Below are positions 1-64,000 of a DNA stretch of 64,000 bases, piece after piece. The stretch spans positions 1,240,001 to 1,304,000 of the forward strand of contig NZ_CP082249.1 in NCBI RefSeq assembly GCF_019879105.1, written 5' to 3'. Within the stretch, counting starts at the first letter, position 1. Each line of letters starts with the position of its first letter. This DNA comes from Natrinema sp. SYSU A 869 (GTDB taxonomy: Archaea; Halobacteriota; Halobacteria; Halobacteriales; Natrialbaceae). Under the pieces are notes generated by a model, which ran no database searches, was not told the DNA's origin, and was given only the letters and a program-made list of their open reading frames with translations. A program made the translations under genes and the position numbers.

Positions 1-112
1 CTGCCCGAAACGACCGACGCTCCGGTAGCGACGTCTCCCCGTTCACGAACCGGGAGCGGCGGTGTTTACCGGTGACTGCCGCCACGGTGGACAGCAGGAC
101 CCGACGAACAAG

Positions 113-1321
113 TCAGCAGTTCGCCGAGAGCGTGATCCGATCGATATCGGTCGCTCCGTCGTCGTCGACGACGCGTAACGCGACCGGATGGTCGCCGTTC
201 GCACTGATCGTCACCTCGATCGTCTCGCCAGCCTCGTCGAACGAGCCGTCGTCACCGACGCACCACTCGTAGTCCACTAGTTCGCCGTCCGGATCGCGCG
301 ACTGCGAGGCATCGAGCGTGACCGTCTGACCCGGCTCGAGAACCGTTTCCGTCGCCGACGTCGGACGGGTCTCGATCCGTGCAATCGGTGACTCCGCCGT
401 CGGGCTCTCGTCACCGTCGGTACTGTCGTCGACTGGCTCTTCGGGTTCAGGCTCGGGCTCGGATTCCGCTGGCTCGTCGTCAACCGGTTCTTCGGACGGA
501 CTGCTGCCGTCGGCGTCGTCGAGCAGGAGTTCGTCTTCGAAGAGTCGCTCGACGATTGCCGTGTGCCACTGGACGCGGGTCTCGAGTTCGACGCCAGTCG
601 AGAGGGTCTCCGCCAGGAACCCATCGGCGTCCAGATCGCGGGCGGCCTTGTGAGCGAGCAGGCCGGCCGGGTCGGTGTCAGGTTTGGAGAAGGGGCCGGT
701 CTCGAACGCGAGGGCGGGATCGTCGACGTAGTTTCTGGTGACGTAGTTGGTGGCGTCCGTAGCGGCGTCGTCCGCTTCGTTGCCGCCTGAGTGGAATATC
801 GCCTGCCCGACGCCATCCATGGGATCTCCCGCGTAGATACCCGTCGACTCGTGAAGATCGATCAGTATGTCGGGATCGTACTCGCTGATGACGTCCCAAA
901 GTTCCCGCGCGAGCTGCGTTTCCGGCGTCTCCCCCTCGGGGAACTGCCGATTGAGGTTGTTCCCCTCATCATCGTTTCTGGTCCCGCGCTCGATCGCGAC
1001 AGCGTTGGCCTCGGGAATCGTCACGAGCGTCCCGGCGTCGATCGTCAAATCAGCGATCCGGCCTGCCGCCGTGTAGCCCGCGACCTCGTTCCCGTGCATT
1101 CCGCCGACGACGACGGCCGTCGGACCTTCGGTGTCCGCGGTCGTCACGTACACCGTTGTCTCTTCGTCCGTTCCCTCGCGAATGACGATGGAGTCCCGAC
1201 TGACGCCCTCGCTGTCGTTCTGGGCCGTGTCGCCAACGACGCTGGCGACGCTGGTACTGATAAGTGTACAACCGGCTGTGGCAGCCAATATAGATCGTCG
1301 TGAGAGTGTATCGCGTCTCAT
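113..1321 (-). CDS. Secreted M14-family (succinylglutamate desuccinylase/aspartoacylase-like) protein with C-terminal PKD domain
   Basis: 402 aa. The start at 1321 puts a Tat-type signal (RR at residues 8-9, then a hydrophobic stretch) at the N terminus; the frame stays open upstream, but that part is not protein-like. HGNE at residues 76-79 and DLHES near 155-159 match the zinc-binding His-x-x-Glu and later His of the AstE/AspA branch of M14 hydrolases. A linker rich in Glu, Pro and Asp (about 270-310) leads to a PKD-like beta-sandwich of about 85 aa with the TLDASQSRDPDG signature. Inference: an extracellular zinc hydrolase or deacylase held at the cell surface by its PKD domain. The substrate cannot be read from sequence. 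It lies beside glycan genes, so a role in surface-polymer modification is possible. Confidence 0.8.
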   Translation of the reverse strand: MRRDTLSRRSILAATAGCTLISTSVASVVGDTAQNDSEGVSRDSIVIREGTDEETTVYVTTADTEGPTAVVVGGMHGNEVAGYTAAGRIADLTIDAGTLVTIPEANAVAIERGTRNDDEGNNLNRQFPEGETPETQLARELWDVISEYDPDILIDLHESTGIYAGDPMDGVGQAIFHSGGNEADDAATDATNYVTRNYVDDPALAFETGPFSKPDTDPAGLLAHKAARDLDADGFLAETLSTGVELETRVQWHTAIVERLFEDELLLDDADGSSPSEEPVDDEPAESEPEPEPEEPVDDSTDGDESPTAESPIARIETRPTSATETVLEPGQTVTLDASQSRDPDGELVDYEWCVGDDGSFDEAGETIEVTISANGDHPVALRVVDDDGATDIDRITLSANC

Positions 1322-1469
1322 CCGTCCGTTCCGTCGGTGTCGGTCGGTTTTACTACAGGTACAATAACCGGCGGAAACGGTATTGTTCCGCTTTTGCAAC
1401 AGTCTGCGTCGATAGAATGCGCTTCCCAGTCGTTTCAGAGCGGAAACGACCGGCGGAGAACCGGTGTAC

Positions 1470-2444
1470 TCACCGGGAAAGTACACGCCGACCGAGTGTC
1501 GTCGCGATGAGCAGGACGACGAGCATCGCGACGACTGGACGCGGCCGCCGTCGAACGCCGGCAATGGCGACCCAGCCGACACCAGGATACGCCCGCGGCG
1601 ACGCTGCGGCCTTGCGGAAGTGCCACGCGCCACGCAGGAACTGTCCATCCGCGAAGTACCGCTTCGCGATGACGAGTTCGTGGCTCGAGCGGATCTCGTA
1701 CCCCTGGTCCTCGAAGCGATCGATCTCGGCCTCGTACGCCGAGCGGTACTGCTCGCTCGCGTTCGCAACGATGGCCGCCGACGGGTGGCCGGTATCCTCG
1801 CGGCGGACGAGCACCTCGTCGACGTAGGCGAGTTTCCCGTGTTCGAGCACACGCAGGCAGAATTCCGGGTCCTGGAACCGGTCGAGTTCCTCGTCGAAGC
1901 CGCCGGCGTCTCTGGCGACTTCGGTCCGGACGAGCAGCGTCGAGCCAGCTCCCGGTTGGACGTTGTCCGCGAGAATCTCGCCAATCAGTTCCTCGTTCCC
2001 TTCCTGCGTCGGCTCGTCGTCCCCTCGAGCAAGGACGGCTGCGGCGGCCGAGCGGAGCCAGCCGCTCGTTCCGGACAGGTCGTACGCCGAATCACAGTAG
2101 GCACCGACCCAGTCGCTCGAGCGATCCGCAAGGACCGCGAACTGGCGCTCGAGTTTCTCGGGGTGCCACTCGTCGTCCGAGTCGAGGAAGGCGACGTACT
2201 CCCCACGTGCGTGTTCAAGTCCCGTGTTCCGAGCGACGTTTGCGCCTTGGTTGGTCGCGTGCACGACCGGCCGAACCCGCGGGTCATCGTAGGCGGCCAG
2301 CACCGACTCGGTGTTGTCGGTCGAGCCGTCATCGACGACGACCACTTCGAGGTCGTCGACCGTCTGTTCGAGCGCGCTGTCGATCGCACTCGGAAGCGTC
2401 GCCGCTCTGTTGTACGTCGGGATGATGACGCTGACGCGAGTCAT
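1470..2444 (-). CDS. Family 2 glycosyltransferase with C-terminal membrane segment
   Basis: The N terminus reads RVSVIIPTYNR, followed by VVVVDDGSTDNT and FLDSDDEWHP, which are the nucleotide-sugar and DxD-type metal motifs of a GT-A fold GT2 enzyme. A hydrophobic segment at the extreme C terminus suggests membrane association. Start at 2444 is preferred over an in-frame ATG at 2465, because a TATA-like box at 2470-2480 lies about 26-35 nt upstream and the protein then begins right at the GT2 fold. It is divergent from the deacetylase at 2623. Likely role: adding a sugar to a lipid-linked surface glycan; the sugar is unknown. Confidence 0.85.
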   Translation of the reverse strand: MTRVSVIIPTYNRAATLPSAIDSALEQTVDDLEVVVVDDGSTDNTESVLAAYDDPRVRPVVHATNQGANVARNTGLEHARGEYVAFLDSDDEWHPEKLERQFAVLADRSSDWVGAYCDSAYDLSGTSGWLRSAAAAVLARGDDEPTQEGNEELIGEILADNVQPGAGSTLLVRTEVARDAGGFDEELDRFQDPEFCLRVLEHGKLAYVDEVLVRREDTGHPSAAIVANASEQYRSAYEAEIDRFEDQGYEIRSSHELVIAKRYFADGQFLRGAWHFRKAAASPRAYPGVGWVAIAGVRRRPRPVVAMLVVLLIATTLGRRVLSR

Positions 2445-2469
2445 TTCCAGGTACTTCCGGCGCATCTCG

Positions 2470-2480
2470 GATTATTATCG
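2470..2480 (-). promoter_or_regulatory. TATA-like promoter element for the GT2 gene
   Basis: Reads GATAATAAT on the minus strand in otherwise GC-rich DNA, centred about 30 nt before the ATG at 2444. This fits a leaderless haloarchaeal transcript and helps choose that start. Confidence 0.4.
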
Positions 2481-2586
2481 CCTGGATAACCGTCACGCCC
2501 TGGCATCACCGGTCGATGACTCGAACGGTCGACGCCGTGGCGTTCTCGAGCCGCATGGCTCGATCAGCGATGAGCGACTACCCTCC

Positions 2587-2597
2587 GTATAAGAAAG
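2587..2597 (+). promoter_or_regulatory. TATA-like promoter element for the deacetylase gene
   Basis: GTATAAGAAA lies 26-36 nt before the ATG at 2623, the spacing expected for a leaderless archaeal transcript. Confidence 0.45.
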
Positions 2598-2622
2598 AGC
2601 GAACGGTTCGTCGACGCGGTCA

Positions 2623-3888
2623 ATGACGAATCGAAACCGACGATCGTTCGTAACCACGGTCGCAGCGGCCGGAACGTTCGGGCTCGCTGGCTGCCTCTCG
2701 CGAGTGCGCGAGTGGCGTAGTGGAAGCGGCGAGCCGACATCGGTCCAGTCGGGAGACGAGACCGCCGCGTCCGGAACCGGTAGCCGTCCGGACCTTCCAG
2801 GGGAATCGATCGACCACTTTGAGGACCTCGACGGATGGACGTCACTGATCGACGGCGGCGAACTCGAGGCCGGGACGGACGATCCGTACGCCGGATCGCA
2901 GTCAGCTCACCTCACGGCATCCGAAGAGACCGAGTACGCGGCCGTCTACAGGTCGGTTCCTGACGGACTGGATCTGAGCAACAAGGCCCTCTCGCTGGCT
3001 GTCGCCTTTAGCGGTCGCGACCAGCTTCACCTCACGCTCGAGCTGTTCGCACCGAACTCGCGCAATGTTCACGCCATGCAGCGAACGCTCACCGGACCCG
3101 CCGATCGGTGGGTACGCGTCGACTTCGGGACCGACCGAATCGATGCCCAGCCGGATCTCACGGACGTGCGTCAGATCAGGCTAATCGCCCGCCGGCGCGG
3201 TGACTCGACCGGATCGATCGACTGTCGAGTCGACGACCTCCGGGCGGTCGACCGGCCCGAAACGGGAACTGTCGTGTTGCTGTTCGACGGGACTCTCGAG
3301 AGCCATCACGCGAACGCCCTCGAATACATGGAATCGTACGGCTTCGCGGGCGTCGAAGCGGTCATCCCCGAAGCCATCGATGGGGGCAACAGACTCTCGC
3401 TCGAGCAACTCGGCGAGCTGGACGATGCGGGCTGGGACCTGGCGTCCCGTCCGCGAACCGGCTCGCAGTTCCTCCACGAGTTCTCGCCCGAGCAGCAAGA
3501 GGGGATGATTCAGCGGACGAAAATGTTCCTCGAGGAGCGCGGCTTCGAGGACGGCGCGAAGCATTTCGTCACACCGCGGAACGTGCTCGGGTCGACGGCC
3601 AACGACCTCGTCCGGGAGTATCACGAACAGGCCTTCCGGTTCGGCGGCGGCCCGAACGGGTTGCCACTGACCGACCCACACAATGTCGGGTTCTTCGCCG
3701 GCGATGCGGGCGACGAGACGAAAACGTACGTCGACTACGCCGCTGAGTACGGTCAGCTCGCCGTCTTGCACTTCGAACACATCGGCGAGAACGGCATGAG
3801 CGAGCGAGCGTTCGAGGCACTGCTCGAATACATCGATTCGCGGAACGTCGACGTCGTCACCGCTACCGAATTGCTGGAGCAATCATGA
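2623..3888 (+). CDS. Polysaccharide deacetylase (NodB)-like Tat lipoprotein
   Basis: 421 aa. The N terminus has an RR motif (residues 6-7), a hydrophobic core and the lipobox LAGC with Cys24, so it is a probable Tat-exported lipoprotein. Residues about 55-200 form a beta-sandwich-like region. The C-terminal half begins VVLLFDGT and has the spacing of a CE4/NodB barrel, but the usual TFDD metal pair reads FDGT and the canonical HxxxH is not obvious. It may be a divergent or inactive member. It precedes and is apparently co-transcribed with the glycosyltransferase at 3959. Family assignment is moderate; the role in surface-glycan trimming is inference. Confidence 0.7.
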   Translation: MTNRNRRSFVTTVAAAGTFGLAGCLSRVREWRSGSGEPTSVQSGDETAASGTGSRPDLPGESIDHFEDLDGWTSLIDGGELEAGTDDPYAGSQSAHLTASEETEYAAVYRSVPDGLDLSNKALSLAVAFSGRDQLHLTLELFAPNSRNVHAMQRTLTGPADRWVRVDFGTDRIDAQPDLTDVRQIRLIARRRGDSTGSIDCRVDDLRAVDRPETGTVVLLFDGTLESHHANALEYMESYGFAGVEAVIPEAIDGGNRLSLEQLGELDDAGWDLASRPRTGSQFLHEFSPEQQEGMIQRTKMFLEERGFEDGAKHFVTPRNVLGSTANDLVREYHEQAFRFGGGPNGLPLTDPHNVGFFAGDAGDETKTYVDYAAEYGQLAVLHFEHIGENGMSERAFEALLEYIDSRNVDVVTATELLEQS

Positions 3889-3959
3889 TCGAGACCGACT
3901 TGAACACCTCGGATAGCACCGTCGTCGATCGCGCCGCCATGACCGGAGGTGACCGCTGA
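3885..3959 (+). CDS. Possible 24-aa linking ORF between deacetylase and glycosyltransferase
   Basis: A 24-codon frame whose ATG overlaps the upstream stop (ATGA at 3885-3888) and whose TGA overlaps the next gene's ATG (TGATG at 3957-3961). It also contains the GGAGGTG that serves as ribosome-binding site for the glycosyltransferase. No recognisable domain. It may be a coupling peptide or chance. Confidence 0.25.
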   Translation: MIETDLNTSDSTVVDRAAMTGGDR

Positions 3960-5032
3960 TGTACCGGGGCACGAGCGTCGGCGTCGTGATTCCCGCCTAC
4001 AACGAGGAAGGGTTCGTCGGCGACGTGATCCGCGAGATGCCTGCGTACGTCGATCGAATCTACGCGATCGACGACCGGTCGACGGACGGCACTCGGGACG
4101 AAATCCTCGAGGCTGCACGGGAGGACGCAAGCGAGAGCGGGATCGGCGAACGCCGTGCCAGCGAGAACGAGACCGTCGAACAGCTCGTGGCCGACGGTGG
4201 TGCGTCTACACTGGCAAGCCGAGCGACGGTCCGCGACACCATTGGTCGGGTCGTCCCGATCGAGCATCGCGAGAACCGCGGTGCCGGCGGTGCGATCAAG
4301 ACCGGCTATCTTGCCGCGCTCGCGGACGGGGTGGACGCGACGGTCACCGTCGACGCGGACGGTCAGATGGATCTCTCCCAGATGCAGCGGCTCCTCGACC
4401 CGATCGTCGAGGGCGAGGCCGATTACGCGAAGGGGAACCGGCTCCTGTCCCGGGAGTATCGAGCGGCCATGCCGCGGTTTCGGTTCATCGGTAACACGAC
4501 CCTGACATTCCTGACGAAGATCGCGTCCGGGTACTGGAAGACGATGGACCCCCAAAACGGGTATACGGCGATCTCGCACGACGCGCTCGCGGCGATCGAC
4601 GTGCCGGCCCTCTACGAGTATTACGGCTACTGCAACGACCTGCTGGTCAAACTGAACGTCCACGGGATGCGCGTCGCCGACGTGGCGATGCCGGCCGTCT
4701 ACGGCGAGGAGGAGTCGAGTATCACGTACTCGCGATACATTCCGAAGGTGTCGCTGATGTTGCTGCGCAACTTCCTGTGGCGGCTGCAAACCAAATACCT
4801 CGTACTTGATTTCCACCCGCTCGCGCTGCTCTACCTGTTCGGAGCCGCGACGGCTTCGACCGCCGTTCTCGGTGCCGGAACGTCGCTGGTTTCCCTGCTC
4901 TCGAGCGGCGACGTTCCGGCCGTCCAGAGCGCGACGAGCCTGCTGCTGTTCGTCGCCGGAACCGCGTTCCTCCTGCTCGCAATGGTGTTCGACATGGCGG
5001 AGAGCGAACCCCTCGAGACACAGGTGCGATAG
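3959..5032 (+). CDS. Dolichol-phosphate mannosyltransferase-like GT2 glycosyltransferase
   Basis: 357 aa. VVIPAYNEE at the N terminus, IDDRSTDGT, ENRGAGGAIKTGY and VDADGQMD are the canonical motifs of the DPM/DPG synthase branch of GT2. Two hydrophobic helices at about residues 280-305 and 320-345 anchor the C terminus, a common layout in archaeal Agl-type enzymes. Residues about 50-90 form an acidic insertion not typical of the core. GGAGGTG at 3945-3951 is a good Shine-Dalgarno site 7 nt before the ATG, unusual here because most neighbours look leaderless; it suggests the gene is internal to an operon. Likely charges a polyprenyl phosphate with a sugar for glycan assembly. Confidence 0.88.
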   Translation: MYRGTSVGVVIPAYNEEGFVGDVIREMPAYVDRIYAIDDRSTDGTRDEILEAAREDASESGIGERRASENETVEQLVADGGASTLASRATVRDTIGRVVPIEHRENRGAGGAIKTGYLAALADGVDATVTVDADGQMDLSQMQRLLDPIVEGEADYAKGNRLLSREYRAAMPRFRFIGNTTLTFLTKIASGYWKTMDPQNGYTAISHDALAAIDVPALYEYYGYCNDLLVKLNVHGMRVADVAMPAVYGEEESSITYSRYIPKVSLMLLRNFLWRLQTKYLVLDFHPLALLYLFGAATASTAVLGAGTSLVSLLSSGDVPAVQSATSLLLFVAGTAFLLLAMVFDMAESEPLETQVR

Positions 5033-5210
5033 CGTCGTGGGTCGCAGCCGTCCCGGTTTCTGTCCGACTTTACCCCTCTAATTCTCCCCGCTAGCGGTGT
5101 TGTGGTGAGAGCAGGCTCATCTCGCTCGAGCGACGGCTGCGAAACGATAATGTCGGTCGACGGGGCGAGGAATGACGACTTTCGATTCGTCTCGCGTCGG
5201 GGAGCGACAC

Positions 5211-6833
5211 TCACACGCCGGAATCGAGTACTCCCAGTGCGAGCCCCGAGACGAGCAGGGACAGCCCGGCGACGAACAAGAGGATCTGCAACCAGTTACG
5301 ATTCGACCCATCGCTCCTGATGCCCGCAATTCGACTGGAGATCCCGTCCGCCGTCGACCCGATCGGGTCCGGAAACGCTGACAGCACCTCGAACGGTTCG
5401 GCGGGATCCAGTGCACCGATGAGGAGCGCGAACGTGACGAAGATCACGAATCCGACGGGCGGGACGACTGCGAGTGCGAGCCACGGGTTCGAGATCGCCG
5501 TCGAGAGAGCAACGATCGGAACCGCTGCGAGGATGGTCGTCAGAGCCGCGCGACCGAGCCGTGCGTCCGCGAGCGGATCGAAGCCGACGAGTCGAGCGCT
5601 CCAGCAGTGGAAGACGAACATCGACCCGTATCCGATGCTGGTCGCGACAGCCGCACCTTGCATCCCGTACCGCGGAATAAGGGCGGCGTTGAGTACCAGA
5701 TTGATCAGCGCCGCGCCGCCAGTGGCCACGACCGGATACCGGAGCGTCCCTTCCCCCTGTGAAACCGCGAGAACCGGTCGCGCGAGGGCGAAACCGAGTG
5801 CTCCGGGGAGCAACAGCAACAGGGGCGTGATCGCCGGCTCAGCCTCGGCACCGAAGTAGATCGGGACGGCGACGTCTGCCAGCGCCGCGAGCCCGACCGC
5901 CATAACGGCCGTCAGCAGAAACGTGTAGCGCGTCGTCCGTGAGACGAGCGCCGAAATCTTCCTGTAGCGGTTCTGTGACCACAGTTCCGACGTCGAGTGA
6001 ACGAACACCGTCTGAATCGCCATCGGAACGAACCAGAGGAACTCGGCGATCGTCAGTGCCGCTCGATAGTTACCAACCGCCGCGTCCGTCCGGAACCGAT
6101 GGAGCATCACGATGTCGATGTGATAGAGCGACATCAGCAGGAAAATCAGCGCGATACTCATCGAGTTGAACGTGAGCATCTCTCTCCGGGGAAACCGCTT
6201 CGACGGGCTGGTGAACACGCACGACAGCGGAATCCGTCGGTGGACGAGGAGGAGCCCGACCACGGCGACAAGGATGCTCGCGAACAGGTGGCCCGCGAGC
6301 GCTCCCATCACGCCGATGCCGACGTAGGTCAGCGGAATCGCGACCACGACGAAGCCGAGCTTATCGAGAACCTTGAGCGGTTCCGAGTACCGCTCGAGTC
6401 CGAATCCCATGAGCGTCTTCCGCGTGTAATCGCGAAACTGTGCCGAAATCACGAGCGCGGCAAGAACGTAGAAATACGTCGTCAGATCGGACCCGAACGC
6501 GAGGGAGACGATCCCGAATCGGGTCGCAGCTATCAGCAGGAGGGCCCCGATGATCGAGAGAAAGACCGCCAGCCGGAAGTAGAAGCCAACGACGTGCTCG
6601 CTCCAGTTCGCCGCGGCGCGGTCCTCTGCGAGGAATTTCCGGACTCCATCGGTAATCCCGGAACTGACGAAGATCATATAGATCGCAAAGACGGACAGCA
6701 AAAGCGAATACTCGCCGAACGCCGATGCGCCGAGAAATCGGTAGAGCAGCGGCGTTGAGAGCGCAGTGACGACGAGAACGACGACTTTCGCACTGACGAC
6801 CGAGACGACGCCGCTCGCAATACTTCTGTTCAC
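5211..6833 (-). CDS. Oligosaccharide flippase (Wzx/polysaccharide biosynthesis family)
   Basis: 540 aa with about 12-14 hydrophobic helices spread through the length and short polar loops, starting MNRSIASGVVSVVSAKVVV. This matches the MOP-superfamily Wzx flippases that move lipid-linked oligosaccharides across the membrane. It is convergent with the glycosyltransferase at 3959, consistent with one glycan cluster. The C-terminal region (residues about 470-540) has an extra pair of membrane segments after an amphipathic linker, which is more than the usual core. Substrate unknown. Confidence 0.88.
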   Translation of the reverse strand: MNRSIASGVVSVVSAKVVVLVVTALSTPLLYRFLGASAFGEYSLLLSVFAIYMIFVSSGITDGVRKFLAEDRAAANWSEHVVGFYFRLAVFLSIIGALLLIAATRFGIVSLAFGSDLTTYFYVLAALVISAQFRDYTRKTLMGFGLERYSEPLKVLDKLGFVVVAIPLTYVGIGVMGALAGHLFASILVAVVGLLLVHRRIPLSCVFTSPSKRFPRREMLTFNSMSIALIFLLMSLYHIDIVMLHRFRTDAAVGNYRAALTIAEFLWFVPMAIQTVFVHSTSELWSQNRYRKISALVSRTTRYTFLLTAVMAVGLAALADVAVPIYFGAEAEPAITPLLLLLPGALGFALARPVLAVSQGEGTLRYPVVATGGAALINLVLNAALIPRYGMQGAAVATSIGYGSMFVFHCWSARLVGFDPLADARLGRAALTTILAAVPIVALSTAISNPWLALAVVPPVGFVIFVTFALLIGALDPAEPFEVLSAFPDPIGSTADGISSRIAGIRSDGSNRNWLQILLFVAGLSLLVSGLALGVLDSGV

Positions 6834-7025
6834 GGCTTCCCCCTCGCACGTTCGAGCCGCCGATCGATAGGCCCGTTCGCCGACGATCGGTCGCGATCCG
6901 ACGTACTCACTGTAGTAGGCCCGTGGCGACAGCGTGGCGTTATTATACGGGCATTAAACGAACTCGAGAAGCGAATTTACGGTGAAGAAGGGGAGAACGA
7001 ACCTATATCGGCCGTCCAATGCCGA

Positions 7026-8675
7026 CTACTCGTACGTATTCTCCCAGGTCGTGACACCGCTCGCGCCAAGGTCACGAATCCCGCCGACCAACCGATTCTT
7101 CTTGAAGGTAGGATTCGTCGACGACGGATAGAGGCAGACGGCCTCATTACCGGTCGACGACTCGAGCGTCGAGTCACGAACGAGTATGCTGGATCCGAGG
7201 TCGACGTATGGATACTGACTGGCCCGCAGCTCGCTCTGGTAGACAGTCATATCCTCACCCGTGTTGACGATGGCGTTTCGATCCACTCCGTCACGTCCGT
7301 GCTGCGTGACGTCGACGTTACTGAACCGACAGTTATCCCGTTCACAGCGAATGCCGTCTCGGAAACCGCTGGCATCGCCTGCGCGCCCCGAAATCGTGAC
7401 GTGCTCTGTGAGGATCTGCTCGGTGCGGTCGCTGTCCTGAATCCAGAGCGGATAGCCGCCCGTGGTTTCGTGGGTGATCTCCGTGTCGACGATCGTCGCC
7501 TCACCGCACTCGGGCGAGAGGACAATCCCATGGTTGATGTCTTCTCCCTGGAGCTGCAGGCGAGTGGTATCGATTCGAGCGCTTTCGCAGGTATTCATCA
7601 CCGAAATCGCGTGGCTGGTCGGTTTGGGTGACGTGATCTCGACGGCAGCGCCGTAGATCTCCATGTTTCGACCGTTCTCGATTCGGATGCCACGCTGGGT
7701 CTTGTCCTCCGGCCGCGTCGAGTCAACTTTGACCGTCGGCCATCGAATTTCACTGTCTCGGCCGCCGACGCGAATGTTCGCACCGTTGCTGTTCCGATAG
7801 AGGCCCCCGTTGACGATGACCGTCCCGTTGCCGCCCGCCGCGTAGAGGCCGTTGTTTGGGAACCCGCCGAGCAAGCAGCGCCTGAACTCGAGCGTTCCCT
7901 CGTTTTCGTTCGCTTCGATGCCGATCGGGCCGCGCCAGCGGTTGCCTGCGTTCGGCGTATTGTTCACCCACGCGCCACCGTCCGGTGCTCGGAACCGTTC
8001 GACAATGCCTCGACCGTCGGGGTCGGTGACGTTGAACAGTCCCGGACCCCACGTCCCGCTGTCGTGGTACCCGTTGATCGTCACGTCGCGCACCTCGAGT
8101 CGGTCGTCGGCGTAGGCCTCGATCGTTCTGATCCCTGTATCAGGTGCCGTCTGATCGACGTCGAACCCCTCGAAGCGGAGCGTTCCCCCGGGACTGTACG
8201 AGACACCGAGACGGAACAGTCGATACTGTGGCCCGTTGAACTCGTGGTAGTCCGCCGGGATCAGCGTCGCGTTCTCGCCGACGACGCCGAAGTTATCGAA
8301 GCCCGTGAACCTGAACTGTTCGTCCATGTAATACTCCCCCTCGGGAAACACGAGCAGTGTATCGTCACTGCGGAGTTCTTCGAGAACGGGGGTGATCGAT
8401 TCGGTCCCAGTGTTATCCGCTCCCGCCTCGGTGACGTCTACGACGGTTCCGTAGTTGTCGTAGTAGTACCCGTAGGGCTCCGAGGATGCGCTGGCAGTCG
8501 AGGTCAGTCCGATTCCGGCGGCACATGCGGCCACAGCTCCTCCCAGGAACGTCCTTCGCGATCGTGTCTGCGAAGTCGACTCGTCGAGAGATGTCTGACT
8601 ATCTTGCCCGTCAGCCGACCGAGAACTACGAGAAACATCACGATTCGAGCGCTGCATACCACTTCGTTCCGACAT
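7026..8675 (-). CDS. Tat-exported right-handed parallel beta-helix protein
   Basis: 549 aa. An N-terminal Ser/Arg/Asp-rich leader is followed by RSRRTFLGGAVAACAAGIG, a twin-arginine signal ending near SASS. The mature part has serial short beta strands with turns rich in Asn and Gly (for example NNGLYAAGGNGTVIVNGG), the pattern of pectate-lyase-like solenoids. Such proteins are often polysaccharide lyases, epimerases or surface adhesins, and the nearby glycan genes support a carbohydrate substrate. No catalytic triad can be assigned by eye. An alternative start at 8657 (MQRSNRD) is possible: an AT-rich box near 8690 fits leaderless initiation there, while TTTAAAAG at about 8735-8742 fits the longer form. 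Confidence 0.78.
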   Translation of the reverse strand: MSERSGMQRSNRDVSRSSRSADGQDSQTSLDESTSQTRSRRTFLGGAVAACAAGIGLTSTASASSEPYGYYYDNYGTVVDVTEAGADNTGTESITPVLEELRSDDTLLVFPEGEYYMDEQFRFTGFDNFGVVGENATLIPADYHEFNGPQYRLFRLGVSYSPGGTLRFEGFDVDQTAPDTGIRTIEAYADDRLEVRDVTINGYHDSGTWGPGLFNVTDPDGRGIVERFRAPDGGAWVNNTPNAGNRWRGPIGIEANENEGTLEFRRCLLGGFPNNGLYAAGGNGTVIVNGGLYRNSNGANIRVGGRDSEIRWPTVKVDSTRPEDKTQRGIRIENGRNMEIYGAAVEITSPKPTSHAISVMNTCESARIDTTRLQLQGEDINHGIVLSPECGEATIVDTEITHETTGGYPLWIQDSDRTEQILTEHVTISGRAGDASGFRDGIRCERDNCRFSNVDVTQHGRDGVDRNAIVNTGEDMTVYQSELRASQYPYVDLGSSILVRDSTLESSTGNEAVCLYPSSTNPTFKKNRLVGGIRDLGASGVTTWENTYE

Positions 8676-8971
8676 TGAAATTCAATTTATTGTGAATGAT
8701 GGCGGGGACCAGTATCTATGGATTCGGATAGCAAGCTTTTAAACCCGAATCGCTAATCGGAATGCTCAGAACGGCCATCACGTTCCCGATTGACAGAACG
8801 GTTGTGCAAATTACAATCGGCCGTTCCGACCGCGATATCGTCGGTTTTTCAGCGTTCCAGATGGAGTTTTAATAGCCTGTTAAACACCTCATAGCCGGAA
8901 TCAACGTCCTTCGAGTGGTAATCCAACCGGGGGATTCAAGCGGCCCATAGGGGACTGTGAGTCGGTCAGGC

Positions 8972-9634
8972 TCATCCGTATTCATCAGGCGTGCGATCAT
9001 TCTCGAGCGTTGTGGCGATCAGTTCGGTGACGGCGCGCCGAATCCGCTGGGAGACCGCTGAATCCGAGATACCGAGCCGATCTGCGAGATCGTCCTGAGT
9101 GACTCGCCGCGGTACCTCGAAGTAGCCGGCGTAGTACGCCATCGTGAGGATCTCGTGCTGTCGTTCGGTCAGGGAGTAGGTTCGATCGTCGGTCGCCGAC
9201 GAGTCGTACAGCTGGTTCACGCGGAACGAGATGCCGCGGTCGCGACAGTGCACCCGGAACGCGGACAGCGCGTCCCGATCGGGGAGATGGACCCGTGCGA
9301 TCCAGCCCCCGTCGTCGCTCGTTACCGTGAAGACAAACAGCCCATACTCGACACAGCGATCAGGAACGATCTCGAGATCGCTATCGACGGCAATGCGATA
9401 GACCGTCCGGTTCTCGAACGTCGCGACGCGAGTCGAGTCCGAGACGGTCGGATCGGCAGCCATTGCGTCCTCGAGGGCCGCGTGCTCGTCGCTGAAGGCT
9501 GAAACGAACTGCAGGCGTCGCTCGCCGGTCGTCGTCCCGTACTCGTACCTGAGCGTAACGTCCGAACAGCGCTCTATCGTCGGGACTAACGGAAGCTCAT
9601 CGTGGACGAGGTGGACTGCTGCGATAAATCCCAT
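8972..9634 (-). CDS. HTH-10 (bacterio-opsin activator-type) transcriptional regulator
   Basis: 220 aa from the ATG at 9634. The C terminus contains YSLTERQHEILTMAYYAGYFEVPR, then DLADRLGISDSAVSQRIRRA, the hallmark HTH-10 DNA-binding domain of haloarchaeal Bat-like regulators. The N-terminal 140 aa form the usual associated sensor-like region. The frame stays open to 9706, but a TATA-like box at 9678-9686 lies inside that extension, so the shorter start is preferred; it also begins FIAAVHLVH, a typical family start. It sits between a beta-helix gene and a phosphatase-like gene and may regulate the surface-glycan cluster (inference). Confidence 0.85.
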   Translation of the reverse strand: MGFIAAVHLVHDELPLVPTIERCSDVTLRYEYGTTTGERRLQFVSAFSDEHAALEDAMAADPTVSDSTRVATFENRTVYRIAVDSDLEIVPDRCVEYGLFVFTVTSDDGGWIARVHLPDRDALSAFRVHCRDRGISFRVNQLYDSSATDDRTYSLTERQHEILTMAYYAGYFEVPRRVTQDDLADRLGISDSAVSQRIRRAVTELIATTLENDRTPDEYG

Positions 9635-9677
9635 TGCGATATCAATGTCGTATTCTATCGTCGGAACTAGCGGCCCA

Positions 9678-9686
9678 TACTTATAG
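9678..9686 (-). promoter_or_regulatory. TATA-like element for the HTH-10 gene
   Basis: Minus strand reads CTATAAGTA, about 45-52 nt before the ATG at 9634, giving a short 5' leader of about 20 nt and excluding the upstream in-frame start at 9706. Confidence 0.4.
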
Positions 9687-9741
9687 CGCGGGTAAGCTGA
9701 TTGCAACGGCGCGAACCAACCCGGTCCTGCGGTTCGACGAT

Positions 9742-11426
9742 TCAGTTCATGTATCCGAGATCAGCCAGTCGGTCGGTGACGTCCTCGTCCGTCGCCGGTC
9801 GGGTCTCGTCGTCCCCTTCCTCGTATGCTGGGTAGGGCATCGGTTCGGTCGAATCGACGACAGGAACGACACTGCCGTCCATACGGTCGCTGTAGGGGAC
9901 CCCCATCGCGGCCATGATCGTCGGCGCGACGTCGAAGAGGTGTGCCCGCTCGAGCGCGGCGTTCTCGTTTATACCCTTGCCCGCCGCGACGAAGACGCCG
10001 TCGAGCTTGTGATTCCAGGGTTCGGCCGGTCCGAAGTAGTCACCGTCGCCTAACTGCTCGGAGAGCATGTGTTCGAAGTCAGCGGGAATCGTAACGATGT
10101 CGACCGTCTCGTCGATGTTGTCGCCGTGGAAGTACTGCTCGCGGGGTGCAACCGTCTCGAAGAACGGCTCGCCGTCGGGCGTCTCGATAGCCTGTAGCGA
10201 CCGGATGAGTCCCTCCCGAAGTTCCTCGTACTCCTCGGGCGGAACGACACCCATCGGGTCACGTCCCTCGAGATTGATTCGGACGCCGAGTTCGGTTCGC
10301 GCACGAACGTACGCTTCCGATTCGGCGAAGTCGACCTGTTCGTTCGCTGTTCGAGAGACGCCGCTGGGCGCGTACTCGATCGCGAGGTCCGCCAGCCCGA
10401 CCCGCTCGAGTACAGTCCGTATTCGACTGGCGGTGACGCCGAATCGTGCGGCGACCGACGCTGTGCGTGCGACCATTCCCGGCTCCCACGTGTCGTACTC
10501 CTCGCCCTCGCGGAGGCGTCTGCGCATCGGCGTCCACGACGGCATCCCCTTGCCGCCGGTCGTCGTCTCGAGGTAGCCCATGTCACGGAGGTACTCGTTG
10601 ACCCGGAACTCGTAGCCTCCGTACTCACCCATTCCGTGATCGCTCACCAGGAAGACGCGATCCGGATCGCAGTCCTCGAGAATTTCCTGATCTGTTCGTC
10701 GGTCGCCTCGTAGACGCTATCGACATGTCGTTTCTCACCGCTGAACTCGTGAAAGACCGTGTCCGTCTTCTGGAACTGAACGAAGCCAAAGTCTGGTTCG
10801 AACTCGTCGGCAAGGTAGCGAAACGCCTCGCCGCGCAGCCGGACGAGTTCCTGATACTCCTCGATCTTCTCATCGTCGGAGAGCGAGTCGTCGTCCCGCG
10901 TATAGTTCGGGTAGACGCGGTACTCCCCGATCGCGTCGCGGACGTCGTCGAGAATCCCGTCAGGGTGGCACGGCGGGTCCTCGGGGCCGAGAAATCCGGG
11001 TATCACCGCCCCATCGAACTCGTCGGGCGGGTGGGTGACCGGTGCGTTGACGACGACGCTCGAGCGATCGTGTCGATCTAACAGCGTCCACATCGAATGT
11101 TCGTGGACGTCGTCGTTGCTCGTCACGTGCCAGTCATAGCCGTCGTAGCCGACGAAGCCGACCACGCCGTGTTTTCCGGGGTTGACACCGGTGTAGATCG
11201 ACGGCCAGGCGCTCGGCGTCCACGGTGGAATCTGTGACTCGAGCGGTGCGGTTACTCCCGTCGAACAGAGCCCCTCGATGGTTGGAATTCGGTTCTCCTC
11301 GAAGAGCCGCTCGAAGACCGGCAGACACCCCGCATCGATCCCGATGAGGAGCGTGTCCAACCCGTCCGATTCGTTCTCAGTACTCCCAGTTGCTGTCGCG
11401 TCGTCACGGCCAAACGTCCGAGTCAT
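9742..11426 (-). pseudogene. Alkaline-phosphatase-superfamily (type I phosphodiesterase/nucleotide pyrophosphatase) gene with single-base frameshift
   Basis: Two frames join into one protein of about 561 aa. The N-terminal part (from MTRTFGRD at 11426) carries LLIGIDAG and PPWTPSAWPSIYTG, the metal-binding Asp and nucleophile Thr region. The C-terminal part carries SDHGMGEYGG and AHLFDVAPTI, the second metal site. The join lies near 10680: the minus strand reads ATCAGGAAATTC, and one more G would give IREILEDCDPDRVFLVSDHG in one frame. As written, the first frame stops at 10644-10646 (SSW then TGA), and a GTG overlaps that stop. Probably a sugar- or phospholipid-modifying phosphotransferase of the glycan cluster. 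Either a real -1 mutation or a sequence error. Confidence 0.8.
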
Positions 11427-11465
11427 CGTTGTAGTTGTCTTTTCGTAACCCGTGTTCCCGTTCGA

Positions 11466-11491
11466 CCGCTGCCGACATGCCACGGCAGCGG
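11466..11491. promoter_or_regulatory. 9-bp inverted repeat upstream of the phosphatase-like gene
   Basis: CCGCTGCCG at 11466-11474 and CGGCAGCGG at 11483-11491 form perfect arms with an 8-nt spacer, about 40 nt before the ATG at 11426. It is a candidate operator or hairpin; no function is shown. Confidence 0.3.
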
Positions 11492-11698
11492 CGTCGTTCG
11501 TTGCACCACGTATCTAGATCCAGCGAGGGAGACGGAATACTTCATTATCTCTCCGTTAAACCCGTCATTGCTCCCTGCAAGCCACAATCTGACAGGTTCG
11601 GGGTGGATGAATCCGCAAGCCCAAAACAGTGTTACTGACCGATTCGACTGATCGGATTTGAGTCGGATTGTGTGAGGGATGGGGCGCCAGTCCACCGT

Positions 11699-13036
11699 TC
11701 ACGGTTGGATTCCCGATACCGTCGCGATCGCGGTCTCGAGGAGCCCGATGGCGTCGGCTTCCAGTTGCTCGGCTCGAAACTCGTCTCGTGCTTCGGCCGT
11801 GAGACGGACGACTGGTTCGGTACCGCTCGCACGCAGGAGAATCCATCCGTCGTCGACGTCGACGTAGACGCCGTCAAGCGTATCGACGTCATCGTACCGC
11901 TCGCAGACGCATTCATGAACCTGATTCATCACGGCGGTTTTCTCCTTGACCGTAACCGATGCGCGGCGAATGGGGTACGTCTTGACGCCCTCGACGAGCG
12001 ACGACAGCGGTCCGCGATCGGCGACGAGTTCGACGAGTTTGCACGCAGCGAGTGGCCCGTCCGGGCACGGCATTTCGTCCGGCCAGATCCACATCCCGCT
12101 CGGTTCGCCGCCGAAGACGACGTCCGGCCACGTCGTACAGTCGGCCACGAAGGTGTCGCCGACCCGCGTTCGACTCACCGTCGCGCCGACGGCTGCGAGC
12201 GCATCGTCGACGGCTATACTCGTCCCAACCGGCGCAGCGACGATGTCGCCGTCGGTCGCAGCTTCACGCGCGAACAGGGCGAGAAGCGCGTCTTTCGGGA
12301 CGAACGATCCCGTCTCATCGATGGCCAGCATCCGATCAGCGTCGCCGTCGTGAGCGATTCCAAGCCGCGCGTCCGTCGCTTCGACGAACGACGAGAGCTC
12401 TCCGAGCGTTTCTCGAGTCGGTTCGTTCGGCCGCCCCGGAAAGCGCCCGTCTCGCTGCCCGTTCAGCGTGACGACGTCGCAGCCGAGTTCCGAGAGCACG
12501 CGTGCCGTGATCCCACCGGTGCCGTTCCCGACGTCGACTGCGACGCTCGGCGGGTCGGCTACCGAGACGGCCTCGACCAGCTCCGTCGCGTGTCGATCGA
12601 TCGCGTCCCCCACCGGCTCGAGTGATCCCCCTCCGTCCCAGGGTTGCAGGTCATACTCGTCGCGTTCGACTCGAGCAGCGATCCCATCACGCTGCTCGGG
12701 ACCGAACGCCTTCCCGGACGACGACCAGAGTTTGATCCCGTTATCCGGTGCGGGATTGTGAGACGCCGTGACGACGACACCCGCGTTCGCATCCGTCCGT
12801 GAGACGGCTCTCGCAATCGTCGGCGTCGGTGCGACGCCGGCCTCGAGAACGTCCGCACCGCACTCTCGAAGACCGGCGGTTACTGCATCGACTAGTATTG
12901 GACCGCTCTCTCGAGCGTCTCGTCCGACGACGACGCGATCGTAGCCATCAGACGCGACGGCACGACCGAGCGAGAGCGCAAGTGCAGCCGTGACATCCTC
13001 ACCGACCGTTCCCCGGATACCGCTCGTGCCAAACAT
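11699..13036 (-). CDS. Phosphohexomutase (phosphomannomutase/phosphoglucosamine mutase family)
   Basis: 445 aa starting MFGTSGIRGTVGED, the exact N-terminal signature of alpha-D-phosphohexomutases. VVVTASHNPAPDNGIK contains the phosphoserine loop, GIAHDGDADRM the metal-binding DGDxDR, and GGEPSGM the sugar-binding loop; a C-terminal RASGTEP-type phosphate-binding loop is also present. The ATG at 13036 is preferred over a GTG at 13048, because AT-rich sequence at about 13055-13068 gives leaderless spacing. It interconverts hexose or hexosamine 1- and 6-phosphates and supplies nucleotide sugars, fitting the glycan genes next to it. Mannose, glucose or glucosamine specificity cannot be decided here. 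Confidence 0.92.
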   Translation of the reverse strand: MFGTSGIRGTVGEDVTAALALSLGRAVASDGYDRVVVGRDARESGPILVDAVTAGLRECGADVLEAGVAPTPTIARAVSRTDANAGVVVTASHNPAPDNGIKLWSSSGKAFGPEQRDGIAARVERDEYDLQPWDGGGSLEPVGDAIDRHATELVEAVSVADPPSVAVDVGNGTGGITARVLSELGCDVVTLNGQRDGRFPGRPNEPTRETLGELSSFVEATDARLGIAHDGDADRMLAIDETGSFVPKDALLALFAREAATDGDIVAAPVGTSIAVDDALAAVGATVSRTRVGDTFVADCTTWPDVVFGGEPSGMWIWPDEMPCPDGPLAACKLVELVADRGPLSSLVEGVKTYPIRRASVTVKEKTAVMNQVHECVCERYDDVDTLDGVYVDVDDGWILLRASGTEPVVRLTAEARDEFRAEQLEADAIGLLETAIATVSGIQP

Positions 13037-13531
13037 AGCGACTGTCACTGATAGTGAATTTATTACTATGGAGTTATTAGAACGAGACTGACTGTGTTTT
13101 CGCCGCCGTTCCCATGCCTAGTCGCGAGCTATTGCGATGCCCACGCGCGGGACGCTGTTCGTTCGGTGAACACCTCCGGTTGCGGCTACCGCCACACCAC
13201 ATGGTCGCCATCGAAAAACAGGCGACCGTGCTCACCGAACCGTCTCACGTGATTAGCCGGTTGTTGGATCAGGCCCAGCGCTCTCATCGGCCCTCGACCG
13301 GTTCGGGACCGACACCGACGTCGTCCAATCGTTGATGGTGAACGAGGGGACTTGAGGCGCTCGAGTGGAAGAGTGATGGATCGCCAGTCAACCGTTCGTA
13401 GACCCAGATCGAATCGTCGCCGAACTGTCTCTCGGAGCGAACGGAACCGAACTCGTCGCGGCGACGATCTATTCAAACTGGTGGACCTACCGTACTGATT
13501 GCAACTGGGACGACAAAGCCAGAGAGGCGGA
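13037..13531. other. Gene-poor segment with a possible gene remnant
   Basis: No intact gene seen. A plus-strand frame open from about 13373 to 13561 without a start codon reads like protein (TELVAATIYSNWW, TDCNWDDKAREADQI) and overlaps the 3' end of the next gene. It may be the tail of a decayed gene of unknown family. The first part holds only the minus-strand promoter of the phosphohexomutase. Confidence 0.35.
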
Positions 13532-13852
13532 TCAGATCGTCAATACCAGCTCTATGGCATAGAAGACGAGCGAATATACCGTCACCAGCACGGCTGCAAC
13601 GCCAACCGCCGCCGATTTGCCGTACCACTTGTTCACTACCCAACCGACGATAGAAGCGATACAGAGCGCCGGTCCGATCGCCACGACAAGGAGACTATAC
13701 GGTTCTACGATATTAGTTATCGCTCCACTCAGGAGTCCCAAGAGCAGTGTCTGGACGATATATCCGGGGATGAACAGTACCACACCGAGTATCGCCACTA
13801 TCGCGTGGCGAGCGTATCCCTCTGGACGTGTAGGTAACCAGGTAATCTTCAT
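13532..13852 (-). CDS. Small membrane protein, unknown function
   Basis: 106 aa with three hydrophobic segments (about residues 17-36, 50-70 and 80-104) separated by short loops; the N terminus MKITWLPTRPEGYARH is basic and probably cytoplasmic. No family recognised. A clear AT-rich promoter (13872-13884) sits about 26 nt upstream. It lies in an AT-richer, decayed patch between the phosphohexomutase and tRNA-Gln, so it may be part of a lost mobile element. Confidence 0.6.
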   Translation of the reverse strand: MKITWLPTRPEGYARHAIVAILGVVLFIPGYIVQTLLLGLLSGAITNIVEPYSLLVVAIGPALCIASIVGWVVNKWYGKSAAVGVAAVLVTVYSLVFYAIELVLTI

Positions 13853-13871
13853 GAGTTTCAGTTTCCTTCTG

Positions 13872-13884
13872 AATTATAATAACT
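13872..13884 (-). promoter_or_regulatory. TATA-like promoter for the 106-aa membrane protein
   Basis: Minus strand reads GTTATTATAATTC, centred 26 nt before the ATG at 13852; a strong haloarchaeal TATA match with leaderless spacing. Confidence 0.5.
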
Positions 13885-13917
13885 ATTCGGACAACGTACA
13901 CCGTCGATCGTTATTTT

Positions 13918-14154
13918 TCAGATTCTCACGAGATACGACTCGGCCCAGTTACCGTGGACGACCTTGTCGGGTGACCTAGTCTTGTGTTGCCCGTGGTGAA
14001 CCTTGTAATAGTGATCGTCGAAACCCCACGTCTTCGACTCGTAATCGTATCCAACGACTGTGACCGCGTGCCCCGAAGTCAAGCTGCTGTCGGGTCCGCT
14101 CACCATAGATAGGACGATAGGCCTGTTCTTCTTTATGTACTTATGGATCGACAA
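13918..14154 (-). pseudogene. C-terminal fragment of a papain-like/C39-type cysteine peptidase fold protein
   Basis: About 78 aa, read from a TTG, resembling the C-terminal half of C39-like proteins: PIVLSMVSGP, then GHAVTVVGYDYESKTWGFDDHY, where the His and a later Asp/Asn occupy the catalytic positions. The Cys-bearing N-terminal half is absent: the frame is closed by a TGA about 24 nt upstream. Another protein-like stretch (GKPVTIVFGRPPF) follows in a different frame around 14200-14340. I read this as the remains of a larger gene. Not certain: a short genuine protein is possible. Confidence 0.4.
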
Positions 14155-14456
14155 CGCAACACGAAATTGTCTATATCACTGACTATTAGGTTCCCAATCA
14201 CGACGTCCAGGATTAATCGGAGTTTCGAGTATACCCGTAGAGTAGGCACATTTCGCGTCTGTGCTGAATGGAGGTCGACCAAAGACTATCGTTACCGGTT
14301 TTCCATTACTCGAAGGCAAGACGCAAGAGCAGCATTACGATCGCCGACTCGAGGACCATCACGCCCGTCCGGTACTTTCGATGTCCGACTCAAGAAACAC
14401 AATATTGGATTCTACTCGAACAACATATATACTTAATTATGTACAGAAATTTATAA
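14155..14456. other. AT-rich degenerate segment downstream of tRNA-Gln
   Basis: AT content rises sharply (for example 14420-14457), and only broken frames are seen. It lies immediately beyond the 3' end of tRNA-Gln, a typical integration position, but I found no second copy of the tRNA end here. Confidence 0.35.
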
Positions 14457-14529
14457 TAGTCCCGGGCGGATTCGAACCGCCGTCATGGGCTCCAAAGGCC
14501 CATATGATTGGCCACTACACCACGGGACT
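14457..14529 (-). tRNA. tRNA-Gln (anticodon TTG)
   Basis: Acceptor arms AGTCCCG/CGGGACT pair fully, followed by discriminator A. The anticodon arm is TGGGC-CTTTGGA-GCCCA, giving anticodon TTG, and the T arm contains GGTTCGAATCC. No intron and no encoded CCA. A TATA-like CATAAACC at about 14560-14570 precedes it and overlaps the tail of the HNH gene. Confidence 0.95.
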
Positions 14530-14569
14530 TGACCTACGATACCCTGTTGTCGGTAGAACGGTTTATGAG

Positions 14570-14680
14570 TTATTGTTTCCCGTGAGTCGGAGAGGGTGAA
14601 AGAACGTCTATTATTTCAATTTCGGCGTATCGATGACAGCTTCGGCAAAGAGAAATGACGTTATCGAGAGTGTGTGCAAG
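14570..14680 (-). pseudogene. Detached C-terminal tail of the HNH gene, beyond an in-frame TAG
   Basis: In the same frame as the HNH gene above it, after a TAG, the reading continues LAHTLDNVISLCRSCHRYAEIE and ends at a TAA (14570-14572). The LCRSCH block is the expected third HNH element (second Cys pair and final His). So the nuclease motif is split by one stop codon. Confidence 0.65.
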
Positions 14681-15310
14681 CTACGGATCATTGAATTTTC
14701 GAACCGGGGTGATGTGATGAACGTCTGGTTCGTGGCCAATTTTCTCACGAGTGATACCGCAGTGCTGGCAGGTGTGATCGTCTCGTTCCAGTGCGTTCCG
14801 CTTTACGTCCCTCCAGCGACCATTGTATGCGTTTTCGGAGTCTCCCCATTGATCGGATAACCAATGGCTGAGACAGTTCTGACTGCAAAACCGGACCGGC
14901 TCCCGTTCAGCTTTCGACTTGAGGACAGTTGAGATCCGCCCACACCACTCACAGACCCGCTGTACTCGTTCTATATCGTAGTATTCGTAATAGGGTGTCC
15001 CGAGAAACACGTCGGCATCTTCGACGCAGTCCGAACAGTAGACTCCCGATTTGTCGGACGGATAGTATTTGAACGTCGATCCACAGCGATTGCACGACGA
15101 AATCTCCTTCCCGCCTTTCCAGTTCCCGTTGTGTTCCCCTGCGTTCGGATTACAGTCCTCGCAGAACTCGCGTCGCGCTTTTGGATCGTAGAACTCGAGC
15201 CCACAGCCGCGACACGTCCGATTCGGAAGTGGATCGTCGTGTACCTTCGTGTGGTGCTGTCGCATTCCTCGCTCGGTGGTCAGGGATTTCCCACACGTCG
15301 GACAGTCCAT
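14681..15310 (-). CDS. Zinc-finger HNH endonuclease, truncated by an amber codon
   Basis: 209 aa as written. C2H2-type finger at residues 3-24 (CPTCGKSLTTERGMRQHHTKVH), several further CxxC pairs, then the HNH core HTCQHCGITREKIGHEPDVHHITP near the C terminus. The frame stops at a TAG directly after KFNDP, but the missing part of the HNH domain follows in frame to 14570, so the complete gene would be about 246 codons. A strong TATA-like box (15331-15341) shows it is probably still transcribed. Free-standing homing-type or phage-type HNH nucleases are common beside tRNAs. Likely inactive unless the stop is read through or is a sequence error. Confidence 0.75.
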   Translation of the reverse strand: MDCPTCGKSLTTERGMRQHHTKVHDDPLPNRTCRGCGLEFYDPKARREFCEDCNPNAGEHNGNWKGGKEISSCNRCGSTFKYYPSDKSGVYCSDCVEDADVFLGTPYYEYYDIERVQRVCEWCGRISTVLKSKAEREPVRFCSQNCLSHWLSDQWGDSENAYNGRWRDVKRNALERDDHTCQHCGITREKIGHEPDVHHITPVRKFNDP

Positions 15311-15330
15311 GCGGGGGGTGGCCTCGCCTT

Positions 15331-15341
15331 CGTATATAAAC
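15331..15341 (-). promoter_or_regulatory. TATA-like promoter for the HNH gene
   Basis: Minus strand TTTATATACG, about 22-31 nt before the ATG at 15310; one of the clearest leaderless promoters in the window. Confidence 0.5.
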
Positions 15342-15396
15342 TGCGGCTGATCACGTGTGAGAAAGGAAATCGCAGGACCGATTGCAACAGGAGACG

Positions 15397-16542
15397 TTAC
15401 AGGTAGCCTTCCTCGGCCAGCCGCTCGATACCCTCCTCGAGTCGTTCCTCGCTCGCGGCGTACGAAATCCGCGCGTAGCCGGGCGTGCCGAACGCGCTGC
15501 CGGGGACCGTCGCGACGTGAGCGTCTTCGATCGCGCCCTCACACCAGGCCTGATCGTCCGCATCTACCGGCAGCATCATGTAGAACGCACCCTCGGGCAT
15601 GGCGACGTCGACATCGTATTCGGCGAGTAGGTCGATGACCAGATCGCGGCGCTCTTCGAACGCCTCGGTCATCTCGGTGACGGCGTCTTCGGTCTCGAGT
15701 GCCTCGAGTCCGGCGTGCTGGACGAAGTTCACGGCCGAGGAGACGGAGTGGCTGTGGAGTTTACCGGCCTGATCGATCAGGTCCTCGGGGCCGGCGAAGT
15801 AGCCGAGCCGCCAGCCAGTCATCGAGTAGGCCTTCGAGAACCCGTTGACAGTGACGGTGCGGTCGGCCATGCCCTCGAGTGTGCCGAGACTCGTCGGTTC
15901 GACGCCGTAAGTGATCTCCTTGTAGATCTCGTCGGAGATGACGGTGATGTCGTGCTCGACGGCCAGATCGCGGACGCCCTCGAGTGCTTCGTCGGAGTAG
16001 ACCGCGCCGGTGGGGTTCGACGGCGAGTTGACGATCAGCAGTTCGGTCTCGTCGGAGACCGCGGCCGCGAGGTCGTCGAGCGCGGGCTCGAGCTGGAAGT
16101 CGGTCTCGGAGAGGTCGACGCGGGTCAGATCGCCGCCGGCCATCTTGACCATGGCCTCGTAGGAGACCCACGCGGGGTCGAGCAGGGCGACTTCGTCACC
16201 CTCGCCGATCAGGGACTGGACAATCTCGTACAGCGCCTGCTTCGCGCCGGGCGTGACGATGATCTCGTCCGTGCTGTGATCGAGGCCGTCGTCGGCCAGT
16301 TTGTCGGCGATCGCCTCGCGCAACTCAAGGATGCCGGCAGAGGTGGTGTAACCGGTGTGGCCGGCGTCCATCGCGTCCTGGCCTGCTTCGACGATGTTCT
16401 CGGGCGTGGGGAAGTCGGGCTCGCCGACGCTCAGGTCGACGACGTCTGCGCCCTCGGCCTCGAGTTCGGTGGCGAGTGCGGAGATGGCAAGCGTTGCGGA
16501 CGGTTCGACTCGGTTTACGCGGTCAGTGAATTCCATCGTCAT
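15397..16542 (-). CDS. Pyridoxal-phosphate aminotransferase (class I/II, aspartate aminotransferase-like)
   Basis: 381 aa. VVDLSVGEPDFPTPENI near residue 40, NSPSNPTGAVY for substrate/PLP contacts, ISDEIYKEITYG, and NGFSKAYSMTGWRLGYF with the Schiff-base lysine are all present; a C-terminal Arg follows in GYARISYA. This is the fold-type I, AspC/AroJ-like subgroup found across archaea. The start overlaps the ribH stop by 4 nt (ATGA), so the two genes are translationally coupled. An alternative ATG lies two codons in. Substrate may be aspartate or an aromatic amino acid; the sequence does not decide. Confidence 0.93.
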   Translation of the reverse strand: MTMEFTDRVNRVEPSATLAISALATELEAEGADVVDLSVGEPDFPTPENIVEAGQDAMDAGHTGYTTSAGILELREAIADKLADDGLDHSTDEIIVTPGAKQALYEIVQSLIGEGDEVALLDPAWVSYEAMVKMAGGDLTRVDLSETDFQLEPALDDLAAAVSDETELLIVNSPSNPTGAVYSDEALEGVRDLAVEHDITVISDEIYKEITYGVEPTSLGTLEGMADRTVTVNGFSKAYSMTGWRLGYFAGPEDLIDQAGKLHSHSVSSAVNFVQHAGLEALETEDAVTEMTEAFEERRDLVIDLLAEYDVDVAMPEGAFYMMLPVDADDQAWCEGAIEDAHVATVPGSAFGTPGYARISYAASEERLEEGIERLAEEGYL

Positions 16543-16973
16543 TGGTGGGAATCTACGGCGGAACTGGGGTCGGGTAGTTCGTCGACGAGATCGAGCGCGC
16601 CGTCGACGGCTTTTGCCGCGTTCTCGACGCGTTCGCGCGCCTCGGCGGCGGACATGCCGGGGCCCGTCACGCCGAGGGTCACGGGTGTGTCGCGCTCGAG
16701 ACTCACGTCGGAGAGTCGCTGTGCGGTGGCGTCGGTGATCACCTGATCGTGATCCGTGTCACCGGTGATGACGGTCCCGATGACGGCGACGGTATCGACG
16801 TCGTCAAGGCGGGCGAGCCGGTCAGCGGCCAGCGGCGCATCGTACACCCCCGGGACGTGGACCGTCTCGTACACCTCGGCACCCGCGGCGGTGGCCGCCT
16901 CGAACGCCTCCTGCTCCATCTGCTCGGTGATCGGTCGGTTGAATTCCGCGACCACCAGTCCGAGCGTGGTCAT
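16539..16973 (-). CDS. ribH: 6,7-dimethyl-8-ribityllumazine synthase
   Basis: 144 aa starting TLGLVVAEFNRPITEQM, with EVYETVHVPGVYDAPLAADRL and VAVIGTVITGDTDHDQVI, the substrate-binding and catalytic-His blocks of lumazine synthase. It condenses 5-amino-6-ribitylamino-uracil with dihydroxybutanone phosphate, the penultimate step of riboflavin synthesis. An AT-rich CTTTTACC at about 16996-17005 gives leaderless promoter spacing. It is the first gene of a two-gene unit with the aminotransferase; the functional link between them is not obvious. Confidence 0.95.
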   Translation of the reverse strand: MTTLGLVVAEFNRPITEQMEQEAFEAATAAGAEVYETVHVPGVYDAPLAADRLARLDDVDTVAVIGTVITGDTDHDQVITDATAQRLSDVSLERDTPVTLGVTGPGMSAAEARERVENAAKAVDGALDLVDELPDPSSAVDSHQ

Positions 16974-17108
16974 AGGCGAGCGGTAGGGAGGGCAGGTAAA
17001 AGAGGTACCGTTCTCGAGCGACCGCTCCGGTATCCTCGCGGCGACACGTCGCCAGCAAAGCGACTCGTCGGTCGCGTACGGGCAGAAGGAATCGTCCGTG
17101 TCACGTCG

Positions 17109-17942
17109 TTATTCCTCGTCCGCGGCTCGAACCGTGATATCGCCGTTGGTCGTCTCGAGGCGGATTCGTCGCGTTCCATCGCCGAGCGTCACATCGACCG
17201 AATCGTCGCTCGAGGCGTTCATGTTGTCGAATCCCTCCAGTGAAACCGCACCGTTCGTCGTCAAGGCGCTGACGGTCGCATCGGGCGACGGCGGTGTGCG
17301 AACGGTGACCGCTCCGTTCGTGCTCTTGGCGATTACGTCGCCGTCGCTGTCACTGCCCGCTGCAGTGACCTCGATGTCCCCATTGGTCGTCTCTGCCCGA
17401 ACGTCACCGCTGACGCCGACTGCCTGCACGGAACCGTTGGTGCTCTCTGCGACGAGTCCGCCGTCGATGCCCTGCACGTCGATTCGACCGTTCGTCGTGT
17501 CGGCTTCCAGTTCGCCGATCACGTCTCGGACGTTGATATCGCCGTTCGCCGTCGCCGCACTGGCGACTCGAACGCCGTCGGGAACCGTCGCCTCGAGGTC
17601 CAGTTTCGGATCGGGGCCGAACAGGAACGGAACGTCCTCCTGCCGTGCATTAATCTCAAGGTGACTATTGTCGCTGCTGGTCTCAACCGTCAGCGACTCG
17701 AGGGTGTCTTCGGTCGGGGCTGCCTTGCGACCGCGAACCTCGATCGCGTCCCCCTGCCCTCCCTCGACGGTCACCGAGCCGTTCTCACCGGACAGCGAGA
17801 TCGCACTGTAGTCGTCGGTCCCGTACGTTTCGGTTACGATCTCCGTTTCCCCTCGGCCGGTCGCGAGACAGCCGGCGAGCGACGCGAGTATACCGAGGCC
17901 TCCCCCAGCGAGTACACGCCGTCGCGAGACGTTCGATCCCAT
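17109..17942 (-). CDS. DUF4097-type beta-solenoid Tat lipoprotein
   Basis: 277 aa from the ATG at 17942 (SRRRVLAGGG then LAGC: Tat signal plus lipobox). The body is a series of beta-repeats of roughly 20-25 aa, each with a T/S-x-NG turn: TANGDINV, TTNGRIDV, STNGSVQA, TTNGDIEV, STNGAVTV, TTNGAVSL, TTNGDITV. This is the adhesin-like DUF4097 pattern, expected to fold as a right-handed beta-helix on the cell surface. No enzymatic residues are evident. The start is supported by the TATA-like box at 17968-17977; a longer frame reaches 17996. Confidence 0.85.
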   Translation of the reverse strand: MGSNVSRRRVLAGGGLGILASLAGCLATGRGETEIVTETYGTDDYSAISLSGENGSVTVEGGQGDAIEVRGRKAAPTEDTLESLTVETSSDNSHLEINARQEDVPFLFGPDPKLDLEATVPDGVRVASAATANGDINVRDVIGELEADTTNGRIDVQGIDGGLVAESTNGSVQAVGVSGDVRAETTNGDIEVTAAGSDSDGDVIAKSTNGAVTVRTPPSPDATVSALTTNGAVSLEGFDNMNASSDDSVDVTLGDGTRRIRLETTNGDITVRAADEE

Positions 17943-17967
17943 ACTCGTGTTTGTACATTGCCAAATC

Positions 17968-17977
17968 GATATATAGT
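17968..17977 (-). promoter_or_regulatory. TATA-like promoter for the DUF4097 lipoprotein
   Basis: ACTATATATC on the minus strand, 26-35 nt before the ATG at 17942. Confidence 0.45.
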
Positions 17978-18171
17978 ACCGTCCAGTTTCCGACATAGGT
18001 CCTCTGCACGAAGATTTTTATAGGAAAGGAGTCCACCGGAATCGGGCAGTCCAGCCACTGAATGGAGTAGCCAGCCGGCATTCGAGTAGTTGCACGACGA
18101 GGCGAAGGTGGATTCTCGGGTGACGGGTCAGGTCGTCTCGAGACCCCCTTGAGCGGCAGGCCATTTGAGAA

Positions 18172-18179
18172 TTCTTAAG
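18172..18179 (+). promoter_or_regulatory. TATA-like promoter for purK
   Basis: TTCTTAAG lies 26-33 nt before the purK ATG at 18205. Confidence 0.4.
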
Positions 18180-18204
18180 CGCGGGTGACGACAATCGCCA
18201 CGCA

Positions 18205-19368
18205 ATGACGACGCTACAGACGCCGGGACCGACGATCGGCGTAGTCGGAGGGGGACAGCTCGGGCGAATGCTCGCCGAGGCGGCCGCGCCGCTGGGCGTC
18301 GAAGTGGTCGTCCTCGACCCGACGCCGGACTGTCCAGCCGCGCCCGTGGCCCGCGACCAGATCGTTGCCGGGTTCGACGACGAAGCGGGGATCCGCGAGC
18401 TCGCCGCGCGCGCCGACGTGCTCACCTTCGAAATCGAACTCGCCGATCAAGATGTGATGGACCGAGTGAGCGAGGAGACCGACACGCCCGTCCATCCGAA
18501 GCCGTCGACGCTCGAGACGATTCACGACAAACTCGTCCAGAAACGCGAACTCGAGGACGCTGGCGTTCCGGTACCGCCGTTCCGTGAGGTCGACGACGCC
18601 GCCGACGTTCGGGCGGCGATCGACGACTACGGCGCGCCGGTGATGCTCAAGGCCCGAACCGGCGGCTACGACGGCCGGGGTAATGTCCCCGTCGAGTCGA
18701 AAGCTGAAGCGGACGAGGCCCTCGAGTCGGTCGCCGGCCCCGCGATGGTCGAGTCGTTCGTCGACTTCGAGCGCGAGGTCTCGGTCATCGCGGTCAAGGG
18801 TAACGATGAGATCGAGACCTTCCCGATCGGGGAGAACGTCCACGAGGAAGAGATCCTCCGAGAGACGGTCGTTCCGGCGCGCTCGAGCGAGGCCATCACC
18901 GAGCGCGCTCACGCGGTCGCGCGCGACGTGCTTGAGGTAATGGACGGGCGCGGCGTCTACGGAATCGAACTCTTCGAAACGACAGACGGTGAGGTTCTCC
19001 TCAACGAGATCGCGCCGCGCCCGCACAACTCCGGCCACTGGACGATCGAGGGCGCTCAAACCTCTCAGTTCGAACAACACGTCCGGGCCGTCCTCGGCTG
19101 GCCACTCGGCTCGACTGCGCTCCGCTCGCCGACAGTGATGACGAATCTGCTCGGCGACGTGAGCGAGGAACGGCCCGCACAGCTGGACGATCTCGACGAA
19201 ATCCTCGAGACGCCCGGTGCGAATCTCCACTGGTACGGCAAGCGGCAGGCCCGTCCCCTGCGGAAGCTGGGGCATGTGACGCTCTCGGCGGACGACGCCG
19301 ACGCGTCGATCGACGAGTTACTCGAGACCGCGCGCGATCTCGAGGCCGCCGTGACGTTCCGCACGTAG
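18205..19368 (+). CDS. purK: 5-(carboxyamino)imidazole ribonucleotide synthase
   Basis: 387 aa. GVVGGGQLGRMLAEAAAPLG at the N terminus, VMLKARTGGYDGRGN in the ATP-grasp lid and NEIAPRPHNSGHWTIEGAQTSQF in the C-terminal half are diagnostic PurK motifs. It uses ATP and bicarbonate to carboxylate aminoimidazole ribonucleotide to N5-CAIR in purine synthesis. Normal length. It is followed 78 nt later by purE, the next enzyme, with its own weak upstream region. Confidence 0.97.
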   Translation: MTTLQTPGPTIGVVGGGQLGRMLAEAAAPLGVEVVVLDPTPDCPAAPVARDQIVAGFDDEAGIRELAARADVLTFEIELADQDVMDRVSEETDTPVHPKPSTLETIHDKLVQKRELEDAGVPVPPFREVDDAADVRAAIDDYGAPVMLKARTGGYDGRGNVPVESKAEADEALESVAGPAMVESFVDFEREVSVIAVKGNDEIETFPIGENVHEEEILRETVVPARSSEAITERAHAVARDVLEVMDGRGVYGIELFETTDGEVLLNEIAPRPHNSGHWTIEGAQTSQFEQHVRAVLGWPLGSTALRSPTVMTNLLGDVSEERPAQLDDLDEILETPGANLHWYGKRQARPLRKLGHVTLSADDADASIDELLETARDLEAAVTFRT

Positions 19369-19446
19369 TGCCGTTCGCCGTCGATCGCCGCGGCTGCTCG
19401 TCCCGTTCACCACTGTTTCAAGTCACTCCCCCGACGACCACCACCC

Positions 19447-20085
19447 ATGAGCGACAGCGTCACCGAACTGATCGACCGCCTGCATGACGAAGCCCAGCAG
19501 GACCGTTCAGCGGAGGAAACACCCGATGTCGGGATCGTCATGGGGAGTGACTCCGACCTCGAGACGATGATGACTGGCGGCGAGCGCCGCGGCGCGTACG
19601 ACGCCTTCGTGGACGAACTCGGCTTCGCCGAGCAGACCGATTACGAGAGCCCGCCCGACGAGCGGTTCACGTTTGAGACCTACGTCACCTCTGCCCACCG
19701 GACGCCAGACTTAATGACGGCTTATGCCGAAACCGCCGAGGAACGCGGCCTCGAGGTGATCATCGCCGGGGCCGGTGGGAAGTCCGCGGATCTGCCGAAC
19801 ATGACTGCATCGATCGCGTACCCGCTGCCGGTCATCGGCGTCCCGGTCCAAGAGAAGTCAGTTGATAGCGTCATCGGGATGCCGACCGGCGCGCCGCTGG
19901 TCGCGGTTGATGCGGGCAAGTCCTTTAACGCGGCGCTGTCGGCCGCACAGATCCTCGCCCGTCAGCAGGAGGACGTCCGCGATCAACTGGTCGCCTATCA
20001 CGAGGCCCTACGCGAGGGCGTTGGGGACGTCTCTCAAGAACTCCACGACGGCGGAACGCCGGCGTTCCGGAACCAGGACCGGTAA
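19447..20085 (+). CDS. purE: 5-(carboxyamino)imidazole ribonucleotide mutase
   Basis: 212 aa. VGIVMGSDSDLETM, VTSAHRTPDLM, IIAGAGGKSADLPNM and VPVQEKSVDSVIGMPTG are the class I PurE active-site loops. Converts N5-CAIR to CAIR, directly after PurK. There is an insertion of about 20 aa after residue 45 (GGERRGAYDAFVDELGFAEQ), longer than in bacterial PurE, and a C-terminal tail extending past the core. Confidence 0.97.
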   Translation: MSDSVTELIDRLHDEAQQDRSAEETPDVGIVMGSDSDLETMMTGGERRGAYDAFVDELGFAEQTDYESPPDERFTFETYVTSAHRTPDLMTAYAETAEERGLEVIIAGAGGKSADLPNMTASIAYPLPVIGVPVQEKSVDSVIGMPTGAPLVAVDAGKSFNAALSAAQILARQQEDVRDQLVAYHEALREGVGDVSQELHDGGTPAFRNQDR

Positions 20086-20367
20086 CCGACTGTTCGGACC
20101 CGGTGTCGGTCACATCGCAGTGGTCGATCGGTCAGCCGAATGAGTGTGGCCGCCAGAAATCATCGTTCGAACGTCCGATCGACCGATTTCGGTCGCGAGT
20201 AATACGCTATTACCGATCTGCTCACGTTCCATATAGCTATACATAATATACGGTGATTAATTACGTGAGTCTCCGCTCGCTGAAGTCGCGTTTCGGCCCG
20301 TGTTACCCCGAAAAACGAAGAATCAACCCTTATGTGCGTGCGGTTTGAAGCCTCGAACGTTACGGAG

Positions 20368-20772
20368 ATGAATGATTGGATCGCTATCGGGGCGCTGGCG
20401 CTCGTCGGAGTACTGATACCGTTCGGGATGATGGCGGTATCATATCTCCTACGACCCACCGTGCCCGAAACGAGCAAACGCGCCACCTACGAAAGTGGCG
20501 AGATTCCGACCGGCGGAACGCGCATCCGGTTTAATATCCAGTACTACATGGTTGCATTGCTGTTCGTCGTCTTCGATATCGAGACCGTCCTGTTGTTTCC
20601 CTGGGCGGTCGCCTATCAGGATGCGCTCGCCGCGGATATCCCGCTCGTCCGTGCGCTCGGGCCGATGCTGTTGTTCGTCGCCATCCTGCTCGTCGGACTC
20701 GCGTGGGCGTGGCGTACGGGCGCAGTACAGTGGGCACGGACACCTCGCCAGCTGGAAACTGACAGACCATGA
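20368..20772 (+). CDS. nuoA: NADH-quinone oxidoreductase-type subunit A
   Basis: 134 aa, three hydrophobic helices. TYESGEIPTGGTRIRFNIQYYMVALLFVVFDIE is the NuoA signature that includes the acidic pair in the second helix. The ATG at 20368 is chosen because the family starts just before the first helix; an upstream in-frame ATG at 20332 would add 12 residues. Sequence before it is AT-rich (20220-20255), and CCTTATG at about 20327 may be the promoter. First gene of the eleven-gene nuo operon; it overlaps nuoB by 4 nt. Confidence 0.93.
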   Translation: MNDWIAIGALALVGVLIPFGMMAVSYLLRPTVPETSKRATYESGEIPTGGTRIRFNIQYYMVALLFVVFDIETVLLFPWAVAYQDALAADIPLVRALGPMLLFVAILLVGLAWAWRTGAVQWARTPRQLETDRP

Positions 20773-21476
20773 GTAGCGAACAACCACGCCAACAAATCTA
20801 CGACAGCACCGCACCGTCGACCGACACCCGCGACTCGCGTATCGGTGAGGGTGCCGACGACCGCTTCAACTCCAAACTTCGCGAGGCCTTCGGGTCGACC
20901 CCGTTCATCCTCACGAAGTTCGACAAGTTCATGAACTGGGTGCGGGGCAACTCGATGTTCATGCTCCAGTTCGGGATCGCGTGTTGCAGCATCGAGATGA
21001 TGCACACGTACGCGATCAAACACGACCTGGACCGCTTCGGGGCCGGGGTCCCGCGGGCCTCGCCCCGGCAGGCCGACGTGATGATCGTCCCCGGGACGAT
21101 CGTCTCGAAGTTCGGCCCCCGTATGAAGCGGGTCTACGACCAGATGCCCGAACCAAAGTTCGTCGTCGGCATGGGCTCGTGTACGATCTCCGGCGGCCCC
21201 TTCCAGGAGGGGTACAACGTCGTCAAGGGAGCTGAAGAGATCATCCCAATCGATATCCACGTCCCCGGCTGCCCGCCGCGACCGGAAGCGCTGGTCTACG
21301 GCATCGCCAAACTCCAGGAGCGGATCCGCAACGGCGAGTCGACACCCGTCGTCGTCAAACCGTACGAACTCGAGGAGTTCGGCGACCTACCTCAGGACGA
21401 ACTCATCCAGAAGCTCGCGGACGACATCGACGAGGAGGACCTCGTCATGCGCTATAACTGGGCTGATTCGCCATGA
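20769..21476 (+). CDS. nuoB: NADH-quinone oxidoreductase-type subunit B
   Basis: 235 aa. [23 protein letters not shown] and [15 protein letters not shown] hold the four cysteines that bind cluster N2 at the quinone end of the hydrophilic arm. The N-terminal 50 aa and C-terminal 45 aa are acidic haloarchaeal extensions. ATGA overlaps on both sides link it to nuoA and nuoCD. Confidence 0.96.
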
Positions 21477-23134
21477 GCACGGGACTCGAGCGAGGGCAGC
21501 AGCCACCGGTCGACGTAACGGAAGACGAACTCACGGCACTGATCGGTGATCGCGCGCTCGCACGCGACGATCACCTGAATGCGCCGGGATTCGTCATTCG
21601 GCCGGACGACGTCCAGGACGTCCTCACAGACCTTCGAGACGAGGCTGGGTTCGACCACCTCGCCAATCTCACCGCCCAAGAGTACGCAGACCGGTATGAG
21701 TCGATCTATCACCTCCGGAAATACGCCGACCCGACGCAGGAGGTGTCGGTTGTCGTCCCGACGCACACCGACGATCCGGTCAGCCAGACCGCCGAGCCGG
21801 CCTTCCGGACGGCCGACTGGCACGAGCGGGAGGCCTTCGACCTCGTTGGCATCGACTACGAAGGTCACCCCGATCCGCGACGGATCCTCCTGCCCGAGAC
21901 CTGGCAGGGCCATCCGCTCTCGCGGGGATACGACCAGGAGAAGCCACAGCTCGTGACGTTGACGGAACACGCCAACCCGGTTCAGCCGGACCATCACGAC
22001 GACGAGTCGGACACGATGTTCCTCAACATCGGTCCCCACCACCCGGCGACCCACGGCGTGCTCCACATCGAGACGGTACTGGACGGCGAGACGGTCGTCG
22101 ACGTCGACCCCGACATCGGCTACCTGCACCGCTGCGAGGAGCAGATGTGCCAGCAGGGGACCTACCGCCACCAGATCATGCCATACCCGGACCGCTGGGA
22201 CTACGTCTCGGCCGGCCTCTTGAACGAGTGGGCCTACGCGCGCACTGCCGAGGACCTCGCGGACATCGAGGTCCCGGAGTACGCGCAGGTCATCCGGACG
22301 ATGGGTGCCGAGCTCTGCCGGATCGCCTCCCACATGCTCGCGCTGGCCACCTTCGCGCTTGACGTCTACGGCGACTTCACCGCCATCTTCCAGTATGGGA
22401 TGCGCGACCGCGAGGTCGTCCAGGACATCCTCGAGGACCTGACCGGCCAGCGGCTCATGTTCAACTACTTCCGGCTCGGCGGGGTCGCCTGGGATCTGCC
22501 CGAGCCCCGCGAGGAGTTCATCGAGAAGACGCGAGACTTCCTCGACGAACTCCCCGCCAAGGTCGACGAGTACAACGACCTGCTGACCAGCAACGAGATC
22601 TTCCAGATTCGGTGCCACGACACCGGGGTTCTCGAGCCCGATGTGGCCAAACAGTACGGCTGTACCGGGCCCGTCGCACGCGGCTCCGGCATCGATTACG
22701 ACCTCCGGCGCGACGACCCCTACGGCTACTACGACAACCTCGAGTGGGATGTCGTCACCGAGGACGGCTGTGACAACTACAGCCGCGTCCTCGTGCGCAT
22801 GCAGGAAGTCGAGGAATCCGCGAAGATCATCGAGCAGTGTATCGACCTGCTCGAGGACTGGCCCGAAGACGAGCGGACGGTCCAGAGCAACGTGCCGCGG
22901 ACGCTCAAGCCGGACGCGGACACGGAGATCTACCGCAGCGTCGAGGGCGCGAAGGGCGAACTCGGGATCTACATTCGCTCGGACGGCACGGACAAGCCGG
23001 GCCGGTTCAAGATCCGGAGTCCGTGTTTCCACAATCTCTCGGCGCTGCCCGAGATGTCCGAAGGGGAGTACGTGCCGGACCTGATCGCGTCGCTTGGCAG
23101 CCTCGATATCGTGCTCGGGGAGGTGGACCGGTAG
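21473..23134 (+). CDS. nuoCD: NADH-quinone oxidoreductase-type fused subunits C and D
   Basis: 553 aa. Residues about 1-165 are the 30-kDa NuoC domain ([24 protein letters not shown]), and about 180-553 the 49-kDa NuoD domain ([27 protein letters not shown]-type loop replaced by acidic variants). NuoD forms the quinone pocket with NuoB. The C-D fusion is also known in some bacteria. It ends 1 nt before nuoH. Confidence 0.96.
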
Positions 23135-23135
23135 T

Positions 23136-24257
23136 ATGACCGGTGGCCAGATCACAGGCGCGGCCGGCGGGTCACCCGAACTGCCGGCGGTGCCGCTGCA
23201 GGATACGGTCTTGCTCCCCGAGCGGATCGGCGAACTGACTGGACTCGATGGGTTCGGGCTCGGCGGCGAACTGCTCGCGACCTTTCTCGCCGCCTTCCTC
23301 ATCGGCAATCTGATGCTCGCGATGACCGGCGTCGCGGGGCCGTGGGCGAAACGGAAGATAACCGCCGCGTTCACGGACCGGATCGCCGTCAACCGGCTCG
23401 GTCCGGCGGGACTGTTCATTATTATTGCAGACGCCGTCCGCCTCCTGTCAAAGGAACTGGTCATCCCCGAAAACGCGGATCGGCCCGCCTACGACCTTGC
23501 GCCGATCGTCGTCGCATCGTCGGCGCTGCTCGGCTTCGCCGTCATTCCGATGGGAAGCGGGATTCACCTCGCTGATCCGGAAGTCGGGCTGGCCTATGTC
23601 TTCGCCGTCTCGGGGATCGCGAGCCTCGGACTGGTGATGGCCGGCTACGCGTCGGCGAACAAGTACTCGCTGCTCGGCGGCCTCCGCGCGGTCGCACAGA
23701 ACATCGCCTACGAGATCCCGCTGGTCATCACCGGGATGTCGGTCGTGATCTTCGCCGGGACACTACAGATGGGCGAGATCGTCTCGACACAGGCGGACCC
23801 ACTGTTCACGATCGTGGGAATTTCGATTCCGTCGTGGTACGCGCTGGTCAACCCCTTCGCGTTCGTCCTCTTTCTGGTAGCGAACTTCGCAGAGGTCGGT
23901 CGCAACCCCTTCGACACGCCGGAGGCACCGACTGAGATCGTCGCCGGGTATCAGACCGAGTACTCCTCGGTCTACTTCGTGCTGATCTACCTCGGGGAGT
24001 TCCTCCACATCTTCCTTGGCGGTGCGATAATCGCGACGATCTTCCTCGGTGGGCCTGCCGGGCCCGGACCGGCGGCGCTCGGCATCGTCTGGTTCATCAT
24101 TAAGATCTGGGCGGTATTCTTCGCGACGCAGTGGCTGCGTTCGGCGGTTCCCCGCGTCCGGATCGACCAACTGATCGAGATCGGCTGGAAGGGACTGCTC
24201 GTCCTCTCCTTCGCCAATCTCGTCTTGACCGCGGTAATTGTGGGGCTGATAGCATGA
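23136..24257 (+). CDS. nuoH: NADH-quinone oxidoreductase-type subunit H
   Basis: 373 aa with eight or so transmembrane helices. SANKYSLLGGLRAVAQNIAYEIP and EVGRNPFDTPEAPTEIVAGYQTEYSSVYF are the conserved NuoH loops lining the quinone chamber. The start at 23136 follows the nuoCD stop by 1 nt. The stop overlaps the ATG of nuoI. Confidence 0.96.
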   Translation: MTGGQITGAAGGSPELPAVPLQDTVLLPERIGELTGLDGFGLGGELLATFLAAFLIGNLMLAMTGVAGPWAKRKITAAFTDRIAVNRLGPAGLFIIIADAVRLLSKELVIPENADRPAYDLAPIVVASSALLGFAVIPMGSGIHLADPEVGLAYVFAVSGIASLGLVMAGYASANKYSLLGGLRAVAQNIAYEIPLVITGMSVVIFAGTLQMGEIVSTQADPLFTIVGISIPSWYALVNPFAFVLFLVANFAEVGRNPFDTPEAPTEIVAGYQTEYSSVYFVLIYLGEFLHIFLGGAIIATIFLGGPAGPGPAALGIVWFIIKIWAVFFATQWLRSAVPRVRIDQLIEIGWKGLLVLSFANLVLTAVIVGLIA

Positions 24258-24715
24258 TCGGGATACTCAAATCGATGGCAACGACGATGAAACACGCACT
24301 GGACGGCTCTACCTTCACAGTAGAGTATCCGGAGACCGCACCCGACGTCTCGCCGCGCTTTCGCGGCGTCCATAAGTTCAGTCAGGAGCGGTGTATCTGG
24401 TGTCGCCAGTGCGAGAACGTCTGTCCGAACGACACGATCCAGATCGTCACGAACGATCAGCGACAGGGCGAACAGTACAACCTTCACATCGGGCAGTGTG
24501 TCTACTGCCGGCTCTGTGAGGAGGTCTGCCCCGTCGACGCCATCCTGCTCACGGAGAATTTCGAGTTCACCGCGGACACGAAACACGATTTCGTCTACAA
24601 TAAGGAGCAACTGAAGGCTGTACCGTGGTACAAGGACATCGACCCGCTCGCAGCCCGCGAACCCGACCGGGGCGCGTGGGTCGGTGAGGGTGAGGGAGAG
24701 GTCGACTACCAGTAA
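24254..24715 (+). CDS. nuoI: NADH-quinone oxidoreductase-type subunit I (2x[4Fe-4S] ferredoxin)
   Basis: 153 aa. Two cluster motifs, CIWCRQCENVCP and CVYCRLCEEVCP, bind N6a and N6b. The start at 24254 overlaps the nuoH stop (ATGA). As the complex lacks the EFG module here, NuoI is the outermost visible iron-sulfur subunit and would be the docking site for an electron donor other than NADH (inference). Confidence 0.96.
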   Translation: MIGILKSMATTMKHALDGSTFTVEYPETAPDVSPRFRGVHKFSQERCIWCRQCENVCPNDTIQIVTNDQRQGEQYNLHIGQCVYCRLCEEVCPVDAILLTENFEFTADTKHDFVYNKEQLKAVPWYKDIDPLAAREPDRGAWVGEGEGEVDYQ

Positions 24716-24754
24716 CGGGTCCGCCCGTCCCGTAAACGGGCACTATCAACAAAC

Positions 24755-25033
24755 ATGAACTACGAGCTGATCACGTTCGCGCTGTTTGCCCTCGTGACGC
24801 TGGCCAGCGCGGTGGGTGTCGTGCTCATGCAGGACCCGTGGCATTCGGCGCTCCTGCTTGGCATAGCGCTTCTCAGCGTGGCGGTCCACTACGTGATGCT
24901 GGCGGCCGAATTCGTCGCCATGATGCAGGTCCTCGTCTACGTGGGCGGGGTCCTCGTCCTCATCACGTTCGCCGTCATGCTGACCCAGCGCGATGAATCC
25001 GACGCCGACGCAGACGAGGTGGTACAGGCATGA
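24755..25033 (+). CDS. nuoJ1: NADH-quinone oxidoreductase-type subunit J, N-terminal part
   Basis: 92 aa with three hydrophobic helices, including LLSVAVHYVMLAAEFVAMMQVLVYVGG, the conserved NuoJ third helix. It corresponds to the first half of bacterial NuoJ. The second half is a separate gene beginning at 25030 (4-nt overlap), an arrangement known in haloarchaea. It starts 39 nt after nuoI, one of the few spacers in this operon. Confidence 0.92.
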   Translation: MNYELITFALFALVTLASAVGVVLMQDPWHSALLLGIALLSVAVHYVMLAAEFVAMMQVLVYVGGVLVLITFAVMLTQRDESDADADEVVQA

Positions 25034-25464
25034 CGACCGGTCCGAAACTCCGACTCGGTAAGACGCTCGTTCCGGGACTGCTCGCGGTCGGGCTGTTCGG
25101 CGTGATGGCACTCATCGCGCTGAACACGACCTTCGAGCCGATGACTCAGGCCGCGGGGGCCGGCTTCCCCGATGACGTCTCGATCACGGCCGAACTCGGC
25201 TACGCCCTGTTCGGCTTCGACGAATTGCAGACGATCGGCGGCACGGAACCGTTCCTCGCCGCCGTCTTGCTCGTCGCGGTCGCACTCGATGCCGCGCTTG
25301 ACGCCTCGCTCGTCCTCGCGAAACGCGAGGAGGGCGGCGAACCCGTCGCCGCGCTCTCGAGCACCGAGGCCTCGAGCAGCGAAGGACCAGAGCCAGCCGT
25401 CGCCGATGGCGGAAAACGCTCCGACAGCGGTTCCCAGACCGAGACGGGAGGTGAGAATCGATGA
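25030..25464 (+). CDS. nuoJ2: NADH-quinone oxidoreductase-type subunit J, C-terminal part
   Basis: 144 aa. Two hydrophobic helices (about residues 14-32 and 74-95) separated by a loop that contains ELGYALFGFDELQTIGG, as in the C-terminal half of NuoJ, then a long acidic Ser/Glu/Gly-rich tail of about 45 aa. The tail is not in bacterial NuoJ and is probably cytoplasmic. Overlaps nuoK by 4 nt. Confidence 0.88.
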   Translation: MTTGPKLRLGKTLVPGLLAVGLFGVMALIALNTTFEPMTQAAGAGFPDDVSITAELGYALFGFDELQTIGGTEPFLAAVLLVAVALDAALDASLVLAKREEGGEPVAALSSTEASSSEGPEPAVADGGKRSDSGSQTETGGENR

Positions 25465-25766
25465 CCGTCGACGTGCAGTACTACGTGCTGCTGTCGATGG
25501 CAGTGTTCTGTATCGGCCTGTTCGGGGTACTGACGCGTCGCAACGCACTATTGTTCCTGATGTCCGTCGAACTCATGCTGAACGCGGCCAACATCAATTT
25601 GATCGCGTTCGCGTTCTATCACGGCAACCTGACGGGGCAGTTGTTTGCGCTGTTTACGATGGCGCTCGCTGCTGCCGAGGTAGCCGTCGGACTCGGGATC
25701 ATCCTGGTGCTGTACCGAAACTTCCGTGATGTCGACGTCACGGTTCCAACGACGATGAGGTGGTAA
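25461..25766 (+). CDS. nuoK: NADH-quinone oxidoreductase-type subunit K
   Basis: 101 aa, three helices. LLFLMSVELMLNAANINLIAF carries the conserved membrane glutamate of NuoK; a second Glu is in AAAEVAVGLGIILVLYR. It is followed by nuoL after 1 nt. Confidence 0.95.
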   Translation: MTVDVQYYVLLSMAVFCIGLFGVLTRRNALLFLMSVELMLNAANINLIAFAFYHGNLTGQLFALFTMALAAAEVAVGLGIILVLYRNFRDVDVTVPTTMRW

Positions 25767-25767
25767 G

Positions 25768-27816
25768 ATGGCAGCAACAGCAACAGGACCGTTCGGATTC
25801 GCACCGGCAATCGCCGTGTTCCCGCTCGTGGCGTTCGTGATTACGCTCCTCTTCGGCAGATACCTGCCCAAGAAGGGCGCGCTTCCAGGCATCCTCGCGA
25901 CAGCGGGCTCGCTCGTCATCTCGCTAGTGATGGTCGCGGCGGTCGCGGGCGGTAACGCACATCACACGACGCTGTATGAGTGGACGGCCGGCGCGGCTGC
26001 GAGCAAGACCGGGCCCGAGACGATCGCGTTCACGTTCGGGATCCTGATCGATCCGCTCTCGGCGCTCATGCTCGTGATCGTCTCGCTGGTCGCCTTGCTC
26101 GTCCACGTCTTCAGTCTCGGCTACATGAACGCCGAAGGGGAGACCGGGCTTCGGCGGTACTACGCCGAACTCGGCCTCTTTACCTTCAGCATGCTCGCCT
26201 TCGTCTTGGCGGACAACCTGCTGATGGCGTTCATGTTCTTCGAACTCGTCGGGCTCTGTTCGTACCTGCTGATCGGGTTCTGGTTCCGCACGGAATCGGC
26301 CCCCTCGGCCGCGAAGAAGGCGTTCCTGGTCACCCGATTCGGTGACTACTTCTTCCTGATCGGGGTCGTCGCCATCGCGGCGACGTTCGGCACGGTCGGC
26401 TTCGCCGGCGAGGAGTCGTTCATCACCGCCGCCGAAACGGCGATCGATGACGGCACGACCCTGTTCGGCTTCGACGCCGAGACCTGGGTGACGATCACCG
26501 GACTGCTCGTCCTCGGCGGGGTCCTCGGCAAGTCCGCGCAGTTCCCCTTCCACACCTGGCTGCCCGACGCCATGGAGGGTCCGACCACCGTCTCCGCGCT
26601 CATTCACGCGGCGACGATGGTCGCGGCCGGGGTCTACCTGGTCGCCCGGATGTTTGGCTACTACGCGCTGAGTCCGACCGCGCTGGCGATCATCGCCTTC
26701 GTCGGTGGCTTCACCGCGCTGTTCGCCGCGACGATGGCCGTTGTCAAAGACGACATCAAACAGGTGCTGGCGTACTCGACGATCAGCCAGTACGGCTACA
26801 TGATGCTCGGACTCGGCGTCGGCGGCTATGTCGCCGGGGTCTTCCACCTGATGAACCACGCCTTCTTCAAGGCGCTCCTATTCCTCGGTGCCGGTGCCGT
26901 CATCATTCTGATGCACCACGAACAGGACATGTGGGAGATGGGCGGGCTCAAAGACAAAGCGCCCGTCACCTACTACACATTCCTCGCCGGCGCGCTCGCG
27001 CTCGCGGGGATCGTCCCCTTCTCGGGCTTCTGGTCGAAAGACGAGGTGCTGTTCGACGCCCTCGCAGTCGGTTTGGAGCAGCCGATCATCCTCGCGGCCT
27101 ACGCGATGGGGCTTCTCGCCGTATTCTTCACCGGCTTCTACACGTTCCGGATGGTCTTCCTGACCTTCCACGGCGAACCCCGGTCGGAGACGGCCGAAGA
27201 CCCACACTCGGTCAGCTGGGCCGTCAAGGTCCCGCTGCTCGCGCTCGGGACGCTCGCAGCCGTCGCCGGGTTCGCGAACCTCGCGCCCGTTGCCGAACTG
27301 CTCCACGCCGACATCACGTTCCTCGAGTTCTGGCTCGACGGCGAGTACGGGTACGTCGAGGGACTGACCTACCACGCATACCACGAGACGGTGGCCTTCG
27401 AAGAGGGCTATATCGGCTCCGAGACGACGACAATGCTGTTGAGCGCAGGCCTGTCGCTCGGGCTTGCGCTGGCCGGCGCGTTCACGGCCCACACGCTGTA
27501 CAACGTGCCCGAACCGGACCGACACATGCAGAAACTCGGCGGCGCGTACCGCGTCCTGAAGAGCAACTACTACCAGGACGAGTACCAGGTCTGGATCGCA
27601 GAGGGACTGACGCTGCCGCTGGCTCGAGCGGCCGACCGCTTCGACCAGACCGTCATCGACGGGGTCGTCAACGGAACGTCGACGGTCAGTCTGTTCGGTA
27701 GCGATCGACTGAAACGGGTACAGACGGGTATCGTAACTAACTACGCGGCGCTGTTGGTGGGCGGGTTCATCGGCTTACTGCTCGTCCTCGGCTATATCGG
27801 AGGGTGGTTCGCATGA
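25768..27816 (+). CDS. nuoL: NADH-quinone oxidoreductase-type subunit L
   Basis: 682 aa, antiporter-like with about 16 helices and a long lateral helix toward the C terminus. ELVGLCSYLLIGFW, GKSAQFPFHTWLPDAMEGPT and HAATMVAAGVYLVARMF are the proton-channel core motifs. Its stop overlaps the start of nuoM. Confidence 0.96.
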   Translation: MAATATGPFGFAPAIAVFPLVAFVITLLFGRYLPKKGALPGILATAGSLVISLVMVAAVAGGNAHHTTLYEWTAGAAASKTGPETIAFTFGILIDPLSALMLVIVSLVALLVHVFSLGYMNAEGETGLRRYYAELGLFTFSMLAFVLADNLLMAFMFFELVGLCSYLLIGFWFRTESAPSAAKKAFLVTRFGDYFFLIGVVAIAATFGTVGFAGEESFITAAETAIDDGTTLFGFDAETWVTITGLLVLGGVLGKSAQFPFHTWLPDAMEGPTTVSALIHAATMVAAGVYLVARMFGYYALSPTALAIIAFVGGFTALFAATMAVVKDDIKQVLAYSTISQYGYMMLGLGVGGYVAGVFHLMNHAFFKALLFLGAGAVIILMHHEQDMWEMGGLKDKAPVTYYTFLAGALALAGIVPFSGFWSKDEVLFDALAVGLEQPIILAAYAMGLLAVFFTGFYTFRMVFLTFHGEPRSETAEDPHSVSWAVKVPLLALGTLAAVAGFANLAPVAELLHADITFLEFWLDGEYGYVEGLTYHAYHETVAFEEGYIGSETTTMLLSAGLSLGLALAGAFTAHTLYNVPEPDRHMQKLGGAYRVLKSNYYQDEYQVWIAEGLTLPLARAADRFDQTVIDGVVNGTSTVSLFGSDRLKRVQTGIVTNYAALLVGGFIGLLLVLGYIGGWFA

Positions 27817-29336
27817 TGATAGAAGCGCTTATCGCTGTCGCACTGGTCGGCGCGCTGGTGACGTTCGTCGCGCCGAATCGAATCGCCGGCAAACTCGCGT
27901 TCGCGATTAGCCTCGTTCCGGCAGCGCTCAGCCTCTGGCTGTTTGCTGCCTTCGACGGCAGCGGGAACGCCTTACTCGACGGCGAACTGGCGTTTGAATC
28001 GCAGGCGGCGTGGCTCGAGATCGGCAACCACTCGATTTCGTGGTTCGTCGGTCTTGATGGGATCAGCCTGCCGCTGGTCGTCCTGACGACGATCCTCTGT
28101 ACGCTGGCGATTGTCAGCTCGTGGACACCGATCGACGACCGGGAATCCCAGTTCTACGGGCTCATCCTCTTCATTGAAGCGAACCTAATTGGCGTCTTCT
28201 CGGCGCTTGACTTCTTCCTGTGGTTCGTCTTCTGGGAGGCAGTCCTGATCCCGATGTATCTGCTGATCGGCATCTGGGGCGGTCCACGCCGGAAGTACGC
28301 CGCGATCAAGTTCTTCGTCTACACAAACGTGGCGTCACTGGTGATGTTCGGGTCGTTCATCATGCTCGTCTTCGGGCTCGGTGACTCCGTCACCTCCTTC
28401 GCGCTGCCCGAAATCGCGTCGGCGATGGTCAACGGCGGACCCGAGGGCCTCTTCGGACTCGGCGGAACGACCCTGGCATCGGTCGTTTTCATCGGGATGT
28501 TCCTTGGGTTCGCGGTGAAGGTGCCGATCGTCCCCTTCCATACGTGGCTGCCCGACGCTCACGTGGAGGCCCCGACGCCGGCCTCGATACTGCTGGCCGG
28601 CGTTTTGCTGAAGATGGGGACCTACGCACTGCTGCGGTTCAACTTCACGATGTTCCCGAACCAGGTCGAGACCTACGCGATTCCGATCGCTGCGATCGCC
28701 GTGATCAGCGTCATCTATGGCGCGATGCTGGCGCTCGCCCAGACCGACCTCAAACGGATCGTCGCCTACTCCTCGGTCTCGTCGATGGGCTACGTCATCC
28801 TCGGACTGGTCGCCTATACCCAGTTCGGGGTCGGCGGCGCGACCTTCCAGATGGTCTCCCACGGCCTGATATCGGGACTGATGTTCATGGCCGTCGGCGT
28901 CATCTACAACGCGACCCACACGCGGATGGTCACCGACATGTCCGGGATGGCAGACCGGATGCCGATCGCAGTGGGCATACTGATCGCTGGCGCGTTCGGA
29001 TACATGGGGCTGCCGCTAATGAGTGGCTTCTACGGCGAGTTCACGATCTTCTTCGGGACCTTCGGCTCCGAGTTGCTCGATTACTCGCCGCTCTTTACCG
29101 CGGCGGCGATGTTCGGCATCGTCATCGTCGCGGGCTACCTGTTGTTCGCGCTCCAGCGGGCGGTGTTCGGACCGTATCGACTCGAAACCGACTACGAAGT
29201 CGGCCGCGCACCCATGCACGACGTCGCGTCGATGGTCGTACTGCTGGGACTCATCATCCTTCTGGGCGTGGCTCCTGACCTGATCTTCGACATGATAACC
29301 GACGCAGTCGACCCGATCATCAGAGGTGGTCTCTGA
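27813..29336 (+). CDS. nuoM: NADH-quinone oxidoreductase-type subunit M
   Basis: 507 aa antiporter-like subunit. FWEAVLIPMYLLIGIWGG and VKVPIVPFHTWLPDAHVEAPT are the conserved NuoM motifs, with the channel lysine and glutamate. A second ATG three nt on (27816) is also possible. TGATGG overlap with nuoN. Confidence 0.96.
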   Translation: MMIEALIAVALVGALVTFVAPNRIAGKLAFAISLVPAALSLWLFAAFDGSGNALLDGELAFESQAAWLEIGNHSISWFVGLDGISLPLVVLTTILCTLAIVSSWTPIDDRESQFYGLILFIEANLIGVFSALDFFLWFVFWEAVLIPMYLLIGIWGGPRRKYAAIKFFVYTNVASLVMFGSFIMLVFGLGDSVTSFALPEIASAMVNGGPEGLFGLGGTTLASVVFIGMFLGFAVKVPIVPFHTWLPDAHVEAPTPASILLAGVLLKMGTYALLRFNFTMFPNQVETYAIPIAAIAVISVIYGAMLALAQTDLKRIVAYSSVSSMGYVILGLVAYTQFGVGGATFQMVSHGLISGLMFMAVGVIYNATHTRMVTDMSGMADRMPIAVGILIAGAFGYMGLPLMSGFYGEFTIFFGTFGSELLDYSPLFTAAAMFGIVIVAGYLLFALQRAVFGPYRLETDYEVGRAPMHDVASMVVLLGLIILLGVAPDLIFDMITDAVDPIIRGGL

Positions 29337-30883
29337 TGGCGGTTCTTGAACTCCCCGACTGGATGGCACTCGCACCGGCGCTGATCCTAGCGGGGACGGC
29401 GCTCGTCCTGTTCCTGATAGACAGCATCGACCCGCACTCGACGAACCGCACGCTGCTTTCCGGTACCGCCATCGTCGGCTCGCTGTCGTCGTTGGCCGTC
29501 GCCGTCTGGTACACCGCTGCCGGCGTCGGCGCGACTGGGATCGAGAACTACGGCGTTATCGACGTCATGAACGGCCAGTTCGTCGTCGACCAACTGGCGC
29601 TCTACTTCATGATCATCATCTCGGTCGTCACGGCCCTCGTCACGGTGGCGAGCCACGACTACCTGCGGGACCACACCTATCAGGCTGAGTACTACTCGCT
29701 GGTCGTCCTCGCGGCGACCGGGATGTCGATGATGGCCGCCTCGAACAGTCTCGTGACGATCTTCATCGCACTCGAGCTGACGAGCCTGCCGTCGTACGCG
29801 CTGGTCGCGATCCTGAAGGACAATCGCGGCAGCGTCGAAGCGGGCCTGAAGTACTTCCTGATCGGGGCGCTGTCGTCGGCGATCTTCGTCTACGGCGTCT
29901 CGCTGGTCTACGGCGCGACTGGCTCACTGCAACTCGAGGCCATCGCAACTGAGGTCGAGGTCATCGCTGAGAACGCCGGGACCGCCGACGAGATGGGTGG
30001 CTTGCTCGGACTGGGCATCCTGATGTTGATCGGCGGCATCGCGTTCAAGACCGCGAGCGTTCCCTTCCACTTCTGGGCCCCCGAGGCCTACGAGGGTGCG
30101 CCCGCACCGATCTCGGCGTTCCTCTCCTCGGCCTCGAAGGCCGCCGGCTTCGTGCTCGCGTTCCGCGTGTTCACAACGGCGTTCCCGGTCGGGGCGACGG
30201 CCGACATCATCGGCGTCGACTGGACGCTGGCGTTCGCCATTCTCGCGATCGTCACGATGACGCTCGGGAACTTCGCGGCGGCGACCCAAGAGAACGTCAA
30301 GCGGATGCTCGCCTACTCCTCGATCGGCCATGCCGGCTACGTGCTGATCGGGCTCGCGGCCCTCTCGGCCGAGGGCGGCGAACTCGTCATGGGCGCGGCC
30401 ATGATGCACCTGCTGGTCTACGGCTTCATGAACACGGGCGCGTTCCTGTTCGTCGGACTGGCCGAACACTGGGGCGTCGGCCGGACCTTCGAGGACTACA
30501 ACGGCCTCGCAGAGCGGGCACCCTTCGCCTGCGGCGCGATGGCAATCTTCATGTTCAGCCTCGCGGGGGTCCCGCCCTTCGGCGGCTTCTGGAGCAAGTA
30601 CCTCCTCTACACCGAGACGATCAATGCGGCGGCGGACAACACGATCTTGCTCGCCCTCGCCGCCGCGCTGGTGATCAACAGCGCGCTCTCGCTGTACTAC
30701 TACTCGCGGCTGGTCAAGGCGCTCTGGATCGAGGAGCCGCTCCTCGATCGTGACCGCCTCGCACAGCCCACCGGCCTCTACGCGGCCATCGTCGCCGCAG
30801 CCGTCATGACGGTCGTCATCCTGCCGGCGTTCGGTCCGATTGCCGACGCTGCACTCGAGGCGGCCGCCGCGGTCGTCGCCTGA
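29336..30883 (+). CDS. nuoN: NADH-quinone oxidoreductase-type subunit N
   Basis: 515 aa, third antiporter-like subunit. IALELTSLPSYALVAI, KTASVPFHFWAPEAYEGAPAP and KRMLAYSSIGHAGYVLIGLA are diagnostic. Last gene of the operon; no E, F or G subunit precedes or follows it in the window. Confidence 0.96.
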   Translation: MAVLELPDWMALAPALILAGTALVLFLIDSIDPHSTNRTLLSGTAIVGSLSSLAVAVWYTAAGVGATGIENYGVIDVMNGQFVVDQLALYFMIIISVVTALVTVASHDYLRDHTYQAEYYSLVVLAATGMSMMAASNSLVTIFIALELTSLPSYALVAILKDNRGSVEAGLKYFLIGALSSAIFVYGVSLVYGATGSLQLEAIATEVEVIAENAGTADEMGGLLGLGILMLIGGIAFKTASVPFHFWAPEAYEGAPAPISAFLSSASKAAGFVLAFRVFTTAFPVGATADIIGVDWTLAFAILAIVTMTLGNFAAATQENVKRMLAYSSIGHAGYVLIGLAALSAEGGELVMGAAMMHLLVYGFMNTGAFLFVGLAEHWGVGRTFEDYNGLAERAPFACGAMAIFMFSLAGVPPFGGFWSKYLLYTETINAAADNTILLALAAALVINSALSLYYYSRLVKALWIEEPLLDRDRLAQPTGLYAAIVAAAVMTVVILPAFGPIADAALEAAAAVVA

Positions 30884-30930
30884 CGGGAGACCCGGTAGCT
30901 TTTACCCGTCGCGGTTGCAAGCCGCGATAA

Positions 30931-32430
30931 ATGGTTTTCCGGCTCGTGCTCGGCTGTGGGACCGTCTGCCGACAGGTCATAGAGCAACTGTCCGAGCGCG
31001 ACAGCGACCGACTGCTCGTTATTACCGCCGACGAGGGCATTGTCGAGACGTTGCGCGACGAGAGCGTGCCGGCTCGCAGTGCCGACCCATCCGACCCCGA
31101 CGCCATCGCGAACGTCGACCCGCCGGACGTGATCTTCGTCGGCAGCGACCGTACCGACGTCAATCGAACCGCACTCCAGGGCGCGCGGGATCGCTTCCCC
31201 GAGGCATCGATCGTGGCGTATCTGGGCGGGAACGCGACGGCGGCGGATCGCGACCGGTTCGACGAGTTGGCGGACACCGTCGTCGACCCGACGACCGCGC
31301 TGGCCGATCGGGCACTCGACGGCACGGCAAGCTCGTTGGCCGAATCCGCCATCGAACTCCGAGAGCAACTCACGGACATCGATGGCCGGCTGGCGGTCGT
31401 CGCCCACGACAATCCCGATCCGGACGCGCTCGCAAGCGCCGTTGCACTCGTCGCCATCGCAGAGTCGGTCGGCGTCGATGCCGACGCCTGTTACTTTGGC
31501 GAGATTTCACACCAAGAGAACCGGGCGATGGTCAACCTCCTCGAGTTAAACCTGCGAAACTTGTCTCACGACGATTCGCTCGGGGAGTATTCGGCCTTCG
31601 CGCTGGTCGACCACTCCCGACCCGGCGTCAACGACCAGCTCCCGTCGGACCTCCATGTCGACATCGTCATCGATCACCATCCACCTCGCGGCCCGGTCCC
31701 CGGGGAGTTCGTCGACCTCCGACAGGGTGCGGGCGCGACTAGTACCGTCCTGACCGAGTACCTCGAGCGATTCGATCTCGACGTCGATGCCGCGACCGCG
31801 ACGGCGCTGCTGTATGGGATCCGGGTCGACACGAACGACTTTACCCGGGAAGTCTCCCCTGCGGACTTCCGCGCCGCGTCGCTGCTGTGGCCCCGCGTCG
31901 ACACGTCGCTGCTGGACCAGATCGAGCAGCCCTCCCTCGAGGGTGAGACCCTCGAGACGATCGCCCGAGCGATCAAGAACCGAGTACAGCGCGATTCGGT
32001 GGCCGTCGCCAGCGTCGGGCGGATCGGCGACCGGGACGCGTTGCCCCAGGCGGCCGACCAATTACTCACGATGGAGGGCATTGAGACGACACTCGTCTTC
32101 GGGTTCGCCGAGGAGATGGTCTTTCTGTCAGCCCGGTCGCGGGCGGCGGACGTCGATCTTGGTGAGACGCTCCGGGACGGGTTCAACCGGATCGGCAGCG
32201 CCGGCGGCCACGCCGACATGGCCGGCGCACAACTCCAGATCGGAATTCTGGGCAGTGCAGACGATGAGAAGGAGATCGAGTCGATCGTTAGCGTCGTCGA
32301 GGAAGTGATCACGAACCGCTTTTTCGAGGCGATCGAGACGCGGCCGGGAGTTCCGGTCGGGGCCTACACACAAACCAGCGAGTGGCTGTTCACCCAGCGT
32401 GGCGAGCCCGAAGACGGCGAGTCGGCATGA
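30931..32430 (+). CDS. TrkA-N/DHH-family phosphoesterase
   Basis: 499 aa. Residues about 1-130 form a Rossmann TrkA-N-like domain (LVLGCGTVCRQVIEQL). A DHH domain follows: VVAHDNPDPDALASA, then the family DHH triad as VIDHHPP. A DHHA1-like C terminus has GGHADMAGAQL. In the nucleotide loop the third Gly of GxGxxG is Cys (GCGTVC), so NAD or nucleotide binding may be altered. Such fusions are common in haloarchaea and are thought to hydrolyse small (cyclic di-)nucleotides or nanoRNA, but the substrate is unproven. A TATA-like CTTTTACC at about 30899-30906 gives leaderless spacing. Confidence 0.88.
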   Translation: MVFRLVLGCGTVCRQVIEQLSERDSDRLLVITADEGIVETLRDESVPARSADPSDPDAIANVDPPDVIFVGSDRTDVNRTALQGARDRFPEASIVAYLGGNATAADRDRFDELADTVVDPTTALADRALDGTASSLAESAIELREQLTDIDGRLAVVAHDNPDPDALASAVALVAIAESVGVDADACYFGEISHQENRAMVNLLELNLRNLSHDDSLGEYSAFALVDHSRPGVNDQLPSDLHVDIVIDHHPPRGPVPGEFVDLRQGAGATSTVLTEYLERFDLDVDAATATALLYGIRVDTNDFTREVSPADFRAASLLWPRVDTSLLDQIEQPSLEGETLETIARAIKNRVQRDSVAVASVGRIGDRDALPQAADQLLTMEGIETTLVFGFAEEMVFLSARSRAADVDLGETLRDGFNRIGSAGGHADMAGAQLQIGILGSADDEKEIESIVSVVEEVITNRFFEAIETRPGVPVGAYTQTSEWLFTQRGEPEDGESA

Positions 32431-32708
32431 TCTAGCCGATCGTAGCGCGGGTTCCGTATTTGGGAACGAAGCGGTCGTTTCGAAGGAATAGTGCGGATGT
32501 GTCGGAGATCGCATCGCTGTCTCACTTCGATCTCTCACCGTTCAACGAGTTGCGCTCTTGTGACCTACCGGGCGAGAATGCCACCCCACGATACTCTTTT
32601 CATGCTTGCACTCATCGATCTATATACCGAATAGAGTCACAGAGTAAGTGAGCTGAATACCAGAGACCCCGATTTAGAGATGGTTTCTGGGCAATCGGAG
32701 TGTAATTC

Positions 32709-35615
32709 ATGAGTAAGCATATCTCGGACCATACGAAACGGCATACCACGTCTACCACCGGAAATCGATTCGAATCCTCGCAGTTGAGTTTCAAAACTCG
32801 CGGCCCCATCGAATCGTTCGAGGGTCATGCGGACAACGACCACTTCGCGCATATTTACGAGGACCATGCCGAACAGTTCGAGACGGTCGTCCCGTTCATT
32901 CGGGAGGGGCTCGAACGCGGCGAGCGATGTATCTACGTCGCCGATGACAATACCGTCGGTGAGGTGCGTGATGCGATGCGAACTCGCGGCATCGACATCG
33001 ATACTGCCCTCGAATCGGGGGCGCTCACGGTGTACACGCCGGACGATACCTACTGCCAGACCGGCGAGTTCGACCGCGAGGCGATGCTAGAATTTTGGGA
33101 AGAGACCCTCGATGATGCGACTGCAAGCGAATTTACGGGGCTCAGAGCCGCCGCTGAGATGACGTGGGCGCTCGAGGCCGACGAGACAAGCGCCGACCAA
33201 CTCTGTGAGTACGAAGCACTGCTCAATCCGCTCTATGACGGTGATGACTACACTGTCCTCTGTCAGTACAACCGCAGTCGGTTTCCGGCGGAGATTCTCC
33301 ATGACGTCCTCAAGACCCATCCGTTTCTCGTCTACGACGACACCACTATCTGCCAGAACTTCTACTATACCCCGCCCGAGGAATATTTCGGCCCCGATCA
33401 ACCGTCGCGCGAACTGGACCGGAAGTTGGCAACGCTGGTCGACCGAACCGACGCGCGGGAGACGATCGAAACCCGAGAGCGCTATCAGCGAGACCTCTAC
33501 GAGACGATCGCCAGTCCGAACACGTCGCTCGACGAGAAAATCGAGGAGCTGTTGGAACTGGGCTGTGACCGATTCGATCTCGAGATCGGATACTTCACGA
33601 AAACGACCGGTGACAACGCGTTCGAGATCGTGGAAGCCGTCGGCGACCACGAGAGAATCAACCCGGGCAGTACCGTGTCACTCTGCGAGACGTACTGTGA
33701 GAAGTTGCTTGCAGCACCCGGCCCGATCTCCGTCCCGGATGCGGTGGAGGTAGGCTGGACCGACGATCCTGCCTACGAACGGTTCGGGTTGGATGCCTAC
33801 TTCGGGATGACCGTCCACGCCGGCGGCGAGGAGTACGGGACGCTGTGTTTCGCCGCTGAGACACCGCGCGAAAAACGGTTTTCGAGCGCCGAACAGACGT
33901 TCCTCAACCTGATGGGCCAGTGGGTCGAGTACGAACTGGAGCGCCAGCGCCGCGAGCGCTTCCTCCGCGAGAGTTACCGGATCACGGCCGACCCCGACCG
34001 TGACTTCGAGGAGAAACTCGAGCAGTTGCTCGAGGTCGGCCAGGAGTGGTTCGGCCTCGAGATGGGCGGGCTGAACCATCTGCCGTCGTGGGGCGGCGAG
34101 TTCCGGTTGGAGAAGGGAGTCGGCCTCGGTATCGACCCCGAAGACGAACTGTGGTCAGATCCGGGGTACGAGCACTTCTGTCGCGCCACCATCGAAGCCG
34201 ACGAGCCCGTCGCCATGGCGGACGTCCGCGGCACCGACTGGGAGGACGACGAGATCCATCGCGAATTCGGATTGATGAGCTATCTCGGGACGCGGGTGAT
34301 GAACGGCGCGACACCGTACGGGACGTTTTGGTTCGGGAGCACGGACCCACGTGACCGGTCGTTCTCCGAGACCGAGCGCACGTTCATCGAGTTGCTGGGC
34401 CAGTGGATCAGCTACGAACTCGAACGCAAACAGCGAGAACGCCACCAACAGACGTTGAGCCGGATCGCCGCCGATCCCGGTCGGCCGTTCGAGGAGAAAC
34501 TGGACGACATCTTCGAGTTGGGATGCGAGCGATTTGATCTGGAGTTCGGCGGACTCGCACAGATCGACCCGGCGAGCGATTCGTTCACCGTGGAAGCCAT
34601 GCACGGTGACCACGACCGACTTGAGCCCGGCGTAGAGGTACCGCTTTCGGAGACGTACTGTCGGGCGACGGTCGGAGACGGAACGATAGCCGACATTACT
34701 GATCCCGACCGATCCGGATTCGGGAACACCCTCGCGTACGAAGCGTTCGGCGTCGAGACCTATCTCGGAACGCGAATCGATCTGGAGAACCAGCCCGACC
34801 GAACGTTCTTCTTCATGTCAACGGACTCGCGCGACCGGGAGTTTACCGACGCTGAACGGACGTTCCACCATCTCATGGCGCAGTGGGTCACGTTCGAACT
34901 CGAACGGAGGCGTCGCGAACAGGCGCTCGAGGAATCGAACGAGCGCTTAGAGCAGTTCGCCTACGCTGCCTCCCACGACCTGCAAGAGCCCCTGCGGATG
35001 GTTACGAGCTATCTCCAACTCCTCGAGAAGCGGTACGGCGACGCCTTCGATGAGGACGGCGAGGAGTTCCTCGCGTACGCCGTCGACGGAGCCGAGCGGA
35101 TGCGCGACATGATCGACGGCTTGCTCGAGTACTCTCGCATCGAAACGCGGGGCGATCCGTTCGAACCGGTCGATCTGGACCCCCTTCTCGACGACGTGCT
35201 CACGGACTTGCGGCTTCAAATCGAGGAGAGCAATGCAGAGATTACGGTCGATCGACTCCCTCGTGTGTCGGGTGATCCCAGTCAGTTACGACAGGTCTTC
35301 CAGAACCTGCTCAATAACGCCATCCAGTACAGCGGCGAGACGCCGCCCCGTGTTCACATCGATGCGAACCGTCGCGGCCGAGAATGGGTCATCTCGGTAC
35401 GGGACGATGGGATCGGTATCGATCCGGACGATCAGGATCGCGTGTTCACCGTTTTCGATCGGCTCCACAGTCACGACGAGTACGAAGGGACGGGCATCGG
35501 ACTGGCACTCTGTCAACGAATTGTCGAGCGCCACGGCGGCGACATCTGGGTCGATTCCAATCCCGGCGAGGGAGCGACGTTCTCGCTTACGCTCCACGCG
35601 CTACGAGAGCAGTGA
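32709..35615 (+). CDS. Sensor histidine kinase with MEDS and three tandem GAF-like domains
   Basis: 968 aa, no signal or membrane segment, so a cytoplasmic sensor. Residues about 45-235 are a MEDS/DcmR-like sensor (HIYEDHAEQFETVVPFIREGL, CQYNRSRFPAEILHDVLKTHP). Three GAF-like repeats follow (about 255-420, 425-580 and 585-740), each ending in a similar QWVxxELER-type helix. Then comes HisKA with the phosphorylated His in YAASHDLQEPLR (residue about 756) and HATPase_c with the N box QNLLNNAIQYS and DDGIGIDP and GTGIGLALCQRIVERHGG. GGAG 8 nt before the ATG is a likely ribosome-binding site. No response regulator is adjacent. Confidence 0.92.
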   Translation: MSKHISDHTKRHTTSTTGNRFESSQLSFKTRGPIESFEGHADNDHFAHIYEDHAEQFETVVPFIREGLERGERCIYVADDNTVGEVRDAMRTRGIDIDTALESGALTVYTPDDTYCQTGEFDREAMLEFWEETLDDATASEFTGLRAAAEMTWALEADETSADQLCEYEALLNPLYDGDDYTVLCQYNRSRFPAEILHDVLKTHPFLVYDDTTICQNFYYTPPEEYFGPDQPSRELDRKLATLVDRTDARETIETRERYQRDLYETIASPNTSLDEKIEELLELGCDRFDLEIGYFTKTTGDNAFEIVEAVGDHERINPGSTVSLCETYCEKLLAAPGPISVPDAVEVGWTDDPAYERFGLDAYFGMTVHAGGEEYGTLCFAAETPREKRFSSAEQTFLNLMGQWVEYELERQRRERFLRESYRITADPDRDFEEKLEQLLEVGQEWFGLEMGGLNHLPSWGGEFRLEKGVGLGIDPEDELWSDPGYEHFCRATIEADEPVAMADVRGTDWEDDEIHREFGLMSYLGTRVMNGATPYGTFWFGSTDPRDRSFSETERTFIELLGQWISYELERKQRERHQQTLSRIAADPGRPFEEKLDDIFELGCERFDLEFGGLAQIDPASDSFTVEAMHGDHDRLEPGVEVPLSETYCRATVGDGTIADITDPDRSGFGNTLAYEAFGVETYLGTRIDLENQPDRTFFFMSTDSRDREFTDAERTFHHLMAQWVTFELERRRREQALEESNERLEQFAYAASHDLQEPLRMVTSYLQLLEKRYGDAFDEDGEEFLAYAVDGAERMRDMIDGLLEYSRIETRGDPFEPVDLDPLLDDVLTDLRLQIEESNAEITVDRLPRVSGDPSQLRQVFQNLLNNAIQYSGETPPRVHIDANRRGREWVISVRDDGIGIDPDDQDRVFTVFDRLHSHDEYEGTGIGLALCQRIVERHGGDIWVDSNPGEGATFSLTLHALREQ

Positions 35616-35775
35616 GGTAAGTAACGGACGGACCGAGTGACACAGCCCCGTTCTCACTGCGACAGAGCGATTCCGCAGTACCGACGGCCGCGATACGGGC
35701 GGAGAGACGCCGATGGTACCGGTGATGACGGCATCAGTGACAGTACTTTTGCGCGCGGCCCCCGTGTGTCCGCGT

Positions 35776-36609
35776 ATGGAGGTCGTGTCGGGCCGGACGA
35801 AGCCCAAGGTCAAAGACTACATGACGCGCGACGTGGCGACGGTATCTCCCGACGAGACTGTCGGCGAGGTCGCGGCGCGGATCGCCGAGAGCGAGGAACA
35901 CAGCGGCTTTCCCGTCTGCGAGCGACGCCGCGTGGAGGGCTTCATCAGCGCCCGCGACCTGTTGCTCGCCGAGGACGACGATCCGATTTTCAAAGTCATG
36001 GCGACGGAACTGCTCGTCGCCCACCCCGACATGAAGGTGAACGACGCCGCACGTGTCATCCTTCGGTCGGGCATCCAGAAACTACCCGTCGTCGACGACG
36101 CGGGCAACCTCGTGGGGATCATTTCTAACGCCGACGTCATCCGCAGTCAGATCGAACGCGCAACCCCCGAGAAGGTCGGCAAGCTGATGCGGACCTTAGA
36201 GCAAATCCACGAAATTGACCTGACAGAGGAACGCCGAACCGTCCCGCTCTCGGAGCTTACCCCCACGCAGGGCCGGGTCTATGCGGACGAACTCGAGGGG
36301 CGGCGCTACGAACTCGAGCGGGGGCTGGCCGAGCCACTGGTGGTCATCGACAACGGCGGCACGCTCCTGTTGGCGGACGGCCACCACCGCGTGCTCGCGG
36401 CCGACCGGTTGGACATCGACGAGATGGACGCCTATGTGATCGTCATCGATCACGAGATCGATCTTGGAATGGCGCGCACGGCCGAAAAGGAGGGTCTCGA
36501 GCGGATCGATGACATCGACGTCGTCGACTACGCGCGCCATCCGTTGGTCCAGACGACCAAGCGGCTCCAGTCGGACGGCGGACGTGTGGACGAAGACGAG
36601 GCCGAGTAG
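35776..36609 (+). CDS. CBS-pair protein fused to ParB-like domain
   Basis: 277 aa. Two CBS motifs (KVKDYMTRDVATVSPDETVGE and VMATELLVAHPDMKVNDAARVI, residues about 10-125) are followed by a ParB/Srx-like domain with ADGHHRVLAADRL near residues 197-209. The GHHR is the usual phosphate-binding motif of this fold. CBS pairs sense adenosyl nucleotides, so the ParB-like part may be regulated by energy state; whether it binds DNA or acts as a kinase-like enzyme is not known. Start at 35776 is preferred because TACTTTTG at about 35743-35750 gives leaderless spacing; the frame also opens upstream at 35713. Confidence 0.85.
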   Translation: MEVVSGRTKPKVKDYMTRDVATVSPDETVGEVAARIAESEEHSGFPVCERRRVEGFISARDLLLAEDDDPIFKVMATELLVAHPDMKVNDAARVILRSGIQKLPVVDDAGNLVGIISNADVIRSQIERATPEKVGKLMRTLEQIHEIDLTEERRTVPLSELTPTQGRVYADELEGRRYELERGLAEPLVVIDNGGTLLLADGHHRVLAADRLDIDEMDAYVIVIDHEIDLGMARTAEKEGLERIDDIDVVDYARHPLVQTTKRLQSDGGRVDEDEAE

Positions 36610-36725
36610 GGGAAGCGGCGACGAGTACGAAAAATTGCGATACGTTCTCATATTCGCGACGGACCGACAGTCGTGGCTGTCGATTGCTGGTGACCGTTTT
36701 CCGTGTCCGTGCAGTATCTCGCTCG

Positions 36726-37466
36726 ATGGCTGGATCACCAACACCCGATCGCGTCCTCGTCGCCGGTGCCAGCGGGGCGACCGGCGAGGAGTTGCTCTCC
36801 GTGCTGCGACCGACCGATCTCTCCGTTCGTGCGACTACGCGCTCGTACGCGAACGTCGATACGCTCGAGCGCCACGGTGCCGACGAGGTGGTCGTCGCCG
36901 ATTTCTTCGAGTCGTCCGACGCCGTTGCTGCGGTCGAGAACTGTGATATCGTCTACTGTGCGCTCGGAACGCCGCCGAGCCTGCGCCACGTGACCGGCGG
37001 CAAACTCGTCGATCGGACCGGGGTCATCAACCTCGTTACTGCCGCCATTGCGGCGGACGTCTCTTACTTCGTCCTCGAAAGTGCGATCGGCGTCGGGAAC
37101 TCGAAAGCGGGACTCTCGCTGCCGGCTCGGCTACTGATCCGGGGATCGTTGCGAGCCAAGCGGGACGCCGAGACGGCACTTCGTCGGTCGGGACTGAGGT
37201 ATACGATCATTCGACCTGGGAGTCTGACGAACGAACCACCGAGTGGCGAAGTCGTAGTCGGCGAGGGTGGCGACTCCGTTTCGGGGTCGATCCCGCGGGC
37301 CGACGTGGCACGGGTAATGGCTGCGTCGCCGTTCACGCCCGATGCACGCAATCGGACCGTCGAAGTCGTCAGTCGCGATGGGTTGTCGAGTGCGCCGACC
37401 AATCGCGTCAACATCGACTGGGCCGACGATCTCCTCACGAGCGGCCATGAACACCGCCGGGTCTAG
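36726..37466 (+). CDS. NAD(P)-binding NmrA/SDR-like protein
   Basis: 246 aa starting near RVLVAGASGATGEELLSVL, the GxxGxxG dinucleotide motif of atypical short-chain dehydrogenases. RYTIIRPGSLTNEP is the common NmrA-like C-terminal block. No classical YxxxK catalytic pair is obvious (SYFVLESAIGVG replaces it), so it may be a redox sensor or a complex-I-39-kDa-like assembly protein rather than an oxidoreductase. The ATG at 36726 fits the family length; an ATG at 36684 is upstream. Confidence 0.85.
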   Translation: MAGSPTPDRVLVAGASGATGEELLSVLRPTDLSVRATTRSYANVDTLERHGADEVVVADFFESSDAVAAVENCDIVYCALGTPPSLRHVTGGKLVDRTGVINLVTAAIAADVSYFVLESAIGVGNSKAGLSLPARLLIRGSLRAKRDAETALRRSGLRYTIIRPGSLTNEPPSGEVVVGEGGDSVSGSIPRADVARVMAASPFTPDARNRTVEVVSRDGLSSAPTNRVNIDWADDLLTSGHEHRRV

Positions 37467-37553
37467 CTATCCGTCTCGCGAGATGCGGTAGCGCCGTTCT
37501 CGAGCCGCTCAATTGCCCCGAACCTTCATTGGCTGTCGGCAAATATTACGTCC

Positions 37554-39254
37554 ATGTACGACGATGAGGATCTCGATGAGATCCGCGAAGCAGGCGAGCA
37601 GTGGGAGGCGGAAACGCTCGAGCCGACCCTCGAGCGCCGCGGCGAACGACGGGACCGGTTCGCGACGGTATCGAACCACGAGGTCGACCGGCTCTACACC
37701 CCCGACGACGTTTCGGATCTCGACTACCTCGAGGACTTGGGATTTCCGGGCGAGGAACCCTACACGCGGGGGCCGTACCCGACGATGTACCGTGGGCGGA
37801 CGTGGACGATGCGCCAGTTCGCCGGCTTCGGAACTGCTGAGGAGACCAACGAGCGGTTTCACTACCTGATCGACGAGGGCCAGACCGGTCTCTCGACGGC
37901 GTTCGACATGCCCTCCCTGATGGGCCTGGACTCGGACGACCCAATGAGCGAAGGTGAGATCGGCAAGGAGGGCGTCGCGGTCGACACGCTCCGGGACATG
38001 GAGATCCTCTTCGACGGGATCGACTTAGTGGAGATTTCGACCTCCTTTACGATCAACCCCTCCGCGCCGGTGATCTACGCGATGTACGTCGCGCTGGCCG
38101 ACCAGCGGGACGTGCCCCGCGAGAAACTGCGCGGGACCCTCCAGAACGACATGTTCAAGGAGTTCATCGCCCAGAAGGAGTGGGTGATCCCACCCAAGCC
38201 GTCGCTCGATCTCGTGACGGACGTCCTCGAGTTCAGCACGCGGGAAACGCCGAAGTTCCATCCGATCTCGGTCTCGGGCTATCACATCCGCGAGGCGGGT
38301 TCGACGGCCGTTCAGGAACTCGCCTTTACCCTCGCGGACGGCTTCGGCTACGTCGAGGATGCGATGGACCGCGGGCTCGATGTCGACGAGTTCGCGCCGC
38401 GGCTCTCCTTCTTCTTCAACTGCCACAACTCCTTCTTCGAGGAAATCGCGAAGTTCCGAGCGGCACGCCGGATCTACGCGCGGGTGATGGACGACTGGTA
38501 CGGCGCGGAGGCTGACGAGTCCAAACGTCTCAAGTTCCACACCCAGACGGCGGGCCAGTCGTTGACGGCCCAGCAACCGTTGAACAACGTCGCCCGGGTG
38601 ACGATCCAGGCGCTGGCCGGCGTCCTTGGGGGCACCCAGTCGCTCCACACCAACAGCTTCGACGAGGCGCTCGCCCTGCCCGGCGAGAAGGCCGTCCGGG
38701 TTGCGCTGCGAACCCAGCAGATCATCGCCGACGAGTCCGGCGCGGCCGACATCGTCGACCCAATGGGCGGCTCCTTCGCCGTCGAGACGCTCACGAACGA
38801 GATCGAGGAGCGAACGATGCGCTATATCGAGGAAATCCGGGAGATGGGCGACGGCTCGGTCCGCGACGGCATCCTCAACGGAATCGAGGACGGCTATTTC
38901 CTCCGAGAGATCCAGGACGCGTCCTACGAGTACCAGGAACGCGTCGAGCGCGGCGAGGAGGTCGTCGTCGGCGTCAACAAGTACACCCTCGAGGAGGACA
39001 CCAGTCCCGACATTCTCCAGATCGACGAAACCACGGCCGAACGGCAGCTCGGCCGGCTCGAGGACGTGAAAGCAGACCGGGATGACGCGGCGGTCGAGAA
39101 GGCGCTCGAGGCGCTACGCGAGGCCAGTGAGCGCGGCGAGAACACGATGCCGTACATCGTCGACGCGGTGAAAGCCTACGCGACGATGGGCGAGATCATG
39201 GGCGTCTTCGAGGACCTGTACGGTGCATACAGCGAGAACCTCGGACTGGCGTAA
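37554..39254 (+). CDS. mcmA: Methylmalonyl-CoA mutase large (catalytic) subunit
   Basis: 566 aa. GFGTAEETNERFHYLIDEGQTGLSTAFDMP, YAMYVALADQRDV and SGYHIREAGSTAVQELAFTLADG are the substrate barrel motifs of the mutase. It ends after the barrel and has no DxHxxG cobalamin domain, so it must pair with a separate B12-binding subunit, as is usual in archaea; that subunit is not in this window. It converts methylmalonyl-CoA to succinyl-CoA (propionate and odd-chain or branched amino-acid catabolism). Neighbours do not suggest an operon with related genes. Confidence 0.95.
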   Translation: MYDDEDLDEIREAGEQWEAETLEPTLERRGERRDRFATVSNHEVDRLYTPDDVSDLDYLEDLGFPGEEPYTRGPYPTMYRGRTWTMRQFAGFGTAEETNERFHYLIDEGQTGLSTAFDMPSLMGLDSDDPMSEGEIGKEGVAVDTLRDMEILFDGIDLVEISTSFTINPSAPVIYAMYVALADQRDVPREKLRGTLQNDMFKEFIAQKEWVIPPKPSLDLVTDVLEFSTRETPKFHPISVSGYHIREAGSTAVQELAFTLADGFGYVEDAMDRGLDVDEFAPRLSFFFNCHNSFFEEIAKFRAARRIYARVMDDWYGAEADESKRLKFHTQTAGQSLTAQQPLNNVARVTIQALAGVLGGTQSLHTNSFDEALALPGEKAVRVALRTQQIIADESGAADIVDPMGGSFAVETLTNEIEERTMRYIEEIREMGDGSVRDGILNGIEDGYFLREIQDASYEYQERVERGEEVVVGVNKYTLEEDTSPDILQIDETTAERQLGRLEDVKADRDDAAVEKALEALREASERGENTMPYIVDAVKAYATMGEIMGVFEDLYGAYSENLGLA

Positions 39255-39255
39255 G

Positions 39256-39786
39256 TTACGCGTCAGGGGCACTCCACCGGTGAATCGTATCCGACAGGAC
39301 CGTCGCGAGCCCCATCATCCACACGACGCTGCAGACGAGGCCGAGAACCACGGCCCAGTGGAAACGGATTCCGAGGGGAAGGAGCAGGACGAACGGTAGT
39401 CCCAACAGGCCGAGCGGGACGGACAATAGCTCACCGACCCACGCTGGCCCGACTCCCGCGAGTACGACGACGGCCCACAGGAACGTGAGCGAGATGAATC
39501 CGGCGAAGACGGCCAGAGAAGTGTTGTCAGGCCTGAAGATGCGCTGATACCGGACTAATTCGCGCTCGTCGTCGACGTCCGACCACCTGTAAACGGCCCT
39601 CGTGACTGCGACCGCGAACGCGGCCGATCCGACAACCGACGCGCCGAGTCCACCCGCAATGAGCACGACCGATGGCTCCGTCGACGGGGGAAGCTGAGCG
39701 GTCGTGAGATTCCGATTGACGTACCAGACCGCCGGAAACAGGACGATAAAGAACGGGACGATTGCCGCTCGGAGAGTGTCGATCAT
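39256..39786 (-). CDS. Membrane protein of unknown function
   Basis: 176 aa, four hydrophobic segments (about residues 6-24, 40-64, 92-112 and 118-165 in two passes). No recognised domain. It is convergent with mcmA, with stops 1 nt apart. The central loop is charged (RWSDVDDERELVRYQR). Confidence 0.65.
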   Translation of the reverse strand: MIDTLRAAIVPFFIVLFPAVWYVNRNLTTAQLPPSTEPSVVLIAGGLGASVVGSAAFAVAVTRAVYRWSDVDDERELVRYQRIFRPDNTSLAVFAGFISLTFLWAVVVLAGVGPAWVGELLSVPLGLLGLPFVLLLPLGIRFHWAVVLGLVCSVVWMMGLATVLSDTIHRWSAPDA

Positions 39787-39945
39787 CCAATAGATCCGAC
39801 AACTGGGGGTACTGTAAGCGTTCGGTTACTACCATCTCGGATGAAACGGGGTTATTCGCCGGAACCCGAGCCCTCGCTGTCGAGATCAGCAGGGTATGTC
39901 GTACTCTCCCTACCGAGGTAGATGTGCCGGACACTGGGAGACGTA

Positions 39946-40278
39946 TTATGCTCCCTCGTCGAACCGCGACAGGACGGTAACGACGAGTCCGAGTGTTACC
40001 AATAGCACGCCCATGGCGACGGCACCGTAGACGGCGAGCGTGACCGGCGAGACGGGAACTGTGATCGAGCGGACGGTGATCTCCTCGAGGCCGGTTCGTG
40101 CGGGCAGGGTCGCGCCGAGCAGCGCGCCGAAGGCGGCGGTCGCGGCGACGAGCGCGATGGCGAGGGCGACGACGGCCCGTCGTCCTGCAATGGTTCGAGC
40201 ATCGAGCACGACCGTTCGTACACCGTCCCGAAAGGTGGTGTTTGTGCCGGAGCAGTCCTTCGGCATCGCGGCCGACAT
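39946..40278 (-). CDS. Small two-helix membrane protein (haloarchaeal, possibly DUF7520-like)
   Basis: About 110 aa. Two hydrophobic helices: RAVVALAIALVAATAAFGALLGATLP and VTLAVYGAVAMGVLLVTLGLVVTVL. This resembles small proteins that I recall accompanying cytochrome oxidase genes in haloarchaea; the link is from memory and tentative. The start could also be at 40266, or at 40350 in frame. Confidence 0.5.
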   Translation of the reverse strand: MSAAMPKDCSGTNTTFRDGVRTVVLDARTIAGRRAVVALAIALVAATAAFGALLGATLPARTGLEEITVRSITVPVSPVTLAVYGAVAMGVLLVTLGLVVTVLSRFDEGA

Positions 40279-40436
40279 ACCGAGACGATCCGCCAAACGG
40301 GACGGAGTCAGGGTCCGTTCACGTCGACACCGAACTGTCGGTGTGTCCATTTCAGTCGCCGTTGATTGCCGTCTCGGCCATCGTCCCGGTTCGGTCGGAA
40401 CGGTGCTGTTCGTTCGTACAGAAAGCGGACCGGTTG

Positions 40437-40652
40437 ATGGTAAATATGGCCGTCATCAGGATATTCACGGCCGTTATAGTCATGGGAACGTGTATGCTCA
40501 ACACCCTACTGCACACCGGTGCACAGCACCCCGATCTCCTCTGGATACTGGTCCCAAGTTTCCTCTCGTTCGTCGCAGGACTTGGCGTGGCATCGTACTC
40601 GGATCGACTGCGCGAGCGAACCAGTCCCGGACAGCCCGCTTCGGACGACTGA
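40437..40652 (+). CDS. Small membrane protein, unknown function
   Basis: 71 aa. Hydrophobic segments AVIRIFTAVIVMGTCMLNTLL and LLWILVPSFLSFVAGLGVASY followed by a basic/polar tail. No family recognised. ATG at 40437 or 40446. Confidence 0.5.
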   Translation: MVNMAVIRIFTAVIVMGTCMLNTLLHTGAQHPDLLWILVPSFLSFVAGLGVASYSDRLRERTSPGQPASDD

Positions 40653-40845
40653 CGCCGATCTCTCGTCGGGTTTCGGTTCGTTGCTGCTGCTCTTATTCAG
40701 GTACGGATATCCGAAGATTACGTGTGATCGAGAGGACGATACGGCGCGTTCGATCTCGAGAACCACGAGAACGAACACAGCCATCCCCACGAGCACGATC
40801 ACGGCCAGCACAGTCACGGACAGACGGACGACCGCGATTACACCC

Positions 40846-41610
40846 ATGACCACTGACCCCAGTTCGTTCCTGACTGCGCTCCGTCTCTCGGACTTGTTTC
40901 TCCCTGTCGGCGGATACACGGCCTCATACGGCCTCGAACAGTACATCAATGAGGATCGGATCGAGTCCGGCGAGGATCTCCGGGCACTGCTGGCAGCCTA
41001 CCTGCGGCGGATAGTCGGCCCCTGCGAGACCGCTGCGCTGGCGAACGCCCACGCCGCCAGCGCTGACGGCGACCGCCGGCGACTGCTTGCCGTCGACGAG
41101 CGACTTCACGCGGTGACTATGCCTCGGGAGTTCCGCGAGAGTTCGACGAAGGCGGGGGCAAAGCTCTGCGAACTGCTCGATTCGGACGCGACCCCGAACG
41201 GAGCGAACGCGGGCGAAGGACGGGCGGAGCGGACCGAATCGGCGTCACCGGCGGCCGACGGCGGCGACTTCACGACCGCGTTCGGCGACGCGATCGAGAC
41301 CGGCGCGACGCCGGGGCACTATCCGGTCGTGTTCGGCGTCGTGACTCAAGCACGCGGTCTTGAACGACTCGAGGCTTGTCTCTCACACGCCCACTCGTTC
41401 GTCACGGGACTGCTCGGCGCGGCACAGCGGCTCGGCCGGTTCGGCCACACCGAGATCCAGTCGGTACTCGAGGCGCTGGAGCCGGTGATCACCGCGGTCT
41501 GCGAGCGCCATGTCGATGATGACATCGCAGCGATGGCCTCGTTTGCCCCGCTGGCCGAGATCATGGGAATGCGCCACGAACGCGCCGGGCGACGGCTGTT
41601 CATGAGCTAG
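40846..41610 (+). CDS. ureF: Urease accessory protein UreF
   Basis: 254 aa. LTALRLSDLFLPVGGYTASYGLEQYI is the UreF N-terminal signature; helical content and PLAEIMGMRHE near the C terminus fit. UreF acts with UreD(H) and UreG as a GTPase-regulating chaperone for nickel insertion in urease. A haloarchaeal insertion of about 35 Glu/Ala/Asp-rich residues lies near 125-155. No other ure gene is in the window, so it stands apart from its usual cluster. The ATG at 40846 places the signature at the protein start. Confidence 0.9.
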   Translation: MTTDPSSFLTALRLSDLFLPVGGYTASYGLEQYINEDRIESGEDLRALLAAYLRRIVGPCETAALANAHAASADGDRRRLLAVDERLHAVTMPREFRESSTKAGAKLCELLDSDATPNGANAGEGRAERTESASPAADGGDFTTAFGDAIETGATPGHYPVVFGVVTQARGLERLEACLSHAHSFVTGLLGAAQRLGRFGHTEIQSVLEALEPVITAVCERHVDDDIAAMASFAPLAEIMGMRHERAGRRLFMS

Positions 41611-41686
41611 CGTCTCGTCGGTCGGCCCGCCATCACGAGTTTACCTCTGGGAAACGCTCTTGTCAGACCGCGTTGTACCGCCGCCG

Positions 41687-41815
41687 GTGAGACCTGTGCG
41701 TTCCGATACAACCGACTCCGATCGGCGCTTCTCGGAGAAAGAACTGTTCTTGCTCCTGCTGGTCGGGATCACGATCATGATGGCAGTGACCGGGTTCGTC
41801 CTCATCATCAACTGA
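41687..41815 (+). CDS. Small single-pass membrane protein
   Basis: 42 codons from GTG: a charged N terminus (SDTTDSDRRFSEKE) followed by LFLLLLVGITIMMAVTGFVLI, one transmembrane helix. Starts about 75 nt after ureF on the same strand. The shape is like many small haloarchaeal membrane proteins; no function known. Confidence 0.45.
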   Translation: MRPVRSDTTDSDRRFSEKELFLLLLVGITIMMAVTGFVLIIN

Positions 41816-41849
41816 CGCCGAGGCCGGGCCGGCGAGGGCTCGATCCGGC

Positions 41850-42098
41850 CTACGTCTCGGACGTGTCGTGTCGTGTTCGGTCGTCGGTTTCGATCGCTCG
41901 AGCCGCGATATACGTCACGACCGCGAGCGTCCCCATCGTCACCAACAGGATGGCGAACTGGATCGTCGACCGGAGTGGGTCGAATCCCCACGGGTTGAAC
42001 ACTGCGAAGACCGCGACGAAGAACCCGATGATCAGAAACGGGATTACGTTGACTGCGAGGTCCAGTGTGATTTCCGCGTCGAAGGCGCGTCGGCTCAT
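41850..42098 (-). CDS. Two-helix small membrane protein (DUF6684-like)
   Basis: 82 aa: LAVNVIPFLIIGFFVAVFAVFNPWGFDPL, then a second helix IQFAILLVTMGTLAVVTYIAARAIE. I recall such proteins (DUF6684) beside haloarchaeal cytochrome oxidase genes, but no oxidase subunit is in the window. Probably co-transcribed with the gene at 42162, 63 nt upstream. Confidence 0.65.
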   Translation of the reverse strand: MSRRAFDAEITLDLAVNVIPFLIIGFFVAVFAVFNPWGFDPLRSTIQFAILLVTMGTLAVVTYIAARAIETDDRTRHDTSET

Positions 42099-42161
42099 AG
42101 GGTAGGGCTCATAGGGAGGGGGTGAGTGTCTCGAGCGAGTCAGTCGGTGATCGGTTCCACG

Positions 42162-42581
42162 TCACGTCTCGACGCCGCGACTGCCGTCGTCCTCGGCTTG
42201 CCGGGACCGCACGAGGCCCGCTCCGACGACCGTCACGATGCCGGCGAGGACGAGCGCGATGCCGCGACTCGCCAGCCCGGAGAGGGGCTCGAGGGGGCCG
42301 ATCGGGAGCGTTCCGGTCCCGTGAGCTGCCAGCACTGCGCCGGCAACGACGAACGCGACGCCGAATTTGGTTGCGAGCGCAAGCGGGCGATCGACGTAGT
42401 CGGCGTCCGCGAGGATGCCGGCGACGCTCGCGGCGAACACCACGAGTCCGACGACGGCGACGGGAAGGAGGTCGACGACGATGCCGACCTCCGAGCCGAC
42501 GAGTCCGACGGCGACGAGAACGGGCCACGGCTTCGCGGCGTCGGTCCGCTCGGCCGTCGCCTGCCTCGAGTGGTCTGCCAT
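42162..42581 (-). CDS. Membrane protein of unknown function
   Basis: 139 aa, four hydrophobic helices with polar termini. Resembles small proteins of respiratory gene neighbourhoods (DUF7541-like, tentative). It precedes the 82-aa gene on the same strand. Confidence 0.6.
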   Translation of the reverse strand: MADHSRQATAERTDAAKPWPVLVAVGLVGSEVGIVVDLLPVAVVGLVVFAASVAGILADADYVDRPLALATKFGVAFVVAGAVLAAHGTGTLPIGPLEPLSGLASRGIALVLAGIVTVVGAGLVRSRQAEDDGSRGVET

Positions 42582-42726
42582 ACCCGGGGTTCCACGTCGA
42601 GGTGGTAGTATCTGGCCCTACCCGTCGGATTCCATGATAATCATCAGCGACTGAAAACGAGCGCAATCAGCTGGGTGTCCACGGCGGTTGCACACGACTG
42701 CACGACGTCACGCAGCGCAGACACGA

Positions 42727-43790
42727 CTATTCGTCGCGCTCGATGACGAACTCCGTGAACTCCTCAAGCTTCCGGGTCGTCTCGTCGTCGAAGTCCAGCC
42801 CGTCGATCGCGGCGCGAGCCTGGGCTGCCAACTCGAGGGCTTGCTCGCGTGCGTAATCGATGCTGCCGGCGTCCGCGAGGATCTCGAGGGCCTCGAGGAT
42901 CTCGTCGTCGGTGTTGTCCTCGGCCTCGAGGATGTCCTGCAACCGTCGGGCGCGTTCGGGCTCGCTCTCTTGGATCGCGTGAATGACCATGAGAGTCTTC
43001 TTGCCTTCGCGGATGTCGTTGCCGAACTCTTTGCCGAACTCGCCGGCTCGACCCAGAGAGTGCTCGATGTCCAAGATGTCGTCGCCGATCTGGAAGGCAA
43101 CGGCGGTCAGTTCCGCGTACTCAGCGACGGCCTGCTCGACCTCGGGGGCTGGGCAGTGATGATCGCGGCGAGACGGGCCACGATCCGGCCGAGACAGCCG
43201 GTCTTGCACGCACTCATCTCCAGATACTGGTCAGTGGTAATTCGAACCTCGCGCTCGTTGTGCCAGCAGATGTCCATCCCCTGACCGAGGTGCGTTCGAT
43301 TGAGTTCGTGCATCAGCATCTCGTAGGCGGCCAGTCGCTGGTCAGCCGGGAGGTCAGCCGGATCCTGTGTGATGATCTTCAGGGGCAAGAAGTACATCGC
43401 ATTGCCGGCGTTGAGCGCGATATCGCGTCCGTAGGCGCGGTGCAGCGCCGGTTCGCCGCGCCGAATCGTCGCTCCGTCCTCGACATCGTCGACGATGATC
43501 GTCCCGTTGTGCAGAATCTCCGGAATACAGGCATAGGGCAAGTACTCGGCCGGATCCTCGCCGAATCCCTCGACGAAGACGAGAAAGAGCACTGCGCGCC
43601 ACCGTTTCCCGCCGCGATCGAGGAGATCCCACAGCGGCGTCGCCAACGCACGCTGGATACCGATGGGATCGTACTCGTAGGTGGGCGTACCGAAGAAGGA
43701 CTCGAGGTAGTCGGCATCGATCTCTCGTGGGACCAGGTCGGCGATCGCCTCGTCGATGGCCGGCCGCCAGTCGGCAAGCGTCTCCCGCAT
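42727..43790 (-). pseudogene. idsA: Geranylgeranyl/polyprenyl diphosphate synthase with single-base frameshift
   Basis: Two frames together give about 354 aa. The first (from 43790) carries GGKRWRAVLFL and the first Asp-rich motif DDVED in ILHNGTIIVDDVEDGATIRRG, and ends out of frame as PPRSSRPS. The second carries GDDILDIEHSLG, the second Asp-rich motif, after PPEVEQAVAEYAEL. The shift is at about 43138-43142 in GCCCCCGAGG: one further C restores CCC CCC GAG (PPEVEQ). The enzyme condenses IPP with allylic diphosphates for archaeal ether lipids and would be essential unless paralogues exist, which makes an error in the sequence likely. Confidence 0.85.
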
Positions 43791-43928
43791 ATCGACTCCG
43801 AGAGGGAGCGGGGTAAAAAAGATTCGCAGTTTGTCGTGTCAATGAATGGTAGCAACCAACGCATCAGGTCCGGCGGTTCAAATCGAGCGAGCGATACAGT
43901 TACCCGACCATCCGTCCACGTTCCAGCC

Positions 43929-45239
43929 ATGTCCGACTGGATCGGAACCGTCTTCGAGAGCGACGTGGGCTGGGACCACCTTGAGGGACTCGTCGATATC
44001 GGCAACCGGATGGCCGGCAGCGAGGGCGAACGGGAGGCCGCCGAACTGACCCGGGACGCGCTGGCCGACGCCGGCGCACGAAACGCCCGCCTCGAGTCGT
44101 TCGAGATACAGGGCTGGACGCGGGAAGATAGCGCGATCACGGCCGGTGACACGACCCAGGACTGTATCGCCCTCCCACGCAGTCCCGACGACCGCGTCGT
44201 CGCGCCGCTGATCGATCTCGGGTACGGCTTACCGGATGATTTCGAGGAGACCGACATCGAGAACGCGGTCGTCATGGTCCGCAGCGACGTTCCAACCTAC
44301 TACGACCGGTACATCCACCGCCGAGAAAAGTACCACCACGCGGTCGAGCACGGTGCGGTGGGATTCGTCTACCGCAATCACGTCGAGGGCTGTCTCCCGC
44401 CGACCGGCAGCGTCGGCTGGAACGACGAGCCGATCGGGCCGATTCCGGCCGTCGGCGTCTCGAGCGAGGTCGGCGCGCGGCTCGGTCGCCGGTTCGACGA
44501 TGAGTCGATCACGGTCTCAGCCGAAGCCGACATCCATCCCGCCGAGAGCCAGAACGTTCGCGCCGAACTCGGCCCCGACACCGACGAGCGCATCCTCGTG
44601 ACGAGCCACGTCGACGCCCACGATATCGCCGAGGGAGCGATGGACAACGGCGCTGGAACCGCGATGATCGTCGAAATCGCGAACGCGCTAGCGGATCGCG
44701 AGGACGACCTCGAGACCCGCGTCGAGTTCGTCGGCTTCGGGGCGGAAGAGGTCGGCCTGATGGGCTCGACGCGATACGCCGAGCGGGCAGATCACGACGC
44801 GATCAAGGCAGTCGTCAACAGCGACGGCGTCGTCCGCGATCGGACGCTCTCGATTATCACACACGGGTTCGACGCGCTGCAGGACGTCGCGAACGATATC
44901 GCGGATCGGTACGATCACCCGATCGGAACCGTCCCCAAGCTCGGCCCCCACAGCGATCACTGGTCGTTCGTCAAGTGGGGCGTACCGGGCTGTCACGTCA
45001 AATCGATGTCGGACGATGCGGGTCGGGGCTGGGGCCACACCTTCGCCGATACCATCGAGAAACTCGAGCCCCGGACCCTGCGCGAACAGGCGATCCTCCT
45101 GACCGAATACGTCGTCGCACTCGCTCGCGACGACGTGACGGTTACCCGTCGCGATCGCGAGGAAATCGCAGCTGACCTCGAATCACAGGACCTTGCCGAA
45201 GGGATGCGGATCACCGGCGACTGGCCCTACGACGGGTGA
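43929..45239 (+). CDS. M28-family zinc aminopeptidase-like protein with PA insert
   Basis: 436 aa. Zinc ligands are visible: VTSHVDAHDIAEGAMDNGAG (His and bridging Asp), FGAEEVGLMGS (Glu-Glu), NSDGV (Asp) and PHSDHWSF (His). An N-terminal PA-like domain (residues about 90-200) covers the active site. No signal peptide, so probably cytoplasmic. The ATG at 43929 is preferred; the frame is open upstream without protein-like sequence. Confidence 0.9.
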   Translation: MSDWIGTVFESDVGWDHLEGLVDIGNRMAGSEGEREAAELTRDALADAGARNARLESFEIQGWTREDSAITAGDTTQDCIALPRSPDDRVVAPLIDLGYGLPDDFEETDIENAVVMVRSDVPTYYDRYIHRREKYHHAVEHGAVGFVYRNHVEGCLPPTGSVGWNDEPIGPIPAVGVSSEVGARLGRRFDDESITVSAEADIHPAESQNVRAELGPDTDERILVTSHVDAHDIAEGAMDNGAGTAMIVEIANALADREDDLETRVEFVGFGAEEVGLMGSTRYAERADHDAIKAVVNSDGVVRDRTLSIITHGFDALQDVANDIADRYDHPIGTVPKLGPHSDHWSFVKWGVPGCHVKSMSDDAGRGWGHTFADTIEKLEPRTLREQAILLTEYVVALARDDVTVTRRDREEIAADLESQDLAEGMRITGDWPYDG

Positions 45240-45310
45240 GATCGAGTCAGGGAACCGACCGCTGATCCGCGACCGACAACCGTACGCTTTTGAGCGGGCC
45301 GTGTGAACTG

Positions 45311-46129
45311 ATGGCCATGGATGCCGCGTGGGACGGGGACGACTCCCCTGTCGTCGGCGTCGTCGATGCCGAGACGGACGCAATCGACGCCATCGAGATC
45401 GACGACCCCCTCGAGTCAGCGGTCGCCGACGTCGACGGAACGATCGCGAGCGGCACGCTCGAGGACGTTCTCGCGGCGAAGCCGTCGGTGCTGGTGGCAG
45501 TCGGCGAGGCGACCCTGTCGGCAGTCGCTCGCGTTGACGTCGACTCACCCGTGCTTCCGGTCGGTTCCGTCACCGGGGTCGAGTCGGTCGACCGCGATCA
45601 TCTTCCCGACGCGCTCGAGGCCGTTCTCTCCGGGCGCGCCGTCCGTCGCGAGCGCCCCGTTCTGGGGGTCACCCTCGAATCGGCAGATACTGACGATTCG
45701 GACGACCCCGCGATCCGAGAGCGCGCCCTGTTCGACGTGACGCTCATCACCGATGAACCCGCTCGAATCTCCGAGTACAGCGTCCGAGACCGGGGGTCGG
45801 ATGTCGCAACCTTTCGTGCCGACGGCGTCGTAACGGCGACGCCGGCGGGGAGCCACGGCTATGCGAGCGCGGTGGACGCACCGCAGCTCTCGCCGGCCAC
45901 CGACGCGGTCGCGGTCGCTCCGATCGGGCCCTTCGTCACGCAGACCCGTCAGTGGGTGCTGCCCACCGACGCGCTGACGTTCGCGGTCGAACGCGATGAG
46001 GGCGACGTCACCCTCGTCGTCGACGGCCGCTCGGTCGGCACGGTCACCGTCGATTCGCAGGTCAGGGTCTCCCTCGCCGGCTCGCTCACGACGCTGGCCG
46101 TTCCGGACGACCGACTCAAGAACGAGTAG
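45311..46129 (+). CDS. NAD kinase-like protein lacking the GGDG motif
   Basis: 272 aa. The C-terminal half matches the NAD kinase beta domain (VVTATPAGSHGYASAVDAPQLSP, VAPIGPFVTQTRQWVLP). In the N-terminal half the catalytic GGDGT is replaced: VLVAVGEATLSAVARV aligns in position with VALGGDGTLLRAAR. The catalytic Asp is gone, so it is probably not an active NAD kinase; it may bind nucleotides or regulate. Starts at 45311 or 45317 both fit a CTTTTGAG box at about 45284. Confidence 0.8.
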   Translation: MAMDAAWDGDDSPVVGVVDAETDAIDAIEIDDPLESAVADVDGTIASGTLEDVLAAKPSVLVAVGEATLSAVARVDVDSPVLPVGSVTGVESVDRDHLPDALEAVLSGRAVRRERPVLGVTLESADTDDSDDPAIRERALFDVTLITDEPARISEYSVRDRGSDVATFRADGVVTATPAGSHGYASAVDAPQLSPATDAVAVAPIGPFVTQTRQWVLPTDALTFAVERDEGDVTLVVDGRSVGTVTVDSQVRVSLAGSLTTLAVPDDRLKNE

Positions 46130-46193
46130 GAGAGCGCGAAAAAGCGGTGTTAGCTCGGGTGACGGGCGGGACCGGACCTCGACTGCATCTCGT

Positions 46194-46454
46194 CTAACTG
46201 TTGTACGGCTCCTCGTCCCGATGGTGGTCCGGGTTCGCGTTTTCGAGGGCGTCGTCTTCCCGGTCGACGGAGCCCTCGTCGATGTCCTGCTTGCGCTCCT
46301 CTTCGGCCTGCTGCTCGCGGGCCTCCTTCTCTTCCTCGGTGAGTCCCTCCTCGTCCTGAGCCTCCTCGGGATCGGTCTTCTCCTGCTCGAGTTGGACGTC
46401 CCGCCCGTGTTCGTCCTTGCCGGTGTTGTCGCGCTCGTCGGTGTTGTCGGACAT
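46194..46454 (-). CDS. Highly acidic small protein, unknown function
   Basis: 86 aa rich in Asp, Glu, Lys and Gln with a predicted helical/coiled stretch (GLTEEEKEAREQQAEEERKQD) and no hydrophobic core; probably intrinsically disordered. It lies between the NAD-kinase-like gene and nth. Confidence 0.6.
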   Translation of the reverse strand: MSDNTDERDNTGKDEHGRDVQLEQEKTDPEEAQDEEGLTEEEKEAREQQAEEERKQDIDEGSVDREDDALENANPDHHRDEEPYNS

Positions 46455-46554
46455 AGTGATCCCGATTGTGGGTATCCGCGGTCGCCGAAAAGACGTTGGG
46501 CTTGCGATGGTCGGTGTGGCCAATATATGGGCGTTTTCGCTCTTCTTGCGCCGG

Positions 46555-47238
46555 TTACCAGGGATCGCCGGAGGCGAGATCGATCTCGCTGTCACCCTTT
46601 TCGGACGGGCAGAGATCTGCCAGCACGCAGTCGCTACAGTCGGGGTTCTGTGCCGTACAGACCGCTCGCCCGTGATCAATACAGAGGTGAGTGAACTGTT
46701 GCCAGTCGTCCTCGGGGACGATCTCGATCAGGTCCTGTTCGATCCGTTCAGGATACGTCTCCTCGGTCAGCCCCAGCCGCCGCGAGAGCCGCTGGACGTG
46801 CGTGTCGACGACGATCCCCTCAACGATGTCGTGGCCGTGTTGGAGGACGACGTTCGCCGTCTTCCGACCGACGCCGGAGAGTTCGGTCAGCTCGTCCATC
46901 GTGTCCGGCACCTCGCCGTCGTGTTCCTTGAGGATCGTCGCACAGGAGTCGCGGATGTACTCCGCCTTGCTGTTGTAGTAGGTGATCGAGTTGAGGTCCT
47001 CCGCGAGTTCGTCCTGATCCGCGTTCGCGTAGTCCTCGGCCCCATCGTACGTCTCGAAGAGGTGCTTCGTCTCCTTGTTCACCCGCTCGTCCGTACACTG
47101 CGCCGAGAGGATCACCGCGATCAGCAACTCGAGGCGGTTCGAGTACCGCAGCGAAATCGTCGAATCCGGATACTCCTCCTCGAGGCGATCGACGACCGCC
47201 TCGGCTTGCGCCTGCGTCGTCTCGCGTGGGGTTCCCAT
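46555..47238 (-). CDS. nth: Endonuclease III (HhH-GPD DNA glycosylase)
   Basis: 227 aa. LILSAQ-type helix (LLIAVILSAQCTDERVN), the helix-hairpin-helix LSGVGRKTANVVL with the catalytic Lys, VVDTHVQRLSRRLGL with the catalytic Asp, and the C-x6-C-x2-C-x5-C iron-sulfur motif (CTAQNPDCSDCVLADLC). It removes oxidised pyrimidines and nicks the DNA in base-excision repair. It is divergent from mvaD. Confidence 0.96.
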   Translation of the reverse strand: MGTPRETTQAQAEAVVDRLEEEYPDSTISLRYSNRLELLIAVILSAQCTDERVNKETKHLFETYDGAEDYANADQDELAEDLNSITYYNSKAEYIRDSCATILKEHDGEVPDTMDELTELSGVGRKTANVVLQHGHDIVEGIVVDTHVQRLSRRLGLTEETYPERIEQDLIEIVPEDDWQQFTHLCIDHGRAVCTAQNPDCSDCVLADLCPSEKGDSEIDLASGDPW

Positions 47239-47382
47239 AGGAGGGTGGTGGGAACCGGTTCGTTTCAGCGTTCGGGTTCCGGATCAAGTGGTAGCGGAAC
47301 TCCCGCACTCGAGTCAGTCCCGAACCGAAACCGATCGCTGGATGCCGTGAGGTTTAAGCGGCCCTCAGCCACCTATGTGGGT

Positions 47383-48366
47383 ATGAAAGCCACGGCCATG
47401 GCCCACCCCATTCAGGGGCTGGTCAAGTATCACGGGATGCGCGACGATATCAAGCGACTCCCCTATCACGACAGCATCAGCGTCTGTACGGCCCCCAGCC
47501 ACACGCGGACGACTGTCGAGTTCTCCATGGACTACGAAGAGGACACCTTCGTCGTCGACGGCGAGGAACTCGACGGGCGCGCGTACGAACGGGTTGAGGC
47601 CGTCGTCGAGAAGGCCCGCTCGAAGTCCGACGCCGCGCATACGGTGTATCCCGTCCGCCTCGAGAGCGAGAACAGCTTCCCCTCGAACGTCGGGCTGGGC
47701 TCTTCGTCGTCCGGATTCGCGGCCGCGGCAATGGCGCTGGCTGAGGCAGCCGAGCTTGACGCCTCGAAACAGGAAATCTCAACGATCGCCCGCGTCGGCT
47801 CGGCCTCGGCCGCGCGTGCGGTCACCGGCGCGTTCTCGCAGTTGCATACGGGTCTGAACGATGAGGACTGTCGCTCCAAACGGGTTCCGTCGGACCTCCA
47901 CGAGAATCTGAAGATTATCGTCGGCCTCGTCCCCTACCACAAGGAAACCGAGGACGCTCACCGAGAGGCCGCTGACAGCCACATGTTCCAGGCGCGGAAT
48001 GCCCACATTCACGGCCAGATCGCCGAGATGCGCGACGCGTTGCGTAACGGCGACTTCGAGACCGCGTTCGAACTCGCCGAACACGACTCGCTGTCGCTCG
48101 CGGCAACCACGATGACCGGCCCCTCGGGCTGGGTCTACTGGCAGCCCGCTACCCTGGCCGTCTTCAACACGGTGCGCGAACTCCGCGAGGAAGAGGACAT
48201 TCCTGTCTACTTCTCGACCGACACCGGAGCCAGTGTCTACGTCAACACCACCGAGGAGCACGCCGAGGAAGTCGAGGAGGCCGTCTCTGACTGCGGCGTC
48301 TCGACGACTACGTGGGACGTCGGCGGTCCCGCCCAGCTGCTCGACGAGGACGAGCACTTGTTCTAA
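47383..48366 (+). CDS. mvaD: Phosphomevalonate decarboxylase (GHMP family)
   Basis: 327 aa beginning KATAMAHPIQGLVKYHGMRD. NSFPSNVGLGSSSSGFAAAAMAL is the GHMP ATP-loop; AEHDSLSLAATTM and STDTGASVYVN are decarboxylase-family blocks. In haloarchaea this protein acts on phosphomevalonate, yielding isopentenyl phosphate in the alternative mevalonate pathway. A TATA-like GTTTAAG at about 47351-47357 gives leaderless spacing. A hairpin AAAACG-A-CGTTTT follows the stop. Confidence 0.93.
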   Translation: MKATAMAHPIQGLVKYHGMRDDIKRLPYHDSISVCTAPSHTRTTVEFSMDYEEDTFVVDGEELDGRAYERVEAVVEKARSKSDAAHTVYPVRLESENSFPSNVGLGSSSSGFAAAAMALAEAAELDASKQEISTIARVGSASAARAVTGAFSQLHTGLNDEDCRSKRVPSDLHENLKIIVGLVPYHKETEDAHREAADSHMFQARNAHIHGQIAEMRDALRNGDFETAFELAEHDSLSLAATTMTGPSGWVYWQPATLAVFNTVRELREEEDIPVYFSTDTGASVYVNTTEEHAEEVEEAVSDCGVSTTTWDVGGPAQLLDEDEHLF

Positions 48367-48753
48367 AACGACGTTTTGCTCTGTCGTTCGAGAGAGCGAA
48401 GCTCTCTCGTGACTGAGCGAATCTCCGATTCGCGAGGTCGTCGGCACGAAGCGCCGACTGCCCGAGGGATCGGAGATCCCTCGCTGGCTGGGACTTCCGA
48501 GCCGTCGTTCGCGACGCTCACGAAGACACTCCTCTTCTGTTCCGGGACGCTATGCGTCCCTCCATATCGGTCGTCGGCCCGCTCGCTCCCTACGGTCGCT
48601 TGCGGCGAGCCTCAGTAAATTGCCTGCCCGTCCCCGAGTTACGGGCACCTCGCGATGCTCGGAACCGCTCCCGGCCATGTTCTACTTGCTGTTCTTCGAA
48701 CCGAGAACAGTCCCCCGCGTACATCTATACCACTCGAGCACCTACGCCGACCC
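48367..48753. repeat. Intergenic array of short perfect hairpins
   Basis: No credible gene. At least four perfect stems with 3-nt loops are seen: CGAGAGAGC-GAA-GCTCTCTCG (48389-48409), GCGAATC-TCC-GATTCGC (48417-48433), GAGGGATC-GGA-GATCCCTC (48464-48482) and GGGACGC-TAT-GCGTCCC (48544-48560); a fifth, with 6-bp arms, is at 48440-48458. The array resembles palindrome-rich intergenic repeats of haloarchaea. The 3' end holds the promoter of the next gene (CATCTATACC at about 48721-48731). Confidence 0.6.
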
Positions 48754-49917
48754 ATGCACGTCGTCGTCCTCGGCGCGGGGTACGCGGGGCTGACCCTAAC
48801 GCGGCTGCTCGAGGAGGACCTCCCCGAGGAGGCAGCTATCACGCTGGTCAACGAGTCGCCGGACCATCTCGTCCAGCACGAACTCCATCGGGTGATTCGC
48901 CGGCCGGAACTGGTCGCCGCAATCACGGTCGGGCTACCAGAGGTGCTCGAGCGAGCCACCGTTCACGTCGCCAGCGTCGAGGAAATCGATCGGGACGAGC
49001 GGGTCGTCTCCCTCTCGACCGGCGCGCTTTCCTACGACGTGGCGGCGGTCTGTCTCGGCGCACAGACGGCCTACTACGGGCTCGAGGGCGTTCGCGAGCA
49101 TGTGACGCCGCTCAAGCGACTCTTGCACGCGAGTCGAATCCGATCGGGAGCGCTCGGGGCGTTCCGATCCGACGATCCCCGAATCGTCGTCGGCGGTGCC
49201 GGCCTCTCGGGCGTTCAGGTCGCGGGCGAACTGGCAGCACTCGCCCGCGAGGAACGCAGCGAGGCGACGATCACGATCCTCGAGCAACTCGAGAACGTCG
49301 CACCGAACTTCCCTGCGAACTTCCAGCGGGCGGTCCGAGAAACGCTTGAGGAGCAGGGGATCGATGTCCGGACCGACGCGGCCGTGCTGCGAGCCAACGA
49401 GACGCACGTCCACCTCGAGTCGGGCGAGCGTGTTCCATACGATCAGTTCGTCTGGACCGGTGGGATTCGAGGCGCGGACGCGCTCGAGGGGGAGCGCCCG
49501 ACGGTCGAGAGCGACCTCCGGCTTGACGATCGGACGTTCGCACTCGGGGACGCCGTTCGCGCGGTCGATGCCGACGAGGAACCGGTCCCGGCGAGCGCAC
49601 AGGCCGCCGTGCGGGAAGCGCGGACGGTCGCGGAGAACATCGCTGCCCTCAGCACAGCTGACATCGAGTCGGAGACCGGCACTGAAGCGTCGGCCGCACC
49701 CCTCGAGGCGTTCACGTTCGACTCGCCCGGCTGGGTGGTCAGCGTCGGCGACGACGCGGTCGCGACGGTCGGCTCCCGAGTCCTCACGGGACGGCCGGCG
49801 AAGGCGTTGAAGACGACCATCGGTCTCGGCTATCTCTCCGCCGTCAGTGACGTCGAAAACACAGCGGGGCTCGCATATCGGGAACTCGTCCCGGAGCGAT
49901 TCCAGCGCGATCAGTGA
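48754..49917 (+). CDS. FAD-dependent NAD(P)H dehydrogenase (type II, Ndh-like)
   Basis: 387 aa. MHVVVLGAGYAGLTLTRLLEE is the FAD Rossmann motif, VVGGAGLSGVQVAGELAAL the NAD(P)H motif, and FALGDAVRA the second FAD contact. This is the pyridine-nucleotide disulfide oxidoreductase fold without the redox CxxxxC, as in type II NADH dehydrogenases, which pass electrons to menaquinone without pumping protons. Sulfide-quinone reductase-like relatives cannot be fully excluded, but no SQR cysteines are seen. Confidence 0.88.
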   Translation: MHVVVLGAGYAGLTLTRLLEEDLPEEAAITLVNESPDHLVQHELHRVIRRPELVAAITVGLPEVLERATVHVASVEEIDRDERVVSLSTGALSYDVAAVCLGAQTAYYGLEGVREHVTPLKRLLHASRIRSGALGAFRSDDPRIVVGGAGLSGVQVAGELAALAREERSEATITILEQLENVAPNFPANFQRAVRETLEEQGIDVRTDAAVLRANETHVHLESGERVPYDQFVWTGGIRGADALEGERPTVESDLRLDDRTFALGDAVRAVDADEEPVPASAQAAVREARTVAENIAALSTADIESETGTEASAAPLEAFTFDSPGWVVSVGDDAVATVGSRVLTGRPAKALKTTIGLGYLSAVSDVENTAGLAYRELVPERFQRDQ

Positions 49918-49950
49918 GCGGACGGCATGTAGCCGGCACGCTCGAGCGCC

Positions 49951-50969
49951 CTATTCGACCGAAACGACGACCTTCCCCTGATGCTCGCCGGCCTCCACGT
50001 AGCGGTAGGCCTCGCGGGCCTCGTCGAAATCGAAGGTGCGATCGATAACGGGCTCCATTTCCGTCGCGGCCATCGCGCGATTCATCCGATCGAACATCGC
50101 GCGGCTGCCGACACCCATCACGCCCTCGACAGTCAGCGCCTTGTGGAGCATCGGCCCTGGATGGACCTGTCCCTCCTGACCGGCGAGCACGCCGATGAGG
50201 TGGGCGTGCCCGTTGACCGCGGCCGCATCGAGGGACTGCTCGAGCGTCCCCGGGTCACCGACCTCGATGACGTGGTCGACGCCGCCGTCAGTCCGCTCGC
50301 GAACGAGTTCTCCCCAGTCCGGATTTTCCTCGTAGTTGAGCGTTGCCGCGGCACCGAGGTCGCGAGCGCGCTCGAGCTTGTCGTCACTCGAGGAGGTGAC
50401 GATGACGCTCGCCCCCTGCATTGTGGCGAACTGGAGTGCGAACGTCGAGACGCCGCCGGTCCCGAGCGTGAGGACGCTCTCACCGGCAGTGAGTCCGCCG
50501 TCCTCGACGAGCGCGCGCCACGCAGTCAGGCCGGCACACGACAGCGTCGCGCCCTGCTCGTCCGAGAGGTGGCCGGGGAGGACTGCGAGGCTCTCCGCGG
50601 GGAAGGTCGCGTACTCGGACAGCGCGCCGTCGACGTTGCCGCCGGTCGTCCGCGCCATCTTCTCGCGGGTCCCTCCCCCTCGATCCAGTCGGGGGCGAAC
50701 GGCGTCGCGACACGGTCGCCGTCCGAGAGCCGCTCGACGTCGTCGCCGACTGCGACGACCTCGCCGGCACCGTCGGAGAGGGGGACAACCGGAAGCGACG
50801 CACCCGGATAGGCGAGTTCGTCGTTCGCGATCGCCAGATCGCGGTAGTTGAGCGATGCCGCGCGAATCCGGACGAGCGCCTCGCCGGCGTCTGGTGTCGG
50901 CCGATCTCGCTCGACCTGCACGACTCCCTCGTAGTCACTCGAAGCATCTTGAACTTCGTAGGCCTTCAT
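49951..50969 (-). pseudogene. Zinc-type alcohol dehydrogenase/quinone oxidoreductase with single-base frameshift
   Basis: The N-terminal frame (ATG 50969, MKAYEVQ) carries the GroES-like fold (ALVRIRAASLNYRDLAIAN, VPLSDGAGEVVAVGDDV). The C-terminal frame carries the Rossmann part (LTLGTGGVSTFALQFATMQGASVIVTSS). They join near 50672-50680, where the minus strand reads GAGGGACCCGCGAGAAG: one extra G gives GEGTREKMARTTGGN. Total about 339 aa, normal for MDR-family quinone oxidoreductases. The zinc-binding GHE motif is not evident, favouring a quinone-reductase-like member. Real mutation or sequence error. Confidence 0.82.
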
Positions 50970-51129
50970 CAGTGGCAGACAACGTCCCGCCGGACTTCGG
51001 TCTGCCGCCCGGCGACCGTTTTGCTGGCTCCGCAAGAAGCGGTGAACGCCGGACAACTGATCGACGAGCGACGCTCGATGCTCGACGCCCAACGCCCGAC
51101 GCCCGACGAACAGCGAGAGCGTTCTGGAG

Positions 51130-52107
51130 CTACGTCCAGCGATCCAGGCCCGTCTGCGTGACGCTCTCCTCGAGGCGCTCGAAGCCGCGCTCGATCTCGC
51201 CGGCGTCGACGCCCCACTCGTCGGTCACGTACGATTTCGCGGCCTCGAGGTCCGGGTCGATGGCCGTGTCGAACTCGTAGTCGTCGGTCACGTTGGGGTC
51301 GCGGAACAGCTGCCGGACGCGGTCGCCGTACTCGATGTGTGCGCCGCGGGCCTCGAGCACGCTCCAGAGATCGCCGTTCTCGGTGATCGCTTTGATTGCC
51401 GTCTTCGGACCGATGCCGGAGACACCCTCATTGAAGTCCGTCCCGATGAGGATCGCCGCGTCGATCAACTGCTCGAGGGTCAGGTCGTGGTGTTCGAGAG
51501 TTGCCTCGAGATCCATCAGTTCGGGATCGCCCTTGCTCGTCAGTTGGCGCAGCGTCAGCGGCGAGCCGAAGAGCAAGGCGTCGTAGTCCTCAGAGCCGAC
51601 GTAGTCGGCGTCGCCCCGTTTGACCATGTGGGCGGCCTGGGCCTCGCCCTCCGCCGGCGCTTCGACGATCGGAACGTCGAGCAGCCGGAGGAGTTCGCGG
51701 CTGGTCTCCTGAATCGTCGACGTCAGCCGCTGTGTGCGCGACTCGAGTTGCGCGATGGCGACCTCGTCGCCCTCCTCACGGGCGGTCTCGAGTTGGTCCT
51801 CGTAGCTCCGCCGTTGCTCGCGACGGGACTCGATCTCGTCGTCCTTGAGATCGGAGGGGCCGCCGTCGAAGACCATCACCGGCGTGATGTCGTGTTCGAA
51901 GAACTTGGGCAATCCCTGGACGATGCCAACGAGATTGGCGACTTCGGTCCCGTCCGCGGTCGTATACTTGCCGCTGTTGGTCCACTTGACGGTCGTCGTC
52001 AGGTATCGGTAGAGCCAGTTGTGTGCGTCGACGGCGACGACGCCCTCAATCTCGTTGAAGGGGATGTCCTCGATGACGGCGATGTCACGAAGTGCAGCGT
52101 TTCCCAT
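51130..52107 (-). CDS. fen: Flap endonuclease 1
   Basis: 325 aa. [65 protein letters not shown] and [21 protein letters not shown] supply the seven or so metal-binding acidic residues and the H3TH motif. The C-terminal QTGLDRW is a PIP-box-like PCNA-binding tail. It removes 5' flaps during Okazaki-fragment maturation and repair. The acidic region in the middle is normal for halophiles. Confidence 0.97.
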
Positions 52108-52167
52108 TGGGGGCAGTTGGGCGGACTGGGATTTGAATCGTTGGCTTCCCGGTCGGCCCGTTCGCGC

Positions 52168-53679
52168 TTACGACGATTCCGACGACGCGACCCAGTCTCG
52201 TATCTCCCCGTCGACGACGACCCGACTCCCGACGTCATCGAACGTGACGCCGCCGTAGGCGACGCTGCTGTCGGGCCCCGAGTAGACGCCCACAGTGCCA
52301 CAGTCCGCCGCTCGAGCGGTCGTGAGCGTCGCGTCGACGTTCTCTCGGAAGCGAAACGCCTGGTGTCGCGCTCCCGTCGCCGTCACGTTGCTCAGCTTCA
52401 GATCAGTCATGTCGTCGAAAATGATGGCGTTCGTGAACTCGCCGTCGACGGTGACGTTCGAGATTGCAGCGCCGTCGAATCCGGCCGCGTATAGTCCCGA
52501 GCCCCCAGCGACGCTATCGTCGTCTGTCCTGATCGTGACGTTACTGATCGTCAGTGCTCGCCGTCCGCTCTCGACGCGGCTGAGCGTGATCCCGCGCGCG
52601 TTCCCGACGCACGAGACACCGTCGATAGTCAGGTCCGATACGACCTCGTCCGGATCAGCCCTGATGGCCGTATACTGGCACCCAGTGATGTATCCGTCCT
52701 CGATAGTGATCGACTCGTTGGTGCCGCGATGGAAGTGGACGCCGTACGCCGGGTCGTTCGACGGATCGATCTCAAAGTCCGTGAGGGTGCAGTTTCTGCA
52801 TGGAGTATCATCGTCCTCAACGAGCGCGTCGCTCCGTCCGTCCCATACGCTGTTCCAGCCCGTCCCCGCGTTCTGACTGTCGAACTGGACCGGCGCGTCC
52901 GAGTCGCCCTCCCCGCCGCGGGTCGCCCAGAACCCGTCGATGGTGACGTTTTTCGACGACACGACGTCGATGTGGTGATAGTAAATGCGGTCGCCGTAGA
53001 TGCGCTCCAACCGGACGTTGTCCGCGTGCGCGGGCATGATCCCGGTCGCGTCCGGCGCGTCGATTCGGACGTTGCAGACTCCCCAGTTCGACGCGCCGTC
53101 GTATCCGGTCGCGTCGAACCCTTTGTTCGAGAGCAGCGCCCGCCCCTCGTCACCGTCGGGACGTAGCCCGTCGAAAACGGTCGAGCGACCGGCACCCAGC
53201 AGTATCGTGTCGTCTCCGATCAGTGGCGTCCGCTCGAGGAGGTAGTGCCCGGGCGGGAAGTAAACGATCCCGCCGCCGGCCTGGTCGACCCGCTCGAGGA
53301 GGTCGTGAACGGCTTGTCCGACCTCGGTCGTCCCGTCGCCCTCGATCCCGTGGGCCTCGACGTTCCAGACGGGCGTCTCCTTGGTTCGCGCGTGGACCAG
53401 TTGTGCCGCCTCGAAGTGACTCGTCCCCGGTATCGGCTGATCGTCGCTTCCCCGTCCGCTGAAGTACTCCCAGTCCTCGCTCGCGGCGTCCCAGCGCCAG
53501 GTGATCCCCTGGTCGGTCGCGTGGAACAGTTCGTCGTCGTAGTCGCCCTCGGACGGCCGCTCGGCGATCGGTCCGCGGACGATCGCGTGCTCATCGAGGG
53601 CCTCGACCGTGTCGGTGTGGTCCCAGTCGTCGCCCCGTTCGTATGTCCCCAACCCGAGCCGCGGTGTCTCGTCCGCCAT
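52168..53679 (-). CDS. Right-handed parallel beta-helix (pectate-lyase-like) protein
   Basis: 503 aa. An N-terminal globular region (residues about 1-110) is followed by YFPPGHYLLERTPLIGDDTILLGAG, the usual first coil of pectate-lyase-3-like helices, then many rungs with NVTI/NVTV ladder strands (ISNVTIRTD, ISNVTVDGE, LSNVTATG). No signal peptide of its own. It starts 2 nt after the stop of a 53-aa Tat lipoprotein gene, which may be translated with it. Substrate unknown; uronate polysaccharides are typical of the fold. Confidence 0.8.
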   Translation of the reverse strand: MADETPRLGLGTYERGDDWDHTDTVEALDEHAIVRGPIAERPSEGDYDDELFHATDQGITWRWDAASEDWEYFSGRGSDDQPIPGTSHFEAAQLVHARTKETPVWNVEAHGIEGDGTTEVGQAVHDLLERVDQAGGGIVYFPPGHYLLERTPLIGDDTILLGAGRSTVFDGLRPDGDEGRALLSNKGFDATGYDGASNWGVCNVRIDAPDATGIMPAHADNVRLERIYGDRIYYHHIDVVSSKNVTIDGFWATRGGEGDSDAPVQFDSQNAGTGWNSVWDGRSDALVEDDDTPCRNCTLTDFEIDPSNDPAYGVHFHRGTNESITIEDGYITGCQYTAIRADPDEVVSDLTIDGVSCVGNARGITLSRVESGRRALTISNVTIRTDDDSVAGGSGLYAAGFDGAAISNVTVDGEFTNAIIFDDMTDLKLSNVTATGARHQAFRFRENVDATLTTARAADCGTVGVYSGPDSSVAYGGVTFDDVGSRVVVDGEIRDWVASSESS

Positions 53680-53681
53680 CG

Positions 53682-53843
53682 TTACTCGGTACCGTATTCA
53701 TTCCCGTACGCCGTTCCGTAGCCGGTGGCCGTCGTCTCTGCCTCGGTGTCCGATGATCCGGCCTCCGTACATCCCGCGAGCCCAACGCATCCGCTCGACG
53801 CTGCGACGAGGAGGTCCCGCCGTCCCAGTGCTGAACTACTCAT
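53682..53843 (-). CDS. Tiny Tat lipoprotein with Gly-Tyr tail
   Basis: 53 aa. GRRDLLVAASSGCVGLAGC is a complete Tat signal with lipobox (Cys near residue 25); only about 28 residues follow, including a GYGTAYGNEYG repeat. It has a TATA-like CCGTTAAACGG (53864-53874) at leaderless distance and ends 2 nt before the beta-helix gene. Either a real mini-lipoprotein, or a signal part detached from the beta-helix protein. Too short to carry an enzymatic domain. Confidence 0.65.
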   Translation of the reverse strand: MSSSALGRRDLLVAASSGCVGLAGCTEAGSSDTEAETTATGYGTAYGNEYGTE

Positions 53844-53863
53844 ATCACTCGACTGTTCCGACG

Positions 53864-53874
53864 CCGTTTAACGG
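53864..53874 (-). promoter_or_regulatory. TATA-like promoter for the mini-lipoprotein/beta-helix unit
   Basis: CCGTTAAACGG, palindromic, centred about 26 nt before the ATG at 53843. Confidence 0.45.
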
Positions 53875-53984
53875 ACTTGCTATGGACGCTGGCAGCGAGT
53901 CGGTCGGCCCCGAGTCGTCCCGTCGCGTCACACTGTCCCGTCGGCTCACCGCTGAGATAGCCCGCCATCGCGATATTCGCCCCC

Positions 53985-54536
53985 TCATTTCCCTGATTCG
54001 GGGGCGGGCGGCTCGCTGTCACGCCGCGACTCGAGGAATTCCGTCTCCTCCTCGGAGAGGTCCCGGTCGCGAAACTCTGCGAGGCCAGCCTGATACCGCT
54101 CCCGTACGTCCCAGTCCGTGTCGGCATCGGCAGTCGGTGCCGGGTACTCGAGAATCAGTTCGGCGATACCCGTCGTCTCGCCGGTGTAGGAAAATCCGGT
54201 CCGGTAGAGCGCCTCGTAGGCGAAGGGGTTGTTGACGGCGATCCGGAGGCGATCATAGCCGCGTTCGATGGCACGGTCACGAACCAGTCGGCAGAGTCGG
54301 GGACCGATCCCCTCGCCGCGGCGCTCGCGGTCGACAGTCACGTAGCGCAGCCACAGCGTGTCCTCGTCCGTGCGATCCACGTTGAACGCGACGGCCGCGA
54401 CGATCCGGCCGTCGGCCGCTCGAGCCACCGCCTTCCCCGTGTTCGTCATGACGAACTTGCCGGCGTAACTGAACCGTTTGTAATCGAGTCGGAGCTTCGG
54501 CCCGTCGGGCGGCCACTCGAGCAGTTCGTACTCCAC
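53985..54536 (-). CDS. GNAT-family N-acetyltransferase
   Basis: 183 aa from a GTG start (54536). VTVDRERRGEGIGPRLCRLVRDRAIERGYDRLRIAVNNPFAYEALYRTGFSYTGE holds the acetyl-CoA P-loop (RRGEGIG) and the following GNAT strand. The long upstream frame is not protein-like. The C terminus is an acidic tail. Substrate unknown. Divergent from the gene at 54657. Confidence 0.85.
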   Translation of the reverse strand: MEYELLEWPPDGPKLRLDYKRFSYAGKFVMTNTGKAVARAADGRIVAAVAFNVDRTDEDTLWLRYVTVDRERRGEGIGPRLCRLVRDRAIERGYDRLRIAVNNPFAYEALYRTGFSYTGETTGIAELILEYPAPTADADTDWDVRERYQAGLAEFRDRDLSEEETEFLESRRDSEPPAPESGK

Positions 54537-54656
54537 GGGCCTGCTTGGCTGGCGAGGCACTACAAGGCATGGGATCGGAACGTTTCGTCCGTCCTGAGAT
54601 GCCGAATCCCTAACATAACCAACACTTTTGGACTCGTTTGTGGTACCCGACTCACG

Positions 54657-55202
54657 ATGAGTAGCGAATCCAATACCATGGCTGCGTCCGGACTCAGCGG
54701 TGACACTGGGTGGCTCGTCGGCGGTGCACTCGGCGGTGCAATCGGCGCGATCGCGTTCGGAATCGTCATGTGGCTGCTCGATCCCGACGTCCTCACCGCT
54801 GCCATTCCTGCACTCTACGGTATCGAACCCGCCGGTTTCATCGGCTGGGGAATCCACATCGCTCACGGGGCCATTCTGGGAATCGTCTTCGGGCTGCTGG
54901 TCACGCGCCCCCTGCTCCTCGGCGTCCTTCGGACCGATGTCGAGACCGACGTGCTCTCCCGGACCGGTATCGTCTTTCGGATTGTCGCTGCCGGATTCGT
55001 CTTCGGGCTCGCGGTCTGGACGGTCCTGCCGCTGCTTGTCCTCCCCATCTGGATACGTACAGTCGGGGGCAGTGGTGCAGAGGCACTGACGTCGGTCGCT
55101 GCAGGCAGTCTACTCGGCCACCTCCTGTTCGGAACCGTTCTGGGAGTCATCTTCGCGGCAGCCGTCGATCTGCGCGATAGAACGTCTGCAGATCCGTTTT
55201 AG
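54657..55202 (+). CDS. Membrane protein, unknown function
   Basis: 181 aa with four helices (GGALGGAIGAIAFGIVMWLL, GWGIHIAHGAILGIVFGLLV, IVFRIVAAGFVFGLAVWTV and GHLLFGTVLGVIFAAAVDL) and Gly-rich packing motifs. No family named with confidence. A TATA-like CACTTTTG about 30 nt upstream fits leaderless initiation. Confidence 0.65.
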   Translation: MSSESNTMAASGLSGDTGWLVGGALGGAIGAIAFGIVMWLLDPDVLTAAIPALYGIEPAGFIGWGIHIAHGAILGIVFGLLVTRPLLLGVLRTDVETDVLSRTGIVFRIVAAGFVFGLAVWTVLPLLVLPIWIRTVGGSGAEALTSVAAGSLLGHLLFGTVLGVIFAAAVDLRDRTSADPF

Positions 55203-55279
55203 CCGGCTATTCGGCTATCACTGTCTCGAGCAGGACTGCGGAAATGTAGAAAATTTACCAGAACCGACGAGCGTTTAGC

Positions 55280-55295
55280 GACTGACCGTTCAGTC
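55280..55295. promoter_or_regulatory. Palindromic operator upstream of the ABC exporter
   Basis: GACTGA (55280-55285) and TCAGTC (55290-55295) form perfect arms around CCGT, 26-41 nt before the ABC gene's ATG, just where an archaeal promoter should lie. The length and placement suit a TetR- or MarR-like repressor. No such regulator gene is adjacent. Confidence 0.5.
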
Positions 55296-55320
55296 AAAGA
55301 TAGAGAGTCCCCCCCCTCCC

Positions 55321-56418
55321 ATGAATGCAATACACATCGACGGAATCACCAGGGAGTTCGACGGCGTTACCGCAGTCGACGACCTGTCGTTTGCGGTCGA
55401 GCGCGGCGAACTGTTCGGCCTGCTCGGCCCGAACGGGGCCGGCAAATCCACGCTGATCAACATGCTGGTGACGCTCCTGCCGCCAACGGCTGGGACCGCA
55501 ATCGTCAACGGACACGACATCCGGTCCGAAAAGGGGGCCGTCCGGTCCAGTCTGGGAATCGTCTTTCAGGAACCCGCCCTCGATGAAGAACTCACCGGCG
55601 CGGAGAACCTGGCCTTTCACGCCCGGTTGTACGGACAGGACAGAGTCGAACGAGCGGCCCGCATCGACGAGGTACTCGAGCTCGTCGGGCTCTCCGCGGA
55701 ACGTGACGACCCCGTCGGCACCTACTCGGACGGCATGAAACGCCGCCTCGAGATCGGTCGCGGCCTGCTCCACGAACCGGCGATCCTCTTCCTCGACGAA
55801 CCGACCGTCGGCCTCGATGCGCGCACCCGCCGGGACATGTGGGAGTACATCGAGCAATTGAACGAGACAGCTGGTGTCTCGATCGTCCTGACGACCCACT
55901 ACATCGAGGAGGCAGAGCACCTCTGTGATCGCGTGGCGATCATCGACGACGGCGACATCGTCGCGATGGACTCACCGGCAGCGCTCAAAGCATCGCTCGG
56001 CGGCGACGTCGTCGTCCTCGAGTTCACAGACGGCGACGTTCCGCCCGCGTTGGGCGAGCGACTCGCGGAGCAGTCGTGGGTCCGCGAACACACCGCTACT
56101 GACGACGTCGTCCGCGTTACGGTCGACGACGGCGACGCGCGGATCGCCGACCTCGTCAGGCTTGCCGACGGAACCGGCGCTCGGATCTCCGCAATCGACC
56201 TCCGGGAACCGACCCTCGAGAACGTCTTCCTCGACGTGACCGACCGGTCGGCGGCGACCGACGACCAGCGTGCGACCGGTCTCGAGTCCGGTCCCGATGC
56301 AGATCGCGCGGGCCAATCACCTGTGGACGAGTCGACCGTGGGTTCGGACGCGGACCGCTCGAGTACGGCGTCGAACGATGATCGCTCGAGTGCAGTGTCC
56401 ACGGAGGATCGGCCATGA
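55321..56418 (+). CDS. ABC transporter ATP-binding protein (DrrA-like)
   Basis: 365 aa. Walker A GPNGAGKST, Q-loop VFQEPALDEELT, a signature variant YSDGMKRRLEIGRGLLHEP in place of LSGGQ, and Walker B ILFLDEPTVGLDA are all present, then the D loop and H-loop (TTHYIEEAEHL). This is the drug/lipid-export DrrA subfamily. Residues about 310-365 form an acidic Ser/Asp-rich tail unusual for the family. Overlaps the permease start by 4 nt. Confidence 0.94.
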   Translation: MNAIHIDGITREFDGVTAVDDLSFAVERGELFGLLGPNGAGKSTLINMLVTLLPPTAGTAIVNGHDIRSEKGAVRSSLGIVFQEPALDEELTGAENLAFHARLYGQDRVERAARIDEVLELVGLSAERDDPVGTYSDGMKRRLEIGRGLLHEPAILFLDEPTVGLDARTRRDMWEYIEQLNETAGVSIVLTTHYIEEAEHLCDRVAIIDDGDIVAMDSPAALKASLGGDVVVLEFTDGDVPPALGERLAEQSWVREHTATDDVVRVTVDDGDARIADLVRLADGTGARISAIDLREPTLENVFLDVTDRSAATDDQRATGLESGPDADRAGQSPVDESTVGSDADRSSTASNDDRSSAVSTEDRP

Positions 56419-57185
56419 ACGTCGTCGACGGACAGGCGATCTACGGGCTCTGGCTGCGTGATACCAAGCGGTTCCTCCGGACGCCGTCGCGGATCGTCGG
56501 CTCGCTGGCGATGCCGCTGCTGTTTCTCGTCTTCATGGGATTCGGGTTTTCGGGTGCGGCGATCCCCGGCCTCCCCGAGGACGTCGACTATCTGCAGTAT
56601 CTCGTGCCAGGGATCGTCGGCTTCACCATGCTGTTTGGAGCCTCGTTCGCCGGCCTCTCGATTCTCGCGGACCAGGAAGTCGGCTTCTTAAAGGAGATTC
56701 TCGTCGCCCCCGTGAGCCGCACGTCGATCGTCCTCGGCCGGATCGCGGGCGGGTCGACGACGGCGCTCGTCCAGGCGCTGTTGATCCTTGGGCTCTCGAT
56801 CCCACTCGGCTTCGCCCCCGTGAGCCTGCTCTCGTTACCGATCGCCGTCGTCTTCCTCGCCCTGCTCGCGATCACGTTCGTCGGCTTCGGAATCGCGCTC
56901 GCCTCGCAGTTCAGCGACAGCGAGGGGTTCGGCCTGATCGTCCAGTTCGTCATCTTCCCGCTCTTTTTCCTCTCCGGTGCGCTGTACCCGCTCGAGGGAC
57001 TCCCGAGTTCGGTGCGGTATCTGGCGTACGCGAACCCGTTGACTTACGGCGTCGACGGTCTGCGTGGAGTGCTGGTCGGCACATCGTCGTTTTCCGTCTG
57101 GCTCGATTTCGGCGCGCTCGTCGTCTCCTCGGCCGTGATGGTCGCGATCGGCGCGTCGCTGTTCGAGCGCGTTGAGGCGGTCTGA
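56415..57185 (+). CDS. ABC-2 type transporter permease (DrrB-like)
   Basis: 256 aa with six hydrophobic helices. SFAGLSILADQEVGFLKEILVAPVSR is the conserved cytoplasmic coupling region of ABC-2 permeases. It pairs with the ATPase before it, likely as homodimers of each, to export a hydrophobic compound or lipid; the substrate is unknown. The overlap (ATGA) implies coupled translation. Confidence 0.93.
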   Translation: MNVVDGQAIYGLWLRDTKRFLRTPSRIVGSLAMPLLFLVFMGFGFSGAAIPGLPEDVDYLQYLVPGIVGFTMLFGASFAGLSILADQEVGFLKEILVAPVSRTSIVLGRIAGGSTTALVQALLILGLSIPLGFAPVSLLSLPIAVVFLALLAITFVGFGIALASQFSDSEGFGLIVQFVIFPLFFLSGALYPLEGLPSSVRYLAYANPLTYGVDGLRGVLVGTSSFSVWLDFGALVVSSAVMVAIGASLFERVEAV

Positions 57186-57353
57186 ATCAAGGGAGGAATT
57201 TCTTCTTGCAGGTGACGATTGTTGGGATTCGACCGTCTCGGACGTCGTCTCGTCGGTCATCCAGATGCATCTCGTATTCGATACGTAAGCTGCGAATGGC
57301 ACAGTCTGGCCATTGTTGGAACGCCAAAAGCCAACGAAAGAACGGCTGAGGAG

Positions 57354-57424
57354 TGCGCGGACCGGGATTTGAACCCGGGCCATGAGCTTGGAAGGCTCAG
57401 GTCCTACCACTAGACCATCCGCGC
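57354..57424 (-). tRNA. tRNA-Gly (anticodon TCC)
   Basis: Acceptor GCGCGGA/TCCGCGC, anticodon arm TGAGC-CTTCCAA-GCTCA giving TCC, and T arm GGGTTCAAATCCC. Discriminator A; no encoded CCA. Promoter-like CCTTAAACATGG at about 57446-57457. Confidence 0.95.
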
Positions 57425-57589
57425 TCATCTTCCGATTTCCGTTCCATGTTTAAGGCTCTTCCTTTTCGAATCGAGTCACAGCTACCGATTCGGACCGCGT
57501 CGGTCACATCGCCGGGTGAAAAAACGGTCTGGCATCAGCCGCGGGTCGATTCGAGTCGCCTCCGGGTCAGGTGTCGGCCTCGAGCGCAA

Positions 57590-58291
57590 CTACGCAGTTG
57601 GTCCTGCACCCGCGACCGTCGCGTAACAGTTGCCACTCGAGAGTTCCCACTCGCGGAGCGCGAGGTCGCTCTCGGCGAGGTCGGCCTCGAACTCGTCGGG
57701 CGCGTAGATGTGATAGAATCGGTCGACCGGCTCGCCGCCGGGGAGGGTCCACTCGACCGTCGTGTCGAAGCCCTCGGTCGCGTCGAACCGGTCGTGGGCA
57801 GTCGACCACGCGCTGACGAGTGCGCGGCCGTCGGGGGAGAGCACCCGTGCAAGCTCGTCGAGACTGTCCCGGCGAGCCGCCCGCGTCGGCAGGTGATGCA
57901 GCGTCGCGACGTATACTGCGATATCGACGCTGTTCTCGGCCAGCGGCAGCGTCGCCGCATCGCCCTGGATCAGTTCGACAGTGAACTCGTGGTCATGGGC
58001 GCGCTCCCGGCCCGTCTCGAGCAAGCCCCGGCTGGCGTCGAGTCCGACGACGGACTCGCAGTCGGCGGCCAGCAGTTCGGCGTGGCGGCAGTTGCCACAG
58101 CCGAGATCGAGCCCGACGCCGTCGGAGATTCGGTCGGCGCTTGCATGGGCGTCGACGAAGGATTCGACCTCGGGCCAGGCGTACTCCCGCGTGGACGCGA
58201 AGTGGGTCGCGATTCGGTCATAGGTGTCGCGCACGTCCGCGCGTCGGGCGGTTTCGTCTCGATCCGGCTCTCGATCCTGATCCCCGGCCAT
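57590..58291 (-). CDS. SAM-dependent methyltransferase, Trm9/ABH8-like
   Basis: 233 aa from the ATG at 58291. VGLDLGCGNCRHAELLA is the SAM-binding motif I, VVGLDASRGLLE motif II, AVYVATLHHLPTR motif IV. The N-terminal stretch VRDTYDRIATHFASTREYAWPEVESFV closely resembles the start of eukaryotic Trm9, which methylates carboxymethyluridine at the tRNA wobble position. Function as a tRNA wobble methyltransferase is inferred from that similarity. In-frame sequence up to 58366 is open but lacks a family match. Confidence 0.85.
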   Translation of the reverse strand: MAGDQDREPDRDETARRADVRDTYDRIATHFASTREYAWPEVESFVDAHASADRISDGVGLDLGCGNCRHAELLAADCESVVGLDASRGLLETGRERAHDHEFTVELIQGDAATLPLAENSVDIAVYVATLHHLPTRAARRDSLDELARVLSPDGRALVSAWSTAHDRFDATEGFDTTVEWTLPGGEPVDRFYHIYAPDEFEADLAESDLALREWELSSGNCYATVAGAGPTA

Positions 58292-58667
58292 CGTCGGCTT
58301 TCGTCGGGGGACGCGCAAAAAGCGTTCGTAAACGCAGTCAGATTTGTGCTTCGAGACTACTGCCATACTCAGGAAAGACTACGAACACTACGAAAGCCCC
58401 TGACGGCTCCAGTCGAGGGACAAGCGAGACGCGATGCGTCTCGCTGCTCTTTTCTCACTCCGCTCGCAAAGAACTCGCTGCGCGCTCCCTTCGTGTTCGC
58501 GCGGCTACACCGCGCGAACGCGCAGGTCACGTGCTTGCGTCGTCCGTCTTCCCGGAGCCGTCAGCCCCTTTCAGTCCCACCCCGCGGTGGCACCCTTGCC
58601 AGCCGATTCGGGTGTGGCTGAAAGGGGCTGGCGTTCAGGGTGCGATCACGATCGTGGTGGAGGTGAG
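58292..58667. repeat. Palindromic intergenic region with a MITE-like terminal inverted repeat
   Basis: No gene. Hairpins GCGAGACGC-GAT-GCGTCTCGC (58424-58444) and GTTCGCGCGG-5nt-CCGCGCGAAC (58495-58519) are followed by a 69-bp unit (58562-58630) bounded by CAGCCCCTTTCAG and CTGAAAGGGGCTG, perfect 13-bp inverted ends extending imperfectly to 21 bp. The unit has no coding capacity and resembles a miniature inverted-repeat element. Confidence 0.6.
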
Positions 58668-58877
58668 TCAGAGCCGACGGGCTTCGCCGGGTGTGAGTCG
58701 ACAACCGCAGGGGCCCGCGACGTGGGTCATCGGCCCTCGAGACGTAACCGTGACAACCCGATCATCGCAGTGGGGACACGGCGGAAAGCTCGAGTGGCCG
58801 TCCGACGCAGCGTCGTCGGCGTCGGTGGACGCATCCGTGGCGACGGGCTCGGACGCGTCCGAATCGCCGTCGGTCAC
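58668..58877 (-). CDS. Small zinc-ribbon protein, unknown function
   Basis: 69 aa: an acidic Asp/Ser/Ala-rich N-terminal half, then CPHCDDRVVTVTSRGPMTHVAGPCGC, two Cys pairs spaced as a zinc ribbon. Typical of the many haloarchaeal zinc-ribbon microproteins. Function not known. Confidence 0.6.
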   Translation of the reverse strand: MTDGDSDASEPVATDASTDADDAASDGHSSFPPCPHCDDRVVTVTSRGPMTHVAGPCGCRLTPGEARRL

Positions 58878-58979
58878 TGTAGCGCTCCGTCGGGGGTTGG
58901 GTGTTGGCTCGAGCGTGGACGGTGCTGACGGTACTGCTGTCGTGCGAGACGTTTATGTCTCGGTAGAATGAACTGAATC

Positions 58980-59105
58980 ATGGCTTCGGAGCTGCACGCT
59001 TGGAAGCCACGTCTCGGGTGCTGCAACACCCGGGGCATTTCGACGCATGCCCCTCGTGGTGGTTTCGGAAACGTCGCTTCCATCGATATAGTGTCTGTAG
59101 TGTAA
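58980..59105 (+). ncRNA. Candidate structured RNA, or leaderless 41-aa microprotein
   Basis: A TATA-like GTTTATG (58951-58957) is 26 nt upstream of position 58980. The sequence folds on paper: TGGAAGC (59001-59007) pairs with GCTTCCA (59076-59082); inside, CACG (59008-59011) pairs with CGTG (59055-59058), closing two hairpins, CGGGTG/CACCCG (59015-59032) and GGGCAT/ATGCCC (59033-59052). An ATG exactly at 58980 also opens a 41-codon frame (MASELHAWKPRLGCCNTRG and onward). Both readings are by eye; no known RNA family is recognised. Confidence 0.35.
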
Positions 59106-59260
59106 CTTATATCTACTGGAATTATTGGTCCCCGAGGGTCTGAGCGGGTCTGCTCGAGCCGATCGCAACCGTTTGTCGATGAGAATGTGGGTCCGTGACG
59201 GGGGCTCGAGGAATTCGAGGGGTTTATCTATTCCCGAGGGGAACTGTGGGATGCGTACGA

Positions 59261-59332
59261 GGGCTCGTAGATCAGGGGTAGATCACTCCCTTGGCATGGG
59301 AGAGGCCCCGGGTTCAAATCCCGGCGAGTCCA
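59261..59332 (+). tRNA. tRNA-Ala (anticodon GGC)
   Basis: Acceptor GGGCTCG/CGAGTCC (one G-U), anticodon arm CTCCC-TTGGCAT-GGGAG giving GGC, and T arm CGGGTTCAAATCCCG. Discriminator A at 59332. TATA-like GGTTTATCTA at 59221-59230. Copies of its 3' end follow. Confidence 0.95.
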
Positions 59333-59361
59333 CTTCTTCACATCGCTTCGCTCGTTCAGTC

Positions 59362-59420
59362 GTGGACTCGCCGAACATCGCAAACCCTTCGGGTTTGCTC
59401 AATCCCGGCGAGCCCACTAT
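59362..59420. repeat. Imperfect copies of the tRNA-Ala 3' end (possible attachment-site scar)
   Basis: GTGGACTCGCCG at 59362-59373 is the exact reverse complement of the tRNA 3' end (59322-59333). TCAATCCCGGCGAGCCCACT at 59399-59418 is a direct copy of the last 20 or so bases with one deletion and one change. Between them is a perfect hairpin GCAAACCC-TTC-GGGTTTGC (59380-59398). Tandem tRNA-end copies are expected at integration sites. Confidence 0.55.
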
Positions 59421-59485
59421 TCTTGCGCCGCAGTAAATTCGCGAGCGGCGCGAATCGTCGTCGAAGGCGGGATTTGAAGCCCTAG

Positions 59486-59707
59486 AAGTCGAAGCGCGAG
59501 CGACCGTCTTCCTTCGGATCCAAATTATGGCATGGATTACTCACTCCTCTCGGAACCGGAGTCTACACAATCACCGATCGAGGAAAAGCGTACCTCGATG
59601 AGGAGTACGACGCTAAAAACGAGGTTTACCTCAACGGAAACGGCTCACAAGACGGCCCAGCTGCAAGTCAACCACGGATCGTAATGAACCGGAAACCCGC
59701 TCGCTGA
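59486..59707 (+). pseudogene. C-terminal remnant of a PhiH1-repressor-like winged-helix protein
   Basis: An open frame without start codon reads KLWHGLLTPLGTGVYTITDRGKAYLDEEYDA, matching the C-terminal wing of the PhiH1 repressor-like family. The helix-turn-helix N terminus is missing (a TAG precedes at 59483-59485). Its TGA overlaps the ATG of the next, related gene (TGATG at 59705-59709). Confidence 0.5.
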
Positions 59708-59991
59708 TGTGCACGCTTGATGAACGGATTCTTGAGCATCTCTCGGACGTTCCGTGGTCTACACCACGGCATATGTATCAAGTCGTCAAACTTATCGCAT
59801 CGCGTGGGTGGGTTAATGAACGGTGTCAACTCCTTTCTCAGGTTGGGCTCGTTGCCCCGCTCTTCGAGGACAGCAATGTGTACGAGATTACCTGCGAGGG
59901 GAAAGAGTATCTCGACGGCGAGCCCAATGTTGGGAATCGACCGACGCCGTCTCCTCAACTACTACGTATCAGTTATTCTGATGTTTTATAG
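59707..59991 (+). CDS. PhiH1-repressor-like winged-helix DNA-binding protein
   Basis: 94 aa. LDERILEHLSDVPWSTPRHMYQ, then ASRGWVNERCQLLSQVGLVAP, and NVYEITCEGKEYLDGE: the phage PhiH1 repressor/MarR-like winged helix pattern shared with the remnant before it. Such genes are commonly carried by haloarchaeal proviruses and plasmids. It may repress its own accessory region. Coding composition is AT-richer than the chromosome average. Confidence 0.7.
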   Translation: MCTLDERILEHLSDVPWSTPRHMYQVVKLIASRGWVNERCQLLSQVGLVAPLFEDSNVYEITCEGKEYLDGEPNVGNRPTPSPQLLRISYSDVL

Positions 59992-60098
59992 GGAAATCGA
60001 CACCCAAGATCGGTGAATGAGATGTATCCACTATCCAGAAGACAGGGATACACAAGAAGCAGCGCTCACCATCAGACGGTGGGAAATAAGTTAGACCT

Positions 60099-60506
60099 TC
60101 AGGTACAGTCTTTCAAGGGCTCAATTAAATAACCGCCGCACTCTGGACAGGAAATGCCATCGCGCTTCCCGGCTACCCAATTACCAGTTTTATAGCCGAA
60201 GTATGCACCCAGAACCCCGAGAGGAAGAGTTGCTGCGATTCCGAGTCCAGCCGTCGCGATCCCGATTGTCCCGCCGACGCCAACCCCGAAGAACAGGGTG
60301 AAGATGGCAGCAATGCCTATCGCGAATTTCAACTGATGCTGTGGTCCGTCTGGTTTTACTATTCCGTCACAGGATTTACATTTGACTTCGAATCGGTTAT
60401 ATCCATACGCCGAACGTCTAGACTTCGAATACTTAGTTATTCTGACTAGCTTTTGCCGCGAACTCTTCTGGAGAACAGTTTGTGTATTTTCCCTCGAGTT
60501 GCCCAT
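60099..60506 (-). CDS. Zinc-ribbon membrane protein with Gly-rich helix pair
   Basis: About 135 aa. A basic N terminus, a Cys pair (KCKSCDG), a Gly-rich hydrophobic double helix (FAIGIAAIFTLFFGVGVGG and TAGLGIAATLPLGVLGAYFGY), then a second Cys pair (CPECGG). The start is uncertain: ATG at 60506 lies inside the upstream HNH gene in another frame (74-nt overlap), with no later ATG. No family recognised. The two genes look like a unit. Confidence 0.5.
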   Translation of the reverse strand: MGNSRENTQTVLQKSSRQKLVRITKYSKSRRSAYGYNRFEVKCKSCDGIVKPDGPQHQLKFAIGIAAIFTLFFGVGVGGTIGIATAGLGIAATLPLGVLGAYFGYKTGNWVAGKRDGISCPECGGYLIEPLKDCT

Positions 60507-60795
60507 GGCAGGAGTGACAGAGGCTAATGAGATTAGACAATTCATTCATTTTCCGCCATTCGCCGTTGTCGAATTCGGTCCGCGGTGTGATGTGATGGAC
60601 GGCGGGGGCTCTGCCAATTTCCTCTTCAGTTTTCCCGCATACCCGGCATTGTCGATCATCCCGCTTGAGGCATTTCCGTTGTTGCTTCGTCCAGTTTGAA
60701 CCGTATTCTTTCGCCGAGAACGGGGAGTCCAATCCTACGAGATTGTAGGCTCCTCTGACAAGAATGTCTGCGATAGCATTTGCCATGTCGCTCAT
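60433..60795 (-). CDS. Small HNH endonuclease
   Basis: 120 aa. CRVCGKTEEEIGRAPAVHHITP and NLISLCHSCHGQLEG make a complete HNH/zinc core (two CxxC pairs, HH, N, H). A hydrophobic stretch at the N terminus (ANAIADILVRGAYNLVGL) is unusual for HNH proteins. It lies in the accessory patch downstream of tRNA-Ala and overlaps the membrane zinc-ribbon gene. Confidence 0.75.
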   Translation of the reverse strand: MSDMANAIADILVRGAYNLVGLDSPFSAKEYGSNWTKQQRKCLKRDDRQCRVCGKTEEEIGRAPAVHHITPRTEFDNGEWRKMNELSNLISLCHSCHGQLEGKYTNCSPEEFAAKASQNN

Positions 60796-61209
60796 ATATG
60801 ATTGCTATCGTTAAATTAGTTTTGAGTGATCTATTCTACGACGGTAAATGGTAGACAGGAGAGATAATATACATCTCCTGTATTCAATATCGACGTATAT
60901 CGGAAGTTCAAGATGTCAATGGATTCGTTATGCGATTTTGTCGAGTGAGATTGGGCTTCGAGAATTCCGTTGTCGATACTACCTCTGGTAGTGAGACCAC
61001 CCAATATTCAAATGAAGAACACTACAGCCAGTCGACTTTGCTGCGTTCACGTTGCTGTGCTTCAGGACTGTACGACCAACTTGTACCAACTGATGGATCA
61101 GCATATCTACGTTCGAAACAGGCCCCGAATTTGTTAAAACATTGGTCTCACTAGTACGAGACTATTATATTCCCGACCGCTATCTCTTCCTCTCGAGTCC
61201 CATCGAACC
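60796..61209. other. AT-rich gap with an 8-bp inverted repeat
   Basis: ACAGGAGA (60855-60862) and TCTCCTGT (60874-60881) flank an 11-nt AT-rich spacer just upstream of the HNH gene's promoter region (CTAATTTAACG at about 60812-60822). A plus-strand frame of 74 codons (60930-61154) has no recognisable features and is not called. Otherwise nothing clear. Confidence 0.4.
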
Positions 61210-61600
61210 ATGGATGCAGAAAATCCGCTACTGACTGACGAGAAGGGCATCAATGACGTCTACCACGACCGGAATCTCCTCGCGGTCGCCTTCGCGAGGG
61301 CGATCGCGATCACGCGGGGACCGGGCACCGCGGGCTGGTACTGGCACGACGGCTGGCCGGTCGTCTGGGTCAATACCCCAACTGGACAGAAATCGTGGCG
61401 TATCACCCGATCTCGAGAAGGTTCTCGAGCCCGCGACCAAACACCACTATCACGCCGAGCGGCACCCTTTTACGAAACAGACGCATCGATGGCGACGTGG
61501 GACGCTATCAGCCGGGCACACACGACTCGTTCATCAAGTGCGATACGCCCCGTTGCGGGGCGAACAACGCGCCGGAAGGGTCAGCGGAGTACGACACTGA
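61210..61600 (+). pseudogene. Frameshifted gene of unknown haloarchaeal family
   Basis: The first frame (61210 on) reads like protein: VYHDRNLLAVAFARAIAITRG and GWYWHDGWPVVWVNTPTGQKSW. Near 61398-61412 it becomes unconvincing while the next frame reads PDLEKVLEPATKHHYHAERHPFTKQTHRW. Removing one base from ATCACCCGAT would join them. The 3' end is unclear and runs into the following gene. Function unknown. Confidence 0.5.
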
Positions 61601-61823
61601 CTGCTGGCGATGCGGCGAATCCCTCGGCGGGAAACCCGAAGTCGGTGACGAGGTCACCGTCGACATCGTCGACGAGAAGTCCGACGGCACGCTCGTCTGC
61701 AAGACCGAGAGCGGTTTCGTCCTCTTTCTCGAGGCAGACATCGCGGCGATCGAGGCTACGGTTCGCGTGACTTCTATCGACGAGACCCACGGGGAAGCGG
61801 AGCTCGTCGAAACGGGATCGTAA
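61497..61823 (+). CDS. Zinc-ribbon/TRAM-like small protein
   Basis: 108 aa from a GTG. CDTPRCGANNAPEG and CWRCGESLGG form a zinc ribbon; the C-terminal 60 residues (VGDEVTVDIVDEKSDGTLVCKTESGFVLFLE) look like a TRAM/OB-type RNA-binding barrel. The GTG start is chosen because the region before it is coding-like in another frame. May bind RNA; tentative. Confidence 0.6.
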   Translation: MGRYQPGTHDSFIKCDTPRCGANNAPEGSAEYDTDCWRCGESLGGKPEVGDEVTVDIVDEKSDGTLVCKTESGFVLFLEADIAAIEATVRVTSIDETHGEAELVETGS

Positions 61824-62027
61824 GCCCGACCACGCGAAACGTATCGCTCGTCGGCCGGCTCACCATCGATCGCACGACGAACGAGTGCGAACAGTCGCCC
61901 GAACGGACCGAGACGCCGTCGGCCCGCGCGATTACGCACCTGACACCGACACTCCCGCAGTTCTCGAGCCCTCGAGTCGCCACTATGAGTAGCGCGACCG
62001 ACCTGAGTCACGCGCACGGACCGCCGG

Positions 62028-62153
62028 TTAGAACAGCCCTTTGAGAAGCACCAGGGCGACCCCGGAGAGGACGATAAAGCTGAGGAATCCGATGAAGATC
62101 AGTCCCGCCTGTCGTCCGGTGAGCGATTCGCCGTCGAGGAATTCGTCGTCCAT
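62028..62153 (-). CDS. Small single-pass membrane protein
   Basis: 41 aa: acidic N terminus MDDEFLDGESLTG then QAGLIFIGFLSFIVLSGVALVL as one helix and a basic end. TATA-like CGTTTAAGCG at about 62178-62187 gives leaderless spacing, supporting a real gene. Function unknown. Confidence 0.6.
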   Translation of the reverse strand: MDDEFLDGESLTGRQAGLIFIGFLSFIVLSGVALVLLKGLF

Positions 62154-62327
62154 AGGCGGTGATCGTAATTCGGTCGCTTAAACGTGATGATCCATTCAGC
62201 GAGACGGTCACGACGACTGTCGGCTCGAGGACGAGCCGAGTGAGAAACCCGCGGCTGGTCGACCGATCCAAACAGAGACATCAGTTTCGACCGCGGTCGA
62301 TCCGCGATCGAGACGATGGGCAGCCGC

Positions 62328-62519
62328 TCACCCGTCCTCGGAACTACCCTCCGGATCGTCGTCGGATTCTTCGACGAGGTCGAACTCGGTCGCTCCGCAC
62401 GGACAGCCATCTTGACCGATGATTCGGATCTCGCCAGTGGGCCACTGTCGGGCCGCATAGATCGATCCACACTCCGTGCACGCTGCAAGCACCCGTGTTA
62501 CGTCGTCTTTGTGTGCCAT
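62328..62519 (-). CDS. Zinc-ribbon microprotein
   Basis: 63 aa from the ATG at 62519. CTECGSIYAARQWPTGEIRIIG then CPCGATEF: two Cys pairs around a beta hairpin, followed by an acidic tail. Resembles haloarchaeal DUF-type rubredoxin-like proteins. Function unknown. Confidence 0.65.
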   Translation of the reverse strand: MAHKDDVTRVLAACTECGSIYAARQWPTGEIRIIGQDGCPCGATEFDLVEESDDDPEGSSEDG

Positions 62520-62621
62520 CCCCACTGGGAATCTAGCAGAAGGTAGAATGAACGTTTCCACTCGCGGAACGTTCACGAGGAACCGAACCCGGAGCCGGCA
62601 GCCAAAACGACGGCCCTGAAC

Positions 62622-62801
62622 TCACTCGGGATAGACGACGTACCCGCGCGTCTCGAGTTCCTCGACCACCGCGTCGGGAACTGTCGCGTCCGAACCGCTC
62701 GTATCGTCGTACTCGAGTTCGTTGTCACCAACGACCTCGAACGCGTAGTCGGTACCCTCATAGTCGACGACGACCTGGGCGTCTTCAATCGTGAGATCCA
62801 T
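62622..62801 (-). CDS. Small acidic protein, unknown function
   Basis: 59 aa: MDLTIEDAQVVVDYEGTDY, a Ser/Gly turn, then VPDAVVEELETRGYVVYPE, suggesting a small alpha/beta fold. A TATA-like AATTTTATC at about 62831-62840 (minus) fits leaderless initiation at 62801. No family recognised. Confidence 0.6.
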   Translation of the reverse strand: MDLTIEDAQVVVDYEGTDYAFEVVGDNELEYDDTSGSDATVPDAVVEELETRGYVVYPE

Positions 62802-63053
62802 CGGAATCGGTTCGCCCTACACCGATGGCACGGATAAAATTGGGCCGGGAGACGGCCGGGTGGCCGAGCGGGTCGCGATACCATGAGGACGCTGAACCGC
62901 CGCAGTCGAATTCGATACCGGTAGAGTCACTGGTCGGATCCAGCCCGAGCGGGAACTGGAGAGCCGGAGAGAGAACAGTCGCAATCTATCGGTGGACTCG
63001 AGTCGAATCGCCCTGACAGTGGAACCGAACGCTGGTCGCGGCCAATGGCCACG

Positions 63054-63446
63054 TTACTCGTTGAGATGACCACGATAGCCCTTGGGTTCGAACCCGCGCC
63101 GGCAGATCACGCGCTTGCGACCGACGGTGATGGCGCTGATCTGATCGTCGTCTTCCATGCGGTCGATGACATCCTCAAGGCGCTCCGTCGACCAGCCGGT
63201 CTCCTCGCGGACGGTCGATTGGTCGACGCGGCCGCCGCGTTTGACAAGCAATCTGAGAACCTTATCTTCGTCGGGGAGGTCGCGTTCGTCGACGCCGTAC
63301 TCGATTTCTTCGGCGTAGCTTAACGTTTCATCCTCGGATTCCTCGCTCGATACCTCGGCGGCTGTCGTGGACTCGTCCGATGGGGAGTCGTCGGTCGACC
63401 CGCTCCAGAGAGACGATAGACGAGCCCAGAGTGTATTGAATACCAT
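63054..63446 (-). CDS. Winged-helix transcriptional regulator
   Basis: 130 aa. An acidic Ser/Glu-rich N-terminal half, then DKVLRLLVKRGGRVDQSTVREETGWSTERLEDVIDRMEDDDQI, an HTH of the MarR/IclR-like winged type, and a basic C terminus (GRKRVICRRGFEPKGYRG). No ligand domain. Target unknown. Confidence 0.8.
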   Translation of the reverse strand: MVFNTLWARLSSLWSGSTDDSPSDESTTAAEVSSEESEDETLSYAEEIEYGVDERDLPDEDKVLRLLVKRGGRVDQSTVREETGWSTERLEDVIDRMEDDDQISAITVGRKRVICRRGFEPKGYRGHLNE

Positions 63447-63784
63447 CTATGGATCACGCTCCGTTGGGACTACCACAGCTTGAACGCCCACCTACCTTGA
63501 TTTTATGTTTTGAATGTGCCATAACCGATTCCCGTCAATTACGGTATGACTATCGTGACGGTGCCGCTGTCGAATAGCGACCGCCTTGCGACCCGCAAGT
63601 CAGTTATCACTTTCAGCGACCGACAGGCTCGCCGACTAACGCACCCCGAGTGACCGATGGCACGTGCCAGACGGCCGACAGCCCGGTAGCCATCGGTTTC
63701 CACGCCTGCCGACCAGAGAGGCGACACAACCCGTGAGCGGATGGACACCGCGATCGGCCCGCGCTCGCTCGCGATCGACATCGG
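63447..63784. other. Gap between regulator and surE
   Basis: AT-rich near 63500-63515 (promoter of the regulator: minus strand ACATAAAATC). The rest shows no convincing gene on either strand; a 35-codon plus frame at 63546 is unsupported. Confidence 0.4.
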
Positions 63785-64000
63785 TCAGCGGTCGGTCGGC
63801 ACGACGGCGTCGCGGTAGGCGTCGGCGAGCGCGTCGAGGGCCTCGTGGTGGTTCGTCGTATGGGGTGCGGTCAGCGGCGAAACGCTGATACGGCCCTCGA
63901 CGATGGCGCGGCGGTCGGTTCCCTCGGGATCGGGAAGCGAGTCGGGGTCCATGTCCTCCCAAATGTGGTCGTGAAGCGTGACGTGGCCGCCCTCGCGTTC
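63785..64000 (-). CDS. surE: 5'/3'-nucleotidase SurE, C-terminal part (runs off the window)
   Basis: The last 71 codons of a minus-strand gene. GRISVSPLTAPHTTNHHEALDALADAYRDAV matches the SurE C terminus, where SPLT is conserved. SurE removes phosphate from nucleoside monophosphates. The catalytic N-terminal region lies beyond the window edge. Confidence 0.85.
   Translation of the reverse strand, partial: EREGGHVTLHDHIWEDMDPDSLPDPEGTDRRAIVEGRISVSPLTAPHTTNHHEALDALADAYRDAVVPTDR

Follow-up and report, generated by a model that had tools for sequence, protein, structure and literature searches.

The locus under study occupies positions 58980-59083 of the window (the whole stretch of 64,000 nucleotides that was analysed), and is one of 22 copies of a small two-strand module in the genome of Natrinema sp. 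SYSU A 869. On the minus strand a transcript, predicted to begin at about 59083, crosses a structured region to the ATG at 58981, where a leader ORF opens that runs into the gene of a zinc-ribbon micro-protein. On the plus strand an RNA is predicted to run across the same region in the opposite direction. The preliminary description was confined to the plus strand, and overlooked the minus promoter and leader, the zinc-ribbon gene, the multicopy nature of the module and its hypervariable loop. The features are as follows.

58945-58950 and 58957-58962, plus strand: inverted repeat (CGAGAC / GTCTCG) around the plus TATA box
58952-58957, plus strand: TATA box of the plus RNA, TTTATG, 28 nt ahead of 58980
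58980-59083, plus strand: predicted antisense RNA with hairpin H1 (58981-59009) and the 10-bp hairpin H2 (59011-59036); its 3' end may extend further right
59106-59111, minus strand: TATA box of the sense transcript, TATAAG, with a predicted start at about 59083
58979-59083, minus strand: structured sense leader with closing helix 59002-59007/59076-59081, hairpin A (59032-59053) and hairpin B (59015-59032)
58981-59009, minus strand: alternative hairpin of the sense leader, abutting the start codon
59021-59026, both strands: hypervariable loop and proposed determinant of specificity (plus-strand sequence CTGCAA)
58874-58981, minus strand: leader ORF of 35 aa, beginning MIQFILPRHKRLARQ, with its ATG (58981) beside the hairpin and its TGA at 58874-58876
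58668-58877, minus strand: zinc-ribbon micro-protein of 69 aa, CPHC-x19-CGC, with a GTG start (58877) that overlaps the leader-ORF stop

In this copy a longer minus-strand ORF (58874-59083) is open as well, from an ATG at the predicted 5' end (59081-59083) across the leader as far as the stop of the leader ORF, but it is probably a coincidence, since the lengths of the copies vary. At 59398-59420, about 85 nt past the tRNA-Ala gene, part of the tRNA's 3' end is repeated (AATCCCGGCGAGCCCACTA), as happens when an element integrates into a tRNA.

The module is an order-wide haloarchaeal element without a counterpart in Rfam, in which a covariance search with 58850-59260 gave no match even at E-values up to 10. 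At the DNA level, 61 related genomes were searched, and single genomes proved to have as many as 13 or more repeats of the stretch. A covariance model was built from 38 copies (its E-values are rough), and with this model the 22 copies of the source genome were located on three replicons, comprising the chromosome and large secondary replicons; there is also a weak 23rd row, on the other strand, which overlaps a copy already counted. Five other Natrialbaceae carry 10-30 copies each, and one genome from another family carries 33. Matches to the model were obtained in 142 of 392 Halobacteriales genomes, representing 54 of 95 genera, and in a draw of 197 genomes from the phylum all nine genomes with matches were Halobacteriales. 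Hosts identified by an exact-core scan of GTDB species include Natrinema, Natrialba, Halovivax, Halostagnicola, Halopiger, Natronorubrum and Natribaculum, among others. No annotated feature was found beneath the module matches in plasmid records.

Recent copies on the two large secondary replicons of the source genome (L032-L036, L038, L039, L042) have a unit of roughly 500-600 bp in common, and some of them also a downstream ORF; the route of duplication is not evident. In some genomes the copies are arranged in short tandem series, 1.5-2.4 kb apart (L047; G282:C1:1570915-1574252), and in L047 a gene resembling an HTH regulator lies between two tandem copies. A bridge-RNA or omega-RNA reading was set aside, as no recombinase or TnpB recurred in the inspected flanks.

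The promoter-like box that the preliminary description placed at the right distance from 58980 is kept by the relatives: of 76 copies, 66 have a TTTATA-like box whose position is exactly -28, and the inverted repeat around it varies symmetrically among copies (CGGGA/TCCCG). On the minus side a TATAAG-like box is present in 64 of the 76 copies, nearly all at -30/-31 from GGAAG, whereas shuffled sequences would be expected to give 5.8; the conserved motif at the right edge of the module (CTTATANCTACTG) is this minus-strand TATA box. With TATA boxes at fixed spots on both strands, the two predicted RNAs overlap across the whole module, so that at the promoter level the arrangement would be that of a cis-antisense pair with fully overlapping transcripts. 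In one distant genus (G391) the opposite promoter would fall in the coding region, and its TATA box is poor (TTACAT).

The two strands fold differently. The minus strand of the window segment forms a three-way junction (z -4.06) that none of 200 shuffles could equal. For the plus strand the folding energy is -52.7 kcal/mol (z -2.9), a value that 199 of 200 shuffles fail to reach, and this strand is tuned for the hairpin at 58981-59009 plus the 10-bp hairpin at 59011-59036, not for the three-way junction. Across 216 aligned copies 93.1% of the cells in the plus helices are paired, with 97 double-change cells against 24.3 in shuffles. In the minus-leader helices 92.2% are paired, with 52 double-change cells against 14. 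These counts are not independent events, since the copies are related. The compensatory changes of both structures also exceed slid controls. Covariation among relatives is thus abundant while the 41-aa plus-strand frame is not conserved, and the proposal of a structured RNA new to Rfam is borne out. The nested closing stem and two hairpins described earlier do exist (GGAAGC 59002-59007/GCTTCC 59076-59081, 59011-59036 and 59032-59053), but the three-way fold assigned to them belongs to the opposite strand.

Wobble pairs indicate which strand each structure serves. In 101 copies the plus-strand helices contain 270 G-U against 21 A-C cells, whereas the closing helix and the hairpin at 59032-59053 contain 30 G-U against 77 A-C, favouring the minus strand. 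Because an A-C combination on one strand reads as a G-U wobble on the opposite one, each set of helices is adapted to its own strand. The segment GGAAGC is used by both folds, and the closing helix and the start-codon hairpin are therefore mutually exclusive; from this anatomy the leader is predicted to be a switch.

The leader ORF ends 4-14 nt inside the zinc-ORF start despite variable leader lengths, and its stop overlaps that start in 151 of 154 copies with a zinc ORF, compared with 7 of 308 for the other two frames. The zinc ORF (CPxC-x19-CGC) adjoins 157 of the 216 copies but only 2 of 326 random sites, and a dN/dS of 0.25 marks its predicted product as a zinc-ribbon micro-protein under purifying selection. 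The product is acidic and not a membrane peptide. No Pfam, NCBIfam or PADLOC family was found above cut-off, and a sequence search against solved structures gave generic zinc-finger matches only. The zinc motif is absent beside 59 of the 216 copies (inspected in part), and some copies without the zinc ORF are followed by other small cysteine-rich ORFs, coupled likewise. In the distant genus a different micro-protein (48 aa, CPVCG) comes directly after the leader, with a 185-aa protein behind it; the covariance model matches leaders of this type in antisense orientation to their gene, as it should for the module. One genome of this type carries more than 30 copies of the CPVCG micro-protein with the 185-aa gene (L316-L335; MTLPLFQFRN..., no Pfam match), and many of these second genes appear broken or shifted.

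The loop at 59021-59026 combines strict length with extreme variation. In 159 copies it is always 6 nt (111 copies) or 7 nt (48 copies) long, and 97 distinct sequences were counted. Among 10 recent, near-identical paralogues from the same genome its diversity reaches 0.57 per site; the zinc gene has 0.05, the spacer 0.10, and the stem and the plus promoter have zero. The distant genus exhibits the same pattern (0.70 in the loop, 0-0.008 in the stem, 20 of 20 loops distinct) and has two further variable tips. A pseudoknot of the loop with other variable tips was considered and rejected, as inspection by eye gave no consistent complementarity.

All 22 loops of the source genome are distinct. When pairs of copies at least 90% identical outside the loop were compared, the loop was shared by 1 of 78 pairs within genomes and by 20 of 124 pairs between genomes (Fisher p 6e-4, the pairs not being independent). 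Neutral drift would be a poor account of this pattern. The hypervariability itself could be partly mutational. Reverse complements are frequent among the loops (18 against 3.4 expected for 6-mers). Exchange of loops by simple inversion was rejected as an explanation: the close pairs give one inversion, which is not above expectation, and the mechanism is not shown. Strict length and copy-specific sequence are properties of the kissing loops of antisense pairs such as RNAI/RNAII and CopA/CopT. As far as can be read from the alignments, both RNAs of the module would likewise be structured and carry complementary recognition loops that diversify.

Taken together, we consider it probable that the module is a cis-encoded sense-antisense pair with orthogonal kissing loops, which controls the translation of a micro-protein operon. 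The minus strand would give an mRNA consisting of the three-way-junction leader with its alternative start-codon hairpin, the leader ORF and the translationally coupled zinc-ribbon micro-protein, and the plus strand a structured antisense RNA that begins at the leader-ORF start codon and spans the whole leader. The two RNAs would make first contact via the complementary hairpin loop of 6-7 nt, from where pairing would spread and block or destroy the leader, leaving the leader ORF, and hence the micro-protein, untranslated. Loop diversification would let every one of the 20-30 copies in a cell respond to its cognate antisense RNA alone. What we infer from the sequences is that both strands are transcribed, that the RNAs pair, that the leader is repressed and that independence of the copies is the cause of loop diversity. 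Against this reading stand the poor opposite promoter of the distant genus, the copies without a zinc motif and the phylogenetic non-independence of the pair counts.

A special case of this sense-antisense reading would be a type I toxin-antitoxin family, in which the micro-protein is toxic in excess, the plus RNA serves as antitoxin and the copies are selfish or stabilising. The layout, with an antisense RNA over the leader and a leader ORF coupled to the product, is like that of hok/mok/sok (PMC4147584), the module is multicopy on chromosome and large secondary replicons, and uniqueness of the loops within a genome is what addiction would favour. However, the putative toxin is an acidic zinc-ribbon protein and no membrane peptide, and in Haloferax volcanii several one-domain zinc-finger micro-proteins act in stress adaptation, biofilm formation and swarming (PMC6562870). 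We regard the toxin-antitoxin case as conceivable but doubtful. The same tentative standing is given to a broader proposal, namely that the module may represent the first archaeal family resembling type I toxin-antitoxin systems, in which a genome has dozens of mutually orthogonal pairs that each possess a separate kissing loop, derived from or ancestral to a PhiH-type antisense immunity switch and maybe doubling as an anti-halovirus repertoire.

Diverse loops within one genome could also belong to a repertoire for antisense immunity that arose from switches of PhiH-type viruses or plasmids and whose plus RNAs act in trans on incoming elements with matching leaders. Related leaders do occur beside PhiH1-repressor-like genes on plasmids: three of nine such loci (L340, L343, L345) have a strong leader match beside the repressor (E 3e-12, 6e-12 and 7e-11), and the remaining six have a similar leader, judged by eye. 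Furthermore, the antisense RNA T(ant) contributes to PhiH immunity (PMC4284463). On the other hand, a pure repertoire would have no need of the sense promoter and coding unit that every copy retains, and no copies were found in IMG/VR using exact core patterns or in phage records using blastn. We consider such a repertoire unlikely.

Alternatively, the minus strand might act alone, as a leader-only translational switch of riboswitch or attenuator type, with the plus TATA box being incidental or an operator and the loops varying as hypermutable hairpin tips. In line with this, the leader is the most widely shared part of the module, present even where the plus promoter is weak, and its closing helix and start-codon hairpin exclude each other. 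But the wobbles specific to the plus strand (270:21) and the invariant plus TATA box require a plus RNA, and hypermutation leaves both the difference in loop sharing between and within genomes and the fixed loop length of 6-7 nt unexplained, making this alternative improbable. Finally, the 41-aa leaderless micro-protein that the preliminary description offered as its second reading can practically be discarded, since the frame at 58980-59105 is open in the source copy but a 41-aa ORF occurs in only 9 of 216 copies, with neither length nor frame conserved and the frame of the 3' block random (86/69/61).

Among the earliest antisense cases described in Archaea is the control of a leader in a single virus, work on which ended in 1994 (PMC6210493). 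More than 20 independent copies per genome across much of the order would make this viral mechanism testable in chromosomes. The module family would also be a natural source of orthogonal RNA pairs, and would account for a group of small zinc-ribbon genes, most of them unannotated. The uniqueness of loops within a genome raises the question why cells need independent copies, be it for addiction, immunity or parallel switches.

Several known systems resemble the module in part. CopA/CopT and RNAI/RNAII are sense-antisense pairs in which kissing loops of 6-7 nt set specificity and diversify while the stems are conserved; unlike the module, they are bacterial, control plasmid replication rather than a micro-protein operon, and do not occur in tens of copies per genome. 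The zinc-finger micro-proteins of Haloferax volcanii resemble the zinc ribbon in being mostly under 70 aa with paired C(P)xC motifs (PMC6562870, PMC11241148), but no antisense leader was found reported for them.

Among type I toxin-antitoxin systems, the antisense RNA of hok/mok/sok blocks a leader ORF coupled to the product and acts in cis over a structured leader (PMC4147584), and Ibs/Sib consists of repeated loci, each with its own RNA. Both are bacterial with membrane toxins, and no sequence relation to the module is claimed. By its layout the module would place an antisense RNA over the leader and start of a small-protein mRNA, as type I systems do. Type I toxins are usually small hydrophobic membrane peptides, with SymE and RalR as exceptions (PMC4147584). 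Since the product of the module is no such peptide and its toxicity only a conjecture, membership in type I cannot be claimed.

The closest layout is found in the Halobacterium virus PhiH1. The preliminary description stated that no known archaeal RNA class came to mind, and had thereby missed the T1/T(ant) antisense pair. PhiH1 differs from the module in being viral and single copy, and in having a PadR-like gene rather than a zinc ribbon after the leader; no conserved repressor neighbour was found beside the Natrialbaceae copies. The matches of the covariance model to the viral leaders are weak (PhiCh1 E 3e-4, PhiH1 only E 0.3), and common descent with the viruses is therefore not proven. 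At the plasmid PhiH1-like repressor loci L344 and L346-L350 an ORF with a conserved beginning (MRNERSRG...) starts from the ATG that follows the leader, and several of these records lack an annotated gene at this ATG. In the PhiH1 record the mapped starts of T1 (38582) and T(ant) (38732) stand face to face, as predicted for the two starts of the module; they lie 150 nt apart, and T(ant) begins at the base before the first-gene ATG (38733). The T1 leader follows the same three-segment pattern (AGAGCAGG, CCTGCTC, AGAGC-ATG), and T4 starts at the first bases of a leader with a three-way fold and a 7-nt loop hairpin (both by eye). In PhiH, T(ant) opens T1 to cleavage that removes the ribosome binding site (PMC4284463).
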